NCBI GenBank assembly: GCA_028282565.1 | Contig: JANQHS010000167.1 | Coordinates: 1 to 44,727 of the forward strand | Direction: 5' to 3' | Source: Cytophagales bacterium | GTDB taxonomy: Bacteria > Bacteroidota > Bacteroidia > Cytophagales > CCMP332 | DNA: 44,727 bases | Shown here: piece by piece, positions 1 to 44,727 of the stretch | Layout of the letters: every line of letters begins with the position of its first letter | Numbering within the stretch: the first letter of the stretch is position 1 | The notes under the pieces: generated by a model | What the model saw: the letters and a program-made list of their open reading frames with translations, nothing else | Told to the model about the DNA's origin: nothing | The model's database searches: none | Translations under genes and position numbers: made by a program

Positions 1-400
1 CATTCAAAAGGTGAATGAATACAAGATCACCTATGTGGAGATGTTCGTGGCCACCATTTGTACGCTGATCACCATAGTTCTTTATGGCTTGTTCGTGGAT
101 GGAAGCTTGCAACTTGAGTTGGTTTCACAGCTCATGGATTGGGTTTATTTGTTGATCCTGGCTGGGGTATGTACCGTTTATGCCTTCAGCGAATCTGTGG
201 AATTAATGAAAAGAATGGCACCATTTACGGTAAATCTGACCCTGAATCTTGAGCCCGTTTACGGGATCATTCTGGCCCTGATCGTTTTCGGAGAGCAGGA
301 AAAAATGTCCTGGGGATTTTACCTGGGAACCCTTTTTATACTGATCAACCTGATCGCCTATCCGTATATCAAAAGGAGAAGAAAGCTAGAGCTCTCCTGA
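1..400 (+). CDS. EamA/DMT-family transporter, C-terminal part (5' truncated)
   Basis: The reading frame is open from the window edge, so the listed GTG at 11 is internal and only the C-terminal part of the protein is present. The visible part holds about four hydrophobic segments and ends in a basic tail (KRRRK). The stretch with LNLEPVYGIILALIVFGE is characteristic of the second EamA repeat of drug/metabolite transporters: conserved N-x-E-P, then a helix ending in GE. It would be an inner-membrane permease; the substrate cannot be inferred. Its last 15 nt overlap the convergent Omp28 gene, leaving no room for a separate terminator. Confidence 0.8.
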   Translation, partial: IQKVNEYKITYVEMFVATICTLITIVLYGLFVDGSLQLELVSQLMDWVYLLILAGVCTVYAFSESVELMKRMAPFTVNLTLNLEPVYGIILALIVFGEQEKMSWGFYLGTLFILINLIAYPYIKRRRKLELS

Positions 401-1264
401 AAGATGGAAATCCTTGACCTGTAGGATAGTCTCGGTATCCTGATCGTAGAGGTAAACAACAGCATTCAGGTGATTTTGTCTCCAGCTGGGATCAAGCTGG
501 ATATCCAGATCCATGACCTCCTTATCTCCCTGTACAAAACTTGTATTGCTGATCGGCAGACCCCAGGGAAGCACCTGGGGGTTTCCGGGCAGATAGAAAT
601 TTCCCCTCAGCACGTGCTTATGCTTAAAAAATTCAATATCCTGGTTGTCGGAAAGTCTGTAATCCTTCTGCCAGGCAATGATGCTGTCTTCGGTAAGAAA
701 GGCCCCTATATTGAAATTTCCATTGATGCTTTCGTCAAACTCACATGTAGCCGTCAGGCTCAAAATATCCCCGTTTACCGACATATCCGCCGTGATCCCA
801 TAGGGAACAATTTCTTCCTGAAGTAGCTCATCCACTTTTTCAGGCCAGGCTTCGGGTAAAACAAGAGAAGTTCCCGAATACTCGATGTAATTGATCACTC
901 CCTTTGGAATTCCGGAAACCGAAGCTCCGAACTGTTCATCCAGTTCATCTCCGGTCGGGGTCCTGAAATCAAGAGTGTATTTCCCCGAAGCCGGAGGCTG
1001 AGGTTGAGCAAGGGTTCCAACATGAGCAGCAATGATCACAACCCCATGACCATAAGCGCCTTTAAGCTGCTCACCCGTTTCTCCACCAGCAGGGCAGTTT
1101 CCACATTTATGGCCGGTGAACTCCATGAGTAAAACCGACTTTGAGAAAGGGTTTACTATAGAATCACCAGGGCCGATGGGTGCGGTCACCACATTGCCAT
1201 CGACTACATCACAGGAATAAAGGAAAACGAGAAAGGAAAGCCCTAAGAATGCTCTTTTGATCAT
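386..1264 (-). CDS. Omp28-related outer membrane lipoprotein with thioredoxin-like CxxC
   Basis: A 292-residue lipoprotein. The N-terminus has a hydrophobic signal ending in a lipobox-like LYSC, so Cys18 is probably lipidated. Around residue 54 there is a thioredoxin-like start, EFTGHKCGNCPAG, with a CxxC pair as in the Omp28 family of Bacteroidota; a cis-Pro-like SGIPKG segment follows near residue 118. The C-terminal half looks like a beta-sandwich. It is the third gene of a leftward group after TlpA and DUF6029, 9 bp from the DUF6029 stop. The role is inferred: an envelope thiol-disulfide or metal-handling protein. Omp28 itself has no firm biochemical function. Confidence 0.8.
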   Translation of the reverse strand: MIKRAFLGLSFLVFLYSCDVVDGNVVTAPIGPGDSIVNPFSKSVLLMEFTGHKCGNCPAGGETGEQLKGAYGHGVVIIAAHVGTLAQPQPPASGKYTLDFRTPTGDELDEQFGASVSGIPKGVINYIEYSGTSLVLPEAWPEKVDELLQEEIVPYGITADMSVNGDILSLTATCEFDESINGNFNIGAFLTEDSIIAWQKDYRLSDNQDIEFFKHKHVLRGNFYLPGNPQVLPWGLPISNTSFVQGDKEVMDLDIQLDPSWRQNHLNAVVYLYDQDTETILQVKDFHLSGEL

Positions 1265-1273
1265 ACTGCAAAT

Positions 1274-2914
1274 TTAAAAACTACTTTGAATACTTAGAAT
1301 AAGCCCGTTGGACGCTGGCACCGGCCTACAAACTCCACCTACACAAAGTATCCCCTGACGCTGCCGTCCGTATCCCAACCTGATATTGGTGGGCCCTCTT
1401 CTATATCCAGTATAAACGGAAAAGTAGTGGTCTCTGTTGTTGGTATCCGGATTTCCGAGGTTATATTCCCAAAGTCCGCTGAAATACCAATGCGGTGCCA
1501 GGGTATATTCGGAGAGAATGGCACACCAGTCCCCGAAATCCTGTTCGGTCTGCAGATATTGAAATTCGGTTCTCAAAACCTTCTTAGAGGCAAACTTATA
1601 TTCGACCTCAACAATTCCAATATTGGTATAAACCGTTTCGGTCGTTCCATTGAAGGTCACGGGCTGAACTTCATTGTTTCTTTCCTGGTACAGGTAGTTC
1701 AAAAAGATCCTTGTCTTTCTCGAGATCTTCTTGTTGATCTCGATATTGAAATCTTCAAACCACTTGGGAGTCCCGAATTGCATAAATGGTGAAGTATAGA
1801 ATTTCCGGGTATCAAAATCCGGAGGCTGGATAGAATCCCTGACAATATCGTAGGTCTGCGACCAGTTGATGGTGACCAGGGTTCCGTATTTACCTCCAAG
1901 AGCCGAGCCTCTTTTGAAGTTGTAATAAAGATCTGCCTGCCAGGCCATTTCTCCGTTGGGATTGGTGGCATAGGCATACATGGTGGCCAATCGATAAGTG
2001 TGCTGCTTGGCCATGGCAGGGTTATAATTGATCAACAGATCGAAGCCTGTGGCCGACCTTTCACTTCTGTAATCCATGTTATCCCAACGCTTGAAGCCGG
2101 CATTGAAGCCCAGCCCGCGCTTTGAATATCCGGCATTCACAAGCAGTCCTTGACCTGGTCTGTAGTTGTTTCCGTTGATTGCAGAAGGATCATTAACCTT
2201 ATAAGCATACTCGGCATTGAGAAGAAATCCATTCTTGCTGAATGTACCTCTTAAGGCACCATTTCCCACATTTTCAGGGTAAACAAGGAAAGGGTTCTGG
2301 TCTTCCTGGAACTTGCTCACAAAGGAAGCTCCAAAGTTCAGTCCCGTTCCGCTTTCTCGTAATCCGGGAAAGAATTCGGCCATATCGATCTCGGCATCGA
2401 TCCCTCGAACGAGCCCTTCACCGAAATCCCAATAAAACCTTTGCTTTCCAACCATGGCCTTGAACATCAATCCTTTAACGGGCTTGTAACGAACCCGGAC
2501 TCCTTCATAGAAAGTGTCATAGCCAAGGTACCATTCCCAGTATGAGCGGTTGACCATTCCTGATCCGTATTGCTCATAAAAGCTACCCACGGTGATATCC
2601 AGGCCGTCATTGTTATAGCCAAAATATCGGTAGGGGATTCCAAATCCTTCCCATCGCGGGTCATAACCGAGGATTGGGGGCATGAACGCCTCAAATCTTA
2701 GTCCGCCGTAAAAATTCCCGTAGGTGAAATTGAAATTACCATAGGCATTCATGGCCATCTGTTCCGGGATGTCCGTGGCTCCTATGGCTGTATCCTCCTG
2801 ATAGGTTTGGGCATCGATCAGGAAATCGCCATGGATCTCAAGCGTTTTCCTTTCCTGGGCCATAGCAGGGCCTGACCCGAGAAAGGGTAAGAGCAGAAAG
2901 AGTAGTTTTCTCAA
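1274..2914 (-). CDS. DUF6029 family outer-membrane beta-barrel protein
   Basis: A 546-residue protein with a signal peptide ending AMAQ and no other membrane helix. Alternating aromatic-rich strands run throughout, and the C-terminus ends in SIQSSF, a typical barrel-terminating aromatic. The C-terminal CVGGVC motif is one I associate with the DUF6029 family. The start is TTG at 2914, which gives a correct signal peptide. It sits between TlpA, whose stop is 15 bp upstream, and Omp28. The function is unknown; co-location with two thioredoxin-fold proteins suggests an outer-membrane partner of a redox pathway. An alternative is a generic porin-like barrel. Confidence 0.75.
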   Translation of the reverse strand: MRKLLFLLLPFLGSGPAMAQERKTLEIHGDFLIDAQTYQEDTAIGATDIPEQMAMNAYGNFNFTYGNFYGGLRFEAFMPPILGYDPRWEGFGIPYRYFGYNNDGLDITVGSFYEQYGSGMVNRSYWEWYLGYDTFYEGVRVRYKPVKGLMFKAMVGKQRFYWDFGEGLVRGIDAEIDMAEFFPGLRESGTGLNFGASFVSKFQEDQNPFLVYPENVGNGALRGTFSKNGFLLNAEYAYKVNDPSAINGNNYRPGQGLLVNAGYSKRGLGFNAGFKRWDNMDYRSERSATGFDLLINYNPAMAKQHTYRLATMYAYATNPNGEMAWQADLYYNFKRGSALGGKYGTLVTINWSQTYDIVRDSIQPPDFDTRKFYTSPFMQFGTPKWFEDFNIEINKKISRKTRIFLNYLYQERNNEVQPVTFNGTTETVYTNIGIVEVEYKFASKKVLRTEFQYLQTEQDFGDWCAILSEYTLAPHWYFSGLWEYNLGNPDTNNRDHYFSVYTGYRRGPTNIRLGYGRQRQGILCVGGVCRPVPASNGLILSIQSSF

Positions 2915-2929
2915 ATTAGATGATGAGTC

Positions 2930-3496
2930 TTATTTAACCGATTCGCCGTTTGCCACCTTTTTTACCGCCTCGAACAAGTCTTCCTCTTCTCCCGGTGTAT
3001 ATCCATTGTGCTGCCAAACGATATTTCCACCGTTATCCAACAGGAAAGTATGGGGTACGGTCTGAACATTCAATGCCCTTCTGAAGTCAGAATTAGCGTC
3101 AATGTAAACATCATATTCCCATCCTTTTCCGTTCACGAGCGGTGCAACCTTTGGGACATTCCGACTATCGTCAATGGAAATTGCCACCAACTTCACCCCG
3201 GTTTCATCCTGCCAGTCAAAATAAACATCGTTGATATTGTTCAGTTCCTGAATACAGGGTTTGCACCAGGTGGCCCAAAATGAAATGATTGTAGGGCCTT
3301 CCGTATTTGCCACTTCAGAGCCAAAAACAGGGTTATTCTTTAGATCCCTTAACTCTACATCCGGAAGTTTCCAATTCGATTGTTCCTGAGAAAAACCTGA
3401 ATTGAAACTGAAAATCATTAGCAACGTAAGAAAGGAAAGGAAAAATGAATTGTTTTTCACGACAGTATCCGTAATTTTGAACATTGAAACCGCCAA
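2930..3496 (-). CDS. TlpA-like thiol-disulfide oxidoreductase
   Basis: A 188-residue exported thioredoxin-fold protein. The active-site motif WATWCKPC is clear, followed by the cis-Pro region TVPHTFLLD and the usual TlpA/ResA ending GYTPGEEEDLFEAV. TlpA proteins reduce or isomerise disulfides in the periplasm, for example in cytochrome c or copper-centre maturation. Start choice is uncertain. ATG 3496 gives a long n-region before the signal sequence. ATG 3484 and especially GTG 3460 (MKNNSFFLSFL...) give more natural signal peptides, and an imperfect -7 box (TATTTTGG, 3500-3493 on the minus strand) would place the transcript start downstream of 3496. It leads the TlpA-DUF6029-Omp28 group. Confidence 0.85.
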   Translation of the reverse strand: MAVSMFKITDTVVKNNSFFLSFLTLLMIFSFNSGFSQEQSNWKLPDVELRDLKNNPVFGSEVANTEGPTIISFWATWCKPCIQELNNINDVYFDWQDETGVKLVAISIDDSRNVPKVAPLVNGKGWEYDVYIDANSDFRRALNVQTVPHTFLLDNGGNIVWQHNGYTPGEEEDLFEAVKKVANGESVK

Positions 3497-3514
3497 AATA
3501 GGGCAGTTTAGGAT

Positions 3515-3522
3515 TATATTTG
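3515..3522 (+). promoter_or_regulatory. Bacteroidota-type -7 promoter box (TATATTTG) for the T9SS gene
   Basis: TATATTTG matches the TAnnTTTG -7 consensus of the Bacteroidota primary sigma factor and lies 8 bp before the ATG at 3531. No good TTTG is visible at -33. It implies a very short leader and supports 3531 as the start instead of the upstream ATG at 3402 in the ORF track. Confidence 0.5.
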
Positions 3523-3530
3523 GAAGTCAA

Positions 3531-4253
3531 ATGAAGAAAATATTACTCACATCACTTTTCGGACTATTTTTAAGTGCATTTGTTTCAGGACAAAGCATCA
3601 ATGTCGTATACCAATCGGGTGATACTGTCACCGGACCAAACTGGAACGACATTACCAGCTATATTCATTTTGAAAATAGCGCCTCAGGAGCTGAAGGGTA
3701 CCTCGCAGAAAAAGAAGATCTAAGCCTGGCTTCAGGGCATTCTTCATATTTCTGCTGGGGAGTAGATTGCTATCCGACCTCAGTGTTTCTGGCAACAGAT
3801 ACCGTTGACCTGAATCCCGGACAAGTAGATTCGACCTTTATCGGATACCTTCAGCCTTATGATTCGCAATTGATCGGCCACGATGGAGTGAGCACTATCC
3901 GTTACCGCATCTTCAATATCGCAGATACTTCCGACAAGTTTGAAAAGGTGATCGTATATGTCGCTGGAGAACAAACTTCCCTGTCGCATACCAATGTCAA
4001 CGGCTCAGACATTTATGTCTATCCAAATCCGGCTTCAAGCGATCTAAACCTTGTTTTTGAGAATCTCAATGGTGCTCAAGGGAAAGTGATCATCAGAAAT
4101 ATGCTCGGATCAAGGGTACTTTCAAAAGAAGTAGCTCTGGAGGGAAATTTTGTTCAGTTGGACCTGAACAACATTCCAAACGGAGTTTATCTGTACACGC
4201 TGGAAGTAGATGGTTTACCCGTCGTGACCAAAAAGTTTTCCGTAAGGAAATAG
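3531..4253 (+). CDS. T9SS type A sorting-domain protein (secreted or surface)
   Basis: A 240-residue protein. The signal peptide is MKKILLTSLFGLFLSAFVSG, followed by a beta-rich domain of about 135 residues and then a clear type IX secretion C-terminal domain. That domain begins at IYVYPNPASSDLNL and ends with NGVYLYTLEVDG...KKFSVRK. T9SS cargo is exported by Sec, crosses the outer membrane by T9SS and is usually anchored to A-LPS or released. The central domain contains CWGVDC, two close cysteines, noteworthy beside divergent TlpA and Omp28 genes. The ORF-track start at 3402 is rejected because it lies inside tlpA and upstream of the signal peptide and promoter box. The central domain is not recognised. 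Confidence 0.85.
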   Translation: MKKILLTSLFGLFLSAFVSGQSINVVYQSGDTVTGPNWNDITSYIHFENSASGAEGYLAEKEDLSLASGHSSYFCWGVDCYPTSVFLATDTVDLNPGQVDSTFIGYLQPYDSQLIGHDGVSTIRYRIFNIADTSDKFEKVIVYVAGEQTSLSHTNVNGSDIYVYPNPASSDLNLVFENLNGAQGKVIIRNMLGSRVLSKEVALEGNFVQLDLNNIPNGVYLYTLEVDGLPVVTKKFSVRK

Positions 4254-4277
4254 TCCCGCATCTCTTTTCGTTTTAGC

Positions 4278-4305
4278 ATAGCAGCTGCTATTTGAAAGCA
4301 GTTGC
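4278..4305 (+). repeat. Nested inverted repeats overlapping the bamD promoter
   Basis: ATAGCAGCTGCTAT (4278-4291) is a perfect 14-bp palindrome abutting the -33 TTTG of the bamD promoter. GCAGCTGCT (4281-4289) can also pair with AGCAGTTGC (4297-4305) across a 7-nt loop, with one G-U pair. It could be an operator or a weak end of the upstream T9SS transcript; no T-run follows directly. Confidence 0.45.
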
Positions 4306-4321
4306 CAAACGTGTATTTTTG
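4291..4321 (+). promoter_or_regulatory. Bacteroidota housekeeping promoter of the bamD operon
   Basis: TTTG (4291-4294), a 19-bp spacer, then TATTTTTG (4314-4321) fit both halves of the Bacteroidota promoter (TTTG / TAnnTTTG). Transcription would start only a few bases before the ATG at 4330, giving a nearly leaderless mRNA. It is the best primary-sigma promoter match I saw in the window. Confidence 0.7.
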
Positions 4322-4329
4322 CACGCCCA

Positions 4330-5139
4330 ATGTCAAAATCAGGCATTTTTATATTGCCCATATTGTTGATCGCTTTTGTCTCCTGCAGCAAATTCCAAAG
4401 GCTTCAGAAATCCAACAGCCTGGTGGAAAAGTATGACGGAGCGGTAAAGTATTACACCGATGGTGACTTTTACCGGGCGGGATTGCTGCTGGAAGAACTG
4501 ATCCCTCTATTGAGAGGCAAGGCTGAGGCAGAACAGGCTGAATTCTACTATGCCTATTGCCAGTACTATCAAAGGCAACTTTTGCTATCCGCATATTACT
4601 TCCGAAAATTCTATACCACCTATCCAAGAAGTCAGTTTGCAGAAGAATCCATGTACATGGAATGCCGATCTCTATTTGAATTGGCTCCCCCCGATCGCCT
4701 TGACCAGTCCAATTCCGTGGAAGCTCTGGAATCTATCCAAACATTCCTGAGAAGATATCCAAGCTCCCAGTACATTGATCAGATCAATGCCTATGCTGCC
4801 GGGCTGAACGAGAAGATCGATATTAAAAACTATAACAACGCCGAGCTCTACTTCAAGCTGCGGCGGTATAAATCAGCGGTAGTAGCACTGGAAAACTATA
4901 GAAAGGATTATCCGGACTCTCCTCATCTTGAGGAGGCTACCTTCATGAAATTCAAATCACAGTACGAATACGCCCGAAGGAGCGTAAAAAACAAACAGTT
5001 GAAAAGATTTTATGAAGCTTTGGAATATTACCGGAACTTTGTAGATCGGTATCCAAACTCTGCGTTCCTGAAGGACGCAGAAAACATCTACGACAACTGC
5101 ATTAACAGAATTAGTTCATTAAAAAATTCAAAAGGATGA
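4330..5139 (+). CDS. bamD: Outer membrane protein assembly factor BamD
   Basis: A 269-residue lipoprotein. The signal sequence ends in a lipobox-like FVSC, so Cys20 is the likely lipidated residue. Tandem TPR-like helical pairs follow, with the BamD/YfiO signatures AYYFRKFYTTYPRSQFAEES and DYPDSPHLEEA. BamD is the essential lipoprotein partner of BamA and helps insert beta-barrels into the outer membrane from the periplasmic side. The length fits the family. It is first in the bamD-rpoZ-coaBC-DUF4835-recN run and its stop overlaps the rpoZ ATG by 4 nt, so coupled translation is likely. Confidence 0.93.
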   Translation: MSKSGIFILPILLIAFVSCSKFQRLQKSNSLVEKYDGAVKYYTDGDFYRAGLLLEELIPLLRGKAEAEQAEFYYAYCQYYQRQLLLSAYYFRKFYTTYPRSQFAEESMYMECRSLFELAPPDRLDQSNSVEALESIQTFLRRYPSSQYIDQINAYAAGLNEKIDIKNYNNAELYFKLRRYKSAVVALENYRKDYPDSPHLEEATFMKFKSQYEYARRSVKNKQLKRFYEALEYYRNFVDRYPNSAFLKDAENIYDNCINRISSLKNSKG

Positions 5140-5471
5140 GCAACACACCAACATCAATTGTCACAAGAGATATGGTCGACCTGATCAAGGAGACAGGAAA
5201 CATTTATGAATCGATTGTGATCGTTACAAGAAGGGCGAAGCAGATCGCAATCAAGGAAAAGGAGGAATTGAATTCCAAACTTGCTGAATTTGCAACCACT
5301 GTGGATTCCCTGGAAGAGGTCTTCGAAAACAAAGAGCAGATCGAGATTTCAAGGTATTACGAAAGGATGCCAAAACCTTCGGCCAAGGCCATAGAAGAGT
5401 TTAAAGAAGGAAAGGTCATGTTCAGATATCCGACAGAGGAGGACATGGAGGAAAATGAGCTCCTCATCTGA
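5136..5471 (+). CDS. rpoZ: DNA-directed RNA polymerase omega subunit, Bacteroidota type
   Basis: A 111-residue cytoplasmic protein. The segment ETGNIYESIVIVTRRAKQI matches the omega fold that clamps the beta-prime C-terminus, and the tail with YERMPKPSAKAIEEF is typical of the Bacteroidota form. It assists RNA polymerase assembly. The start overlaps bamD by 4 nt and its end overlaps coaBC by 17 nt, indicating one transcript. The same gene order is, to my knowledge, widespread in the phylum. Confidence 0.9.
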   Translation: MSNTPTSIVTRDMVDLIKETGNIYESIVIVTRRAKQIAIKEKEELNSKLAEFATTVDSLEEVFENKEQIEISRYYERMPKPSAKAIEEFKEGKVMFRYPTEEDMEENELLI

Positions 5472-6687
5472 CAGAACCGGCAATAATATACTTCTTGGGG
5501 TTTGCGGAGGAATTGCAGCATATAAGTCCGCTTATCTCGTCAGGGAGTTCGTGAAAAATGGCTTTGATGTCAAAGTGATCATGACAGAATCCGCGAAGGA
5601 TTTTGTTGGGCCCCTGACCTTTTCTACCCTTTCGAAAAATCCGGTATACTCTGAAATGTTCAATTCTCAGACGGGGGAATGGACAAATCATATCGATCTT
5701 GGCAAATGGGCGGATCTCTTCGTGATCGCCCCTGCCACGGCCAATACCTTGGCAAAGGCAGCACATGGCCAGGCGGACAATCTCCTATTAACCTCTTATC
5801 TATCTGCTACCTGTCCGGTACTCTGGGCTCCGGCAATGGACCTTGACATGTACAGACATAGGAGCACCCAGCTAAATATCAAAACCCTTGAAAAAGCCGG
5901 TGATCACATTATTATGCCTGAATCAGGGGAACTTGCCAGCGGATTAACAGGCCAGGGAAGGCTTCCGGAGCCGGAAAAGATCTTCAAGGTATGCCAGGAT
6001 CTGCTAAAAAAGAATAAACCGGGATCAAAAAAAAAAAGGGCTGAGAAAAGGGTTCTGGTAACCGCAGGCCCAACCTTTGAACCTATCGATCCGGTTCGAT
6101 TCTTAGGAAATCGCTCCTCAGGGAAAATGGGATTTGCCATAGCGGAATCGCTTGCGGAAAACGGCTATCTGGTTGATCTGGTCACCGGCCCGTCAAATCT
6201 GGAAGCCTCAGATCCCAACATTGAGGTGATCCGTGTGGAATCCTCGGATCAAATGGAAAAAGAAGCTCTCAAGGCCTTTAAAAAATGTTCCGGAGCGATA
6301 CTTTCAGCGGCTGTCGCAGATTTCAAACCTGCGAAAGTACTAGCTCAAAAGAGAAAAAAAACGAAAGGGGAAAACCTTGACCTTAAACTGATACAGACAG
6401 TCGACATCGCCCTTTCCCTGAAAAAAATAAAATCTCCCGGGCAGTTTGTCGTTGGATTTGCATTGGAGACAGAGAACGAGATCAAAAATGCCAGGTCAAA
6501 AATGAACAGAAAAGGATTCGATATGATCGTATTGAATTCGCTGAATGACAAAGGAGCCGGCTTTCAGTCCGATACCAACAAGATCACCATTTTGAAACCC
6601 GGCAATGCAAAACCCCTCGTATTTGACCTAAAGTCAAAAAGAGAAGTCGCTGAGGACATTGTAGCCCAAATAAATTCCCTGAAGTGA
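5455..6687 (+). CDS. coaBC: Bifunctional phosphopantothenoylcysteine decarboxylase / phosphopantothenate-cysteine ligase
   Basis: A 410-residue protein for two steps of coenzyme A synthesis: ligation of cysteine to 4'-phosphopantothenate, then decarboxylation. The N-terminal flavin-dependent decarboxylase (about residues 8-185) shows GVCGGIAAYKSAYLVREF, APATANTLAKAAHGQADN and PAMDLDMY. The C-terminal ligase (about 198-405) begins VTAGPTFEPIDPVRFLGN and has NRSSGKMG and SAAVADFKP. The linker between them is lysine-rich and encoded by an uninterrupted A11 tract (see repeat at 6027). The length is normal for the fused enzyme. Its stop overlaps the GTG start of the DUF4835 gene. Confidence 0.95.
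   Translation: MSSSSDRTGNNILLGVCGGIAAYKSAYLVREFVKNGFDVKVIMTESAKDFVGPLTFSTLSKNPVYSEMFNSQTGEWTNHIDLGKWADLFVIAPATANTLAKAAHGQADNLLLTSYLSATCPVLWAPAMDLDMYRHRSTQLNIKTLEKAGDHIIMPESGELASGLTGQGRLPEPEKIFKVCQDLLKKNKPGSKKKRAEKRVLVTAGPTFEPIDPVRFLGNRSSGKMGFAIAESLAENGYLVDLVTGPSNLEASDPNIEVIRVESSDQMEKEALKAFKKCSGAILSAAVADFKPAKVLAQKRKKTKGENLDLKLIQTVDIALSLKKIKSPGQFVVGFALETENEIKNARSKMNRKGFDMIVLNSLNDKGAGFQSDTNKITILKPGNAKPLVFDLKSKREVAEDIVAQINSLK
6027..6037 (+). repeat. A11 homopolymer at the coaBC domain junction
   Basis: Eleven consecutive A residues encode part of SKKKR in the interdomain linker. One extra A gives KKKKG followed at once by TGA; one fewer gives about ten codons, then TAA. Either slip would release the N-terminal decarboxylase domain without the ligase domain. 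Confidence 0.85.
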
Positions 6688-7583
6688 AAAGGATAGTTCA
6701 AATATTGCTGATCTGCATTCTCCCTTCTCCCCTCTTATCACAGGATCTGAATTCGAGGGTCGTGATCAACGCAGATGGAGTGGAACTCAGCGATAAGACC
6801 ATATTCACTGAAATGCAGGTGGCGATCAAAGAGTTCGTTGATAATACAAAATGGACAAATGAAGTCTTTGGTCCTGAGGAGCGGATCAAGGTGAACATAT
6901 TCATCACCATCACGGAAATGCCCTCCCTAAACAACTTCAGGGCAAAAACCCAAATAACAACCGCAAGACCGGTATACGGGGCCAGTTACGAATCCTTGTT
7001 GTTCAATTATTTGGACGAAGAGTGGTTGTTCAGCTATGCTCCTTCACAGCCATTGGTTTTTTCGGAGAATCGCTACGACAATGAGTTGACCTCCCTGCTG
7101 GCCTTCTTTTGTTTTGTGGTCATTGGCCTGGATTTCGACTCCTTTGGCAACCTTTCGGGAAAGCCGTATTATCAAAGGGCACAAAACGTACTGATCAATG
7201 CCCAACCCGTTGGAAACCCTGGATGGCAAAGCTTCGGAAGCCCAAAAAGCCGTTTCTGGATTCAGGAAAACCTAACCAACCAGGTTTTTGAACCTTTCAG
7301 AACCAGCATTTATCAGTACCACCGTAACGGATTGGACATCATGGTAGAGCAACCCGATCAGGCAAGGCAGAATATTGCCAACAGCCTTACCCTGATCCAG
7401 GGAGTCGTCAAGCAGGTTCCCCTCTCTTCACTCATCAACTTTTACCTTGATGGAAAACGATCCGAAATTATCGACATCTATCAGGAGGGTCAGCCCGAGG
7501 TCAAAAAACAAGCTCATGATATCCTGATAGAGATCGACCCAACGAAAACGGACGAATACCAAAAAATTATCAAAGGCTCCTAA
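6684..7583 (+). CDS. DUF4835 family exported protein
   Basis: A 299-residue protein with a signal peptide ending around LLSQ. The start is GTG at 6684, overlapping the coaBC TGA in the pattern GTGA. It matches the DUF4835 family known from Bacteroidota, where it commonly sits between coaBC and recN; the repeated pattern of aromatic residues in ASYESLLFNYLDEEWLF and the NARPVYG-like segment (here TARPVYGA) fit. No catalytic motif is visible. The function is unknown; envelope biogenesis is a guess from its company with bamD. Confidence 0.8.
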   Translation: MKRIVQILLICILPSPLLSQDLNSRVVINADGVELSDKTIFTEMQVAIKEFVDNTKWTNEVFGPEERIKVNIFITITEMPSLNNFRAKTQITTARPVYGASYESLLFNYLDEEWLFSYAPSQPLVFSENRYDNELTSLLAFFCFVVIGLDFDSFGNLSGKPYYQRAQNVLINAQPVGNPGWQSFGSPKSRFWIQENLTNQVFEPFRTSIYQYHRNGLDIMVEQPDQARQNIANSLTLIQGVVKQVPLSSLINFYLDGKRSEIIDIYQEGQPEVKKQAHDILIEIDPTKTDEYQKIIKGS

Positions 7584-7611
7584 GCTTTTCTATTTTTACC
7601 GGGCAATACCT

Positions 7612-9270
7612 ATGCTTCGGTCCCTCACGATCAACAACTACATTTTAATTGAAAATCTGGAGTTCATTCCGGATGATAAGCTCACCGTAATCTCGGGAGA
7701 GACGGGAACAGGAAAATCCATGCTTCTGGGAGCACTGGGATTGGTACTGGGAAAAAGGGCCGATGCCAAAACACTTTTTGATCATGATCGAAAGTGTACC
7801 ATAGAAGCGATCTTTGATCTGCCCGGAAAGAAATTTGAAGTCTTTTTTCTGGAGAAAGACCTCGACTATGACAGGGAGTGCATCATACGAAGGGAGATCT
7901 TGCCTTCCGGAAAATCCAGGGCGTTCATCAATGACACTCCCGTAACACTGGATCTTCTAAAATCCCTGGGGCAAAACCTTGTTGATATCCACTCCCAACA
8001 TGATATTCTGAAGATCAATGAAGAGGATTTTCAGATCGGGATCCTGGATATTCTAAGCAAGAACAATGAGACCCTTGAAACCTATCGTGACGGATATTAC
8101 AGGTTGGTAGAGCTAAAATCCAAGCTGAAAAGGCTCAAAGAGGAACTCTCAAGGGCTGAATCGGAATATGATTATAACAAATTCCAACTCGATGAACTAA
8201 GGAGCCTAGAGGTCAGATCCGGTGAGGAAGATGAGTTGGAGAATTCATTAAAAAAGGCAGAAAATATTGAGTCCGTTAAGAATTCCCTTTCCCGGGCAAT
8301 TCAGTTTTTTCAAAATCCGGAAGTCTCAATATACGACCTGCTCTATGAACTAAAATCTTCAATTGAAGTCTCCTCGGAATATTCTCAGAACTTCAAAAAC
8401 ATATCCGAAAGACTCAATTCGATCCTGATCGAACTAAAGGATATCGAAGGTTCTCTGGAAGGAGAGAATGAAAATCTGGAAACAGATCCTCAAAAGCTTC
8501 ATGAGCTCAGGGAACGGTTTGACGAACTGCAGCGATTGATGAAAAAGCATAAGGTCGACAACAGCGACCAATTGCTTCAAATAGAATCGTTACTGGCCGA
8601 AAAAGCCGGCATCAGGGAAACTGGGGATGAAGAAATACTTGAGCTTGAAAAGAGAATACAAGAACAGGAAAACGATTGTATCGAAATAGCATCGGCCATA
8701 TCTCAAGGAAGAAAAGAAGCTGCCAGAGGTCTTGAAGTTGATCTAAAACCCTTTCTGGCTGCTTTGGGTATGCCTTCCGGTGTGCTTGTGGTCAACATTC
8801 AGGCTGTAGAGCTAAACCCTTACGGGGCTGACAGTATCACCTTTCTGTTTTCCGCAAACAAGGGACAAGAGCCTCAGCCGGTCAAAGAGATCGCTTCCGG
8901 TGGTGAAATGTCGAGGCTGATGTTGGTATTTAAGTATTTGGTCGGAGGAAAATCACAATTCCCCACCATGATCTTTGATGAAATTGATGTTGGTGTGAGT
9001 GGGGAGATCGCATTGCAAATGGGGAAAATGATCTCGGAAATTTCAAATCGTCATCAGATCATCTGTATCACCCATCTGCCACAGGTAGCGGCTAAAGGAG
9101 AAAAACATTTTAAGGTTCTGAAACAGGAAGATGAGATAAGAACGATAACATCCATACTGGAGCTTCCCGAAATGGATCGTATTGAGGAAATTGCGGAGAT
9201 GATCGGAGGAAAAGACCGGTCGGATCACATTTTGAACAGCGCAAAAGAGTTATTAAATAAAAAAAGCTAA
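7612..9270 (+). CDS. recN: DNA repair protein RecN
   Basis: A 552-residue SMC-like ATPase acting in double-strand-break repair. The N-terminal half-ATPase has the Walker A motif GETGTGKS (about residue 30), and a Q-loop-like HSQHD lies near 128. A coiled-coil arm spans about 155-370. The C-terminal lobe carries the ABC signature ASGGEMSR and the Walker B motif MIFDEIDVGVSG. The length is typical. A near-consensus -7 box (TATTTTTA) lies about 15 bp before the ATG, so recN may also have its own weak promoter in addition to read-through from bamD. Confidence 0.95.
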   Translation: MLRSLTINNYILIENLEFIPDDKLTVISGETGTGKSMLLGALGLVLGKRADAKTLFDHDRKCTIEAIFDLPGKKFEVFFLEKDLDYDRECIIRREILPSGKSRAFINDTPVTLDLLKSLGQNLVDIHSQHDILKINEEDFQIGILDILSKNNETLETYRDGYYRLVELKSKLKRLKEELSRAESEYDYNKFQLDELRSLEVRSGEEDELENSLKKAENIESVKNSLSRAIQFFQNPEVSIYDLLYELKSSIEVSSEYSQNFKNISERLNSILIELKDIEGSLEGENENLETDPQKLHELRERFDELQRLMKKHKVDNSDQLLQIESLLAEKAGIRETGDEEILELEKRIQEQENDCIEIASAISQGRKEAARGLEVDLKPFLAALGMPSGVLVVNIQAVELNPYGADSITFLFSANKGQEPQPVKEIASGGEMSRLMLVFKYLVGGKSQFPTMIFDEIDVGVSGEIALQMGKMISEISNRHQIICITHLPQVAAKGEKHFKVLKQEDEIRTITSILELPEMDRIEEIAEMIGGKDRSDHILNSAKELLNKKS

Positions 9271-9272
9271 CA

Positions 9273-10085
9273 ATGGGAAAAGATTTATTGAAAGGAAAAA
9301 AGGGAGTGATCTTCGGAGCCCTGGATCCAAATTCAATTGCATGGAAAGTCGCCTTAAAGGCTCATGATGAAGGAGCAGAGATCGTACTGTCCAATGCACC
9401 GATCGCGATGAGAATGGGCGAGATCCAAAAACTTGGTGAGCAGATCAATGCCGAAATAATCGCTGCAGATGCGACCTCTGTGGAGGATCTGGAGAATCTG
9501 TTCAGCAAGTCCATGGAGATTTTTTCAGGAAAACTGGATTTTGTTCTTCATTCCATTGGTATGAGTCCCAACGTGAGAAAAGGAAGGGATTACGGAGATC
9601 TAAACTATGATTGGTTTCAAAAAACCCTGGATGTTTCCGCCCTATCCTTTCATAAGGTCATGCAAACCCTTGAAAAACAGGATGGACTGAATGAAGAAGC
9701 CAGCATTCTGGCCCTTTCATATATCGCGGCTCAAAAGGTCTTTCCCGATTATTCCGACATGGCACAGGCAAAGGCATTGCTCGAGTCCATTGCGAGAAGC
9801 TACGGCTATCGACTTGGAAAATCCAAAAAGGTAAGGGTCAATACCATTTCCCAATCCCCTACACCAACCACAGCAGGTACAGGAGTTGGAGGTTTTGATG
9901 CCTTCTTATCCTATGCTGATCAAATGTCTCCTTTGGGAAATGCCAGCGCCGAGGATTGTGCGGATTACTGCATCAGCCTTTTTTCCGATTACACCAAAAA
10001 AGTCACGATGCAGAACCTCTTTCATGATGGAGGTTTTAGCTCAACCGGGATCTCCGCTGAAGTGATGGATAACTTTGGGAAATAA
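9273..10085 (+). CDS. fabI: Enoyl-[acyl-carrier-protein] reductase (NADH), FabI type
   Basis: A 270-residue short-chain dehydrogenase relative for the last reduction in fatty-acid elongation. It shows the FabI nucleotide motif GALDPNSIAWKVA, the HSIGMSP segment and the active-site spacing Y-x6-K in YSDMAQAK. The substrate/NAD loop (TISQSPTPTTAGTG) follows. It begins 2 bp after the recN stop, so it is co-transcribed, and it is followed by an intrinsic terminator that closes the run. Confidence 0.95.
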   Translation: MGKDLLKGKKGVIFGALDPNSIAWKVALKAHDEGAEIVLSNAPIAMRMGEIQKLGEQINAEIIAADATSVEDLENLFSKSMEIFSGKLDFVLHSIGMSPNVRKGRDYGDLNYDWFQKTLDVSALSFHKVMQTLEKQDGLNEEASILALSYIAAQKVFPDYSDMAQAKALLESIARSYGYRLGKSKKVRVNTISQSPTPTTAGTGVGGFDAFLSYADQMSPLGNASAEDCADYCISLFSDYTKKVTMQNLFHDGGFSSTGISAEVMDNFGK

Positions 10086-10086
10086 A

Positions 10087-10653
10087 CTACACCCAGGCAG
10101 GTAGTGAAGAAGGCCCTTTTTCTCTTTGGAAAAGGGCTTTTGTTTTTATGCTGATCGTTGATATCAGGATCTCGAGATCGAGCAGGAAACCTTGTTTGCG
10201 AATATAAAGAAGGTCAAAACCGAAAAGATCGTCCCAGCTTGAGATCTTATCTGCATTGATCTGGGCAAGCCCGGTAATTCCGGGCAACACATCATGCCTT
10301 CTTCGTTGCTCCGCATTATACTTATCGAGATATTCCACAAGCAGGGGTCTGGGCCCCACCAGACTCATTTCTCCTTTGAGGATATTGATCAACTGTGGCA
10401 CTTCATCAAAGCCTGATCGTCTTAAAAATCTATGAAACCCGGAGGCCGGATCTCCATTTTGGTCCAAGGTCCTGAACTTGTAGATCCTGAATTCAGACTC
10501 CCGGAGACCAGGTCTGTATTGGACGAAAAAAACTTTGCCCGGATAAAAAACAAACAGAAAGAGACCAAGAAAAAGTAAAACGGTTAACCATAATGGCAAA
10601 GTGACCAGAATCACCAAATAATCAAAGGAAGGTTTTAATATTGCCCGATACAT
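10087..10653 (-). CDS. Monotopic phosphoglycosyl transferase (PglC/WcaJ-type sugar transferase)
   Basis: A 188-residue small-form bacterial sugar transferase. One hydrophobic segment (about residues 12-35) would form the re-entrant membrane helix. It is followed by the family motifs YKFRT, the Asp-Glu dyad in SGFDEVPQLINILKGEMSLVGPRP and PGITGLAQ. These enzymes move a sugar-1-phosphate onto undecaprenyl phosphate on the inner face of the inner membrane. I use the ATG at 10653, because the longer ORF (to 10758) would run into ispE. No glycosyltransferase or flippase genes are adjacent, so its pathway is unclear. Confidence 0.88.
   Translation of the reverse strand: MYRAILKPSFDYLVILVTLPLWLTVLLFLGLFLFVFYPGKVFFVQYRPGLRESEFRIYKFRTLDQNGDPASGFHRFLRRSGFDEVPQLINILKGEMSLVGPRPLLVEYLDKYNAEQRRRHDVLPGITGLAQINADKISSWDDLFGFDLLYIRKQGFLLDLEILISTISIKTKALFQREKGPSSLPAWV
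10111..10147 (+). terminator. Intrinsic terminator of the bamD-fabI run, inside the opposing gene
   Basis: GCCCTTTT pairs with AAAAGGGC (10113-10120 with 10130-10137, loop of 9) and is followed by TTTTGTTTTT. The T-run exists only in the rightward direction. The hairpin lies within the last codons of the convergent sugar transferase gene. Confidence 0.85.
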
Positions 10654-10672
10654 AATTACTAGGGTACCAAGT

Positions 10673-11473
10673 ATGATCCGGTTTCCGAATGCAAAGGTAA
10701 ATTTAAGTCTGAGGGTTGGAAAAAAAAGAGATGATGGTTTCCATGAGATTTCCAGCATCTTTTATCCCATTCCGCTTCACGATATTCTGGAGATAACCCC
10801 ATCGGAGAAATTGGTTTTTCACAATTCCGGCCTGAGGATCCCGGGAAACCCGGGCGACAATTTATGCCTGAAGGCTTATCAGCTCTTAAGCAGGGAAAAG
10901 CATCTTCCGCCGGTAAAAATCCACCTGCATAAGATCATACCCATGGGCGCAGGGCTTGGTGGAGGTTCTTCAGATGCCAGTTCGGTACTGATCGTATTGA
11001 ATGAGCTTTTTAAACTGGGTTTTTCCAATAAGGAACTACAAACCTTCTCAAGCGAATTGGGCAGCGATTGTCCTTTTTTCATTGAGAACAAACCATGCCA
11101 TGTGCAGGGAAGAGGAGAAATCCTGGAGCCGATCGAAGCCGATCTCCAAGGGTGGACTCTGGTCTTGGTTTATCCGAGCATACATATTCCAACGGGCCAA
11201 GCATACCTGCATGTCGGAGGCAATGAAATACCCGATCAAGCCTTGGTTGGTTCCCAACCAGACTTTGGTTCTATGCGAAATGATTTCCAGCCCTGGGCGG
11301 AGAAGGAATATCCGGCGCTCAGAGATATTGGGAAGCAACTCCAAAGCCTAGGGGCCGAATATGTTTCCATGTCAGGCTCGGGTTCAAGCTACTTTGGTTT
11401 GTTCAGGTCGGATCCGGGATTATCCCCAGATCAGTTTAGTGGATCTGATTTTTGGGCTCTAAATTTAACCTGA
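10673..11473 (+). CDS. ispE: 4-diphosphocytidyl-2-C-methyl-D-erythritol kinase
   Basis: A 266-residue GHMP kinase of the MEP isoprenoid pathway. It phosphorylates CDP-methylerythritol using ATP. Seen: the N-terminal FPNAKVNLSLRVG and DGFHEI segments, the phosphate loop PMGAGLGGGSSDAS (about residue 85) and a C-terminal SGSGSSYFGLF. Only 19 bp separate its ATG from that of the divergent sugar transferase. Its last 38 nt overlap the convergent histidine kinase gene. The MEP pathway supplies undecaprenyl phosphate, the lipid carrier the neighbouring transferase would use, though this pairing may be chance. Confidence 0.93.
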   Translation: MIRFPNAKVNLSLRVGKKRDDGFHEISSIFYPIPLHDILEITPSEKLVFHNSGLRIPGNPGDNLCLKAYQLLSREKHLPPVKIHLHKIIPMGAGLGGGSSDASSVLIVLNELFKLGFSNKELQTFSSELGSDCPFFIENKPCHVQGRGEILEPIEADLQGWTLVLVYPSIHIPTGQAYLHVGGNEIPDQALVGSQPDFGSMRNDFQPWAEKEYPALRDIGKQLQSLGAEYVSMSGSGSSYFGLFRSDPGLSPDQFSGSDFWALNLT

Positions 11474-14400
11474 TCTCCTTTTCGAGGGAGTGCAGGTACT
11501 GGTCTAATCCCTCAAGTACCTTGTTTCTCAGTTCTGCGGAAATACGCGAAGGAGAAGTTTTCTTGATGTCTTCGAAAAGCTCATACAGATCATGTGATGC
11601 CGACTTCCCAATAGCTCCTTTCAGCTTGTGAATTGAAGATTTCACCTTTTTTCCGCCCGTTTTAAGATCCGCATCTTTGATTGTTCCGACCTCTTCCAAG
11701 ATCTCCTCTTTCAAACCTTCCAAAAATTCCAAAAACCTTCCTCTGTCTTTTTTGAATACCTTGGAGAAGTATGAGAAATCGAAAATATTGCCAGGCTTGC
11801 TATCATTGCTTCTTTCCGGTGCCGAACTAAAAAAAATTATTTCCTTCAATTCCTCCAGATCAAAGGGTTTTGGCAAAAAACCATTGATACCTGCCTTTTT
11901 CAACATTTTGACCGTCTTGTCAGAAGCATCCGCTGTGATGGCAATGACAGGGGGCGTAGGCTTTCCCATTTTCCCTATCCTCTCCAATACTTCAAAACCG
12001 TCCATTTCAGGCATCTGAATATCCAATAGTACAAGGTCAAATTCTTCCCTCTTCAGGTATTGGAGCCCTTCCTTCCCTGAGGCGGCATTTTGCAGCCTGA
12101 ACTTCCATAGATCCGAAAACCCAAGCATCAACTCCCTATTTGAATGAACATCTTCGATATAGAGTACTTTGGGGTTTTTCAATCCTGTCGGAGGAACTTG
12201 CAAATTGCTATTTCCGCTGGGGTTGGATTCCCTGGACCTGACTTCAAACGGGATCAAAACCCGGAAGGAAGAGCCAGAGCCTACCAGGCTCTTTACTTCG
12301 ATCCTGCCTCCATGTTCCTGGGTGATCTTGCGCGAAATTGCCAGGCCCAAACCTGTTCCGCCATGAGCGCGATTCGTCTTTTGATCAAGCTGGAAAAAGG
12401 GATCAAATATTCTTTCAACACTTTCAGGATCTATACCTACACCCGTATCCCTAACTTCCATGAGTATGGTTGAATGGCCTTTTTTCTTTTCTACCTCTTT
12501 TACAATGAGTACCACTTCACCGGAATCGGTAAATTTTAGGGCATTTGAGAGCAGATTAAAAAGGACCTGACTTATTCTTCCCTCGTCTCCGAGGATCAAA
12601 TAATCCAAACTATGATCGCTTTCCAAGCGAAAAGCAATCCCCTTTTCGGCCGCACTGAGCAGAAAAGTCTGATAAACGCTCTCGATGAGATTTTCAAAAT
12701 CAAACGGAGCCTTTCTAATCGCAAGTTTGCCCGATTGGACCTTCGAAAAATCAAGGATATCATTCACCAGCAGAAGCAACTTATCCGCAGAAAACTTAAG
12801 AGACCTGACCCGCTCAGAAAGATGAAAGTCGGGATTCTCTTTCATGAGGTTAGAAATGCCGCTGATAGCATTGAGCGGTGTTCTGATCTCATGACTCATC
12901 ACAGAGAGAAACTCGTCCTTAACCTTCAAGGCTTTTTCTGTTAGGTCTTTTGCCTTTTGGAGTTCCTGTTCTCTTTTTTTCTGATCCGTGATATCAATGG
13001 TCAAACCAACGAACTGCGTCACCTCTCCTTTTTCGTTTCTCTTGAAGGGAAGTTTTCTCGAAAGGATGAAAACATCCTCTCCGGACTTGCTTTTGAGGAG
13101 GTATTCGGCCTCGTAGAGTTCCTTGTCACCTTCTCTTATTTGGTTTAGTTCGATCTTGTACCTTTCAAATTCCCCCGGCTGAAAGATCAGACTCAGGAAT
13201 TCCATGTCGAGCTTCCCATGGATCCCTTTTTCATCAAAATCCTTTTCCTGATAGCCGAGTTTTTTGAAGAGTCGGAAATTGGAATAGATATAGGACCAAT
13301 TGTCAAGATCAAAAACAAAAAGACTCTCGGGTATCAATTGGGCTATATTGTTAACAAGGTCGGTATTTTCCCTGGCCTTTTGCTCGGAATGAATACGATC
13401 CGTCACCTCAAGCGAAGTCCCCAGAAGTACCTTTCTGCCTCGCTCTCCAAGATTCACAAGGGACTTGTTGGTAAGATATATCCTTTCAGACCCGTGAATA
13501 AAAGTCCTTTCTTCAACATTATAGAATGATTCCCCATTCCAGACACGCTCATCGCCATCCAGGAAAGCCGTGGCCACCTCCTTCCCAAATACCTGATCAT
13601 CCTTTTTTCCAATAAGGTCTTCCTTGCTTACTTCCAGACTTTTGCAAACAGATTCATTGACCCAAAGGTATTTTCCTTCTTCGTCCTTGATGAAAACATC
13701 AACGGGAAGTAGATCAAGGATCTCATCCAAAAGATTTTTTTGCCGAACCACTTCCTGTTCGGCAGAGATCTTTTGTGTGACGTCACGGCAATTCAGAATG
13801 GAATGAGTGAAGTTACCTTGCTCATCAAAAAAACGGTTGACCAACCACTCAAACCATACATACTCGCCACCCTTGTTCCTGATCCTATATTGATGTTTAC
13901 CAATTGGATTTCTTGTCTGCTGTTCATGCTGAATTTTCTCCGTCAGCAAGGGCAAATCATCCGGATGAACCAAGGCCATGTTGTCATTGATCAGTTCGAT
14001 CAATTCTCGGGGACTGAAACCAAGCAATTTTTTGCAATTGGAGCTTACAAAACTTGCTTTATCACCCTGCATGAAAACGACAAAATCGGAAGAGTTTTCA
14101 AGAAGGGTTTGAAAGAAGTCTTTCGAGCCGGACTTAAAAGGCAACCTGGCTTCTCCTAGTGCCAAATTTGGTAGAAGAAGACTAAGAGAGGGCCTTAAAA
14201 CCTTCAATCTTCTCTTGCTTTCCGGCATCTTCTCCCCGCATTGATAAGCCAGAAACAAAACCCCTGGATCCCATGATGGCAACTTGAGGCTGGTCTCGGA
14301 AACATCTATCGGGACCTTTTCGGTCTTCTTTCTAAAGACCTGATAAGACTGTTCGCTGATCCTGCAGGAACTTCCTTTCTTTTCGATCAGAACATGGGTC

Positions 14401-14567
14401 GAACCCAACCAGGGCAGCACACCTGAAAACCGGATTTCAAGAAAAAAAAGAATGGGGGGATCATCGAATAGAATGCCACAAAGCTCTTCCCCGAGATCAG
14501 AGATCGTTTTGCATTTAAGGATCTTTTCCTGCCAATTGCTGATCGTATTGAGGGAATAGTCCATCAT
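11436..14567 (-). CDS. Soluble multi-PAS hybrid histidine kinase with receiver and Hpt domains
   Basis: A 1043-residue signalling protein with no membrane helix, so cytoplasmic. An unassigned N-terminal region (about 1-160) is followed by three PAS/PAC-type domains (about 165-545; e.g. FVSSNCKKLLGFSPREL and the PAC-like GGEYVWFEW). The dimerisation helix has SHEIRTPLN (phospho-His near 557). The ATPase domain shows an N-box, DTGVGI and GGTGLGLAIS. The receiver domain has LLDIQMPEMDG (Asp near 847) and the KPF lysine. A C-terminal Hpt domain has HKLKG (His near 979). All phosphorelay residues are intact; no output domain or partner regulator is adjacent. Start: ATG 14567, because the longer ORF passes through the upstream gene's terminator. 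Confidence 0.92.
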   Translation of the reverse strand: MMDYSLNTISNWQEKILKCKTISDLGEELCGILFDDPPILFFLEIRFSGVLPWLGSTHVLIEKKGSSCRISEQSYQVFRKKTEKVPIDVSETSLKLPSWDPGVLFLAYQCGEKMPESKRRLKVLRPSLSLLLPNLALGEARLPFKSGSKDFFQTLLENSSDFVVFMQGDKASFVSSNCKKLLGFSPRELIELINDNMALVHPDDLPLLTEKIQHEQQTRNPIGKHQYRIRNKGGEYVWFEWLVNRFFDEQGNFTHSILNCRDVTQKISAEQEVVRQKNLLDEILDLLPVDVFIKDEEGKYLWVNESVCKSLEVSKEDLIGKKDDQVFGKEVATAFLDGDERVWNGESFYNVEERTFIHGSERIYLTNKSLVNLGERGRKVLLGTSLEVTDRIHSEQKARENTDLVNNIAQLIPESLFVFDLDNWSYIYSNFRLFKKLGYQEKDFDEKGIHGKLDMEFLSLIFQPGEFERYKIELNQIREGDKELYEAEYLLKSKSGEDVFILSRKLPFKRNEKGEVTQFVGLTIDITDQKKREQELQKAKDLTEKALKVKDEFLSVMSHEIRTPLNAISGISNLMKENPDFHLSERVRSLKFSADKLLLLVNDILDFSKVQSGKLAIRKAPFDFENLIESVYQTFLLSAAEKGIAFRLESDHSLDYLILGDEGRISQVLFNLLSNALKFTDSGEVVLIVKEVEKKKGHSTILMEVRDTGVGIDPESVERIFDPFFQLDQKTNRAHGGTGLGLAISRKITQEHGGRIEVKSLVGSGSSFRVLIPFEVRSRESNPSGNSNLQVPPTGLKNPKVLYIEDVHSNRELMLGFSDLWKFRLQNAASGKEGLQYLKREEFDLVLLDIQMPEMDGFEVLERIGKMGKPTPPVIAITADASDKTVKMLKKAGINGFLPKPFDLEELKEIIFFSSAPERSNDSKPGNIFDFSYFSKVFKKDRGRFLEFLEGLKEEILEEVGTIKDADLKTGGKKVKSSIHKLKGAIGKSASHDLYELFEDIKKTSPSRISAELRNKVLEGLDQYLHSLEKEIRLNLEPKNQIH

Positions 14568-14589
14568 TGATAATACGGATTTTGATGAC

Positions 14590-14615
14590 AAAAAAAAAGC
14601 CCCAAGAGTGGGGCT
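14590..14615 (-). terminator. Intrinsic terminator of the fatty-acid hydroxylase gene
   Basis: On the minus strand AGCCCC-ACTCTT-GGGGCT is followed by nine Ts and starts 8 bp after the hydroxylase stop codon. It ends about 22 bp before the kinase ATG at 14567, so the kinase must have its own promoter or rely on read-through. Confidence 0.92.
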
Positions 14616-14623
14616 CAATAACG

Positions 14624-15256
14624 TTAGGCTGCCTTTTTTGGAGGAAGTGTCCCAAAGATAACATCCCAAAGCGGAGAGGAAACCCCATAGGCCACGGTAT
14701 CATCTTTGAAATGATGGATCGCGTGATTGACCCAAAGTACCTTAAGGAAATTCTTTGGCGCCTTAAAGGCATGTACACTGTAATGAACGCCAATGTAGGT
14801 AGCGTATCCCATCACAAATCCGGGAGTGAATGCAAACGAATATTTTCCAACAATGAGATAGAAGATACCCAAGAAGGCAAACGCAAGAATAGTACTTACC
14901 ACAATTGGCATTGCGAGCCTCTTTTTGTCTTTCGGTTGCTCGTGGTGGATTCCGTGGAAATTATAAGCAATTTTTTCCCTGAATTCGGTCGTTGGTGCAA
15001 GATGAAATATATTTCTGTGAACCAGATATTCCACGAGGGTAAACAGTAAAAACCCAAAAAGGAAGATCCCGAACAGTTCGCCAATTCCCAGGCCATACCT
15101 TGCCGCACCCAGGTAAAGAACCACCCCTGAGAAAATTGGAAAAATCGTCAAGGGAAAAGCGATGTGGGTTTTGGTGAGCATATCCAAAACCGGGTTATTG
15201 AATATCTTAACCCTATTGTCGTCAGTGATTTTTTGAGCTTTAGAACTAGACCCCAT
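14624..15256 (-). CDS. Sterol desaturase / fatty acid 2-hydroxylase superfamily membrane enzyme
   Basis: A 210-residue integral membrane di-iron enzyme. The histidine clusters that bind iron are present in order: HRNIFH, HGIHHEQP, HYSVH and NHAIHHF, set among four to five hydrophobic helices. HGIHHEQP and the total length resemble the fatty acid 2-hydroxylase (Scs7/FA2H) branch, which hydroxylates acyl chains, for example in sphingolipids or other 2-hydroxy lipids. Carotenoid hydroxylases are a related alternative. It is monocistronic: its own -7 box upstream and an intrinsic terminator immediately after. Confidence 0.85.
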   Translation of the reverse strand: MGSSSKAQKITDDNRVKIFNNPVLDMLTKTHIAFPLTIFPIFSGVVLYLGAARYGLGIGELFGIFLFGFLLFTLVEYLVHRNIFHLAPTTEFREKIAYNFHGIHHEQPKDKKRLAMPIVVSTILAFAFLGIFYLIVGKYSFAFTPGFVMGYATYIGVHYSVHAFKAPKNFLKVLWVNHAIHHFKDDTVAYGVSSPLWDVIFGTLPPKKAA

Positions 15257-15270
15257 CTCAAAGTTTTCAG

Positions 15271-15278
15271 CAAAAATA
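15271..15278 (-). promoter_or_regulatory. Bacteroidota -7 box for the hydroxylase gene
   Basis: TATTTTTG on the minus strand, 14 bp before the ATG at 15256, matches TAnnTTTG. A TTTG lies only 15 bp further upstream, shorter than the usual spacer, so the -33 element is uncertain. Confidence 0.5.
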
Positions 15279-15317
15279 ACTCAAAAATCAATTCAAAAAG
15301 AAGCTTGAAACGAAATG

Positions 15318-16454
15318 TTATCGATTCTTTTTGTATGATTCTATTACCTCAAAATAAGCCTGCTCATAACGCGGAAGGATCCGGTCAATATCAAACTCCA
15401 ATGCCCTTTCTTTGGCTCTTTTTTTAAACCCCTCGAGATTCTCATCATCAAGAATAATGAGGGAATTTTGCAGCATGTCATCGATATCTCCTACATCGCT
15501 TAAAAATCCGGTTACACCATTGACATTTAACTCGGGGATACCCCCGGCATTTGAAGAGATCACCGGTACTTCACAGGCCATAGCTTCAAGGGCCGCGAGA
15601 CCGAAGCTTTCTTTTTCGGAAGGAAGGATAAAAAGATCTGACACGGATAAGATCTCTTCGATGGCCTCCATTTTGCCAAGAAACCTGATATCCTCACAGG
15701 ATTTTAGTTCTCGGCATTTGCTTTCAATATTTTGTCTTTCGGGCCCATCACCGGCAAGTAGCAATTTCGCGGGAATCTTTTCCCTGATCTTCTCAAATAG
15801 CATGACCACATCTTCCACCCTCTTGACCTTTCGAAAATTGGAGGTGTGAACCAGAAGCTTTTCGCCATTTGGGCAAATGGCCTTCTTGAAATGATCCTTT
15901 TTCTGTTTTTGAAATTTTTGCGGATCGATAAAATTCGGGATCACCTTGATGTTCTTTCGAATATCGAAAAACTCATTGGTTTCCCTTTTCAGATCTTCGG
16001 ATACACAAGTAACCATGTCGGAATGGTTGATGCTAAACTCAACAACAGGAGAAAAACCCGCATCCTTTCCAACCAGAGTAATATCGGTTCCATGAAGCGT
16101 TGTCACAAAAGGAATCCCTACTCCTGAGTCCTCCATGATCTTTTGCGCAAGGTATGCCGCCGAAGCATGAGGAATGGCATAGTGAACATGGAAAAGGTCA
16201 AGCTCGGCGTATTGGGCCGTGGAGACCATTGTTCCAGACAAGGCCAATTCATAGGGAGGGTACTGAAATAAAGGGTATGCCGGGATCGACACTTCATGAT
16301 AAAAGATGTTCTCGTTGAAGAAATCCAACCGGCTGGGTTGAGAATAGGTGATAAAATGAACCTTATGACCTTTTTTGGCCAATCCAATTCCCAACTCGGT
16401 CGCTACGACTCCTGATCCACCGAAAGTGGGGTAACATACAATTCCAATATTCAT
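15318..16454 (-). CDS. bshA: N-acetyl-alpha-D-glucosaminyl L-malate synthase BshA
   Basis: A 378-residue GT-B retaining glycosyltransferase (GT4). It catalyses the first step of bacillithiol synthesis, joining GlcNAc from UDP-GlcNAc to L-malate. The N-terminus MNIGIVCYPTFGGSGVVATELG is diagnostic. Also seen are the HVHYAIPHA segment, TTLHGTDITLVG, and the nucleotide-sugar E-x7-E region in PSEKESFGLAALEAMACE. Its ATG overlaps the preceding GH3/beta-lactamase stop by 4 nt (ATGA). Bacillithiol is the low-molecular-weight thiol used by many Bacteroidota. bshB and bshC are not in this window. Confidence 0.95.
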   Translation of the reverse strand: MNIGIVCYPTFGGSGVVATELGIGLAKKGHKVHFITYSQPSRLDFFNENIFYHEVSIPAYPLFQYPPYELALSGTMVSTAQYAELDLFHVHYAIPHASAAYLAQKIMEDSGVGIPFVTTLHGTDITLVGKDAGFSPVVEFSINHSDMVTCVSEDLKRETNEFFDIRKNIKVIPNFIDPQKFQKQKKDHFKKAICPNGEKLLVHTSNFRKVKRVEDVVMLFEKIREKIPAKLLLAGDGPERQNIESKCRELKSCEDIRFLGKMEAIEEILSVSDLFILPSEKESFGLAALEAMACEVPVISSNAGGIPELNVNGVTGFLSDVGDIDDMLQNSLIILDDENLEGFKKRAKERALEFDIDRILPRYEQAYFEVIESYKKNR

Positions 16455-19327
16455 TCGTCCTTTATTTCTGGAGAGTACAACATTTCATGCAAAGGTCCTT
16501 CCAATCTCGAAGCTTCCTCTAACTCCTCTTTAAAAATGGAGTCATAAATAAGATCCTGTATCCTGGTCCTGATGTTCTGATCGATCAGCTTTCGATTCGA
16601 GGCATCGGGAAAAGTTCTGTTGGAAAGAAAAACATACACGAGGTCAAAGTCCGGGTCAGCCCAAGCCATGGTACCGGTAAATCCGGAATGTCCAAAGGTA
16701 TTGTAGGAACAAAGCTCGGAGGTCGGTCCCTCTCCAAAGGGATTTGGCTTATCCCAACCCAAGCCCCTACGGTTCTTCTCCCTATCCTGTGATGTGAACA
16801 ACTCAACTATTCCATCCCGAAAATATTTCCTGGCACCATAGTTCCCTGAATTCATATTCATCTGAAATAATTTGGCAAGTTCAAGGGAATTTGAGAAAAG
16901 TCCTGCATGCCCGCCGACACCTCCCAACAAAGCTGCTCCCTGATCATGGACGGTCCCCTGAATCCGCTGATTTCTGAAATAATGATCTACCTCCGTGGGT
17001 ATGATCTCGGCCTTGTCAAAGCGCTGAAGAGGATTGTAGCTCATCCTGGAGATACCGATAGGATCCCATTGGTTTTGTTCCAGAAAATGCTCAATGGGCT
17101 GATTAAGCAATCTTTCAGCGATCTCTAAAAGAATATAAAAGCTCAAGTCGCTGTAACGATATTTATAGCCTCCCTCTTCTTCCTCTTCGAGCAACTCAGA
17201 GTCTATAGTCCAATTCCAAAGGCTATCATGGATCGAAGCCATGGTATAAAGACTGTCCGTGACTGGAACAGAGAACCAATTTCCTTTATGCTGACAATAA
17301 AAAAAATCGGCCTGATCCTCTCGTTTCATGATATGCGCCCAAAACGGGATATATGGTTTGAGCCCTGCCTGATGTACAAGGACGTCCCGGACGATCAGGT
17401 CTTCTTTGTTGGTGCCTCTTAACTCCGGAAGATATTCACTGGCTTTCGCATCCAGATCCAGCACACCCCACTCATAGAGTTTCATGACGGCCTGCAAAGT
17501 CCCGGCGACCTTGGTCACCGAAGCGATATCATAAATATTCTCTTCCATGACAGGCTTCTCGTCTTCATAGTCATGTTTTCCAAAACTATTTTCATAAATG
17601 ATATTTCCGCCCTTGACCACCATTACCTGACCACCGGGTGTAGCGGAATCGGTCAATGCTTCTTCAAGTACGTCGTCAATCCTGAAAAGAATATTCTGAT
17701 CCATGGACAACTCTTGAGGAAGCCCCTGACCAATCCGGTCAATCTTGTGAAGGAAAAAACCCGAACCGCTGGGAACACCCATTCTTGAAGAACTGAAAGC
17801 CATTCTACCCGTACTAAATCCTCCCCCGAAAATGATCTCCGCCACAGCCCGATTCACATCCTCACCCCGGTCCGGGCAAAAAATAAAAGTCTGGTTTCGA
17901 GCACCTTGGGGGATTACCCCGTTATAGACATGTACCTGCTTAAGCCCAAGTTTTGATCCAATCCCTGAGATGTGGTCTACGGCTTTTTGGCCAGCTGCTC
18001 CTCCGGAATAATCAATGATCAAATAATCCCTTTTTGAAAAACCGTTTATCCATTTTTCAATGGTCCGAAAATCCATTGAGTCAACCGAGCTTCCTGTTTC
18101 AATCCCAAGCCATGAAATTTTCTGATACCTTCCAACCTGTTCACGAATCGATGCTGCGGCTTGATCGCGATCTCGAATTTCCAATAATCCTATTCGGCTT
18201 TCTTCCAGGTCTATGATCGGCAGCAGGTGACGCGGATCAAGGGTGACAAGGGCGCTTTTCCTGCATTCTTCGAGCAATTCTCCCAGGCCGTAGCCGGATA
18301 TTTCCGCTAATTCATGCGAGTCAATGGAGCTGTGTCGATTGCTATAAAAACCGATATTCAATATCGCATTTGTCTTAGAGTAGAAGTCTTCATCCAGGCG
18401 ATTTTTTTCTATGATCTTTCTGAGCGTCTTGTATTCCTTCTTCGGAGGTTTTGAAAATCTAAAGAGACTGATTCCCTTGTCAAAAAGGTACTCTGCCGAT
18501 AGATTCTTCTCGGAAAAGACCTGTCTGACCTTTTCGTTGAATGCCCGATTCATAACAAGACCTTCAAAGCCAAGTTCATCTCGCAGGATCGCACTTTCTC
18601 CCAGGTTCCCAACAGCAAGGAATCTGTTGCTACCAAACAGATCCTCCAATGCCTGAAGCGTATAGCCGGAATTGAAGAGACTTTCTGTTCTCGGAGAATA
18701 AGCAACTCCCAAAAAATCAAAATCGATGACGGGAAGTACCTTGGACAGACTTATACCGGAAGAAAGATTGGATAGGACTCCGGCGATGTCACTGGCTTCA
18801 GAGCCAATGTAGTTCTTAAAATTTCCACTTCCCTCAAACTGCGATAGCCTTGGAAGAATTATGAAATCCAACCCCAAAGAACCCATCCTGAGCCCAATTT
18901 CATATCCCACCGCTTTCACCAGTCTTTCATCGGAAACGCATCCCAGTGATGCCGGACTCGGCACCGGATGAGCTCCGAACAAGGAATCCGGGAAACCCCG
19001 ACTAAAGTCGATCCCACAGAATAGACCTGGTTGGATCTCTTTCTTTCGAAAAAAAGGTATGGTTTCCTTGACCTTTGAAACCGGAATATCCACAAAAATC
19101 ACACCTCTGATCTCACCACTTAAGGCTCTCTTCTTGATCTCTTCAAGATCCCTTGGAGTCGTTCCAGGGTTGATCTCCACAAAAAACAATTGTCCGATTG
19201 CCTGATCAGGCTCCATCGACCTTGCACTTGGCCCCATACCTGATCCACCAAACGAGTGAATTACATCAAAGGGGCCGAAACCAAGAAAAACCAAAAAAAT
19301 CCAAAAGAATGGAATGCGTTTTTTCAC
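16451..19327 (-). CDS. GH3-like domain fused to a serine beta-lactamase-family hydrolase
   Basis: About 958 residues from the GTG at 19327 (the ORF track extends to 19414 but lacks a sensible signal peptide there). A signal or anchor helix (KKRIPFFWIFLVFLGF) is followed by a region of about 400 residues alignable to the GH3 barrel, then a linker domain (about 360-540). The beta-lactamase/PBP fold from about 575 has SVTK (Ser near 603), YSD and HSG, so that part looks active. The GH3 part lacks the usual KHFPGHG and the nucleophile Asp (GFEGLVMNRAF where GFxGLVxTDA is expected). The likely role is in peptidoglycan or muropeptide handling in the periplasm. It is upstream of and overlaps bshA. 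Confidence 0.85.
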   Translation of the reverse strand: MKKRIPFFWIFLVFLGFGPFDVIHSFGGSGMGPSARSMEPDQAIGQLFFVEINPGTTPRDLEEIKKRALSGEIRGVIFVDIPVSKVKETIPFFRKKEIQPGLFCGIDFSRGFPDSLFGAHPVPSPASLGCVSDERLVKAVGYEIGLRMGSLGLDFIILPRLSQFEGSGNFKNYIGSEASDIAGVLSNLSSGISLSKVLPVIDFDFLGVAYSPRTESLFNSGYTLQALEDLFGSNRFLAVGNLGESAILRDELGFEGLVMNRAFNEKVRQVFSEKNLSAEYLFDKGISLFRFSKPPKKEYKTLRKIIEKNRLDEDFYSKTNAILNIGFYSNRHSSIDSHELAEISGYGLGELLEECRKSALVTLDPRHLLPIIDLEESRIGLLEIRDRDQAAASIREQVGRYQKISWLGIETGSSVDSMDFRTIEKWINGFSKRDYLIIDYSGGAAGQKAVDHISGIGSKLGLKQVHVYNGVIPQGARNQTFIFCPDRGEDVNRAVAEIIFGGGFSTGRMAFSSSRMGVPSGSGFFLHKIDRIGQGLPQELSMDQNILFRIDDVLEEALTDSATPGGQVMVVKGGNIIYENSFGKHDYEDEKPVMEENIYDIASVTKVAGTLQAVMKLYEWGVLDLDAKASEYLPELRGTNKEDLIVRDVLVHQAGLKPYIPFWAHIMKREDQADFFYCQHKGNWFSVPVTDSLYTMASIHDSLWNWTIDSELLEEEEEGGYKYRYSDLSFYILLEIAERLLNQPIEHFLEQNQWDPIGISRMSYNPLQRFDKAEIIPTEVDHYFRNQRIQGTVHDQGAALLGGVGGHAGLFSNSLELAKLFQMNMNSGNYGARKYFRDGIVELFTSQDREKNRRGLGWDKPNPFGEGPTSELCSYNTFGHSGFTGTMAWADPDFDLVYVFLSNRTFPDASNRKLIDQNIRTRIQDLIYDSIFKEELEEASRLEGPLHEMLYSPEIKDE

Positions 19328-19341
19328 CGACAAACAAATTC

Positions 19342-19349
19342 TAATTTTG
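19342..19349 (+). promoter_or_regulatory. Bacteroidota -7 box upstream of the mutL run
   Basis: TAATTTTG matches TAnnTTTG, 18 bp before the ATG at 19368, within the 40-bp gap between divergent genes. A T-rich stretch lies at about -33 but is not a clean TTTG. Confidence 0.45.
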
Positions 19350-19367
19350 TAAACACATTTTTTCTCA

Positions 19368-19709
19368 ATGAGATTCTTTTCATTCTTCCATCTTCCAAGG
19401 CATCGGGAATTCAATTTTCAGCCAAGATATTATGATCCCATAAAGGAGGAAATCGAGGAAAGGGTCAAAATGATAAAAAAAGAGCAGAATTCTGAGCAGC
19501 AAGGACGGAATTCAATGATATCCGCCGCATTCAGGCGCAGACAAAACCAAAACAAAACAACTTCGATCAATCAGTTTTTGATCCTGGCCATTTTGGTAAC
19601 TACTGCATTGTTCTATTGGTATTGGGGGAATCAGGGTGTGCTCTTTATCCTGGTTCCTGCGATCGGATATTGGATCCTTAGAAAAATAAGAGGGGCTGCA
19701 AAAAAATAA
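19368..19709 (+). CDS. Conserved small membrane protein upstream of mutL (function unknown)
   Basis: A 113-residue protein: a charged N-terminal half with HREFNFQPRYYDP, a basic stretch (AAFRRRQNQNK), then two close hydrophobic segments (about 70-85 and 89-104) and a basic tail. Homologues in Flavobacteriia just upstream of mutL carry the same FNxxPRYYD motif, and some database entries call them riboflavin synthase subunit beta. Nothing in the sequence supports that enzyme role. It ends 1 bp before the mutL ATG, so the two are translated from one mRNA. Confidence 0.7.
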   Translation: MRFFSFFHLPRHREFNFQPRYYDPIKEEIEERVKMIKKEQNSEQQGRNSMISAAFRRRQNQNKTTSINQFLILAILVTTALFYWYWGNQGVLFILVPAIGYWILRKIRGAAKK

Positions 19710-21545
19710 ATGGGAGACCTGATCAAACAACTCCCTGATTCTGTCGCCAACAAAATTGCTGCTGGTGAGGTTGTTCAACGTCCCTCATCTGTCGTCAAGG
19801 AATTATTGGAAAATGCCATTGATGCCGGTGCTCAAAACATCAGCCTGATCATACGGGAATCGGGAAAATCCCTGATCCGCATTGTCGATGATGGCAAGGG
19901 GATGTCGCTGTCAGATGCAAGGTTTTGCTTTGAAAGACATGCCACCTCCAAGATCTCCGAAGCAGAAGACCTTTTTGCCATCAGGACCATGGGATTCAGA
20001 GGTGAAGCGCTCGCCTCCATAGCTGCGGTTTCCATGGTTGAGCTGAATACCAGGGAGAAGGGCGGCGAGATTGGGACCAAAGTGGTGGTTGAGGGGGCAG
20101 AATTTAAGGGTCAGGAACCGGATCCCATTGACGAGGGGACCTCAATTCAGGTCAAGAACCTGTTCTATAATATCCCGGCCAGGAGGAAATTTCTTAAATC
20201 GGACCCGGTTGAATTAAAGCATATTCTTGAGGAGTTCAACAGGATCGCCCTTGCCTTTCCCAACATTGAATTTTCACTGTTCAATGGAGACCTTCAGGTT
20301 CATTCCTTAAAGGCCGAATCGCTTCAAAAAAGGATTGTTCACCTTTTGGGAAAAACATACCAGAAAAAACTCCTGGGCTGCCAGGAGGAAACAGAGTACC
20401 TGAGAATATCCGGTTTTGTTGGCACTCCGGAAACCACCAGAAAAACCAGGGGGGAACAATACCTTTTTGTCAACCAAAGATTTATCCGAAGCAACTATCT
20501 GGCCCATGCAGTCAAAACCGCATATCAGGGGTTGATCCCGGAGGATTCCTTTCCATTTTTTGTGATCAATCTCGAAATCGATCCGAATCATATCGATGTC
20601 AATGTGCACCCTTCAAAACACGAGGTGAAATTCGATGACGAAAGAAGTATCTACGGCCTTGTCAACGCGGCTGTCAAAAGATCCCTTGGCTCCCAGCCCC
20701 TCAGCCCGTCGATCGACTTTTCCAAGAAGGTGAGCCTCGGAGATTTCAATCAAAATGAAAGTGATTTCTCCTCTTCCTTTCAGTTCGGATCAAGAAAAGA
20801 GCTGGGAGCGCTCCCACCACAAAGCGATGCTGGTCCAGATAGAAACAGGGAATTCGAAGGCTTTTCTTCAAAGGAATTCTTTGATAGACCCCAGACCGGG
20901 AATCCGGCAAATTGGGATGAGATCGAAGGAGGAATAAGAGATCTGAACCGGGGATATGAAGACAGCAACGATCAGAGCAGCACAAGGTCGATGATCCAGG
21001 TGGCCAAAGCCTACATCATGTCGCCAATCGTATCGGGGGTCATGGTGATCGACCAGTCAAGGGCACATGAGCGGATATTGTATGAAAAGTTCGCAGGACG
21101 CTATGAGGCCAACAAGGTCAACTCGCAGCAATGTCTCTTCCCTGAAAAGGTGGTGCTTGGGAAAGCCGATATTCATATGCTGATGGGTATGGAAAAGGAA
21201 CTAAAAAAAGTCGGATTTGATTTTGAATACTTCGGAGCCGACAGCATCGTTATCAATGGCATTCCTGAAGGAACCAGCTCCGAAAACTCAAAAGAGCTTT
21301 TTGAGGGTTTGCTCGAACTGTTTAAAAACAATTCCAAATCATTGAATATTTCCAGAGAAGAAAACCTCATCAGGGCCCTGGCTAAAAAGACCAGCGTACC
21401 GCATGGAAAAAATCTTGAGCGGGAAGAAATGGGAAATCTTGTGGATCAATTGTTCGCCTGCAAGATCCCACAGTTCACTCCGGAAGGCTTGCCCACTTTG
21501 ATCAAAATGGACTATAATTACCTTTTTTCCGCCTTTTCTGAATAA
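19710..21545 (+). CDS. mutL: DNA mismatch repair protein MutL
   Basis: A 611-residue protein. The N-terminal GHKL ATPase shows ENAIDAGA, DDGKGM, RHATSKI and GFRGEALASI, followed by the FYNIPARRKF segment and the transducer domain with NVHPSKHEV. A Gly/Ser/Asp-rich linker (about 340-430) leads to the C-terminal dimerisation domain. MutL couples MutS mismatch recognition to strand incision. The C-terminal endonuclease motif is altered: DQSRAHERILYE at 448 instead of DQHA-x2-E-x4-E, with Ser for His. The length is normal. It overlaps the next rhomboid ATG by 1 nt. Confidence 0.95.
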   Translation: MGDLIKQLPDSVANKIAAGEVVQRPSSVVKELLENAIDAGAQNISLIIRESGKSLIRIVDDGKGMSLSDARFCFERHATSKISEAEDLFAIRTMGFRGEALASIAAVSMVELNTREKGGEIGTKVVVEGAEFKGQEPDPIDEGTSIQVKNLFYNIPARRKFLKSDPVELKHILEEFNRIALAFPNIEFSLFNGDLQVHSLKAESLQKRIVHLLGKTYQKKLLGCQEETEYLRISGFVGTPETTRKTRGEQYLFVNQRFIRSNYLAHAVKTAYQGLIPEDSFPFFVINLEIDPNHIDVNVHPSKHEVKFDDERSIYGLVNAAVKRSLGSQPLSPSIDFSKKVSLGDFNQNESDFSSSFQFGSRKELGALPPQSDAGPDRNREFEGFSSKEFFDRPQTGNPANWDEIEGGIRDLNRGYEDSNDQSSTRSMIQVAKAYIMSPIVSGVMVIDQSRAHERILYEKFAGRYEANKVNSQQCLFPEKVVLGKADIHMLMGMEKELKKVGFDFEYFGADSIVINGIPEGTSSENSKELFEGLLELFKNNSKSLNISREENLIRALAKKTSVPHGKNLEREEMGNLVDQLFACKIPQFTPEGLPTLIKMDYNYLFSAFSE

Positions 21546-22333
21546 TGTTTCGTCTTACACCTGTTGTCAAGAATCTCCTGATCGTCAATATCCTGGTCCT
21601 CGCATTGGACTCGCTGATATTGAATGGAATGCTGTCAACCCAATTCTCCGTGTACTATGTCGGTTCAGAGCATTTCCAGCCCTACCAATTCATCACATAT
21701 ATGTTCCTTCATGGTGGAATTGGTCATCTTTTTGGGAATATGCTTGCCCTGTTCTTTTTCGGACCATGGCTTGAGCAGACCTGGGGCTCCAAACGTTTCT
21801 TTATTTTCTACATGGTGACCGGAGTAGGAGCCGGATTGCTATATGGCCTGGTACAATTCATAGAGATGCAGATGATGCTCAGCGAATTGAATGCATTTGT
21901 TGCCGATCCCAGCCCTTCATTGTTCGCTGCCTTCATCAGTGACAATGCTCCGTTTTTCTATGATCGCTACTACGATTTTCTTGATCTTTTTGATGCAGAT
22001 CCTACCAATCCAAGTCTGATCAAACAAGCTACTATTTACCTGAGCGGGATATATGACAGTTTTTCCAACATTCCTATGCTCGGTGCTTCCGGAGCCGTTT
22101 TCGGTATCCTACTTGCCTTTGGAATGCTTTTTCCCAATGTGGAGATCTTCCTGTTATTTCCGCCTATTCCCATAAAAGCCAAATACCTGGTTACCTTTTA
22201 TGGCCTTTACGAGCTATATGCGCTGTTTCAACAGGCACCGGGAGATAACGTGGCCCACCTGGCACATATCGGGGGAATGATTTTTGCCTATTTCTTTGTT
22301 AAGGGATGGAAAAGGGCCGGAAGCCCATTTTAA
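21545..22333 (+). CDS. Rhomboid-family intramembrane serine protease (first of two)
   Basis: A 262-residue polytopic membrane protein. The rhomboid catalytic pair is visible: Ser in GASGAVFG and His in HLAHIGG, with the supporting GHLFGNMLALFFFG segment (HxxxN oxyanion residues). A loop of about 70 residues separates the second helix pair from the GASG helix. It would cleave single-span membrane substrates within the bilayer. It starts at the mutL stop (TAATG), and the second rhomboid starts 1 bp after its own stop. Confidence 0.92.
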   Translation: MFRLTPVVKNLLIVNILVLALDSLILNGMLSTQFSVYYVGSEHFQPYQFITYMFLHGGIGHLFGNMLALFFFGPWLEQTWGSKRFFIFYMVTGVGAGLLYGLVQFIEMQMMLSELNAFVADPSPSLFAAFISDNAPFFYDRYYDFLDLFDADPTNPSLIKQATIYLSGIYDSFSNIPMLGASGAVFGILLAFGMLFPNVEIFLLFPPIPIKAKYLVTFYGLYELYALFQQAPGDNVAHLAHIGGMIFAYFFVKGWKRAGSPF

Positions 22334-22334
22334 T

Positions 22335-23246
22335 ATGGCTGCGATAATAGACGAAATCAAACGCACTTTCCAGCGAAATGATAATGCGCTGAACCAGTTG
22401 ATCGCCATCAACCTGATCATCTTTGCGGTTCTGGTGATCCTCAATGTGTTCTCCACCCTACTGGGTATAAGGGACCTGTTTGCGATCGTATACTCACAAT
22501 TTTCCATACCTCCGGTTTTCTCAGATTTTCTGACCAAACCCTGGACACTGGTGACCTATGCCTTTGCCCACAGCCTAAACGATATCTTTCACATCCTTTT
22601 TAATCTGCTGTTCCTTTTCTGGTTTGGAAGGTTGGTCGTTGAATATCTGGGAAGCCAAAAGCTGATCAACCTGTATGTTCTTGGAGGACTTTCCGGAGGA
22701 ATGCTGTACCTGATCTTTTACAATCTCATTCCTTTTTTCATGGAGAGAGCAGATATGGTCTCGGGAATGGTAGGAGCTTCAGCTGCGGTTTATGCGGTCA
22801 TGATCGCTGCAGCCACTTTGTTGCCAAACTATTCTTTTCACCTCATCTTTCTCGGACCGGTCAAGATCAAATACATTGCGGCATTTTACATTTTCATCTC
22901 TTTCATGGGTAGCGTGGGAGCCAATGCGGGAGGAAATATTGCGCACCTTGGAGGAGCATTGATCGGTTATATCTATATCAAGCAATTGCAAAACGGACTG
23001 GACCTCGGAAAGCCCATTCAGGGATTTCTGGATTTTTTCAGAGGTTTGATCAATCCTTCGAAAAAAATGAAGGTGACCTATAAAACACCAAAATTCACGT
23101 CAGATAAAAAAGCCAACCCCGGATCCTCAATTCCAACACAAGACCAGATCGATGCGATTTTGGATAAGATCGCGGCAAAAGGTTACGAAAGCCTGAGTAA
23201 AGAGGAAAAGGAAATGCTTTTCAATTTTGGAAAGGAAAAAAACTAA
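22335..23246 (+). CDS. Rhomboid-family intramembrane serine protease with C-terminal DUF6576-like tail (second of two)
   Basis: A 303-residue polytopic protein from the ATG at 22335; the ORF-track start at 22284 lies inside the first rhomboid gene and is rejected. The N-terminus is cytosolic (IIDEIKRTFQRNDNAL). Catalytic Ser is in GASAAVYA, His in NIAHLGG, and HILFNLLFLFWFG supplies the His/Asn pair. The C-terminal tail TQDQIDAILDKIAAKGYESLSKEEKEML resembles the DUF6576 helical module often attached to Bacteroidota rhomboids. Tandem, non-identical rhomboids after mutL suggest they act on related substrates or together. Confidence 0.92.
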   Translation: MAAIIDEIKRTFQRNDNALNQLIAINLIIFAVLVILNVFSTLLGIRDLFAIVYSQFSIPPVFSDFLTKPWTLVTYAFAHSLNDIFHILFNLLFLFWFGRLVVEYLGSQKLINLYVLGGLSGGMLYLIFYNLIPFFMERADMVSGMVGASAAVYAVMIAAATLLPNYSFHLIFLGPVKIKYIAAFYIFISFMGSVGANAGGNIAHLGGALIGYIYIKQLQNGLDLGKPIQGFLDFFRGLINPSKKMKVTYKTPKFTSDKKANPGSSIPTQDQIDAILDKIAAKGYESLSKEEKEMLFNFGKEKN

Positions 23247-23268
23247 GAGCACATTATAATTTCATCTT

Positions 23269-24054
23269 ATGGATCATTTCAATACCATTCATGTTTCCCT
23301 GGATGAGGGGATACTCATGATCAAGATCAACAGGCCGGATAAAATGAATGCCCTCAACCAAGAGGTGCTTGCGGAACTGGGAGAAGGCATACGTTACGCC
23401 TATGACATGGAAGAGGTCTCCGCTGTGATCATCACGGGGGAAGGCGAAAAAGCATTTGTAGCCGGAGCAGATATCTCAGAACTCCAGGAATTGAATGAAA
23501 TGAATGGAAGAAAATTTGCTGAAAATGGTCAGGAGATCTTTTCTTCGATCGAACAATGTCCAAAGCCTGTCATCGCTGCAGTAAATGGTTTCGCCCTTGG
23601 TGGTGGCTGCGAACTCGCCATGGCCTGCCATATGAGGGTTTCGGCCCCGAAAGCTCGATTTGGTCAGCCAGAGGTAAATCTTGGGATCATCCCGGGTTAT
23701 GGCGGAACCCAAAGACTGAGCCAATTGGTGGGTAAGGGAAAGGCATTCGAGATCATGATGACGGGCAATATGGTCAATGCACCGGAAGCCCAATCCATTG
23801 GACTGATCAATCATGTCATAGGAGAGGAAGAGGATCTCATCGAATACTGCAGATCACTGGCAAAGCAGATTCAGAAAAAGGCTCCGCTTGCGATATCGAT
23901 GATCGTGGATACCGTTAATGCCGCCTTCAGCAATGAAGAGAACGGATACCAAACCGAAGCCAACTCATTTGCAGCCTGCTGCAAGACAGAGGATTTCAAA
24001 GAAGGAGTCAGTGCTTTTCTGGAAAAAAGGGAAGCCCGATTCACCGGTAAATAA
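23269..24054 (+). CDS. Enoyl-CoA hydratase/isomerase (crotonase)
   Basis: A 261-residue crotonase-fold enzyme, probably hydrating trans-2-enoyl-CoA in fatty-acid or amino-acid breakdown. The oxyanion-hole segments AGADISEL and NGFALGGGCELAMACH are intact. Both catalytic glutamates expected of a hydratase are present (GGCELA near 116 and PEVNLG near 136), along with GYGGTQRL. No beta-oxidation partner is adjacent. It starts 22 bp after the rhomboid gene and may open the dut-envC run or end the mutL run. Confidence 0.92.
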   Translation: MDHFNTIHVSLDEGILMIKINRPDKMNALNQEVLAELGEGIRYAYDMEEVSAVIITGEGEKAFVAGADISELQELNEMNGRKFAENGQEIFSSIEQCPKPVIAAVNGFALGGGCELAMACHMRVSAPKARFGQPEVNLGIIPGYGGTQRLSQLVGKGKAFEIMMTGNMVNAPEAQSIGLINHVIGEEEDLIEYCRSLAKQIQKKAPLAISMIVDTVNAAFSNEENGYQTEANSFAACCKTEDFKEGVSAFLEKREARFTGK

Positions 24055-24101
24055 AAGCTTCTTCATTTTTCTTTTCTGGCTTTTTTCAGGCCAATAAAGA
24101 C

Positions 24102-24109
24102 TATTTTTG
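24102..24109 (+). promoter_or_regulatory. Bacteroidota -7 box for dut
   Basis: TATTTTTG, 5 bp before the GTG at 24115. The sequence around it (TATTTTTGCGCCC) resembles the bamD promoter (TATTTTTGCACGCCC), again implying a nearly leaderless mRNA. Confidence 0.55.
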
Positions 24110-24114
24110 CGCCC

Positions 24115-24549
24115 GTGAAAATCAAAGTCAAAAACCTTTCTTCACATCCGCTTCCCGAGGCTAAAACAGTTGATTCTGCCGGGATGGACCTGAGGGCCAA
24201 TCTTGAAGAATCGATCTCCCTTGGTCCGGGAGAACACAAACTGATCCCGACAGGATTGTTTTTGGAGATCCCGGGCGGTTTTGAAGGACAGGTGAGGCCA
24301 AGAAGCGGATTGGCTTTGAAACACGGAATTACCGTGCTGAACACTCCCGGAACCATCGATGCTGATTATCGTGGCGAGGTGGGAGTTATCTTAATCAATC
24401 ACTCGAAAGAAATATTCAAAATAGAATCCGGAGACAGGATTGCACAACTTGTAATTGCCAAACACGAAACCATCGAATGGGATATTTCCGATTCATTGGA
24501 GGAATCGATGAGATCAGATGGTGGCTTCGGTAGCACCGGAAAAAACTAG
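24115..24549 (+). CDS. dut: dUTP diphosphatase
   Basis: A 144-residue trimeric dUTPase that keeps uracil out of DNA and supplies dUMP. All five family motifs are visible in order: [35 protein letters not shown] and the C-terminal [11 protein letters not shown]. The start is GTG, placed by the promoter and by the natural N-terminus MKIKVKNLS. It lies 6 bp before the nucleotidyltransferase gene. Confidence 0.96.
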
Positions 24550-24555
24550 ATAACA

Positions 24556-25566
24556 ATGAGGATCATTATTCCTATGGCAGGGATGGGCAAAAGAATGAGA
24601 CCCCATACCCTCACGGTTCCAAAACCATTATTGCCAATTGCCGGAAAGCCCATCGTTCAAAGGCTGGTGATGGACATCGCCGAGATCTGCAATGAAGAGA
24701 TCACAGAGATCGGTTTTGTGATCGGGAATTTCGGAAAGTCGGTTGAGCAGCAATTGATGGACATCGCAAGTTCGGTCAATGCGAAGGGCAAAATATATTA
24801 TCAGGAGGAAGCTCTTGGTACCGCCCATGCGGTATTTTGTGCTGAGGAGTTGTTGGATGAAAAGGTCATAGTTGCCTTTGCGGATACTCTATTCAAAGCT
24901 GATATGGATCTGGATCAAAATGCCGATGGTGTGGTTTGGGTTCAAAAAGTTGAAGATCCAAGACAGTTTGGTGTTGTCAAGATGGACGATGCCGGGGTGA
25001 TCAATGAATTCGTTGAAAAGCCTGAGCAGTTTGTCTCCGACCTTGCCATCATCGGCATCTATTATTTCAAGGAAGCCGAAAAGATCAGGGAAGAGATCAA
25101 ATATCTGCTCGACAATGACATTCGAGACAAGGGAGAATACCAGTTGACGGATGCGCTCAAAAACATGATGTTGAAGGGCAACAAGATACTTCCGGGCAAA
25201 GTGGATGAGTGGCTTGACTGTGGCAACAAAAACATCACCGTGAAAACTAATTCCAGGTACCTGTCGTTTTTGATGGAAAGAAATGAAAACCTGGTTTCTC
25301 CTTCAGCCAAACTGATCAACTCCGTATTGATCGAACCGGTTTATCTTGGAGAGGGTGTCGTTGTTGAAAATTCAGTTGTCGGTCCTAATGTTTCGATTTC
25401 TGAAGGCACCCATCTGAATCGTTCGAATGTTTCCGATTCCATTATAGGGAGTGAAAGCAGTATTTCGAGAGTATATTTGGACAACTCAATGATCGGCAGT
25501 CATGTTACCATGAACGGAAGGGCCAGGGATGTCAGCATTGGAGATTATAATACCATAGAGGATTAA
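24556..25566 (+). CDS. Sugar-phosphate nucleotidyltransferase with left-handed beta-helix tail
   Basis: A 336-residue protein. The N-terminal Rossmann-like transferase has IIPMAGMGKRMRPHTLTVPKPLLPIAGKP (nucleotide loop), ALGTAHAV and the catalytic FADTLF. The C-terminal part (about 250-336) is hexapeptide-like (SAKLINSVLIEPVYLGEGVVVENSVVGPN). This architecture activates a sugar-1-phosphate to NDP-sugar; glucose-1-phosphate thymidylyl- or uridylyltransferase activity is likely, but the substrate is not determinable. In Bacteroidota it commonly accompanies dut and the TPR/DUF4292/EnvC genes that follow here. Confidence 0.88.
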   Translation: MRIIIPMAGMGKRMRPHTLTVPKPLLPIAGKPIVQRLVMDIAEICNEEITEIGFVIGNFGKSVEQQLMDIASSVNAKGKIYYQEEALGTAHAVFCAEELLDEKVIVAFADTLFKADMDLDQNADGVVWVQKVEDPRQFGVVKMDDAGVINEFVEKPEQFVSDLAIIGIYYFKEAEKIREEIKYLLDNDIRDKGEYQLTDALKNMMLKGNKILPGKVDEWLDCGNKNITVKTNSRYLSFLMERNENLVSPSAKLINSVLIEPVYLGEGVVVENSVVGPNVSISEGTHLNRSNVSDSIIGSESSISRVYLDNSMIGSHVTMNGRARDVSIGDYNTIED

Positions 25567-27313
25567 AAGACTTTCCCAAATATCATTTTGGTGCCTTTTT
25601 CTACTGATCATGGGTCTCACCATGGCATCAGGCGACCTGCATGCGCAGAAGAAGAAAAAGAAATCCAAAAAATCAGCTCAGCAAAAGGAGATCACTGAGA
25701 AGGACGAAATAGAGGCTTATTATTTCTACTCAGAGGGTTTGAGATATGGCCTGAAGGAGGAATATGATAAGGCGATCAAATATTACGAGAAGGCCTTATC
25801 CATTATGCCTGATAATTCTGCAGTCCATTTCAAACTGGGAGAGACATATTCCAGTATCAACGAAATGGAAGATGCACTTGTCCATGCCCAAAGGGCGGTT
25901 GAACTCGAGAAATCCAACGAGTATTACTACATCCTGTTGGCCAGGGTTTATGAATTCATGGGAGATTTTCCCAATGCGATCAAGACCTATCAGGATCTGG
26001 TGGCGAACGTCGAAAATGCCCACTCAAATTATTATGACCTCGCCATGTTACAGGTAATGAGCGGGGACTGGGAAGGAGCCCTTGCTTCCTATGAGGCCAT
26101 TCTGGAATACTATGGCCCTAATCCTGAGATCTCCGCCCAGAAGCAAAAGATCTACCTAAAACTGAATCGACTGGATGATGCTGTAAGAGAAGGAAGAAGG
26201 TTGATCAATGCCTATCCTGAAGAACCGGAATATGTGATCAATCTCGCAGTATTGCTGAATTCAAACAACAAGCAGGAAGAAGCCATCATGCTTTTGGACT
26301 CCTTGCTCATGACTTACCCGGACTTCAGCCCGGCCAGATTGGTTTTGTTTGAGATCTACCGTGATCAAGGCAAGGATGTGGATGCATTTGAACAATTAAA
26401 GATGGCATTTGCAGATCCCACCCTGGATATCAGCAAAAAAGTCGGTCTGCTCTCAGGGTATGAGAGGTTTGCGAAAACCGACGAGGAAAAGGAACAGGCC
26501 TTGGAACTGGGGCTGACCATGCTTGAAGCACATCCGGAGAGTGATCTGGCAAACTCGCTGATAGGAGATTTTTACCTGTCAAGAGAGAAAAAGGAAGATG
26601 CCTTGATCTATTACAAGAAATCCGTAGAGATCAACCCGAACTCATTTAATGTCTGGATGAATATCCTGATACTCAATTTCGAGGAAGGTCGTAACGATTC
26701 CCTGGTCTTCTATTCGGAGAAAATGGTTGAGGTTTTTCCAAACAACGCAAGGGTTTGGTTTCTGCAGGGATTGGGGTATTACTCGATGGAGAACTATGAC
26801 AAAGCCAGGTTCTCGCTGGAAACCGCCAAGAAATGGGTCTCCAACGAGCAATCACTCTTAGTCGATATCGAGGCTACGCTCGGAGACTGTTATTATAACC
26901 TTGGAGAATATGAGGAGATGGACAAATCCTATGATTGGGTTTTGGCCGAAAACCCCGACAATGATCATGTTCTGAACAATTACAGTTATTTCCTTTCGCT
27001 TAGAAATCAAAGGCTGAATGATGCGGAAAAGATGTCTACCAGGCTTGTTGAAAAGTATCCCGACAATCCGACCTATCTGGATACTCATGCCTGGGTCCTT
27101 TTTCAACTGGAAAAATATGAAGAGGCACTTCCCTTCATTGAAAAAGCTGCCGGGAAATCGGATAGCGGTGTAATTCATGAGCATCATGGGGATATCCTGT
27201 TCAAACTAGGTCGCGAGGAAGAAGCTATTGAGGCCTGGAAGCAGGCTCAGGAATTCGGTGGGGCTGGGGATCAGTTGGAGAAAAAGCTGGAAAACGGTCG
27301 ATGGTATGAATAG
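25562..27313 (+). CDS. Exported tetratricopeptide-repeat protein, possible ATT start
   Basis: About 583 residues if begun at ATT 25562, 567 from the ATG at 25610. Reading upstream of that ATG in frame gives KRLSQISFWCLFLLIMGLTMA...HAQ, a complete signal peptide whose only candidate initiators are ATT (overlapping the preceding TAA) or weaker ATA/CTG codons; an in-frame TAG lies just before. From ATG 25610 the signal peptide would be cut to about 13 residues. A lysine-rich stretch (KKKKKSKKS) and about a dozen TPR units follow (e.g. YDKAIKYYEKALSIMPDNS). It probably scaffolds periplasmic proteins; the partners are unknown. Confidence 0.8.
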   Translation: MKRLSQISFWCLFLLIMGLTMASGDLHAQKKKKKSKKSAQQKEITEKDEIEAYYFYSEGLRYGLKEEYDKAIKYYEKALSIMPDNSAVHFKLGETYSSINEMEDALVHAQRAVELEKSNEYYYILLARVYEFMGDFPNAIKTYQDLVANVENAHSNYYDLAMLQVMSGDWEGALASYEAILEYYGPNPEISAQKQKIYLKLNRLDDAVREGRRLINAYPEEPEYVINLAVLLNSNNKQEEAIMLLDSLLMTYPDFSPARLVLFEIYRDQGKDVDAFEQLKMAFADPTLDISKKVGLLSGYERFAKTDEEKEQALELGLTMLEAHPESDLANSLIGDFYLSREKKEDALIYYKKSVEINPNSFNVWMNILILNFEEGRNDSLVFYSEKMVEVFPNNARVWFLQGLGYYSMENYDKARFSLETAKKWVSNEQSLLVDIEATLGDCYYNLGEYEEMDKSYDWVLAENPDNDHVLNNYSYFLSLRNQRLNDAEKMSTRLVEKYPDNPTYLDTHAWVLFQLEKYEEALPFIEKAAGKSDSGVIHEHHGDILFKLGREEEAIEAWKQAQEFGGAGDQLEKKLENGRWYE

Positions 27314-28034
27314 GATTTCTCTACAGATCCTTTTTCTTCTTTCCGCTTACTTGATCTCTTGTAAATCCGCAAAACCCATTTCGGATCTCAGCTATGAAGA
27401 CCCGCTGGCAAAACATCAATTCTACAAAGGCAAGGCCAAAATCGTCATCAAGACGGAAAAGGGTTCTCAAAAAGCCAATCTGCATTTAAGACTTAAAAAG
27501 GATGAGATCATCTGGATTTCGATCATCAACAAAGTCGAAGCGGCAAGGATCCTGGTGACGCAGGATTCGATCAAGTTCATGGATCGATTGAACAAATCCT
27601 ATTATTCGAATTCCATTGACTCCATGGGCAGGTTTTTCAATTTTGATCTGGATTTTGATCTGATCCAAAATATCCTGACCTCAAGAGCCCCTGAATCAAA
27701 TGTGGACTGGAAAAAGGCCGGAGATGAAACCATAGGCATCGAAAAAAGAGACAACTGGCTCATGGAGTACAGTGTGGATACCGAAAAGAAAATGCTCAAA
27801 AGTCTGAGTATTCAGGAAATTCAGGGCGCCAACAAAATCACCGTTCTCTACAACGGTATTCTGGGATTTGACGGCGGTGCCCTGGCTGAAGGGTTTAGTT
27901 CCGATGCCGTTTATTCAAAAGGAAATAGAAATGGACGGATCAAGGCAGATCTGAGCTATGATAAATTTAATTTCGCCTCAGAGGACGAAATGAGTTTCAC
28001 TTTCCGGATACCCTCCAAATATGAGAAGCTGTAA
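27306..28034 (+). CDS. DUF4292 family lipoprotein
   Basis: A 242-residue lipoprotein from the ATG at 27306, which overlaps the TPR stop by 8 nt. The ORF-track start at 27228 lies inside the TPR gene. The signal sequence ends in LISC (Cys19). The rest is beta-rich and fits DUF4292, a LolA/LolB-like fold family of Bacteroidota (e.g. FYKGKAKIVIKTEKGSQKA and FTFRIPSKYEKL). A role in outer-membrane lipid or lipoprotein trafficking is inferred from the fold only. Its end overlaps the EnvC-like gene by 14 nt. Confidence 0.8.
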   Translation: MNRISLQILFLLSAYLISCKSAKPISDLSYEDPLAKHQFYKGKAKIVIKTEKGSQKANLHLRLKKDEIIWISIINKVEAARILVTQDSIKFMDRLNKSYYSNSIDSMGRFFNFDLDFDLIQNILTSRAPESNVDWKKAGDETIGIEKRDNWLMEYSVDTEKKMLKSLSIQEIQGANKITVLYNGILGFDGGALAEGFSSDAVYSKGNRNGRIKADLSYDKFNFASEDEMSFTFRIPSKYEKL

Positions 28035-29208
28035 TCTTCTACTGCTATTCGTCTTTGCGCTGATCTCAATTTCTCCTGCTTTTGGACAAAAAACCAAGCA
28101 GGAACTCGAAAAGGAAAGAACTCGGAACCAAAGAAAGATCCAGGAAACCCGAAAGATCCTCAAAGAGGTCTCGACCAAAAAAACCAGTTCCCTTGGACAG
28201 CTATCTGTCTATGGAGAGCAGATTAAGAGGCAAGACGCTCTGATCTCCACTTTAAATCTTGAGATCAAGTTCCTCGATGCAGAGATCGAAGAAAACGAGC
28301 TCATATCCCAATCTCTGAAAAAAGACCTGGAAGAACTCAAGGAAGAATATGCCCGAATGGTTTACGCCGCATCGAAGTCTGCAAATCATTTCAACAAGCT
28401 GATGTACATCTTCTCGGCGAAAGACTTTAACCAGTTTCGAAGAAGGATCAAGTATATGGAACAATATACCGATGCCAGAAAAGCCCAGGTTAAAGAGATC
28501 GAATATGTCCAATCGGAGATTCATGCCCAGACCCAGGTTCTCCTCACATCCAAGAGAGAGAAGGAAGATCTGGTGGATGCCGAAAAACTGGAGCAGGAGG
28601 AGATCAAGAGGCTGAAAAAGAAGCAGAATTCCCTGATCACCGACCTGAGCAAAAAAGAAAGGGAGCTCAAAAAAGAATTGGCCAAGAGGAAAAAGGATGA
28701 CCAAAAACTGGCCAAAATGATCAAGGATCTGATCGCCAAAGAAGTTGTCAAAGGAAAATCAACCATCCCGCTCACACCTGAGGCAGCGGAACTTGCGGCC
28801 TCCTTTGAAAGAAACAAGAGCAAACTACCATGGCCGGTGAACTCCGGCTTTGTGAGCCAAAAGTTTGGCAAAAATCCTCATCCGGTTTTACGCGGGGTCT
28901 ATACCGAAAATGACGGTGTGGATATTCAAACCAATCAATTGGAAAAGGTCAGGTCGGTTTTCGAAGGTACAGTGCTCACAGTTGCTGTCATTCCGGGCAA
29001 TAACAACGCCGTGATGGTCAGACACGGGGATTATATTTCGGTTTATGCCGGGATTAAGAATGTCTCCGTACAAAAAGGCCAAAAGGTGAACACCAAAGAC
29101 CAACTCGGAGAGGTATATACCGATAAAAATGGTGTATCTACATTTCAATTTCAGATTTGGAAGGGATTTACCAAACTCGATCCCGAAAATTGGTTGTTTA
29201 ACAGATAA
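28021..29208 (+). CDS. EnvC-like murein hydrolase activator (degenerate M23/LytM domain)
   Basis: A 395-residue periplasmic protein with a signal peptide ending SPAFGQ, a long charged coiled coil (about 20-250) and a C-terminal LytM fold (about 275-395). The LytM zinc ligands are incomplete. The first His position reads ENDGVDI, and the last H-x-H reads FQFQIW, so it is unlikely to cut peptidoglycan. This is the pattern of EnvC, which activates amidases during septum splitting. A catalytic amidase partner is not in the window. It is co-transcribed with DUF4292 and the TPR gene. Confidence 0.88.
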   Translation: MRSCNLLLLFVFALISISPAFGQKTKQELEKERTRNQRKIQETRKILKEVSTKKTSSLGQLSVYGEQIKRQDALISTLNLEIKFLDAEIEENELISQSLKKDLEELKEEYARMVYAASKSANHFNKLMYIFSAKDFNQFRRRIKYMEQYTDARKAQVKEIEYVQSEIHAQTQVLLTSKREKEDLVDAEKLEQEEIKRLKKKQNSLITDLSKKERELKKELAKRKKDDQKLAKMIKDLIAKEVVKGKSTIPLTPEAAELAASFERNKSKLPWPVNSGFVSQKFGKNPHPVLRGVYTENDGVDIQTNQLEKVRSVFEGTVLTVAVIPGNNNAVMVRHGDYISVYAGIKNVSVQKGQKVNTKDQLGEVYTDKNGVSTFQFQIWKGFTKLDPENWLFNR

Positions 29209-29224
29209 GCAGTCCAATTTTCAC

Positions 29225-29232
29225 TATTTTTG
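29225..29232 (+). promoter_or_regulatory. Bacteroidota -7 box for tatA
   Basis: TATTTTTG, 19 bp before the ATG at 29252, matches TAnnTTTG exactly. No TTTG lies at the usual spacing upstream, so confidence is moderate. Confidence 0.5.
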
Positions 29233-29251
29233 AACAGCAAAATCATTTAAA

Positions 29252-29458
29252 ATGGATTTACTGACGTTGTTTTTATTCAGCATTGGGGGACCGGAAATAA
29301 TCCTGATTCTGTTTGTCATTTTGCTTCTTTTCGGAGCCAAGAAGATCCCAGAACTGGCGAAAGGCTTGGGGAAAGGTATTCGTGAGTTCAAGGATGCCAC
29401 CAAGGAAGTAAAAGACGAAATAAACCAAGCCACTGAAAAAGCCAAGCCAGAGGACTGA
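29252..29458 (+). CDS. tatA: Sec-independent protein translocase subunit TatA/E
   Basis: A 68-residue protein with a short N-terminal membrane helix ([13 protein letters not shown]), the hinge [21 protein letters not shown] and an acidic/basic amphipathic tail. This is the pore-forming subunit of the twin-arginine pathway, which exports folded proteins. The FGxKKxPELA motif is diagnostic. tatC is not in the window. It lies 3 bp upstream of the gatA start. Confidence 0.94.
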
Positions 29459-29461
29459 TCC

Positions 29462-30889
29462 TTGAAGCCCTTCTCTTCTTTTTCAGACCTTAGCGCAGCC
29501 CTGAGGAGCGGAGAGACAACATGCCGCCAGGTTGTAGAATTCCACTTATCCAAAATTTCTGAGCATAACGGGAGGCTGAATGCTTTTCTGGAGGTATTCG
29601 AGCAGGAAGCCCTGGAAAATGCTGACCGTATAGATGAAAAAATAAGATCCGGTCAAGCCGGAAAACTTGCGGGAATGGTCGTAGGTATTAAGGATGTACT
29701 CGTTTACAAAGGGCATTCTTCCACCGCCGGGAGTCAGATCCTGAAAGGATTCGAATCCCCGTACACCGGAACGGCTGTTGATCGATTGGTCCGTGAAGAT
29801 GCCATCATCATAGGAAGGCAGAACTGCGATGAATTCGCCATGGGATCTTCCAATGAAAACTCTTCCTATGGTCCGGCTGTAAACGGAATTGGGCAAAACA
29901 GGGTCCCCGGAGGATCATCCGGAGGATCTGCCGTTGGGGTTCAAATGGAAATGTGCCGCGTTTCTCTCGGTACCGACACCGGTGGATCCGTGCGTCAGCC
30001 AGCGTCTTTTTGCGGTGTATACGGGATCAAGCCAACCTACTCCAGGGTTTCAAGATATGGTTTGATCGCCTATGGAAGCTCTTTCGATTGTATTGGGGTT
30101 TTTTCGAGAAATACCTACGACATGGCGATCACATTGGAGGTGATGGCCGGAAAAGATCCTTTTGATGCCACTTCCTCCTCGGAACCCGTTCCTTCTTATT
30201 CAGCTTTTGGAGCGGATGGACCTAAGAAAACCATCGGGATCGTAGAAGAAACTCTCACCATGGAGGGAATAGATCCGCAGGTGGTGAAAAACACGGAAGA
30301 TTTCATTCAAAAACTTGAAGACCGGGGACATACGATCAAGAAGATACACACGCCCTATCTGCACGAAGCACTTCCCGTATACTATATTCTGACCACCGCT
30401 GAAGCGAGTACAAATCTTTCACGTTTTGATGGAGTTCGATACGGAACAAGATCAAAAGACGGGGTTAATCTGATGGAGATGTATGAAAAGACCAGATCAG
30501 AGGGCTTCGGAGCCGAGGTGAAGCGCAGGATCATGTTGGGAACCTTTGTGTTGAGCGCAAATTATTATGATGCATATTTCACCAAGGCTCAAAGGGTAAG
30601 AAGACTGATCAAGAACGACCTCAAAGAAAAATTCAAGGAAGTGGATTTCATTTTGAATCCAACCACTCCAAGTCCCGCGTTTGAAATTGGTGAAAAGACA
30701 AAAAATCTGCTTGATCTTTATTTGGCGGATATATTTACTGTTCAGGCTCCCATTGGCGGGTTTCCGGCTCTTTCCATACCTTTTGGAAATAATCGCGAAG
30801 GATTGCCGTTAGGCATCCATATTATGGCTGATTCGTTTAAAGAGAAAGAATTGTTGGATTTTTCGAAAAATCTTGAAGATATTTCCTGA
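29462..30889 (+). CDS. gatA: Asp-tRNA(Asn)/Glu-tRNA(Gln) amidotransferase subunit A
   Basis: A 475-residue amidase-signature enzyme that makes ammonia from glutamine for GatB, which amidates misacylated tRNA. The Ser-cisSer-Lys triad is visible: Lys in VGIKDVL, cis-Ser in PGGSSGGSAV and the nucleophile Ser in GTDTGGSVRQPA. GIKPTYSRVSRYG follows. The start is TTG at 29462, which gives MKPFSSFSDLSAAL and lies 3 bp after the tatA stop. gatB and gatC are elsewhere. The length is normal. Confidence 0.95.
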   Translation: MKPFSSFSDLSAALRSGETTCRQVVEFHLSKISEHNGRLNAFLEVFEQEALENADRIDEKIRSGQAGKLAGMVVGIKDVLVYKGHSSTAGSQILKGFESPYTGTAVDRLVREDAIIIGRQNCDEFAMGSSNENSSYGPAVNGIGQNRVPGGSSGGSAVGVQMEMCRVSLGTDTGGSVRQPASFCGVYGIKPTYSRVSRYGLIAYGSSFDCIGVFSRNTYDMAITLEVMAGKDPFDATSSSEPVPSYSAFGADGPKKTIGIVEETLTMEGIDPQVVKNTEDFIQKLEDRGHTIKKIHTPYLHEALPVYYILTTAEASTNLSRFDGVRYGTRSKDGVNLMEMYEKTRSEGFGAEVKRRIMLGTFVLSANYYDAYFTKAQRVRRLIKNDLKEKFKEVDFILNPTTPSPAFEIGEKTKNLLDLYLADIFTVQAPIGGFPALSIPFGNNREGLPLGIHIMADSFKEKELLDFSKNLEDIS

Positions 30890-30890
30890 A

Positions 30891-32249
30891 ATGAGGATCA
30901 TAATTATCCTTTTTGCTTGTTTCCTCGCCCTTAACCTGTCGGTTATTGCCGGTGAGAATTCTGTCCAAAACCAGGAGGTATATGCACCATGTTTGGATCA
31001 AGAATACCTGGATAAGGAATTGATAAGTGACCTTTTCGGCTGTATTGAAAGGGGCGTCCCTCTGACCTATAATCCGCGTATTTATGGCTTCATTGATTAC
31101 TTCGTCAATAGAGATCGGGCGTATACCCAAAGGGTAATTGATCGGAGCTACACTTATTTCCCAATATTCGAAGAGGAATTCGGTAAAAGGGGTCTCCCCG
31201 ATGAATTGAAATATCTCTCCATTGTGGAGTCAGGATTGAATCCCAAGGCGATTTCAAGAGCCGGAGCCGGAGGCCTATGGCAATTCATGCCTTCAACAGG
31301 GAAAATGTACGGACTTAAAGTGGATTATCTGATCGATGACAGATTGGACCCCTACCTGAGCACCGTGGCCGCGGCAAAGTATCTTGAATCCCTTTACAGG
31401 CAATTCGGGGATTGGGAGCTCGCATTGGCGGCCTACAACTGTGGTCCGGGAAAAGTAAGAAGGGCAATTAGGAGGTCCGGTTATAAAAAATCCTTCTGGG
31501 AGGTATACCCCTGGCTTCCCAGGGAGACCAGGAATTATGTTCCTCAATTTCTGGCCTTCGTCTATATTATGAATTACAGAGCCGAGCTGGGTTTTTATGA
31601 TGAGTCCGGTGAATATCTTCCGGAATTCAAGACCATCACGGTAAATCAGAATCTTGATGTTGAAACATTCTCCAAAAGTCTCAACACCTGCTATGAAGAT
31701 ATCGCCTTATTAAACCCGCAGATCAAAAGAGGATTGATCCCGATCCAAAGGAAAGATCTTCAGGTACGGATCCCGATCGAATGCTATGATCTGTATGAAG
31801 AAAACAAGGATGTGATCCTGGCCAGATCCTCAGAATTGGACGAGCAGAAAAAGCATATTGTTGCTACCTATGATCGCACCAGCACCTATGGAAAAGAAAA
31901 GCATGTTTACAAGGTGAAATCCGGAGATGTACTGGGAAGAATAGCTGAAAAATATCATGTCAGGGTTTCCGACATCAGAAAATGGAACAACATCCGTGGC
32001 AGTATGATCAGGGTAGGACAAAGACTTGCTATCTGGAAAGCTCCCGGATACAATGCTATGGCTTCCAACACCCGAGTCAGCCAGACTCCAAAACCGGTTC
32101 CCGGATCAAAGGTCCATGTTGTCAAATATGGAGACACCCTTTGGGATATTTCAAAAATGTATCAGGGACTATCCATTGAAAAGATCAAATCCTTGAACAG
32201 CCTGAAAACCAGCAGGATCAAACCCGGTCAGGTTCTAAGAATAGGTTGA
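30891..32249 (+). CDS. MltD-like membrane-bound lytic murein transglycosylase with two LysM repeats
   Basis: A 452-residue protein from the ATG at 30891, which gives the signal peptide MRIIIILFACFLALNL; the ORF-track start at 30873 overlaps gatA and precedes the signal. The SLT domain has the catalytic Glu in LSIVESGLNPKAISRAGAGGLWQFM and ends AYNCGPGKVRRA. Two LysM modules follow (HVYKVKSGDVLGRIAEKY near 345 and VHVVKYGDTLWDISKMY near 405). It cleaves glycan strands to 1,6-anhydro products. The TGA stop overlaps the TTG start of the next gene. Confidence 0.93.
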   Translation: MRIIIILFACFLALNLSVIAGENSVQNQEVYAPCLDQEYLDKELISDLFGCIERGVPLTYNPRIYGFIDYFVNRDRAYTQRVIDRSYTYFPIFEEEFGKRGLPDELKYLSIVESGLNPKAISRAGAGGLWQFMPSTGKMYGLKVDYLIDDRLDPYLSTVAAAKYLESLYRQFGDWELALAAYNCGPGKVRRAIRRSGYKKSFWEVYPWLPRETRNYVPQFLAFVYIMNYRAELGFYDESGEYLPEFKTITVNQNLDVETFSKSLNTCYEDIALLNPQIKRGLIPIQRKDLQVRIPIECYDLYEENKDVILARSSELDEQKKHIVATYDRTSTYGKEKHVYKVKSGDVLGRIAEKYHVRVSDIRKWNNIRGSMIRVGQRLAIWKAPGYNAMASNTRVSQTPKPVPGSKVHVVKYGDTLWDISKMYQGLSIEKIKSLNSLKTSRIKPGQVLRIG

Positions 32250-32485
32250 GAGAGCTCCCTAAATTTTCAAAATTTCAACTAGCACTCAGGAATGGTATCG
32301 ATCAACCTCAAATATGGTGCGCCTATAAGGGAAAGATCTATGATGTCAGTTCATCGCGATTATGGAAAGACGGGAAGCACTATGAACATTGGGCAGGTCA
32401 GGATCTGAGTGATGAATTGAAAGACGCCCCACATACATCCGAAGTATTTCAAAAATTTGAAATTGTCGGTATACTCGACGACTAA
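32246..32485 (+). CDS. Small cytochrome b5-like heme/steroid-binding domain protein
   Basis: A 79-residue protein. It has the core of a cytochrome b5-like fold: WCAYKGKIYDVSSSRLWKDGKHYEHWAGQDLSDELKDAPHTSEV. The two His residues in HYEHWAGQDL and APHTSE are candidate heme ligands. No signal peptide or anchor, so cytoplasmic. The start is TTG with a TTGA overlap of the transglycosylase stop, and the 3' end overlaps the convergent rluD by 4 nt. Similar stand-alone domains are annotated as predicted heme-binding proteins; true ligand and role are unknown. Confidence 0.82.
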   Translation: MRELPKFSKFQLALRNGIDQPQIWCAYKGKIYDVSSSRLWKDGKHYEHWAGQDLSDELKDAPHTSEVFQKFEIVGILDD

Positions 32486-33516
32486 TCAAATCCGGAGTCG
32501 GCATATTCTTCCCAACGCTCAATTAGATCCTGAAAATCCTGCGGAAGCTCAGAATCCTGAAAAATCACCTCAGCGTTTCCCGGCTTGGTAAAACCCAGGG
32601 TCTTTGCATGCAAGGCCTGACGTCCAAATTCCTTGAGCAACCCCTCCACGAAGGTCTTATACTTTGTGAATCTGGGCCCTCTGATGATCTTCCTGCCCCC
32701 GTATTCGGGATCCCCGAAAAGCGGACAACCTATATGCTGGAAATGAGCCCTGATCTGGTGCGTTCTTCCGGTTTCAAGGCTGCATTCCACAAGACTTACC
32801 GGGCCATAGGATCTGAGTCTTTTATAATGAGTGATGGCTTCTTTGCCCCTTCCTTCTTCCACGACGGTCCGAAGTTTTCTGTCCCGAGGGCTTCGATCCA
32901 AATTAGCGTTTATCGTTCCCTCCTCTCCGGGATCTCCCCATACAAGGGCCCAATAATTTCTCTGAATAGTATGATCAAAAAACTGCTTAGCCAGGAGTGC
33001 ATGGGTCAACTCATTTTTGGCCACCACCAATAAGCCCGAGGTGTTTTTATCTATCCGGTGAACCAGACCGGGCCGTTGTCCCTCCTCTCCGCCCTCAGAG
33101 AGTTCGTTGAAATGATAGAGCAGGCCATTGACAAGCGTTCCGTCCCAATTTCCAACCGCAGGATGAACTACAAGACCTGCAGGCTTATTGATGATCACGA
33201 GTTCATCATCTTCAAACACAATGTTAAGATCCATCTTTTGAGGAAGTAGCTCCCTCACCTCCTCCTGTTTTGGTAAGAGGACGGCAACCTCATCTCCGGG
33301 TTTGATCTTATAGTTCGATTTGGTTGATTGCAGGTTAACCTTGATCAACCCTGCCTTAATGGCGTTCTGAATTCGATTGCGGCTGACATCCCTGAGTCTG
33401 TCCATGAGGAATTTGTCAATTCGAATCAGGGATTGATTTTGATCAGCAACGATTCGAAATTTTTCAAATAGATCTTCTTCCTCGATATTGATCCCTATGT
33501 TTTCTTCCTCGGCCAT
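32482..33516 (-). CDS. rluD: RluA/RluD-family 23S rRNA pseudouridine synthase
   Basis: A 344-residue protein. The N-terminal S4 RNA-binding domain (RIDKFLMDRLRDVSRNRIQNAI) is followed by the catalytic domain with LVHRIDKNTSGLLVVAK, where the Asp of HRIDKxTSG is the catalytic residue, and GRTHQIRAHFQHIGCPLFGDPEYGG. It converts uridines in 23S rRNA, and RluD-type specificity (helix 69) is likely but not proven. An acidic N-terminal extension precedes S4. It is divergent from the ACC-deaminase-like gene. Confidence 0.9.
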   Translation of the reverse strand: MAEEENIGINIEEEDLFEKFRIVADQNQSLIRIDKFLMDRLRDVSRNRIQNAIKAGLIKVNLQSTKSNYKIKPGDEVAVLLPKQEEVRELLPQKMDLNIVFEDDELVIINKPAGLVVHPAVGNWDGTLVNGLLYHFNELSEGGEEGQRPGLVHRIDKNTSGLLVVAKNELTHALLAKQFFDHTIQRNYWALVWGDPGEEGTINANLDRSPRDRKLRTVVEEGRGKEAITHYKRLRSYGPVSLVECSLETGRTHQIRAHFQHIGCPLFGDPEYGGRKIIRGPRFTKYKTFVEGLLKEFGRQALHAKTLGFTKPGNAEVIFQDSELPQDFQDLIERWEEYADSGFD

Positions 33517-33523
33517 CTCAGAT

Positions 33524-34414
33524 GTGCAAAAGTATTACTCCAAGCCCCCAAAGTTGCCTGTTTCCGACATAAAGATCCCCGATCTCCCAGGAACATATAA
33601 GATGCTCAGGCTTGATCAGATAGACCCAATTTTGTCCGGAAATAAATACTGGAAGCTCAAATATCATTTTCTGAGAGCCAAAAAGGAAGAAAAGGGTCTT
33701 TCGGGTATAGGAGGGCCCTATTCTAATCTGCTCTATTCTTTGGCCAGGGGTGGTCAAATGTTTGAAATACCCACAAAAGGTATTCTTCGTGGCCCAAAAC
33801 CCAAATCCCTCACTCCAACAATAATGGAATGCGAAAAGGCCGGAATGGAGATCAGATTTGTAGGCAGGGAGGAATACAATCAACTCGGTATTCAGGCTGA
33901 AAGAGAGAATGCAACATTTGAAGAGGACTTTCTTTTGCCTATTGGAGCAAATGACTCACTTGGACTAAAAGGCACAACAGAAATTCTCTCCTGCGTTCAA
34001 TCTGCTCCTGAGGCAATCATTTGTCCGATCGGGACAGGGAATACCTTTAAGGGGTTAGCCAAAAGCAAAAGGAGTAATGTCGAGCTATATGGTTTCAGTG
34101 TGATCCGGGGAATGGAAAAAGACCTTCTTGACATTGAGACCGTCATGGTAAAGGAAAAGATCCCGAATGCGCATGTTCTCAGATCAGGTCAGATCGGGAA
34201 ATTTGGCAAACTGAAGCCTGAACTTGAACATTTCCTTCTCGAATTTGAGCAATTAAATGATCTGCATCTGGATCCCGTCTACACTGTGAAAATGCTTTTT
34301 GCATTCAGGCAATTGATTCAGGAAAACCCTGAGTTAAGAAAAAGAGAGAGTATGATTTTGCATACCGGAGGGCTTCAGGGAAGACAGGGGTTTTCATTTT
34401 TGGATCAGTCCTAA
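33524..34414 (+). CDS. ACC deaminase / D-cysteine desulfhydrase-like PLP enzyme
   Basis: About 296 residues from the GTG at 33524. Earlier in-frame starts (TTG 33488, ATG 33497) would overlap the divergent rluD start. It is a fold-type II PLP enzyme with the lysine motif SGNKYWKLKYHF (usual SGNKxRKL, here Trp for Arg), GGPYSNLLYSLA, a phosphate-binding GTGNTFKGL loop and a C-terminal HTGGLQGRQGF. Family members deaminate 1-aminocyclopropane-1-carboxylate or desulfhydrate D-cysteine; in non-plant-associated bacteria the latter is more common. The specificity here cannot be read. Its 3' end overlaps recX by 21 nt. Confidence 0.82.
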   Translation: MQKYYSKPPKLPVSDIKIPDLPGTYKMLRLDQIDPILSGNKYWKLKYHFLRAKKEEKGLSGIGGPYSNLLYSLARGGQMFEIPTKGILRGPKPKSLTPTIMECEKAGMEIRFVGREEYNQLGIQAERENATFEEDFLLPIGANDSLGLKGTTEILSCVQSAPEAIICPIGTGNTFKGLAKSKRSNVELYGFSVIRGMEKDLLDIETVMVKEKIPNAHVLRSGQIGKFGKLKPELEHFLLEFEQLNDLHLDPVYTVKMLFAFRQLIQENPELRKRESMILHTGGLQGRQGFSFLDQS

Positions 34415-34855
34415 CACCTTAAAGATCATATCATACTCATAACCCTTAGAGGCCATATATGATATCAACTTTTTTTGATCCGGCTTTTTGCGAATATCCA
34501 ATTTTTCGGATCTCATCTCGGCCAAATAAAGAGCCTTATCAGCATACTCTTGGTTTTCGATCTTGTTCAGCGCATTTACAATTTCGTTCTGCTCAACACC
34601 TTTTTGCTTAAGTGCAAAACCGATTTTCAGTTTCCCCCATGATCTGGAGTTAAACTTTCCCCTGGCATAGACCTCTGCAAACCTTTTCTCATCAAGAAAA
34701 CTCTCCTTTTCCAGTTTCCGGATAAAGAATTGAATGTCCTCTTCAGCCAATTCATAGGACCTGAGTTTATCATAGACCTCCTTGCTGCTTCGCTCTCGAA
34801 AGGCACAATAAGAGCAGATTTTTTTCCAGTATTTTTCCTGAGTGCTATCTTTCAC
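34394..34855 (-). CDS. recX: Regulatory protein RecX
   Basis: About 153 residues from the GTG at 34855. The listed ATG 34906 would overlap murF-alr, and the family usually begins near the RSSKEVYDKL helix. Three-helix repeats are visible: CAFRERSSKEVYDKL, FLDEKRFAEVYARGKFNSRSWGKLKIGFALKQKGV and a final KKLISYMASKGYEYDMI. RecX binds RecA filaments and limits recombination. recA is not in the window, so it is a stand-alone recX. Confidence 0.88.
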   Translation of the reverse strand: MKDSTQEKYWKKICSYCAFRERSSKEVYDKLRSYELAEEDIQFFIRKLEKESFLDEKRFAEVYARGKFNSRSWGKLKIGFALKQKGVEQNEIVNALNKIENQEYADKALYLAEMRSEKLDIRKKPDQKKLISYMASKGYEYDMIFKVLGLIQK

Positions 34856-34883
34856 CTCTAATCCACAGGGTTTGTTAAAAAAG

Positions 34884-37322
34884 TTGAATTCCGACGAAAT
34901 ACCCAAAATAATTGAGGTTCAAAATTCTCATTTGGGAAAGGATGAACCAATCGAAGGTATTTTTTTCGATACACGAAAGATCGCCAGGGGAAGTGGAGGC
35001 CTCTTTGTTGCATTGAATGGGAATTCCGACGGACATCTATACATTCCTGATGCCTATGCAAAAGGTGTGAGGTCCTTTATCCTGGAATCTGAAATTGATC
35101 AATACTCAGTTGAATATTCCGATGCCAACCTTTATCAGGTTGATCATTCGGTGGAGGCGCTTCAAAATCTGGCAAAAAACAATCGAAGCGGTTTCAAAGG
35201 AGAGCATATCATTGGTATCACCGGAAGCAATGGCAAAACCATCGTCAAAGAATGGCTTTGGACCATACTGGTTTCCAAATGGAATGTATATAAAAGCCCA
35301 AAGAGTTATAATTCGCAGATCGGAGTTCCGATCTCCATGCTTGGTCTGGATCAGCAGGTGGACCTTGGAATTTTCGAAGCCGGGATCTCCCGTCCTGCTG
35401 AAATGGAGAAATTGGCATCGGTCATCCAGCCTGACATTGGAATTTTCACCAATATCGGGCCGGCTCATGACGAGGGATTTGAATCGACGGAATCAAAGGT
35501 CAGCGAAAAACTCAAGCTCTTCAAAGATTCGGATACGGTGATATACAGGGGCGATCAATCCTATTCCGGCCAACTGACAAAAGAACTGTCTGGCAAAAAT
35601 CTGATCACTTGGGGAAAATCGGAAGATCAGACCTATAAGGTTGATTTTAAGCAGAAAAATGGATCGAACACTATAGAAATTCAGGGTGTTGGGGATTTTG
35701 AATTTGGACTTAACGATCAGGGAAGTCTTGAAAATATAACCCATGCCATGATCACGAGCCTGACCCTTGGTCTATCTCCTGATTCCATTCGGGAATCTTT
35801 AAAGGAGATCTCTCCTGTCGAACTGCGACTGGATATCAAAAAGGGGATTTCCGGTTGTAAGATCATTAATGATGCTTACAACCTGGATCTGAACGGCTTC
35901 AGATCAGGATTGGATTCACTGATGAATCAATCAAAGGCACAATCCAGAACACTGATATTGACTGACTTCCCCGGCAAGCTCAAAGAAGAAGATTATGCGG
36001 AGATCGTGCGCATCATCAACAAAGCCGAACTCAAGAAGTTCATCGGTATTGGAAGGGAGTTGGAGAAAAGGAAACCGGATATCAAGGCCGGTTCCACATT
36101 CTTTATTTCCGATCTGGACGGTTTCAAAAAGGAAATTGGCTTTGAGCATTTTAAGGATGAAACAATTCTCATAACCGGGGCAAGAAAATTCAAACTGGAA
36201 AAACTGGTTCCCTTTCTGGAAGAGCGTATCCATGGAACCAAAATGGAGATCGACCTGGATGGAATCGGGCATAACCTTGAAGTTTTCCGGCGAATGTCCT
36301 CAAGCAAAAGGACAATGGTGATGGTCAAGGGTTCGGGTTATGGTGCCGGTATGGTAGAACTTGCCGAATTCCTGGAGCGCTCAAGGGTAGATTATTTAGG
36401 CGTGGCCTATGTAGATGAAGGAGTCGAATTGAGAAAGGCCGGGGTTGGACTCCCGATCATGGTGCTTAATCCGACTTTGGAATCCTTTGAGTTGATGATG
36501 GAGAAAAACCTCGAACCGGAGATCTTTAGCTGGGATGGTTTGGAAATGATAAAGATCCTTCAACATCAGATCGGGAAAGGCTTTGGCATCCATCTCAATA
36601 TTGATACGGGCATGCACAGGCTCGGATTTGATCCCGGTGATGTAGAAAGGTTGGCAGAATATGTAAGGGAAAACCATTTGGAAGTCAAATCGGTCTTTAG
36701 TCATTTGTCAAGCTCTGACGATCTAGATCAGAAAGAGTTCAGCAAAACTCAGATCGAGATCTTCATTAGGGGGTCTAAGATATTCAAGGAGATTTCCGGG
36801 CAGGATCCACTTCTCCATATCTGTAATACCACTGGGATCATCAATTTTCCCAACGCCCACCTTGACATGGTCAGGCTTGGTATCGGGTTGTACGGAATAG
36901 ACCCAAGCAGCCAGATCAATAACAGGCTTGAACCCTGTGTAGCCTTGAAAACAGAGATCTCCCAAACCAAACGGCTTCAAAAGGGAGAGCCTGTCGGATA
37001 TGGCCAAAAGGGCAGGATACCTCAAGATGGTTTTATCGCTACCCTTCCAATTGGATACGCCGACGGATTCCCCAGATCGCTGGGAAATGGAAAAGCGAAC
37101 GTCTTCATCCATGGGAAGCCCTACCCTGTCATCGGCAATGTATGTATGGATATGATCATGGTGTACCTGGGAGAAGAGAATTATCCATCGGGAAGTCCGG
37201 TAGAGATCTTTGGGCGGGAGATCAGCCTGGAAGAGTTTTCTTCATGGCAGAATACCATTCCCTATGAGGTTTTGACCCAGGTCGGCCCAAGGGTAAAGAG
37301 GATTTATTTATCGAGCCATTAA
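34884..37322 (+). CDS. Fused MurF (UDP-MurNAc-tripeptide:D-Ala-D-Ala ligase) and alanine racemase
   Basis: About 812 residues from the TTG at 34884; the ORF-track start at 34842 overlaps recX. The N-terminal MurF part (1-450) has IEGIFFDTRKI, the ATP loop ITGSNGKT (near 115) and NDAYNLDLNGFRSGL. The C-terminal PLP racemase (from about 452) has the lysine motif MVKGSGYGAG (Lys near 484), IDTGMHRLGF, GYGQ, GYADGFPR and GNVCMDM. It makes D-alanine and, with Ddl, adds D-Ala-D-Ala to the peptidoglycan precursor in the cytoplasm. The fusion is a known Bacteroidota trait and fits the usual length. Only 28 bp separate it from divergent recX. Confidence 0.93.
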   Translation: MNSDEIPKIIEVQNSHLGKDEPIEGIFFDTRKIARGSGGLFVALNGNSDGHLYIPDAYAKGVRSFILESEIDQYSVEYSDANLYQVDHSVEALQNLAKNNRSGFKGEHIIGITGSNGKTIVKEWLWTILVSKWNVYKSPKSYNSQIGVPISMLGLDQQVDLGIFEAGISRPAEMEKLASVIQPDIGIFTNIGPAHDEGFESTESKVSEKLKLFKDSDTVIYRGDQSYSGQLTKELSGKNLITWGKSEDQTYKVDFKQKNGSNTIEIQGVGDFEFGLNDQGSLENITHAMITSLTLGLSPDSIRESLKEISPVELRLDIKKGISGCKIINDAYNLDLNGFRSGLDSLMNQSKAQSRTLILTDFPGKLKEEDYAEIVRIINKAELKKFIGIGRELEKRKPDIKAGSTFFISDLDGFKKEIGFEHFKDETILITGARKFKLEKLVPFLEERIHGTKMEIDLDGIGHNLEVFRRMSSSKRTMVMVKGSGYGAGMVELAEFLERSRVDYLGVAYVDEGVELRKAGVGLPIMVLNPTLESFELMMEKNLEPEIFSWDGLEMIKILQHQIGKGFGIHLNIDTGMHRLGFDPGDVERLAEYVRENHLEVKSVFSHLSSSDDLDQKEFSKTQIEIFIRGSKIFKEISGQDPLLHICNTTGIINFPNAHLDMVRLGIGLYGIDPSSQINNRLEPCVALKTEISQTKRLQKGEPVGYGQKGRIPQDGFIATLPIGYADGFPRSLGNGKANVFIHGKPYPVIGNVCMDMIMVYLGEENYPSGSPVEIFGREISLEEFSSWQNTIPYEVLTQVGPRVKRIYLSSH

Positions 37323-37361
37323 TCGAGTAATCGGAATGATTATTTTTACAGAAAAGGAGAT

Positions 37362-38066
37362 ATGAAAGCGATCTACCTCATTGTACTCTTATTCGTTTGG
37401 CCGCTTTTCACCAAGGCACAAACCGTTATCGTAAAGGAAGAAACCGCAAGAGTCGAGGGCCAGGAGGTTCCGGGCATATCCGCCACCCTTGAGGTCAATG
37501 ATGCAAGAGAAGTTCAGAAACTATGGATGAACCAGTTCAAATCTTACGGAAGGGTCAATGAAAGAGATGGCATGTTCGTGGTTAACGAAGCCACGATTCC
37601 AAAGATCTCAATGAATTCTCCTGCCAGGACTTTTTCCAGAATTCTGCTGACCGAAGGTGGGACTCAGGTGTGGTGGGGAATAGAATTCGGGGAGGCATTT
37701 GTTGGCCCTGATCATCATCCTTCTAAAATGGCAGCGGCAAAGGAGGCCCTGCACCAATTTGGGGTTGACGTCTATGTCAATGAGGTGAACAAGGAGATTT
37801 CCGATGCGGAAAGAGCGATACAGGTTGAGGTCAAGAATTATGAATCACTGGTTAAATCAGGAGAAAATTTCTCTGAGGAATTTGAAAAGAACCATCTTCA
37901 GAAACTGAAACTCGAAGAGAGGCTGGTTCAAAACCGGATCGACTCCGTGAATATTTCAAATTTGATCGGTCAAAATAAGATCGACCAAACAGAGTCTCTT
38001 GAAGAGATCGAGAAGCTTAAGCAGGCCAAGGAACTGATCAAAGCCAAACTCGAGAGGATCAAATAA
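37362..38066 (+). CDS. Exported protein of unknown function with C-terminal coiled coil
   Basis: A 234-residue protein with a signal peptide ending FTKAQ, a globular region (about 20-145) containing a Trp-Trp pair (GGTQVWWGIEFGEAF), and a C-terminal region (about 145-234) that is charged and predicted coiled coil, ending KQAKELIKAKLERIK. I do not recognise a family. It begins after a near-consensus -7 box (TATTTTTA) about 17 bp upstream and ends with TAATG overlapping the threonine aldolase start, so the two are co-transcribed. An envelope role is likely only because of the signal peptide. Confidence 0.75.
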   Translation: MKAIYLIVLLFVWPLFTKAQTVIVKEETARVEGQEVPGISATLEVNDAREVQKLWMNQFKSYGRVNERDGMFVVNEATIPKISMNSPARTFSRILLTEGGTQVWWGIEFGEAFVGPDHHPSKMAAAKEALHQFGVDVYVNEVNKEISDAERAIQVEVKNYESLVKSGENFSEEFEKNHLQKLKLEERLVQNRIDSVNISNLIGQNKIDQTESLEEIEKLKQAKELIKAKLERIK

Positions 38067-39085
38067 TGATCGCTGATTTTCGCAGCGATACCCTGACCAT
38101 TCCAACCCGGGAAATGCTCAACAGCATGATGGCCGCCAGGGTGGGTGATGACGTATGGGAGGAAGATCCAACCGTCATCGAACTGGAAAAGAAAATGGCC
38201 GCCATGTTTGGTATGGAAGCGGGATTGTTCTGTCCCTCAGGAACGATGGCCAACCAGATTGCGATACGAATTCACACACGACAACAAGATGAAGTCATCT
38301 GTGATTATTTCTCTCACATCAACCATTATGAAGCAGGTGGTCCTGCATCCAACTCCCAGGTTTCCCTAAAATTGGTTAAAACAGAAAAAGGGATCCTTTC
38401 TGCCAATGATATCGTGAAAGCCATCAATCCCGTGGATGTACACTTTCCTCGCTCAAGGCTTGTGGTACTTGAGAACACATGCAATAAGGGAGGAGGCTAT
38501 TCATATTCCCTTGATGGCCTCAGGAAGATTCGGGAAATCAGTATTCAAAAGGATCTCACCATCCATATCGATGGAGCCAGGATTTTTAATGCCACGACCT
38601 TACAGGGTTATTCTCCTCTTGAAATCGGGGGAATATGTGATAGCATATCCATATGTCTTTCGAAAGGATTAGGCTGCCCTGTGGGAACTGTGTTGGTGTT
38701 CAAGGACAAGGAGCAACTATTCTTGGCAAAAAGGGTGAGAAAGGCTTTTGGAGGGGGTATGCGTCAAGCGGGATATCTCGCAGCAGCGGGTTTATTTGCT
38801 CTTGAGAATAATATAGCTCGCCTGGAAAAGGATCATCGACGTGCCAAACAGATAGGCGAGATCATTTCCGGGCAGGGGTTTTGTGAGGAATTGAAAGAAG
38901 TCGAGACCAATATTGTCCTTTTCAAGTCAGATATCAGCTCATCTGAATTGATCCAAAAGCTTAAGGACAAAGGCATACTGGTCGCCGGAATGGGAGATGA
39001 GTGGATACGTTTTGTAACCTATTTGGGCATCGAGGACGATCATATCCAGTATTTCTCCGAGGTAGCTTCCAAGATCCAGAATTGA
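38066..39085 (+). CDS. Threonine aldolase / GntG-family PLP-dependent aldolase
   Basis: A 339-residue fold-type I PLP enzyme that cleaves L-threonine or allo-threonine to glycine and acetaldehyde. The opening DFRSDTLTIPT is diagnostic; GDDVWEEDPTV, FCPSGTMANQIAI, HIDGARIFNA and the Schiff-base lysine in CLSKGLGCPVG (near 200) follow. The length is normal. The ATG overlaps the preceding stop by 1 nt. Exact stereopreference (LtaE-like versus other) is not readable. Confidence 0.93.
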   Translation: MIADFRSDTLTIPTREMLNSMMAARVGDDVWEEDPTVIELEKKMAAMFGMEAGLFCPSGTMANQIAIRIHTRQQDEVICDYFSHINHYEAGGPASNSQVSLKLVKTEKGILSANDIVKAINPVDVHFPRSRLVVLENTCNKGGGYSYSLDGLRKIREISIQKDLTIHIDGARIFNATTLQGYSPLEIGGICDSISICLSKGLGCPVGTVLVFKDKEQLFLAKRVRKAFGGGMRQAGYLAAAGLFALENNIARLEKDHRRAKQIGEIISGQGFCEELKEVETNIVLFKSDISSSELIQKLKDKGILVAGMGDEWIRFVTYLGIEDDHIQYFSEVASKIQN

Positions 39086-39102
39086 CAAATAAGCAATTTG
39101 AA

Positions 39103-39135
39103 CAGTTGGGTTTTCGTTTTCAAAGAAACCAACTG
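39103..39135 (+). promoter_or_regulatory. Hairpin immediately upstream of the tonB start
   Basis: CAGTTGG (39103-39109) pairs perfectly with CCAACTG (39129-39135), and the stem can continue with TTT/AAA after a one-base bulge. The stem ends 2 nt before the ATG at 39138, so it could mask the initiation region in the mRNA. No T-run follows, so it is not a terminator. Confidence 0.5.
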
Positions 39136-39137
39136 CC

Positions 39138-39911
39138 ATGTATGTATTGATCATCCTAGCACTGACCTTTTTATTTTTTGCCATTTTCCTGTTGAGAAAA
39201 TTGTCAAACAAGGAATTAAAAAAACTCTCTCTACGGGACCAGGCAAGAATTCACCAACGGAGGTTTCAACGAACAAGAGCTCTGTTGATCTGGAATATTG
39301 CCGTTTCAATTACACTCCTTCTGGTTTTCAGTGGGTTTGAATGGAAGACCTATGGACCAAATGAAATGATCGATCTGAATGACAAAACGGGAATTTTTGA
39401 AGAGCCGCCAACACCTCCAAGAACAATTCATAAGCTCCCCCCAAAACCAAAGAAAGTAAGGCCAAAGATTGTGGAGGTTCCGGATCAGGAGCAAATCACG
39501 GAGGATATTGATATTAGAATGGATCCGGATGATGATCTAAGAACCCCGGATGTCGAGATCATCGATATTGATGATGAGCCTGAACAAATAGAGGTCCCGT
39601 TTATCCTTGTTCCCGAGGTTATGCCAGAGCCAAAGGATGGATTGGCTGGCTTCATGAGGTACTTATCCAAGAATATCAAATATCCCGAGAAGGCTAGGCG
39701 GATGGGTGTTGAAGGCAGGGTATTCGTAGAATTCATCATCGATAAGAATGGAAAGCTCACAAATTTCAAAGTCGTTAAGGGAATCGGATCAGGTTGCGAT
39801 GAAGAGGCGGTCAGGGTTTTGAAAAAAGCTCCAAATTGGAATCCCGGCCTTCAAAGAGGCAGAGCGGTTCCTGTTAAAATGACTTTGCCAATAAGCTTTA
39901 AATTGGGCTAG
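39138..39911 (+). CDS. TonB-family energy transducer with two N-terminal membrane helices
   Basis: A 257-residue protein. The C-terminal TonB domain (about 165-257) has YLSKNIKYPEKARRMGVEGRVFVEFIIDKNG and ends in KAPNWNPGLQRGRAVPVKMTLPISF, as in Bacteroidota TonB. A proline-rich/acidic spacer (about 85-160; PPTPPRTIHKLPPKPKK) spans the periplasm. There are two hydrophobic segments, about 2-19 and 50-66, separated by a strongly basic loop, where most TonBs have one. By the positive-inside rule the loop is cytoplasmic and both ends are periplasmic. exbB/exbD are not adjacent. Confidence 0.88.
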   Translation: MYVLIILALTFLFFAIFLLRKLSNKELKKLSLRDQARIHQRRFQRTRALLIWNIAVSITLLLVFSGFEWKTYGPNEMIDLNDKTGIFEEPPTPPRTIHKLPPKPKKVRPKIVEVPDQEQITEDIDIRMDPDDDLRTPDVEIIDIDDEPEQIEVPFILVPEVMPEPKDGLAGFMRYLSKNIKYPEKARRMGVEGRVFVEFIIDKNGKLTNFKVVKGIGSGCDEEAVRVLKKAPNWNPGLQRGRAVPVKMTLPISFKLG

Positions 39912-39925
39912 TTTTAAAAAAAAAA

Positions 39926-40528
39926 TTGAACAAAATCCGATACATCGCCTTGGGCGATTCTTATACCATTGGCGAAGGTGCTTCCATCGAAGAATCATGG
40001 CCCACTCTGATGGTAGCAAATCTAAAAGCCAAGGGCTGGGATATAGAGCTGGTTGAAAATCCATCCGTCACTGGCTGGACTACGGAAGACCTGATCAAAA
40101 AAGAACTGCCGGTCTTTGATCGATCCAATGCCACACTGGTCAGCTTGCTTATCGGAGTGAATGACTGGGTGCAGGAGGTACCCGCCGAAAAATATTCCAA
40201 AAATCTGGACATCATTATTGATCATGTGAGAAAAGGGCTATCCGATCCCTCGAAGCTTGTGATCATCAATATCCCCGATTTCGGAGTTACACCTGAAGGT
40301 CCGAAGTATTCAAAAGGAAGGGACATCTCAAAAGGGATTGATGATTTCAATGTTATCCTGAAGCTAAAGACAAATTCTCTTGATCTGCCATATGTGGATA
40401 TCAATCCGATCACCAAAGAAATGAAGGGTAGGTCCGAACTGATCGCGAAAGATGGTTTACACCCCTCAGCTCAGGAATATGCTCTTTGGGAACCGCTCAT
40501 TAGAGAAGCTGTAGAGGGGATTTTTTAG
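39926..40528 (+). CDS. SGNH/GDSL-type esterase or lipase
   Basis: A 200-residue hydrolase with block I GDSYTIGEGAS (nucleophile Ser), block III-like IGVNDWVQ and block V DGLHPS (Asp/His pair), so the triad is complete. There is no signal peptide, so it is cytoplasmic as predicted. The start is TTG at 39926, directly after an A10 tract (39916-39925). The substrate is unknown; lysophospholipase or arylesterase activity is plausible for this fold. It follows tonB after 14 bp and is the last rightward gene before the non-coding region at 40529-40797. Confidence 0.88.
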   Translation: MNKIRYIALGDSYTIGEGASIEESWPTLMVANLKAKGWDIELVENPSVTGWTTEDLIKKELPVFDRSNATLVSLLIGVNDWVQEVPAEKYSKNLDIIIDHVRKGLSDPSKLVIINIPDFGVTPEGPKYSKGRDISKGIDDFNVILKLKTNSLDLPYVDINPITKEMKGRSELIAKDGLHPSAQEYALWEPLIREAVEGIF

Positions 40529-40532
40529 CAAT

Positions 40533-40569
40533 TGTTCGAATACGAACAGGCAATCATCCTTTTCGAACA
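40533..40569 (+). promoter_or_regulatory. Putative enhancer (UAS) sites for a sigma-54 activator
   Basis: TGTTCG-AATA-CGAACA (40533-40548) is a perfect 16-bp interrupted palindrome. A second, degenerate copy (40554-40569) keeps the right half CGAACA exactly, while the left half matches 3 of 6 bases. The two centres are 21 bp apart, two helical turns, and lie about 96 and 117 bp upstream of the predicted sigma-54 start at 40657, the usual place for enhancer-binding proteins. Confidence 0.5.
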
Positions 40570-40629
40570 AATTCTCCCAAATCGGAAAATTCAATTTTAA
40601 CACAAAGCTTTTTACGGCAGAAATATTTT

Positions 40630-40646
40630 TTGGCACGAGTATTGCT
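40630..40646 (+). promoter_or_regulatory. Sigma-54 (-24/-12) promoter
   Basis: TTGGCACGAGTATTGCT matches the sigma-54 consensus YTGGCACG-N4-TTGCW at every fixed position, with the GG-N10-GC spacing. It is intergenic and directed rightward. The predicted transcript start is about 40656-40658. It is the only such full match I found in the window. Confidence 0.75.
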
Positions 40647-40656
40647 TGAATATATG

Positions 40657-40819
40657 CGGAGGTTGAATTAGACTTTTTCCCCACCGGCTCAAAAGGTCCA
40701 ATTCACAAAACATTTTAAAAAAGTAATTCGTTACACAAATAAGCATAGTAGTAGTTTTCTCAACATATACATCAATTTTAGTTAAAAGCTGGACCTTTTA
40801 GGTTCGGCTTTTCTTTTTT
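40657..40819 (+). ncRNA. Candidate sigma-54-dependent small RNA (about 163 nt)
   Basis: Between the sigma-54 promoter and a strong intrinsic terminator there is no ORF of useful length. The 5' hairpin pairs 40664-40678 with 40691-40705: 15 positions with one A-C mismatch and one G-U. It exposes a C-rich 12-nt loop, CCCCACCGGCTC, which could act as a seed on G-rich targets. An A/U-rich linker with a small GTAA-TTCG-TTAC hairpin (40723-40734) follows, then the terminator. The 3' arm of the first hairpin (AAAAGGTCCA, 40691-40700) also pairs perfectly with TGGACCTTTT (40790-40799) in the terminator, so two exclusive folds are possible. The last 22 nt are antisense to the end of uvrA. I do not recognise a known RNA family. 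Confidence 0.55.
40784..40819 (+). terminator. Intrinsic terminator of the candidate small RNA
   Basis: AAAAGCTGGACC pairs with GGTTCGGCTTTT over 12 positions (two as G-U), loop TTTTA, followed by CTTTTTT. In the leftward RNA the two G-U pairs become C-A mismatches and there is no following U-run, so it is built for rightward transcription. The uvrA stop codon lies in the loop. Confidence 0.85.
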
Positions 40820-43656
40820 AGCTCCCTCTGCAAAAATCTGCCAGTATGACTTTTCTTGATTCGCTGAATTTCTTCGGGCGTTCCTTCCGCGATGATCTTT
40901 CCTCCTTCCGAACCTCCTTCCGGGCCAAGATCAATAATATGATCTGCCATCTTTATCACGTCTAAATTATGCTCAATGATCAAAACCGTATTCCCCCTCT
41001 CGACCAACTTGGTCAACACATCCATCAGCATTTGAATATCGGAAAAATGAAGTCCGGTGGTCGGCTCATCCAGGATATAAAGCGTTTTCCCCGTATCTTT
41101 TTTGGAGAGTTCGGAGGCTAGCTTAACCCTTTGGGCCTCTCCTCCTGATAATGTTGTGGCATGCTGGCCCAATGTAATATAGCCTAGCCCAACATCCTGA
41201 AGAGTTTGGATCTTGCGAAGGATCCTGGGATGATTCTCAAAAAACTTAACCGCCTGGTTCACGGTCATATCCAGGACATCACTTATGGATTTACCCTTAA
41301 ACCTAACCTCCAGCGTTTCCCTATTATACCTCTTGCCCTTGCAGGTTTCGCAATGCACCAATACGCTGGGGAGAAAATCCATTTGGATCAGTTTCATACC
41401 ACCTCCCTGGCATTCCTCGCACCTTCCCCCCTTAACATTAAAACTAAACCTTCCGGGCTTATAACCTCTGATCTTAGCTTCCGGAAGCTGACTGAAAAGA
41501 CTTCTGATATCTGAAAAGACCCCTGTATAAGTTGCGGGATTTGATCGAGGAGTTCTTCCTATCGGGCTTTGATCAACCTCGATGACCTTATCCAGTTGCT
41601 CAAGGCCTTCGATCTTCTTATAGGCCAAAGGCCTCCTTTTGCTTTTGTAGAAGTTATTCTGGAGAATAGGAAATAGCGTTTCATGGATCAGTGTGGATTT
41701 TCCGCTCCCTGATACACCAGTGACCAGCGTGAGCGTTCCAAGGGGAATACTGAGGTCAACACCTTTAAGATTATGCCCGGAAGCACCTTTCAATACCAAT
41801 GAGCTTCCCTTGCCTTTTCTTCTTTCTACCGGTACCGCAATAGCCCTCTCTCCAAGTAAATAATTTGAGGTTTCGCTTTGTCCTGCGCTCAGGGTTTCGG
41901 GACTTCCATGAGCGACGATCTCTCCTCCATGCCTCCCCGCTCCGGGGCCTATGTCGATGATGTAATCCGAGAGCAGCATGGTATCCTTGTCATGCTCTAC
42001 AACGATTACCGTATTTCCAAGATCCCTGAGCTTTTTCAGGGAATCGATCAGTTTGTTGTTATCCCTTTGATGCAGGCCAATGCTGGGTTCATCAAGAATA
42101 TAGAGGACACCAACCAATTGGGTTCCGATCTGAGTGGCAAGACGAATTCTTTGCGATTCTCCTCCCGACAGGGTTTTTAGCGTTCTGTCCAAAGTCAGAT
42201 AACCCAATCCCAGATCGTTAAGAAAACCTATTCTTTTCCTGATCTCCTTGAGAAGCTCCTTAGCGATCAGATTTTGCTTTTCTGTCAGGCGACTTTCGAT
42301 ATCCTCAAACCAGATCTTGAGATTTGAAATATCAAAGGCCGAGATCTCAGCAATATTCTTTTTATCGATGAAGAAATGCAGGGCCTCCTTTTTTAACCTG
42401 GCTCCATGGCATTCGGGGCATTCTCTCTTAAAATCCTCCTCCTGAACCTTTTCGTCATTTGAAGCTTCAAAGCCCCTGTAATCCTGAATGTATTGAACCA
42501 CACCTCGAAACTTGGCATTCCAAAATGTTCCGGGGTATTTCACCGAGGGCACCGGGATCTTTTTGCTTGACCCGTTCAGGATTACTTCCAAAACCTCCTC
42601 AGGGATCTTTTTAATTTGCGTTGACAGGTTGAGTTTTTCCTTCTTCAGAACCGATTCGATCAGCTTGAATATCCAGATATCCCTGTATTCGCCCAAGGGT
42701 GCGATACCACCTGAAGCAATGCTCAGATTCTCATCCGGAATAAGTGTTTCCTTTGAGTATTCCTCAATAAACCCAAGCCCGTTACATGTAGGACATGCTC
42801 CGTAAGGAGAATTAAAGGAAAATGTATTCGGAGCAGGATCGTCATAGGAAATCCCTGATTCAGGGTCCATCAGGGATCTGCTGAAGTGTTTTGGGTTTTC
42901 CTCGCCGTCCAAAACCATCACACCGCCTTTTCCCCACTTGATCCCAAGCTCAATAGACTGAGCCAGTCTTAGTTTTTGGTCTCGGGAAATCTTGATCCTG
43001 TCTATGACCACCTCAATGTCGTGGGTCTTATAACGATCAAGCTGCATTCTGGGCTGGATATCCTGGAGCTCTCCATTAACCCTAACCTTGGAGAATCCCG
43101 CTTTTGCCAGAGATTTGAAAAGCTCTTTGTAATGCCCCTTTCTCCCTTTCACCACCTGAGCCAGCAATGCGATCATTTCTCCATCGTATTGGGAAAGAAT
43201 AGCTTCCTTGATCTGATCCTCAGACTGGCGGACCATTTTTTTGCCGGAGACATAAGAAAAGGCCTCCCCCGCCCGGGCATAAAAAAGCCTCAAAAAATCG
43301 TAGATCTCGGTCAAAGTACCGACGGTTGACCTCGGATTTCTTGATGTTGTCTTTTGTTCAATAGAGATCACCGGACTGAGTCCGTTTATCTTGTCGACAT
43401 CCGGTCTTTCAAGGTCTCCAATGAATGACCTGGCATAAGCTGAAAAACTTTCCAAATATCTTCGTTGTCCTTCTGCATACAGTGTATCAAAGGCCAGGGA
43501 GGATTTTCCGCTCCCGCTTACACCTGTAATGACAACAAGTTTGTTCCTTGGAATAAGAACATCAATGTTCTTTAGGTTATGCTCGCGAGCACCAAACACT
43601 TCAATGTGCTGATATCCCGTTTCATCATAGCCATTATGGTTGTTTTTAGCACTCAC
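40798..43656 (-). CDS. uvrA: Excinuclease ABC subunit A
   Basis: A 952-residue ABC-type ATPase that finds bulky DNA damage and loads UvrB. Two Walker A motifs ([10 protein letters not shown] and [10 protein letters not shown]), two signatures ([10 protein letters not shown] and [10 protein letters not shown]) and zinc-binding Cys pairs ([26 protein letters not shown] with CETCKGKRY) are intact. [11 protein letters not shown] and [21 protein letters not shown] are family landmarks. The start is GTG at 43656, overlapping the upstream transglycosylase stop by 4 nt. Its last codons overlap the terminator of the candidate small RNA on the other strand. Confidence 0.97.
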
Positions 43657-44696
43657 TCGACGCGATCAATATACAAGGAATCACTCCAGGGATCCCAAAA
43701 TTCAATCCCCGATGTATCGACTGGCGAAGTAACGGAATCCCATGGTTTTGAGCTATTGGAAAATTGCGGTTCAGTCAGGACCCATACCGTTATTCCTTTT
43801 CCTGAAATATCCCGGAACCTTTTGTCCTGTATCCATGGGTTCCATATCCTGAGGTGCTTATAGCTCAGGCCATGGCTCCGGGAAAATCTGACCCAATCCG
43901 TAGGGCGGTCTACAAATTCCTCTTTCATTTGGGGCAGTCTGTATAGATCCGAAGACTTCAGATAAAAACCCTGCTTTTTGGGTTCCGAGAAGATGATCTT
44001 AAAGGCAAGAATGCGGGACAGATACCTGGCGCTTTCGTCATTGAGCTTTATGTCATGGTAGTTGTTTTGTTTCTGGTGGTTTACCGCTCTTCTCAGTCCA
44101 TTCATTCCGCGGTTATAGGCTCCGGCGGCCATTGTCCATGAGCCAAACATCTCCTTGGCTTTTTTTAGAAACTTGATGGCTGCCAGAGTGGATAGAACCG
44201 GGTGATATCTTTCATCCATTTCATCATTGACCGTAAGCCCTAATTCCCGTGCTGTAGCAGGCATAAGATGCCAGAATCCTGCCGCCCCTCTAGCGGAGAT
44301 CTCATTGGAAAAGCGGCTCTCTACAATAGGTAGATATTTAAAATCGCTTGGCACCTGGTTCGCTCTCAGCAAAGAATCAATCAAGGGAAACCATCTGTTG
44401 GCAAGTTTCATCATACGCATGGTATTTGATTCCCAATAGGCGTTGATCAGCAATTCCCTTTCAAGTCTTTCCCTGACATCAGGGATATTTAGAGGAACAG
44501 GTTCACCGGCAAAATCCAAATGATTAGGAATGTATGGCGCGGAAACGTGATGTCTGATCCCAAGATTGAGGTCTCTGGTCGAAACCCCTCTTTGGCTCGT
44601 TTGGGAACTGATCAAAAAGCCTATGGCAAATCCTACCAACAGGAGCCCCAGAGCCCAAAGGATAGGTTGCTTTTGCAAAAACTTTATTCTGTCCAA
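43653..44696 (-). CDS. Membrane-anchored lytic transglycosylase (MltD-like, no LysM)
   Basis: A 347-residue protein with an N-terminal membrane anchor or signal (PILWALGLLLVGFAIGFLIS) and then an SLT domain: the catalytic Glu in LPIVESRFSNEISARGAAGFWHLMP and the closing AAGAYNRGMNGLRRAV. The C-terminal part (about 250-347) has no recognisable LysM. It cleaves peptidoglycan glycan strands in the periplasm. The start is TTG at 44696. It is the second SLT-type enzyme in the window and is translationally coupled to uvrA (GTGA overlap), an unusual pairing of cell-wall and repair genes. Confidence 0.87.
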   Translation of the reverse strand: MDRIKFLQKQPILWALGLLLVGFAIGFLISSQTSQRGVSTRDLNLGIRHHVSAPYIPNHLDFAGEPVPLNIPDVRERLERELLINAYWESNTMRMMKLANRWFPLIDSLLRANQVPSDFKYLPIVESRFSNEISARGAAGFWHLMPATARELGLTVNDEMDERYHPVLSTLAAIKFLKKAKEMFGSWTMAAGAYNRGMNGLRRAVNHQKQNNYHDIKLNDESARYLSRILAFKIIFSEPKKQGFYLKSSDLYRLPQMKEEFVDRPTDWVRFSRSHGLSYKHLRIWNPWIQDKRFRDISGKGITVWVLTEPQFSNSSKPWDSVTSPVDTSGIEFWDPWSDSLYIDRVE

Positions 44697-44697
44697 C

Positions 44698-44727
44698 TCA
44701 GTTTTGATCAGCCAAAGCCGAATCTAT
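44698..44727 (-). CDS. Possible C-terminus of an upstream gene (truncated by the window)
   Basis: On the minus strand the frame entering the window reads IDSALADQN and stops with TGA at 44700-44698, 1 bp before the TTG start of the transglycosylase. The spacing fits the tight operon style seen here, but ten codons are too few to identify a product; another open frame also exists. Confidence 0.3.
   Translation of the reverse strand: MDSALADQN

Follow-up and report, generated by a model that had tools for sequence, protein, structure and literature searches.

PorA of Porphyromonas gingivalis (PGN_0123/PG2172) is a cargo protein of the type IX secretion system (T9SS) and a main partner of Sov-PorV (PMC8754138); it acts upstream of PorXY-SigP through an unknown mediator (PMC7712824), and mutants in sov and porV still display it on the cell surface, where it arrives by a route yet to be identified (PMC7712824, PMC8754138). 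The T9SS of the same species also brings the thioredoxin-like domain of HBP35 to the surface (PMC2907840, PMC7712824). Secreted oxidoreductases of the ResA, TlpA, and CcmG type combine a thioredoxin fold with a CxPC motif and a cis-proline. LptD is a large outer-membrane barrel whose disulfides are matured by periplasmic DsbA and DsbC. PorA has been reported as restricted to Porphyromonas.

The window analyzed here, a 44,727-nucleotide stretch from a Cytophagales bacterium, carries four adjacent genes at 386-4253 with the motifs WCKPC, CVGGVC, CGNC, and CWGVDC, exactly as listed in a first-pass annotation. That annotation read them as a route for reducing equivalents, or a metal, across the outer membrane, an interpretation of which the module, the cysteine pairs, and the compartments stand (parts are predicted for the periplasm, outer membrane, and surface), while the identity of the cargo needs changing. 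Three genes are transcribed from the minus strand in the order TlpA, DUF6029, Omp28, with gaps of 15 and 9 bp. TlpA likely starts at ATG 3484, and the gene for the secreted protein, on the plus strand, almost certainly starts at ATG 3531 within the ORF 3402-4253, giving the signal peptide MKKILLTSLFGLFLSAFVSGQS; the two divergent starts are thus ∼46 bp apart.

The secreted protein (3531..4253) is, judging from profile and gene-order comparisons, a distant relative of P. gingivalis PorA, although the homology is remote. Both are small proteins with an Ig-like domain, a T9SS tail, and a close cysteine pair, and the window protein has the signal peptide and C-terminal sorting domain expected of the PorA family, the latter at 4017..4238 (Por_Secre_tail, PF18962; 44.4 bits, E 2e-11). 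With a profile from which the tail had been removed, the best PDB entry was the PorA N-domain (6kjk, E 0.0034), and CWGVDC (C75-C80, 3753..3770) aligned with CFGQC of PorA; the reverse check gave 23.6 bits. This pair forms the only two invariant columns among 26 secreted domains, which are 12-29% identical to that of the window. Foldseek searches with the full AlphaFold2 model (pLDDT 86) returned generic two-domain Ig matches and hence added no support, so that PorA homology rests on the profile search and gene order. Bacteroidales loci read TlpA-DUF6029-Omp28-PorA: in 11 of them a small secreted protein follows the first three genes (five recognized by profile and six by eye). Outside Bacteroidales, the PorA-like gene mostly either points away from tlpA or sits close to sprA. 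The neighbor of PorA in P. gingivalis, PG2173, is likewise an Omp28 protein (PMC7712824, PMC9722745). The order PG2172-PG2175 was taken from the literature and from relatives. Within it, PG2174 is presumably DUF6029. Since the cargo belongs to the PorA family, a T9SS-regulatory and Sov-PorV-binding role has already been published for its P. gingivalis member (PMC7712824, PMC8754138), the only member for which PorXY-SigP dependence is known.

Adjacency and co-inheritance were established computationally across the phylum. TlpA adjoined DUF6029 in 59 of 75 and 74 of 76 testable loci, and across 395 Bacteroidia genomes the two co-occurred with a phi of 0.90 (both in 268, one only in 7 and 9; counts ignore ancestry), which makes them the core pair. 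In the window organism's own order, all 27 DUF6029-positive genomes had the thioredoxin, even where it was unlinked. Where a PorA-like domain was found (222 genomes), DUF6029 was nearly always present as well (216), again in counts that ignore ancestry; conversely, no PorA-like domain was detected in 61 of 277 DUF6029 genomes. In one family (f2), TlpA and DUF6029 are both present and unlinked, and a PorA-like domain could not be detected; the partner is thus not PorA in every case. Some Omp28 and PorA-like genes lie away from the module. Cultivable non-pathogens that carry the module include Hymenobacter duratus and H. terricola. Separation of the genes in most genomes and unconserved cysteines in the barrel or T9SS protein had been set beforehand as refuting outcomes; both were looked for and neither was found. 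The four genes are supported as a real, phylum-wide module. SprA was present in all 80 module-positive genomes tested, such that the module was not seen where the T9SS is absent, and in at least 20 genomes the sprA translocon gene was a close neighbor of the DUF6029 gene or the PorA-like one, outside Bacteroidales often of PorA. The module thus belongs with T9SS biology; however, 73 of 80 module-negative genomes also have SprA, and it is at most an accessory rather than a core component.

The DUF6029 protein (2914-1274, minus strand) matched PF19494 over its full length (544 bits, cut-off 27) and was modeled by AlphaFold2 as an outer-membrane beta-barrel of ∼24 predicted strands (pLDDT 93, pTM 0.88). 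Its cysteine pair, CVGGVC (C524-C529, 1328..1345), is conserved in 155 of 156 full-length proteins and supplies two of only nine invariant columns among 50 DUF6029 proteins with identities down to 18%; no other cysteine column is common to the proteins compared. Such conservation, like that of the cysteines in the secreted domain, greatly exceeds chance. A closer set of 20 was used for the DUF6029 collection scan; the 50-sequence alignment held no sufficiently conserved stretch. In the model, the last extracellular loop contains a beta-hairpin (strands 521-525 and 528-532) that turns at Gly-Gly, and the cysteines are predicted to sit across it. Foldseek gave weak matches only (TM 0.33-0.48), to many large barrels including ushers. 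The ushers, the size of the barrel, its co-inheritance with PorA, and the surface PorA of sov and porV mutants (PMC7712824, PMC8754138) would fit a T9SS-independent outlet or receptor for the PorA-family protein, with the thioredoxins keeping the PorA cysteines export-competent. We regard such export as quite improbable, the fold similarity being low, unspecific, and shared with many other large barrels, and the PorA-like domain being undetectable in those 61 DUF6029 genomes. A polysaccharide porin with structural cysteines has been suggested by the likeness to Wzi-type barrels, some of which resemble DUF6029 in published HHpred comparisons (PMC9603273), but polysaccharide export genes were not recurrent neighbors in the loci read, and the thioredoxins and PorA would be left unexplained, making polymer export very improbable.

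The window TlpA, a periplasmic thioredoxin of the TlpA/ResA type (3496-2930, minus strand), has a CxxC motif, a cis-proline, and an export signal, matches Pfam AhpC-TSA/Redoxin (AhpC-TSA, 60.5 bits), and is a close homolog of PDB 2m72 (E 8e-46), which we take to be PG_2175; a search for Porphyromonas-like genomes yielded thioredoxins that share as much as 71% identity with 2m72, P. gingivalis itself not being among the genomes found. The protein fell below the NCBIfam cut-offs for ResA (72/170 bits) and DsbE (45.8/123 bits) and is thus TlpA-like rather than either of these. Both cysteines of its CKPC active site (C78-C81, 3254..3265) and cis-Pro148 are kept in 137 of 137 neighboring TlpA proteins. 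Unlike ResA, TlpA, and CcmG, the module TlpA usually occurs once per genome and is tied to DUF6029, not to cytochrome maturation. The Omp28-family outer-membrane lipoprotein (1264-386, minus strand), thioredoxin-like in its N-terminal part, matched PF11551 (61.6 bits, cut-off 34.9) and did not reach the NCBIfam cut-off of the Omp28 lipoprotein subfamily NF033782 (92.8/150 bits). Its CGNC pair (C54-C57, 1094..1105) and cis-Pro120 are each present in 114 of 114 neighboring Omp28 proteins, and the lipobox Cys18 in 111 of 111. Conservation of the lipobox and cis-prolines was read from alignment columns rather than simple patterns, and Omp28 was counted with profiles built from adjacent proteins; the first jackhmmer profile had drifted. 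All four proteins therefore carry close cysteine pairs, as initially noted, and these pairs are conserved. Many module loci also encode long, T9SS-tailed, thioredoxin-like proteins of the Omp28 type; HBP35 resembles these in having a thioredoxin-like domain at the surface, and lies outside the TlpA-DUF6029-Omp28-PorA module.

A thiol-disulfide function of the module is well supported, and a T9SS-linked thiol-disulfide module of the Bacteroidota envelope is the best explanation, one we hold to be about evenly balanced between right and wrong. The dedicated periplasmic TlpA and the lipoprotein Omp28 would exchange dithiols with the DUF6029 barrel, which would present the CxGGxC hairpin to the outside. 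They would do the same with the PorA-family protein located at the T9SS translocon, and the module would set or sense the conserved CxxxC of that protein. The exchange might be reducing, oxidizing, or isomerizing, and might occur either while the proteins mature in the periplasm or from one side of the membrane to the other; PorA would be the output and, as in P. gingivalis, would act on T9SS function or on PorXY-SigP regulation. Counted against this mechanism is the predicted extracellular position of the barrel pair, which in the folded barrel would not be directly accessible to periplasmic TlpA. Dedicated disulfide maturation, like PorA export through the barrel, would account for much of the same data. 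DUF6029 would resemble LptD, as generally understood, in being a large outer-membrane barrel that depends on thiol enzymes of the periplasm for its cysteines, but it has a single pair in one hairpin and its own linked thioredoxin. Were maturation the sole role, TlpA, with Omp28, would form or isomerize the DUF6029 and PorA disulfides while both proteins are still periplasmic, not yet inserted or secreted, much as DsbA and DsbC do for LptD, the pairs would be structural, and the barrel's job would be unrelated to electrons. This would explain why the thioredoxin accompanies DUF6029 in genomes where the two genes lie apart, and why a periplasmic partner is still needed by a barrel whose cysteines, once it is folded, are extracellular; the geometry of the modeled hairpin also fits a cross-strand disulfide. 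We nevertheless judge a role in maturation alone somewhat unlikely, since the thioredoxin-like lipoprotein and, at many loci, the T9SS-tailed thioredoxin-like protein suggest surface thiol chemistry as well, and PorA's regulatory role is left unexplained.

Within the thiol-disulfide module, an outer-membrane-crossing redox chain from TlpA through Omp28 and the DUF6029 surface dithiol to PorA, reporting on or setting the state of the type IX translocon, is unlikely; it would link surface PorA to the inner-membrane kinase PorY. Because the secreted protein is a PorA relative, TlpA, DUF6029, and Omp28 are candidates for PorA's missing link. Should PorA-family proteins indeed occur throughout the phylum and be inherited together with a thioredoxin, an outer-membrane barrel, and an Omp28 lipoprotein, the route by which PorA acts would become directly testable, DUF6029 would gain a first functional context, and controlled thiol chemistry would be indicated at the Bacteroidota outer membrane.

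Soft metals can be bound by close cysteine pairs, and some TlpA-family proteins serve copper centers, both of which favor cysteine pairs that hold a metal on its way through the outer membrane. Neither the barrel nor the PorA-like domain, however, has a conserved Met or His next to its pair, and by inspection no metal-related neighbor was recognized in the loci read; metal passage, the other half of the initial proposal, is left without support and is barely credible. No DsbD/CcdA-type inner-membrane reductant donor was recognized among the neighbors in these loci. CHU_1165, a disulfide oxidoreductase of Cytophaga encountered as a citation, was not linked to the module. In Lentimicrobium-type loci, the genes upstream of TlpA resemble mannose-6-phosphate isomerases by inspection, which was taken as incidental.

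The four genes and cysteine motifs described in the first-pass annotation were all recovered from the sequence and by Pfam. The TlpA thioredoxin (WCKPC), the DUF6029 barrel (CVGGVC) and the Omp28 lipoprotein (CGNC) are arranged in one minus-strand row with intergenic gaps of 15 and 9 bp, and the gene encoding the T9SS-tailed, PorA-like protein (CWGVDC) is divergent from this row. The listed open reading frame of the PorA-like gene begins at TTG 3402, within tlpA, and its signal peptide begins at ATG 3531; the start of tlpA at ATG 3484 is the one kept in most relatives. With ATG 3531 and ATG 3484 as starts, the divergent genes are thus separated by a spacer of ∼46 bp (window 3485-3530). A Bacteroidota-type TAnnTTTG site is located at 3515-3522, only 8 bp 5′ of the PorA-like ATG, and the resulting leader would be very short. 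Adjoining the PorA-like gene, window 4330-7583 contains BamD and two open reading frames that on inspection resemble RpoZ and CoaBC. PorD (NF052317, 321 bits), the T9SS protein that in Porphyromonas gingivalis binds PorW, is also encoded here, ∼2.4 kb from the PorA-like gene.

DUF6029, named in one paper among the open-access literature searched, was carried by 27 of the 195 genomes from the window's order and by 80 of 297 across the phylum. Gene order was compared in an even draw of ∼80 loci with flanks and in 80 further loci taken from public genomes. The latter set, drawn largely from uncultured Bacteroidota together with Hymenobacter, comprised the best 80 matches and is hence biased to close relatives. 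The neighborhood proved conserved, the outcome on which the annotation's proposal depended: TlpA was immediately beside DUF6029 in 59/75 testable loci of the even draw and 74/76 of the best-80 set, Omp28 immediately followed DUF6029 in 43/74 and 73/78, and a PorA-like gene was within ∼4 kb in 25/63 and 27/58, respectively. Upstream of TlpA, many loci encode a long T9SS-tailed protein with a thioredoxin-like motif, often CGPC, which would place a further thioredoxin-like domain on the cell surface and is a possible surface thioredoxin of the module. At L141, L151, L157, L161, L177, and L203, these proteins are ∼600-700 aa long and carry an Omp28/thioredoxin-like CxxC.

Across a single, even draw of 395 Bacteroidia genomes, 275 carried a close thioredoxin homolog and 277 carried DUF6029, with both in 268, a single one in 7 and 9, and neither in 111 (phi 0.90; Fisher p ∼1e-77, uncorrected for shared ancestry). 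A PorA-like domain was detected in 222 of these genomes, 216 of which contained DUF6029. Within the window's order, all 27 DUF6029-positive genomes contained the thioredoxin, including several in which the two genes were on separate contigs or far apart (e.g., G092 and G037); the PorA-like domain was found in 16 of the 27, with none in family f2. By these counts, the core consists of the thioredoxin and the barrel, with PorA and Omp28 in the wider set.

The cysteine pairs were likewise conserved in the barrel and the T9SS protein, as the annotation's reading called for. The barrel pair was kept in 155 of the 156 proteins that reach 480 aa, the sole exception having a disrupted frame (L113), and was among nine invariant columns in an alignment of 50 diverse DUF6029 sequences; no other cysteine pair was conserved. 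In the PorA-like domain, the two cysteines were the only invariant columns (26 sequences). Both active-site cysteines and the cis-proline were kept in 137/137 TlpA proteins; for Omp28, the figures were 114/114 for both the CxxC and a cis-proline-like column and 111/111 for the lipobox cysteine. Since TlpA and Omp28, both thioredoxin-like and complete in their active sites, are co-inherited with the cysteine pairs of the barrel and the secreted protein, thiol-disulfide exchange within the module is the best-supported function; this exchange may be a relay across the membrane, as originally proposed, a periplasmic maturation service, or a step in PorA export.

An additional cysteine column was common to 70 of 114 Omp28 neighbors, at which the window Omp28 (386-1264) has leucine (residue 266). 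The latter also gave a weak match (18.8 bits, far under the cut-off of 200) to NF045500, which models a selenoprotein related to Omp28, a hint of redox-active relatives of Omp28. One PorA-like protein (L096:6430-7182) has an inter-cysteine loop, CWGSSTDPFGGTC, that is much longer than the usual CxxxC or CxxxxC.

The AlphaFold2 model of DUF6029 (mean pLDDT 93) contains ∼24 strands, and long loops and short turns mostly alternate, as required by the periplasmic location of both ends of an outer-membrane barrel. On this basis, the hairpin joining the last two strands is predicted to be extracellular; in the model's secondary structure, residues 521-525 pair with 528-532 across a Gly-Gly turn, so that C524 would face C529.

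Searched without the T9SS tail, the family profile of the secreted protein had the PorA N-terminal domain of P. gingivalis (6kjk) as its best PDB entry (E 0.0034), with CFGQC aligned to the family's CWGxC; the reverse check gave 23.6 bits, with one single sequence at E 1e-4 in a small set. Gene order was sampled in 11 Bacteroidales-type loci, presumably from Bacteroidales, with thioredoxins closest to 2m72, a homolog of the window TlpA. In all 11, the gene following TlpA-DUF6029-Omp28 encodes a small secreted protein (214-276 aa); the profile matched five of these, and the remaining six, read by eye, contain a close cysteine pair. In P. gingivalis, PorA is PG2172 (PMC8754138, PMC7712824), PG2173 is Omp28 (PMC9722745), and PG2174 was detected in outer-membrane vesicles (PMC4335976). 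A published BLAST comparison at E below 1e-4 reported PorA from Porphyromonas only (PMC7712824); the profile matches and the gene order instead indicate a much broader family of remote homologs. Given the published role of PorA, and the comment in that study that further factors have to link it to PorY (PMC7712824), its module neighbors are good candidates for this connection.

The translocon gene SprA was present in 80/80 module-positive and 73/80 module-negative genomes tested; thus, the module occurs alongside the T9SS, which can do without it. In P. gingivalis, Sov-PorV has PorA as one of its main partners (PMC8754138). SprA was within 15 kb of a PorA-like or DUF6029 gene in 21 of 77 genomes, from 13 families, with at least 20 genomes as the safe figure because the position in G603 is approximate, derived from its TlpA match. 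In five such loci (L250-L254), SprA was followed by RuvA-like, sometimes malic-enzyme-like, and usually Sir2-like genes (named by inspection), and then by a profile-called PorA-like gene in four of five and the thiol genes in four of five. In one of these genomes (G573, locus L253), PorA remains beside SprA and DUF6029 is elsewhere, ∼600 kb away.

Follow-up and report, generated by a model that had tools for sequence, protein, structure and literature searches.

A predicted sigma-54-controlled small RNA gene of Cytophagales with complementarity to a TonB-dependent receptor gene at its translation start

Described systems and the locus compared with them

Bacteroides species are without an obvious Hfq, and two of their small RNAs (sRNAs), GibS and FopS, base-pair with targets around the start codon; long seeds, as well as targeting of start codons, are on record for this genus (PMC7366714, PMC11697453). 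FopS represses SusC-type TonB-dependent transporters of Bacteroides thetaiotaomicron by blocking translation (PMC11697453); it is ∼65–70 nt long, occurs in 14 copies under sigma-ABfr promoters and pairs through its 5′ end (PMC11697453, PMC7366714). DonS-type RNAs of Bacteroides PULs are antisense to a susC-type receptor gene and lower its expression (PMC7366714). According to passages of a report on Flavobacterium psychrophilum (PMC9723704), the sigma-54 regulon of that species covers protein quality control (chaperones), envelope stress, exported proteins and Rfp36, a putative regulatory RNA whose promoter is of the sigma-54 (SM4) type; these passages give no target for Rfp36. RybB and MicA, sigma-E-dependent sRNAs of Salmonella, remove outer-membrane protein mRNAs (PMC1804206).

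The DNA analysed here (the window) is a stretch of 44,727 nucleotides from a Cytophagales bacterium (genome G000). It was compared with G001, a genome of the same genus, and with G002, a single-contig genome of another genus in the same family. The RNA predicted from the window would resemble FopS and GibS as a trans-encoded sRNA of Hfq-lacking Bacteroidota that pairs at a start codon. Unlike FopS, it is represented by one copy of ∼160 nt with a sigma-54 promoter and an activator palindrome, a pairing region of 36–55 nt beside the terminator and a single receptor as best target; it differs from the FopS/GibS family in promoter type, length, copy number and pairing end, and does not appear to be a member. 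It is likened to Rfp36, likewise a putative Bacteroidota sRNA with sigma-54 control, by description and not by sequence, and differs from what is described of Rfp36 in having a predicted receptor target. Beyond Rfp36, no sigma-54-dependent sRNA repressing a receptor in Bacteroidota was found in the literature. Like DonS, the predicted RNA is antisense to a TonB-dependent/susC-type receptor gene; unlike DonS, which is encoded in cis beside its target, it would come from a distant locus. The circuit logic would be that of RybB and MicA, in which an alternative sigma factor drives an sRNA against an outer-membrane protein mRNA. Those enterobacterial RNAs use short seeds and are Hfq-dependent. The locus studied here carries a sigma-54 −24/−12 promoter with an activator site in place of a sigma-E promoter, and no match to Hfq (PF17209) was found in the three genomes, so the predicted RNA lacks the testable features of RybB and MicA.

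When 59 genomes were queried with the gap sequence, good matches were obtained in G001 and G002, both of which carry the RNA gene in the same hydrolase/uvrA gap (Table 1). Conservation across the three genomes covers the promoter, the leader and a core of 36 nt, and the remainder of the gap has diverged. Among 391 genomes of the order, the promoter plus leader pattern (≤3 mismatches) was present in these three only; the sRNA gene, known from three genomes of which two belong to one genus, therefore looks specific to a small family. The uvrA loci of Bacteroidales (L014–L092) have a gap without such a promoter, and weak BLAST matches in other families or elsewhere (L005, L006, L007, L012) were AT-rich or coding, again without such a promoter. 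A protein with a TonB C-terminal domain is encoded at 39138–39911 of the window, two genes from the RNA; the predicted target being a TonB-dependent receptor, this may be coincidence.

Table 1. Positions in the window of the predicted RNA gene, its control elements and its neighbours, with the related promoters found elsewhere.
Feature	Position	Strand	Basis
GDSL/SGNH hydrolase, upstream neighbour	39926–40528	+	Pfam PF13472, E=5.9e-22; same neighbour in G001 and G002
Palindrome TGTTCG-AATA-CGAACA, putative site of a sigma-54 enhancer-binding protein (upstream activating site)	40533–40548	.	Pattern search; putative function
Additional half-site CGAACA, possible second contact of the activator	40564–40569	.	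Also in G001
Sigma-54 −24/−12 promoter TTGGCACG-N4-TTGCT	40630–40646	+	Pattern search, shuffles, conservation
Predicted small RNA, ∼160 nt, +1 at 40657/40658	40657–40818	+	Promoter geometry and terminator
Leader motif GGAGGTYGAATT at predicted 5′ end	40658–40669	+	Common to sister promoters as GAGGTCAAATT
Antisense region, complementary to TonB-dependent receptor mRNA translation start	40741–40795	+	BLAST against own genome; duplex energies
Intrinsic terminator, stem-loop followed by T tract CTTTTTT	40784–40812	+	13-pair stem with 5 G-C pairs
uvrA, convergent neighbour, 3′ end overlaps terminator	40798–43656	−	Pfam PF17760/PF17755
Sister promoters in G000: C64 (L170), C164 (L226), C300 (L173), C375 (L177)			
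Sister promoters in G001: C126 (L178), C104 (L176), C102 (L174)			

Promoter, activator site and predicted transcript

An earlier note on this DNA had read TTGGCACGAGTATTGCT as a consensus sigma-54 promoter, the only one noticed in the window, placed in its largest non-coding gap and suggesting a non-coding transcript. The first three points were borne out: the site agrees exactly with the consensus TGGCACG-N4-TTGCW (−24/−12, GG-N10-GC spacing), YTGGCACGNNNNTTGCW was matched only there on both strands of the window, and the convergent gap of 269 bp (40529–40797) is the largest between the listed long open reading frames (ORFs). The chance expectation of 0.005 matches put forward with that reading was close to the mean of dinucleotide shuffles (0.01; one match-bearing shuffle in 100). 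An rpoN gene and conservation of the elements next to the same flanking genes had been named as checks; G000 encodes rpoN (PF04552, E=1.8e-57), together with three strong sigma-54 activator domains (PF00158), and the −24/−12 elements are kept in G001 and G002.

In the whole G000 assembly the bare pattern TGGCACNNNNNTTGCW was matched twice, as was a reversed control. Without enrichment the sigma-54 motif alone is unconvincing, and since several of its one-mismatch matches elsewhere lie within coding sequence, the bare motif was not taken as evidence of a regulon. The promoter becomes convincing through its conservation combined with the upstream palindrome, the leader and the terminator. The block 40629–40647 is identical to G000 at 15/19 positions in G001 (0.79) and at 18/19 in G002 (0.95); for the 29 bp directly upstream of the −24 element the identities are 0.38 and 0.34, respectively.

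The palindrome is the sole match in the window at ≤1 mismatch and starts 97 bp before the −24 element, within the ∼80–200 bp before the start expected of activator sites. The G001 version, TGTACG-CTAA-CGTACA, shows paired changes relative to TGTTCG-N4-CGAACA of G000, and that of G002 scores 9/10. The additional half-site CGAACA lies at −66 relative to the −24 element in G000 and at −69 in G001, and is absent in G002.

Sister sigma-54-like promoters (Table 1) precede genes for small secreted proteins of ∼115 residues with a signal peptide and a sorting-domain-like module, the latter weakly similar to Por_Secre_tail and under the Pfam cut-off. This protein family shares the 5′ leader GAGGTCAAATTAAACTT and an upstream palindrome, located 68–79 bp before the −24 element, and has the appearance of a single-activator regulon. 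Palindrome scores were 8–10/10 at all nine promoters first examined, and 9/10 at C164, which was found later. The mean over 309 background upstream regions was 5.96, with four regions reaching 8 and none higher, and none of 2000 resamples reached the mean of the nine promoters; these statistics are tempered by possible paralogy among the sister promoters. The consensus was derived from the RNA's own promoter, and the sisters scored high though unused in defining it. The combined pattern TGGCACN{19,23}GAGGTYRAATT occurred five times in G000, four times in G001 and once in G002, with no occurrence of the reversed control; three sigma-54 plus leader matches in other families were read as coding (palindrome score 5–6). 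Because palindrome and leader are common to the sister promoters, the predicted RNA appears to belong to the regulon of one activator. In sisters C64, C126 and C102 the −12 GC is departed from (TTTC, or GGT for TTGC), with palindrome, leader and spacing kept; these are either weak sigma-54 promoters or examples of a relaxed −12 element in this group.

From the position of the −12 C (40645), the transcription start was set at ∼40657. The leader motif is conserved at 11/12 to 12/12 positions among the three genomes (0.92 for both G001 and G002 against G000). The downstream terminator has its 3′ arm inside the last codons of uvrA, with an overlap of ∼20 nt; its identity to G000 is 0.94 in G001 and 0.69 in G002, where both arms have changed and the hairpin still pairs (GGCTGGTT/AACCAGCC). 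Between these ends, the middle of the RNA retains identities of 0.57 (G001) and 0.39 (G002). In the window's genome no ORF of more than two codons was found on the + strand downstream of the promoter, and ORFs of 38 codons in G001 and 28 codons in G002 do not correspond to each other, so a hidden small protein was rejected. With a terminator in place and the promoter conserved in a related genus, the non-coding transcript proposed in the earlier note is supported as a prediction. Nothing in Rfam 15 exceeded the gathering threshold for the gap RNA; the best model, L20_leader (25.1 bits against a threshold of 58.7), owed its score to the terminator hairpin. The predicted fold, with a 5′ hairpin and the terminator hairpin, was steadier than those of shuffled sequences (z −2.2), and the mean unpaired probability was 0.57–0.70 in the core compared with 0.36–0.43 in the rest of the RNA. 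No second copy of the sRNA was found in G000–G002.

Antisense core and candidate targets

Two features go beyond the earlier note: the putative activator palindrome common to the sister promoters, described above, and a core predicted to be antisense to the start of a receptor gene. The 36 nt at 40746–40781 are identical in G000, G001 and G002, and the core block is identical to G000 at 37/37 positions in G001 (1.00) and 36/37 in G002 (0.97). By BLAST, the complement of the core has one further strong match per genome, located elsewhere: C444:9721–9766 in G000 (E=2.9e-11), C188:4389–4434 in G001 (E=7.3e-10) and C1:2824269–2824308 in G002 (E=8.5e-12). All three sites are the start of an orthologous gene for a TonB-dependent receptor of ∼1,300 residues (Pfam CarboxypepD_reg and Plug; the protein begins M(F/Y)MLRKLLLL) in a conserved neighbourhood, each copy being preceded by the same genes; the G000 copy lies just 3′ of a 2-hydroxyacid-dehydrogenase-like gene.

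The stretch of receptor sequence to which the RNA is antisense runs from ∼25 nt before the start codon to ∼25 nt past it; in G000 and G001, complementarity continues into the terminator's 5′ arm (GUCCAG in the target, CUGGAC in the RNA). Pairing across the receptor start region includes one G-U pair and two mismatches in G000, and one A-C mismatch in G002. Duplex energies of the 60-nt core region with the receptor start were −61.0, −57.3 and −54.4 kcal/mol in the three genomes, ∼9 to 11 standard deviations under 250 background start regions sampled within 400 kb of G002 (mean −17.0 kcal/mol, sd 4.0, best −27.1); the ranking background comprised these and 60 start regions from stretches of G000, a sample of all genes. 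In the receptor mRNA leader of G000 and G001 (L093, L094) a CCUCC lies near the likely 5′ end. Pairing of this motif with GGAGG, found at the RNA's own 5′ end, is conceivable but left unclaimed because the RNA leader is shared with unrelated mRNAs.

On this evidence we consider it likely, with good confidence, that the site serves a trans-acting sRNA gene as its promoter, and that the gene product would lie antisense across the receptor start and block translation. The most durable of the alternatives holds that the RNA is driven by sigma-54 and has its main role elsewhere, through several targets or by binding protein, with the receptor as a minor target or one among many. It gains from the finding that conservation is higher in the core than in the complementary receptor sequence, which has drifted: core and target do not co-evolve strictly, and the core may be under constraint from other targets. 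A candidate is a lipoprotein gene whose start, TTGATGTATATGTT, matches the core in G000 (C332; L136, 7286..5958) and in G001 (C66; L127), and which is a possible second target. Its duplex is much weaker than those of the receptor, however; the −34.8 kcal/mol reached in G000 is past every background start, whereas the −27.5 kcal/mol in G001 is barely past the best of them. The near matches to the core that were inspected in the three genomes are not at plausible gene starts, the exceptions being the receptor, the lipoprotein and one weak case in G002 (L128); in each genome the receptor outranks every other match by a wide margin. A main role elsewhere is thus unlikely.

An origin of the RNA in an inverted duplication of the receptor's 5′ end is suggested by the alignment of its reverse complement with the receptor gene over ∼55 nt with two 2-nt gaps (G000). 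The same resemblance would be left by a non-functional relic, that is, by an inverted copy of the receptor 5′ region placed next to uvrA and merely persisting. An ancient inverted duplication is a plausible origin, but persistence alone would hardly be so selective: the core is 97–100% identical between genera, compared with 38–57% for neighbouring gap positions, and promoter, leader and terminator are also kept, the terminator with changes in both arms. A relic is accordingly disfavoured and we regard it as improbable, more so than a main role elsewhere.

An effect in cis, by antisense pairing or interference at the 3′ end of uvrA, on which the RNA converges and whose last codons the terminator overlaps, is very improbable, since the overlap is short, the terminator would halt transcription there and conservation peaks outside uvrA, in the core complementary to the receptor. 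Equally hard to credit is a chance sigma-54-like match with the conserved element on the minus strand, for instance a uvrA 3′ UTR sponge carrying a sense copy of the receptor start: the minus strand of the core does read like the start of the receptor mRNA and the bare motif shows no genome-wide enrichment, but the −24/−12 elements, the leader at fixed distance and the palindrome are all conserved, oriented for the + strand and found together again at the sister promoters.

Proposed circuit and its meaning

The best reading of the locus is that of a sigma-54-controlled, Hfq-independent trans repressor of an outer-membrane receptor, in which both transcription and repression are predicted. A presumed enhancer-binding protein would bind the palindrome and activate sigma-54 RNA polymerase at the promoter, and transcription from ∼40657 to the terminator (40784–40818) would yield an RNA of ∼160 nt. 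Its largely unpaired 3′ half would present the core to the receptor mRNA, which is encoded on another contig. Pairing over ∼35–50 nt would cover the receptor start codon and so prevent translation, and the paired mRNA would probably be exposed to decay. By analogy with GibS and FopS of Bacteroides, of which FopS blocks translation of its targets, a block of translation at the start codon is the most likely outcome; pairing of this length is in keeping with the lack of an Hfq match in the three genomes. By analogy, the trigger may be envelope stress or surface remodelling, and an envelope-related signal is plausible because the F. psychrophilum sigma-54 regulon, as far as it is described in the passages cited above, holds chaperones, exported proteins and a putative sRNA.

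More tentatively, one activator may turn on the small secreted proteins and, through the RNA, turn off the TonB-dependent receptor. This would be an envelope-response circuit of Cytophagales and a Bacteroidota counterpart of sigma-E with RybB and MicA, its sRNA derived from an inverted duplication; we hold this wider picture to be possible rather than probable.

If the proposed reading is true, a single convergent gap displays a whole circuit from DNA alone, from the activator site through the sigma-54 promoter, the sRNA and its terminator to the target. It would also offer a clear example of an sRNA with a long seed in which the likely origin, an inverted copy of its target, is still visible, and would tie sigma-54, the role of which in Bacteroidota is poorly known, to Hfq-free post-transcriptional control of an outer-membrane receptor.
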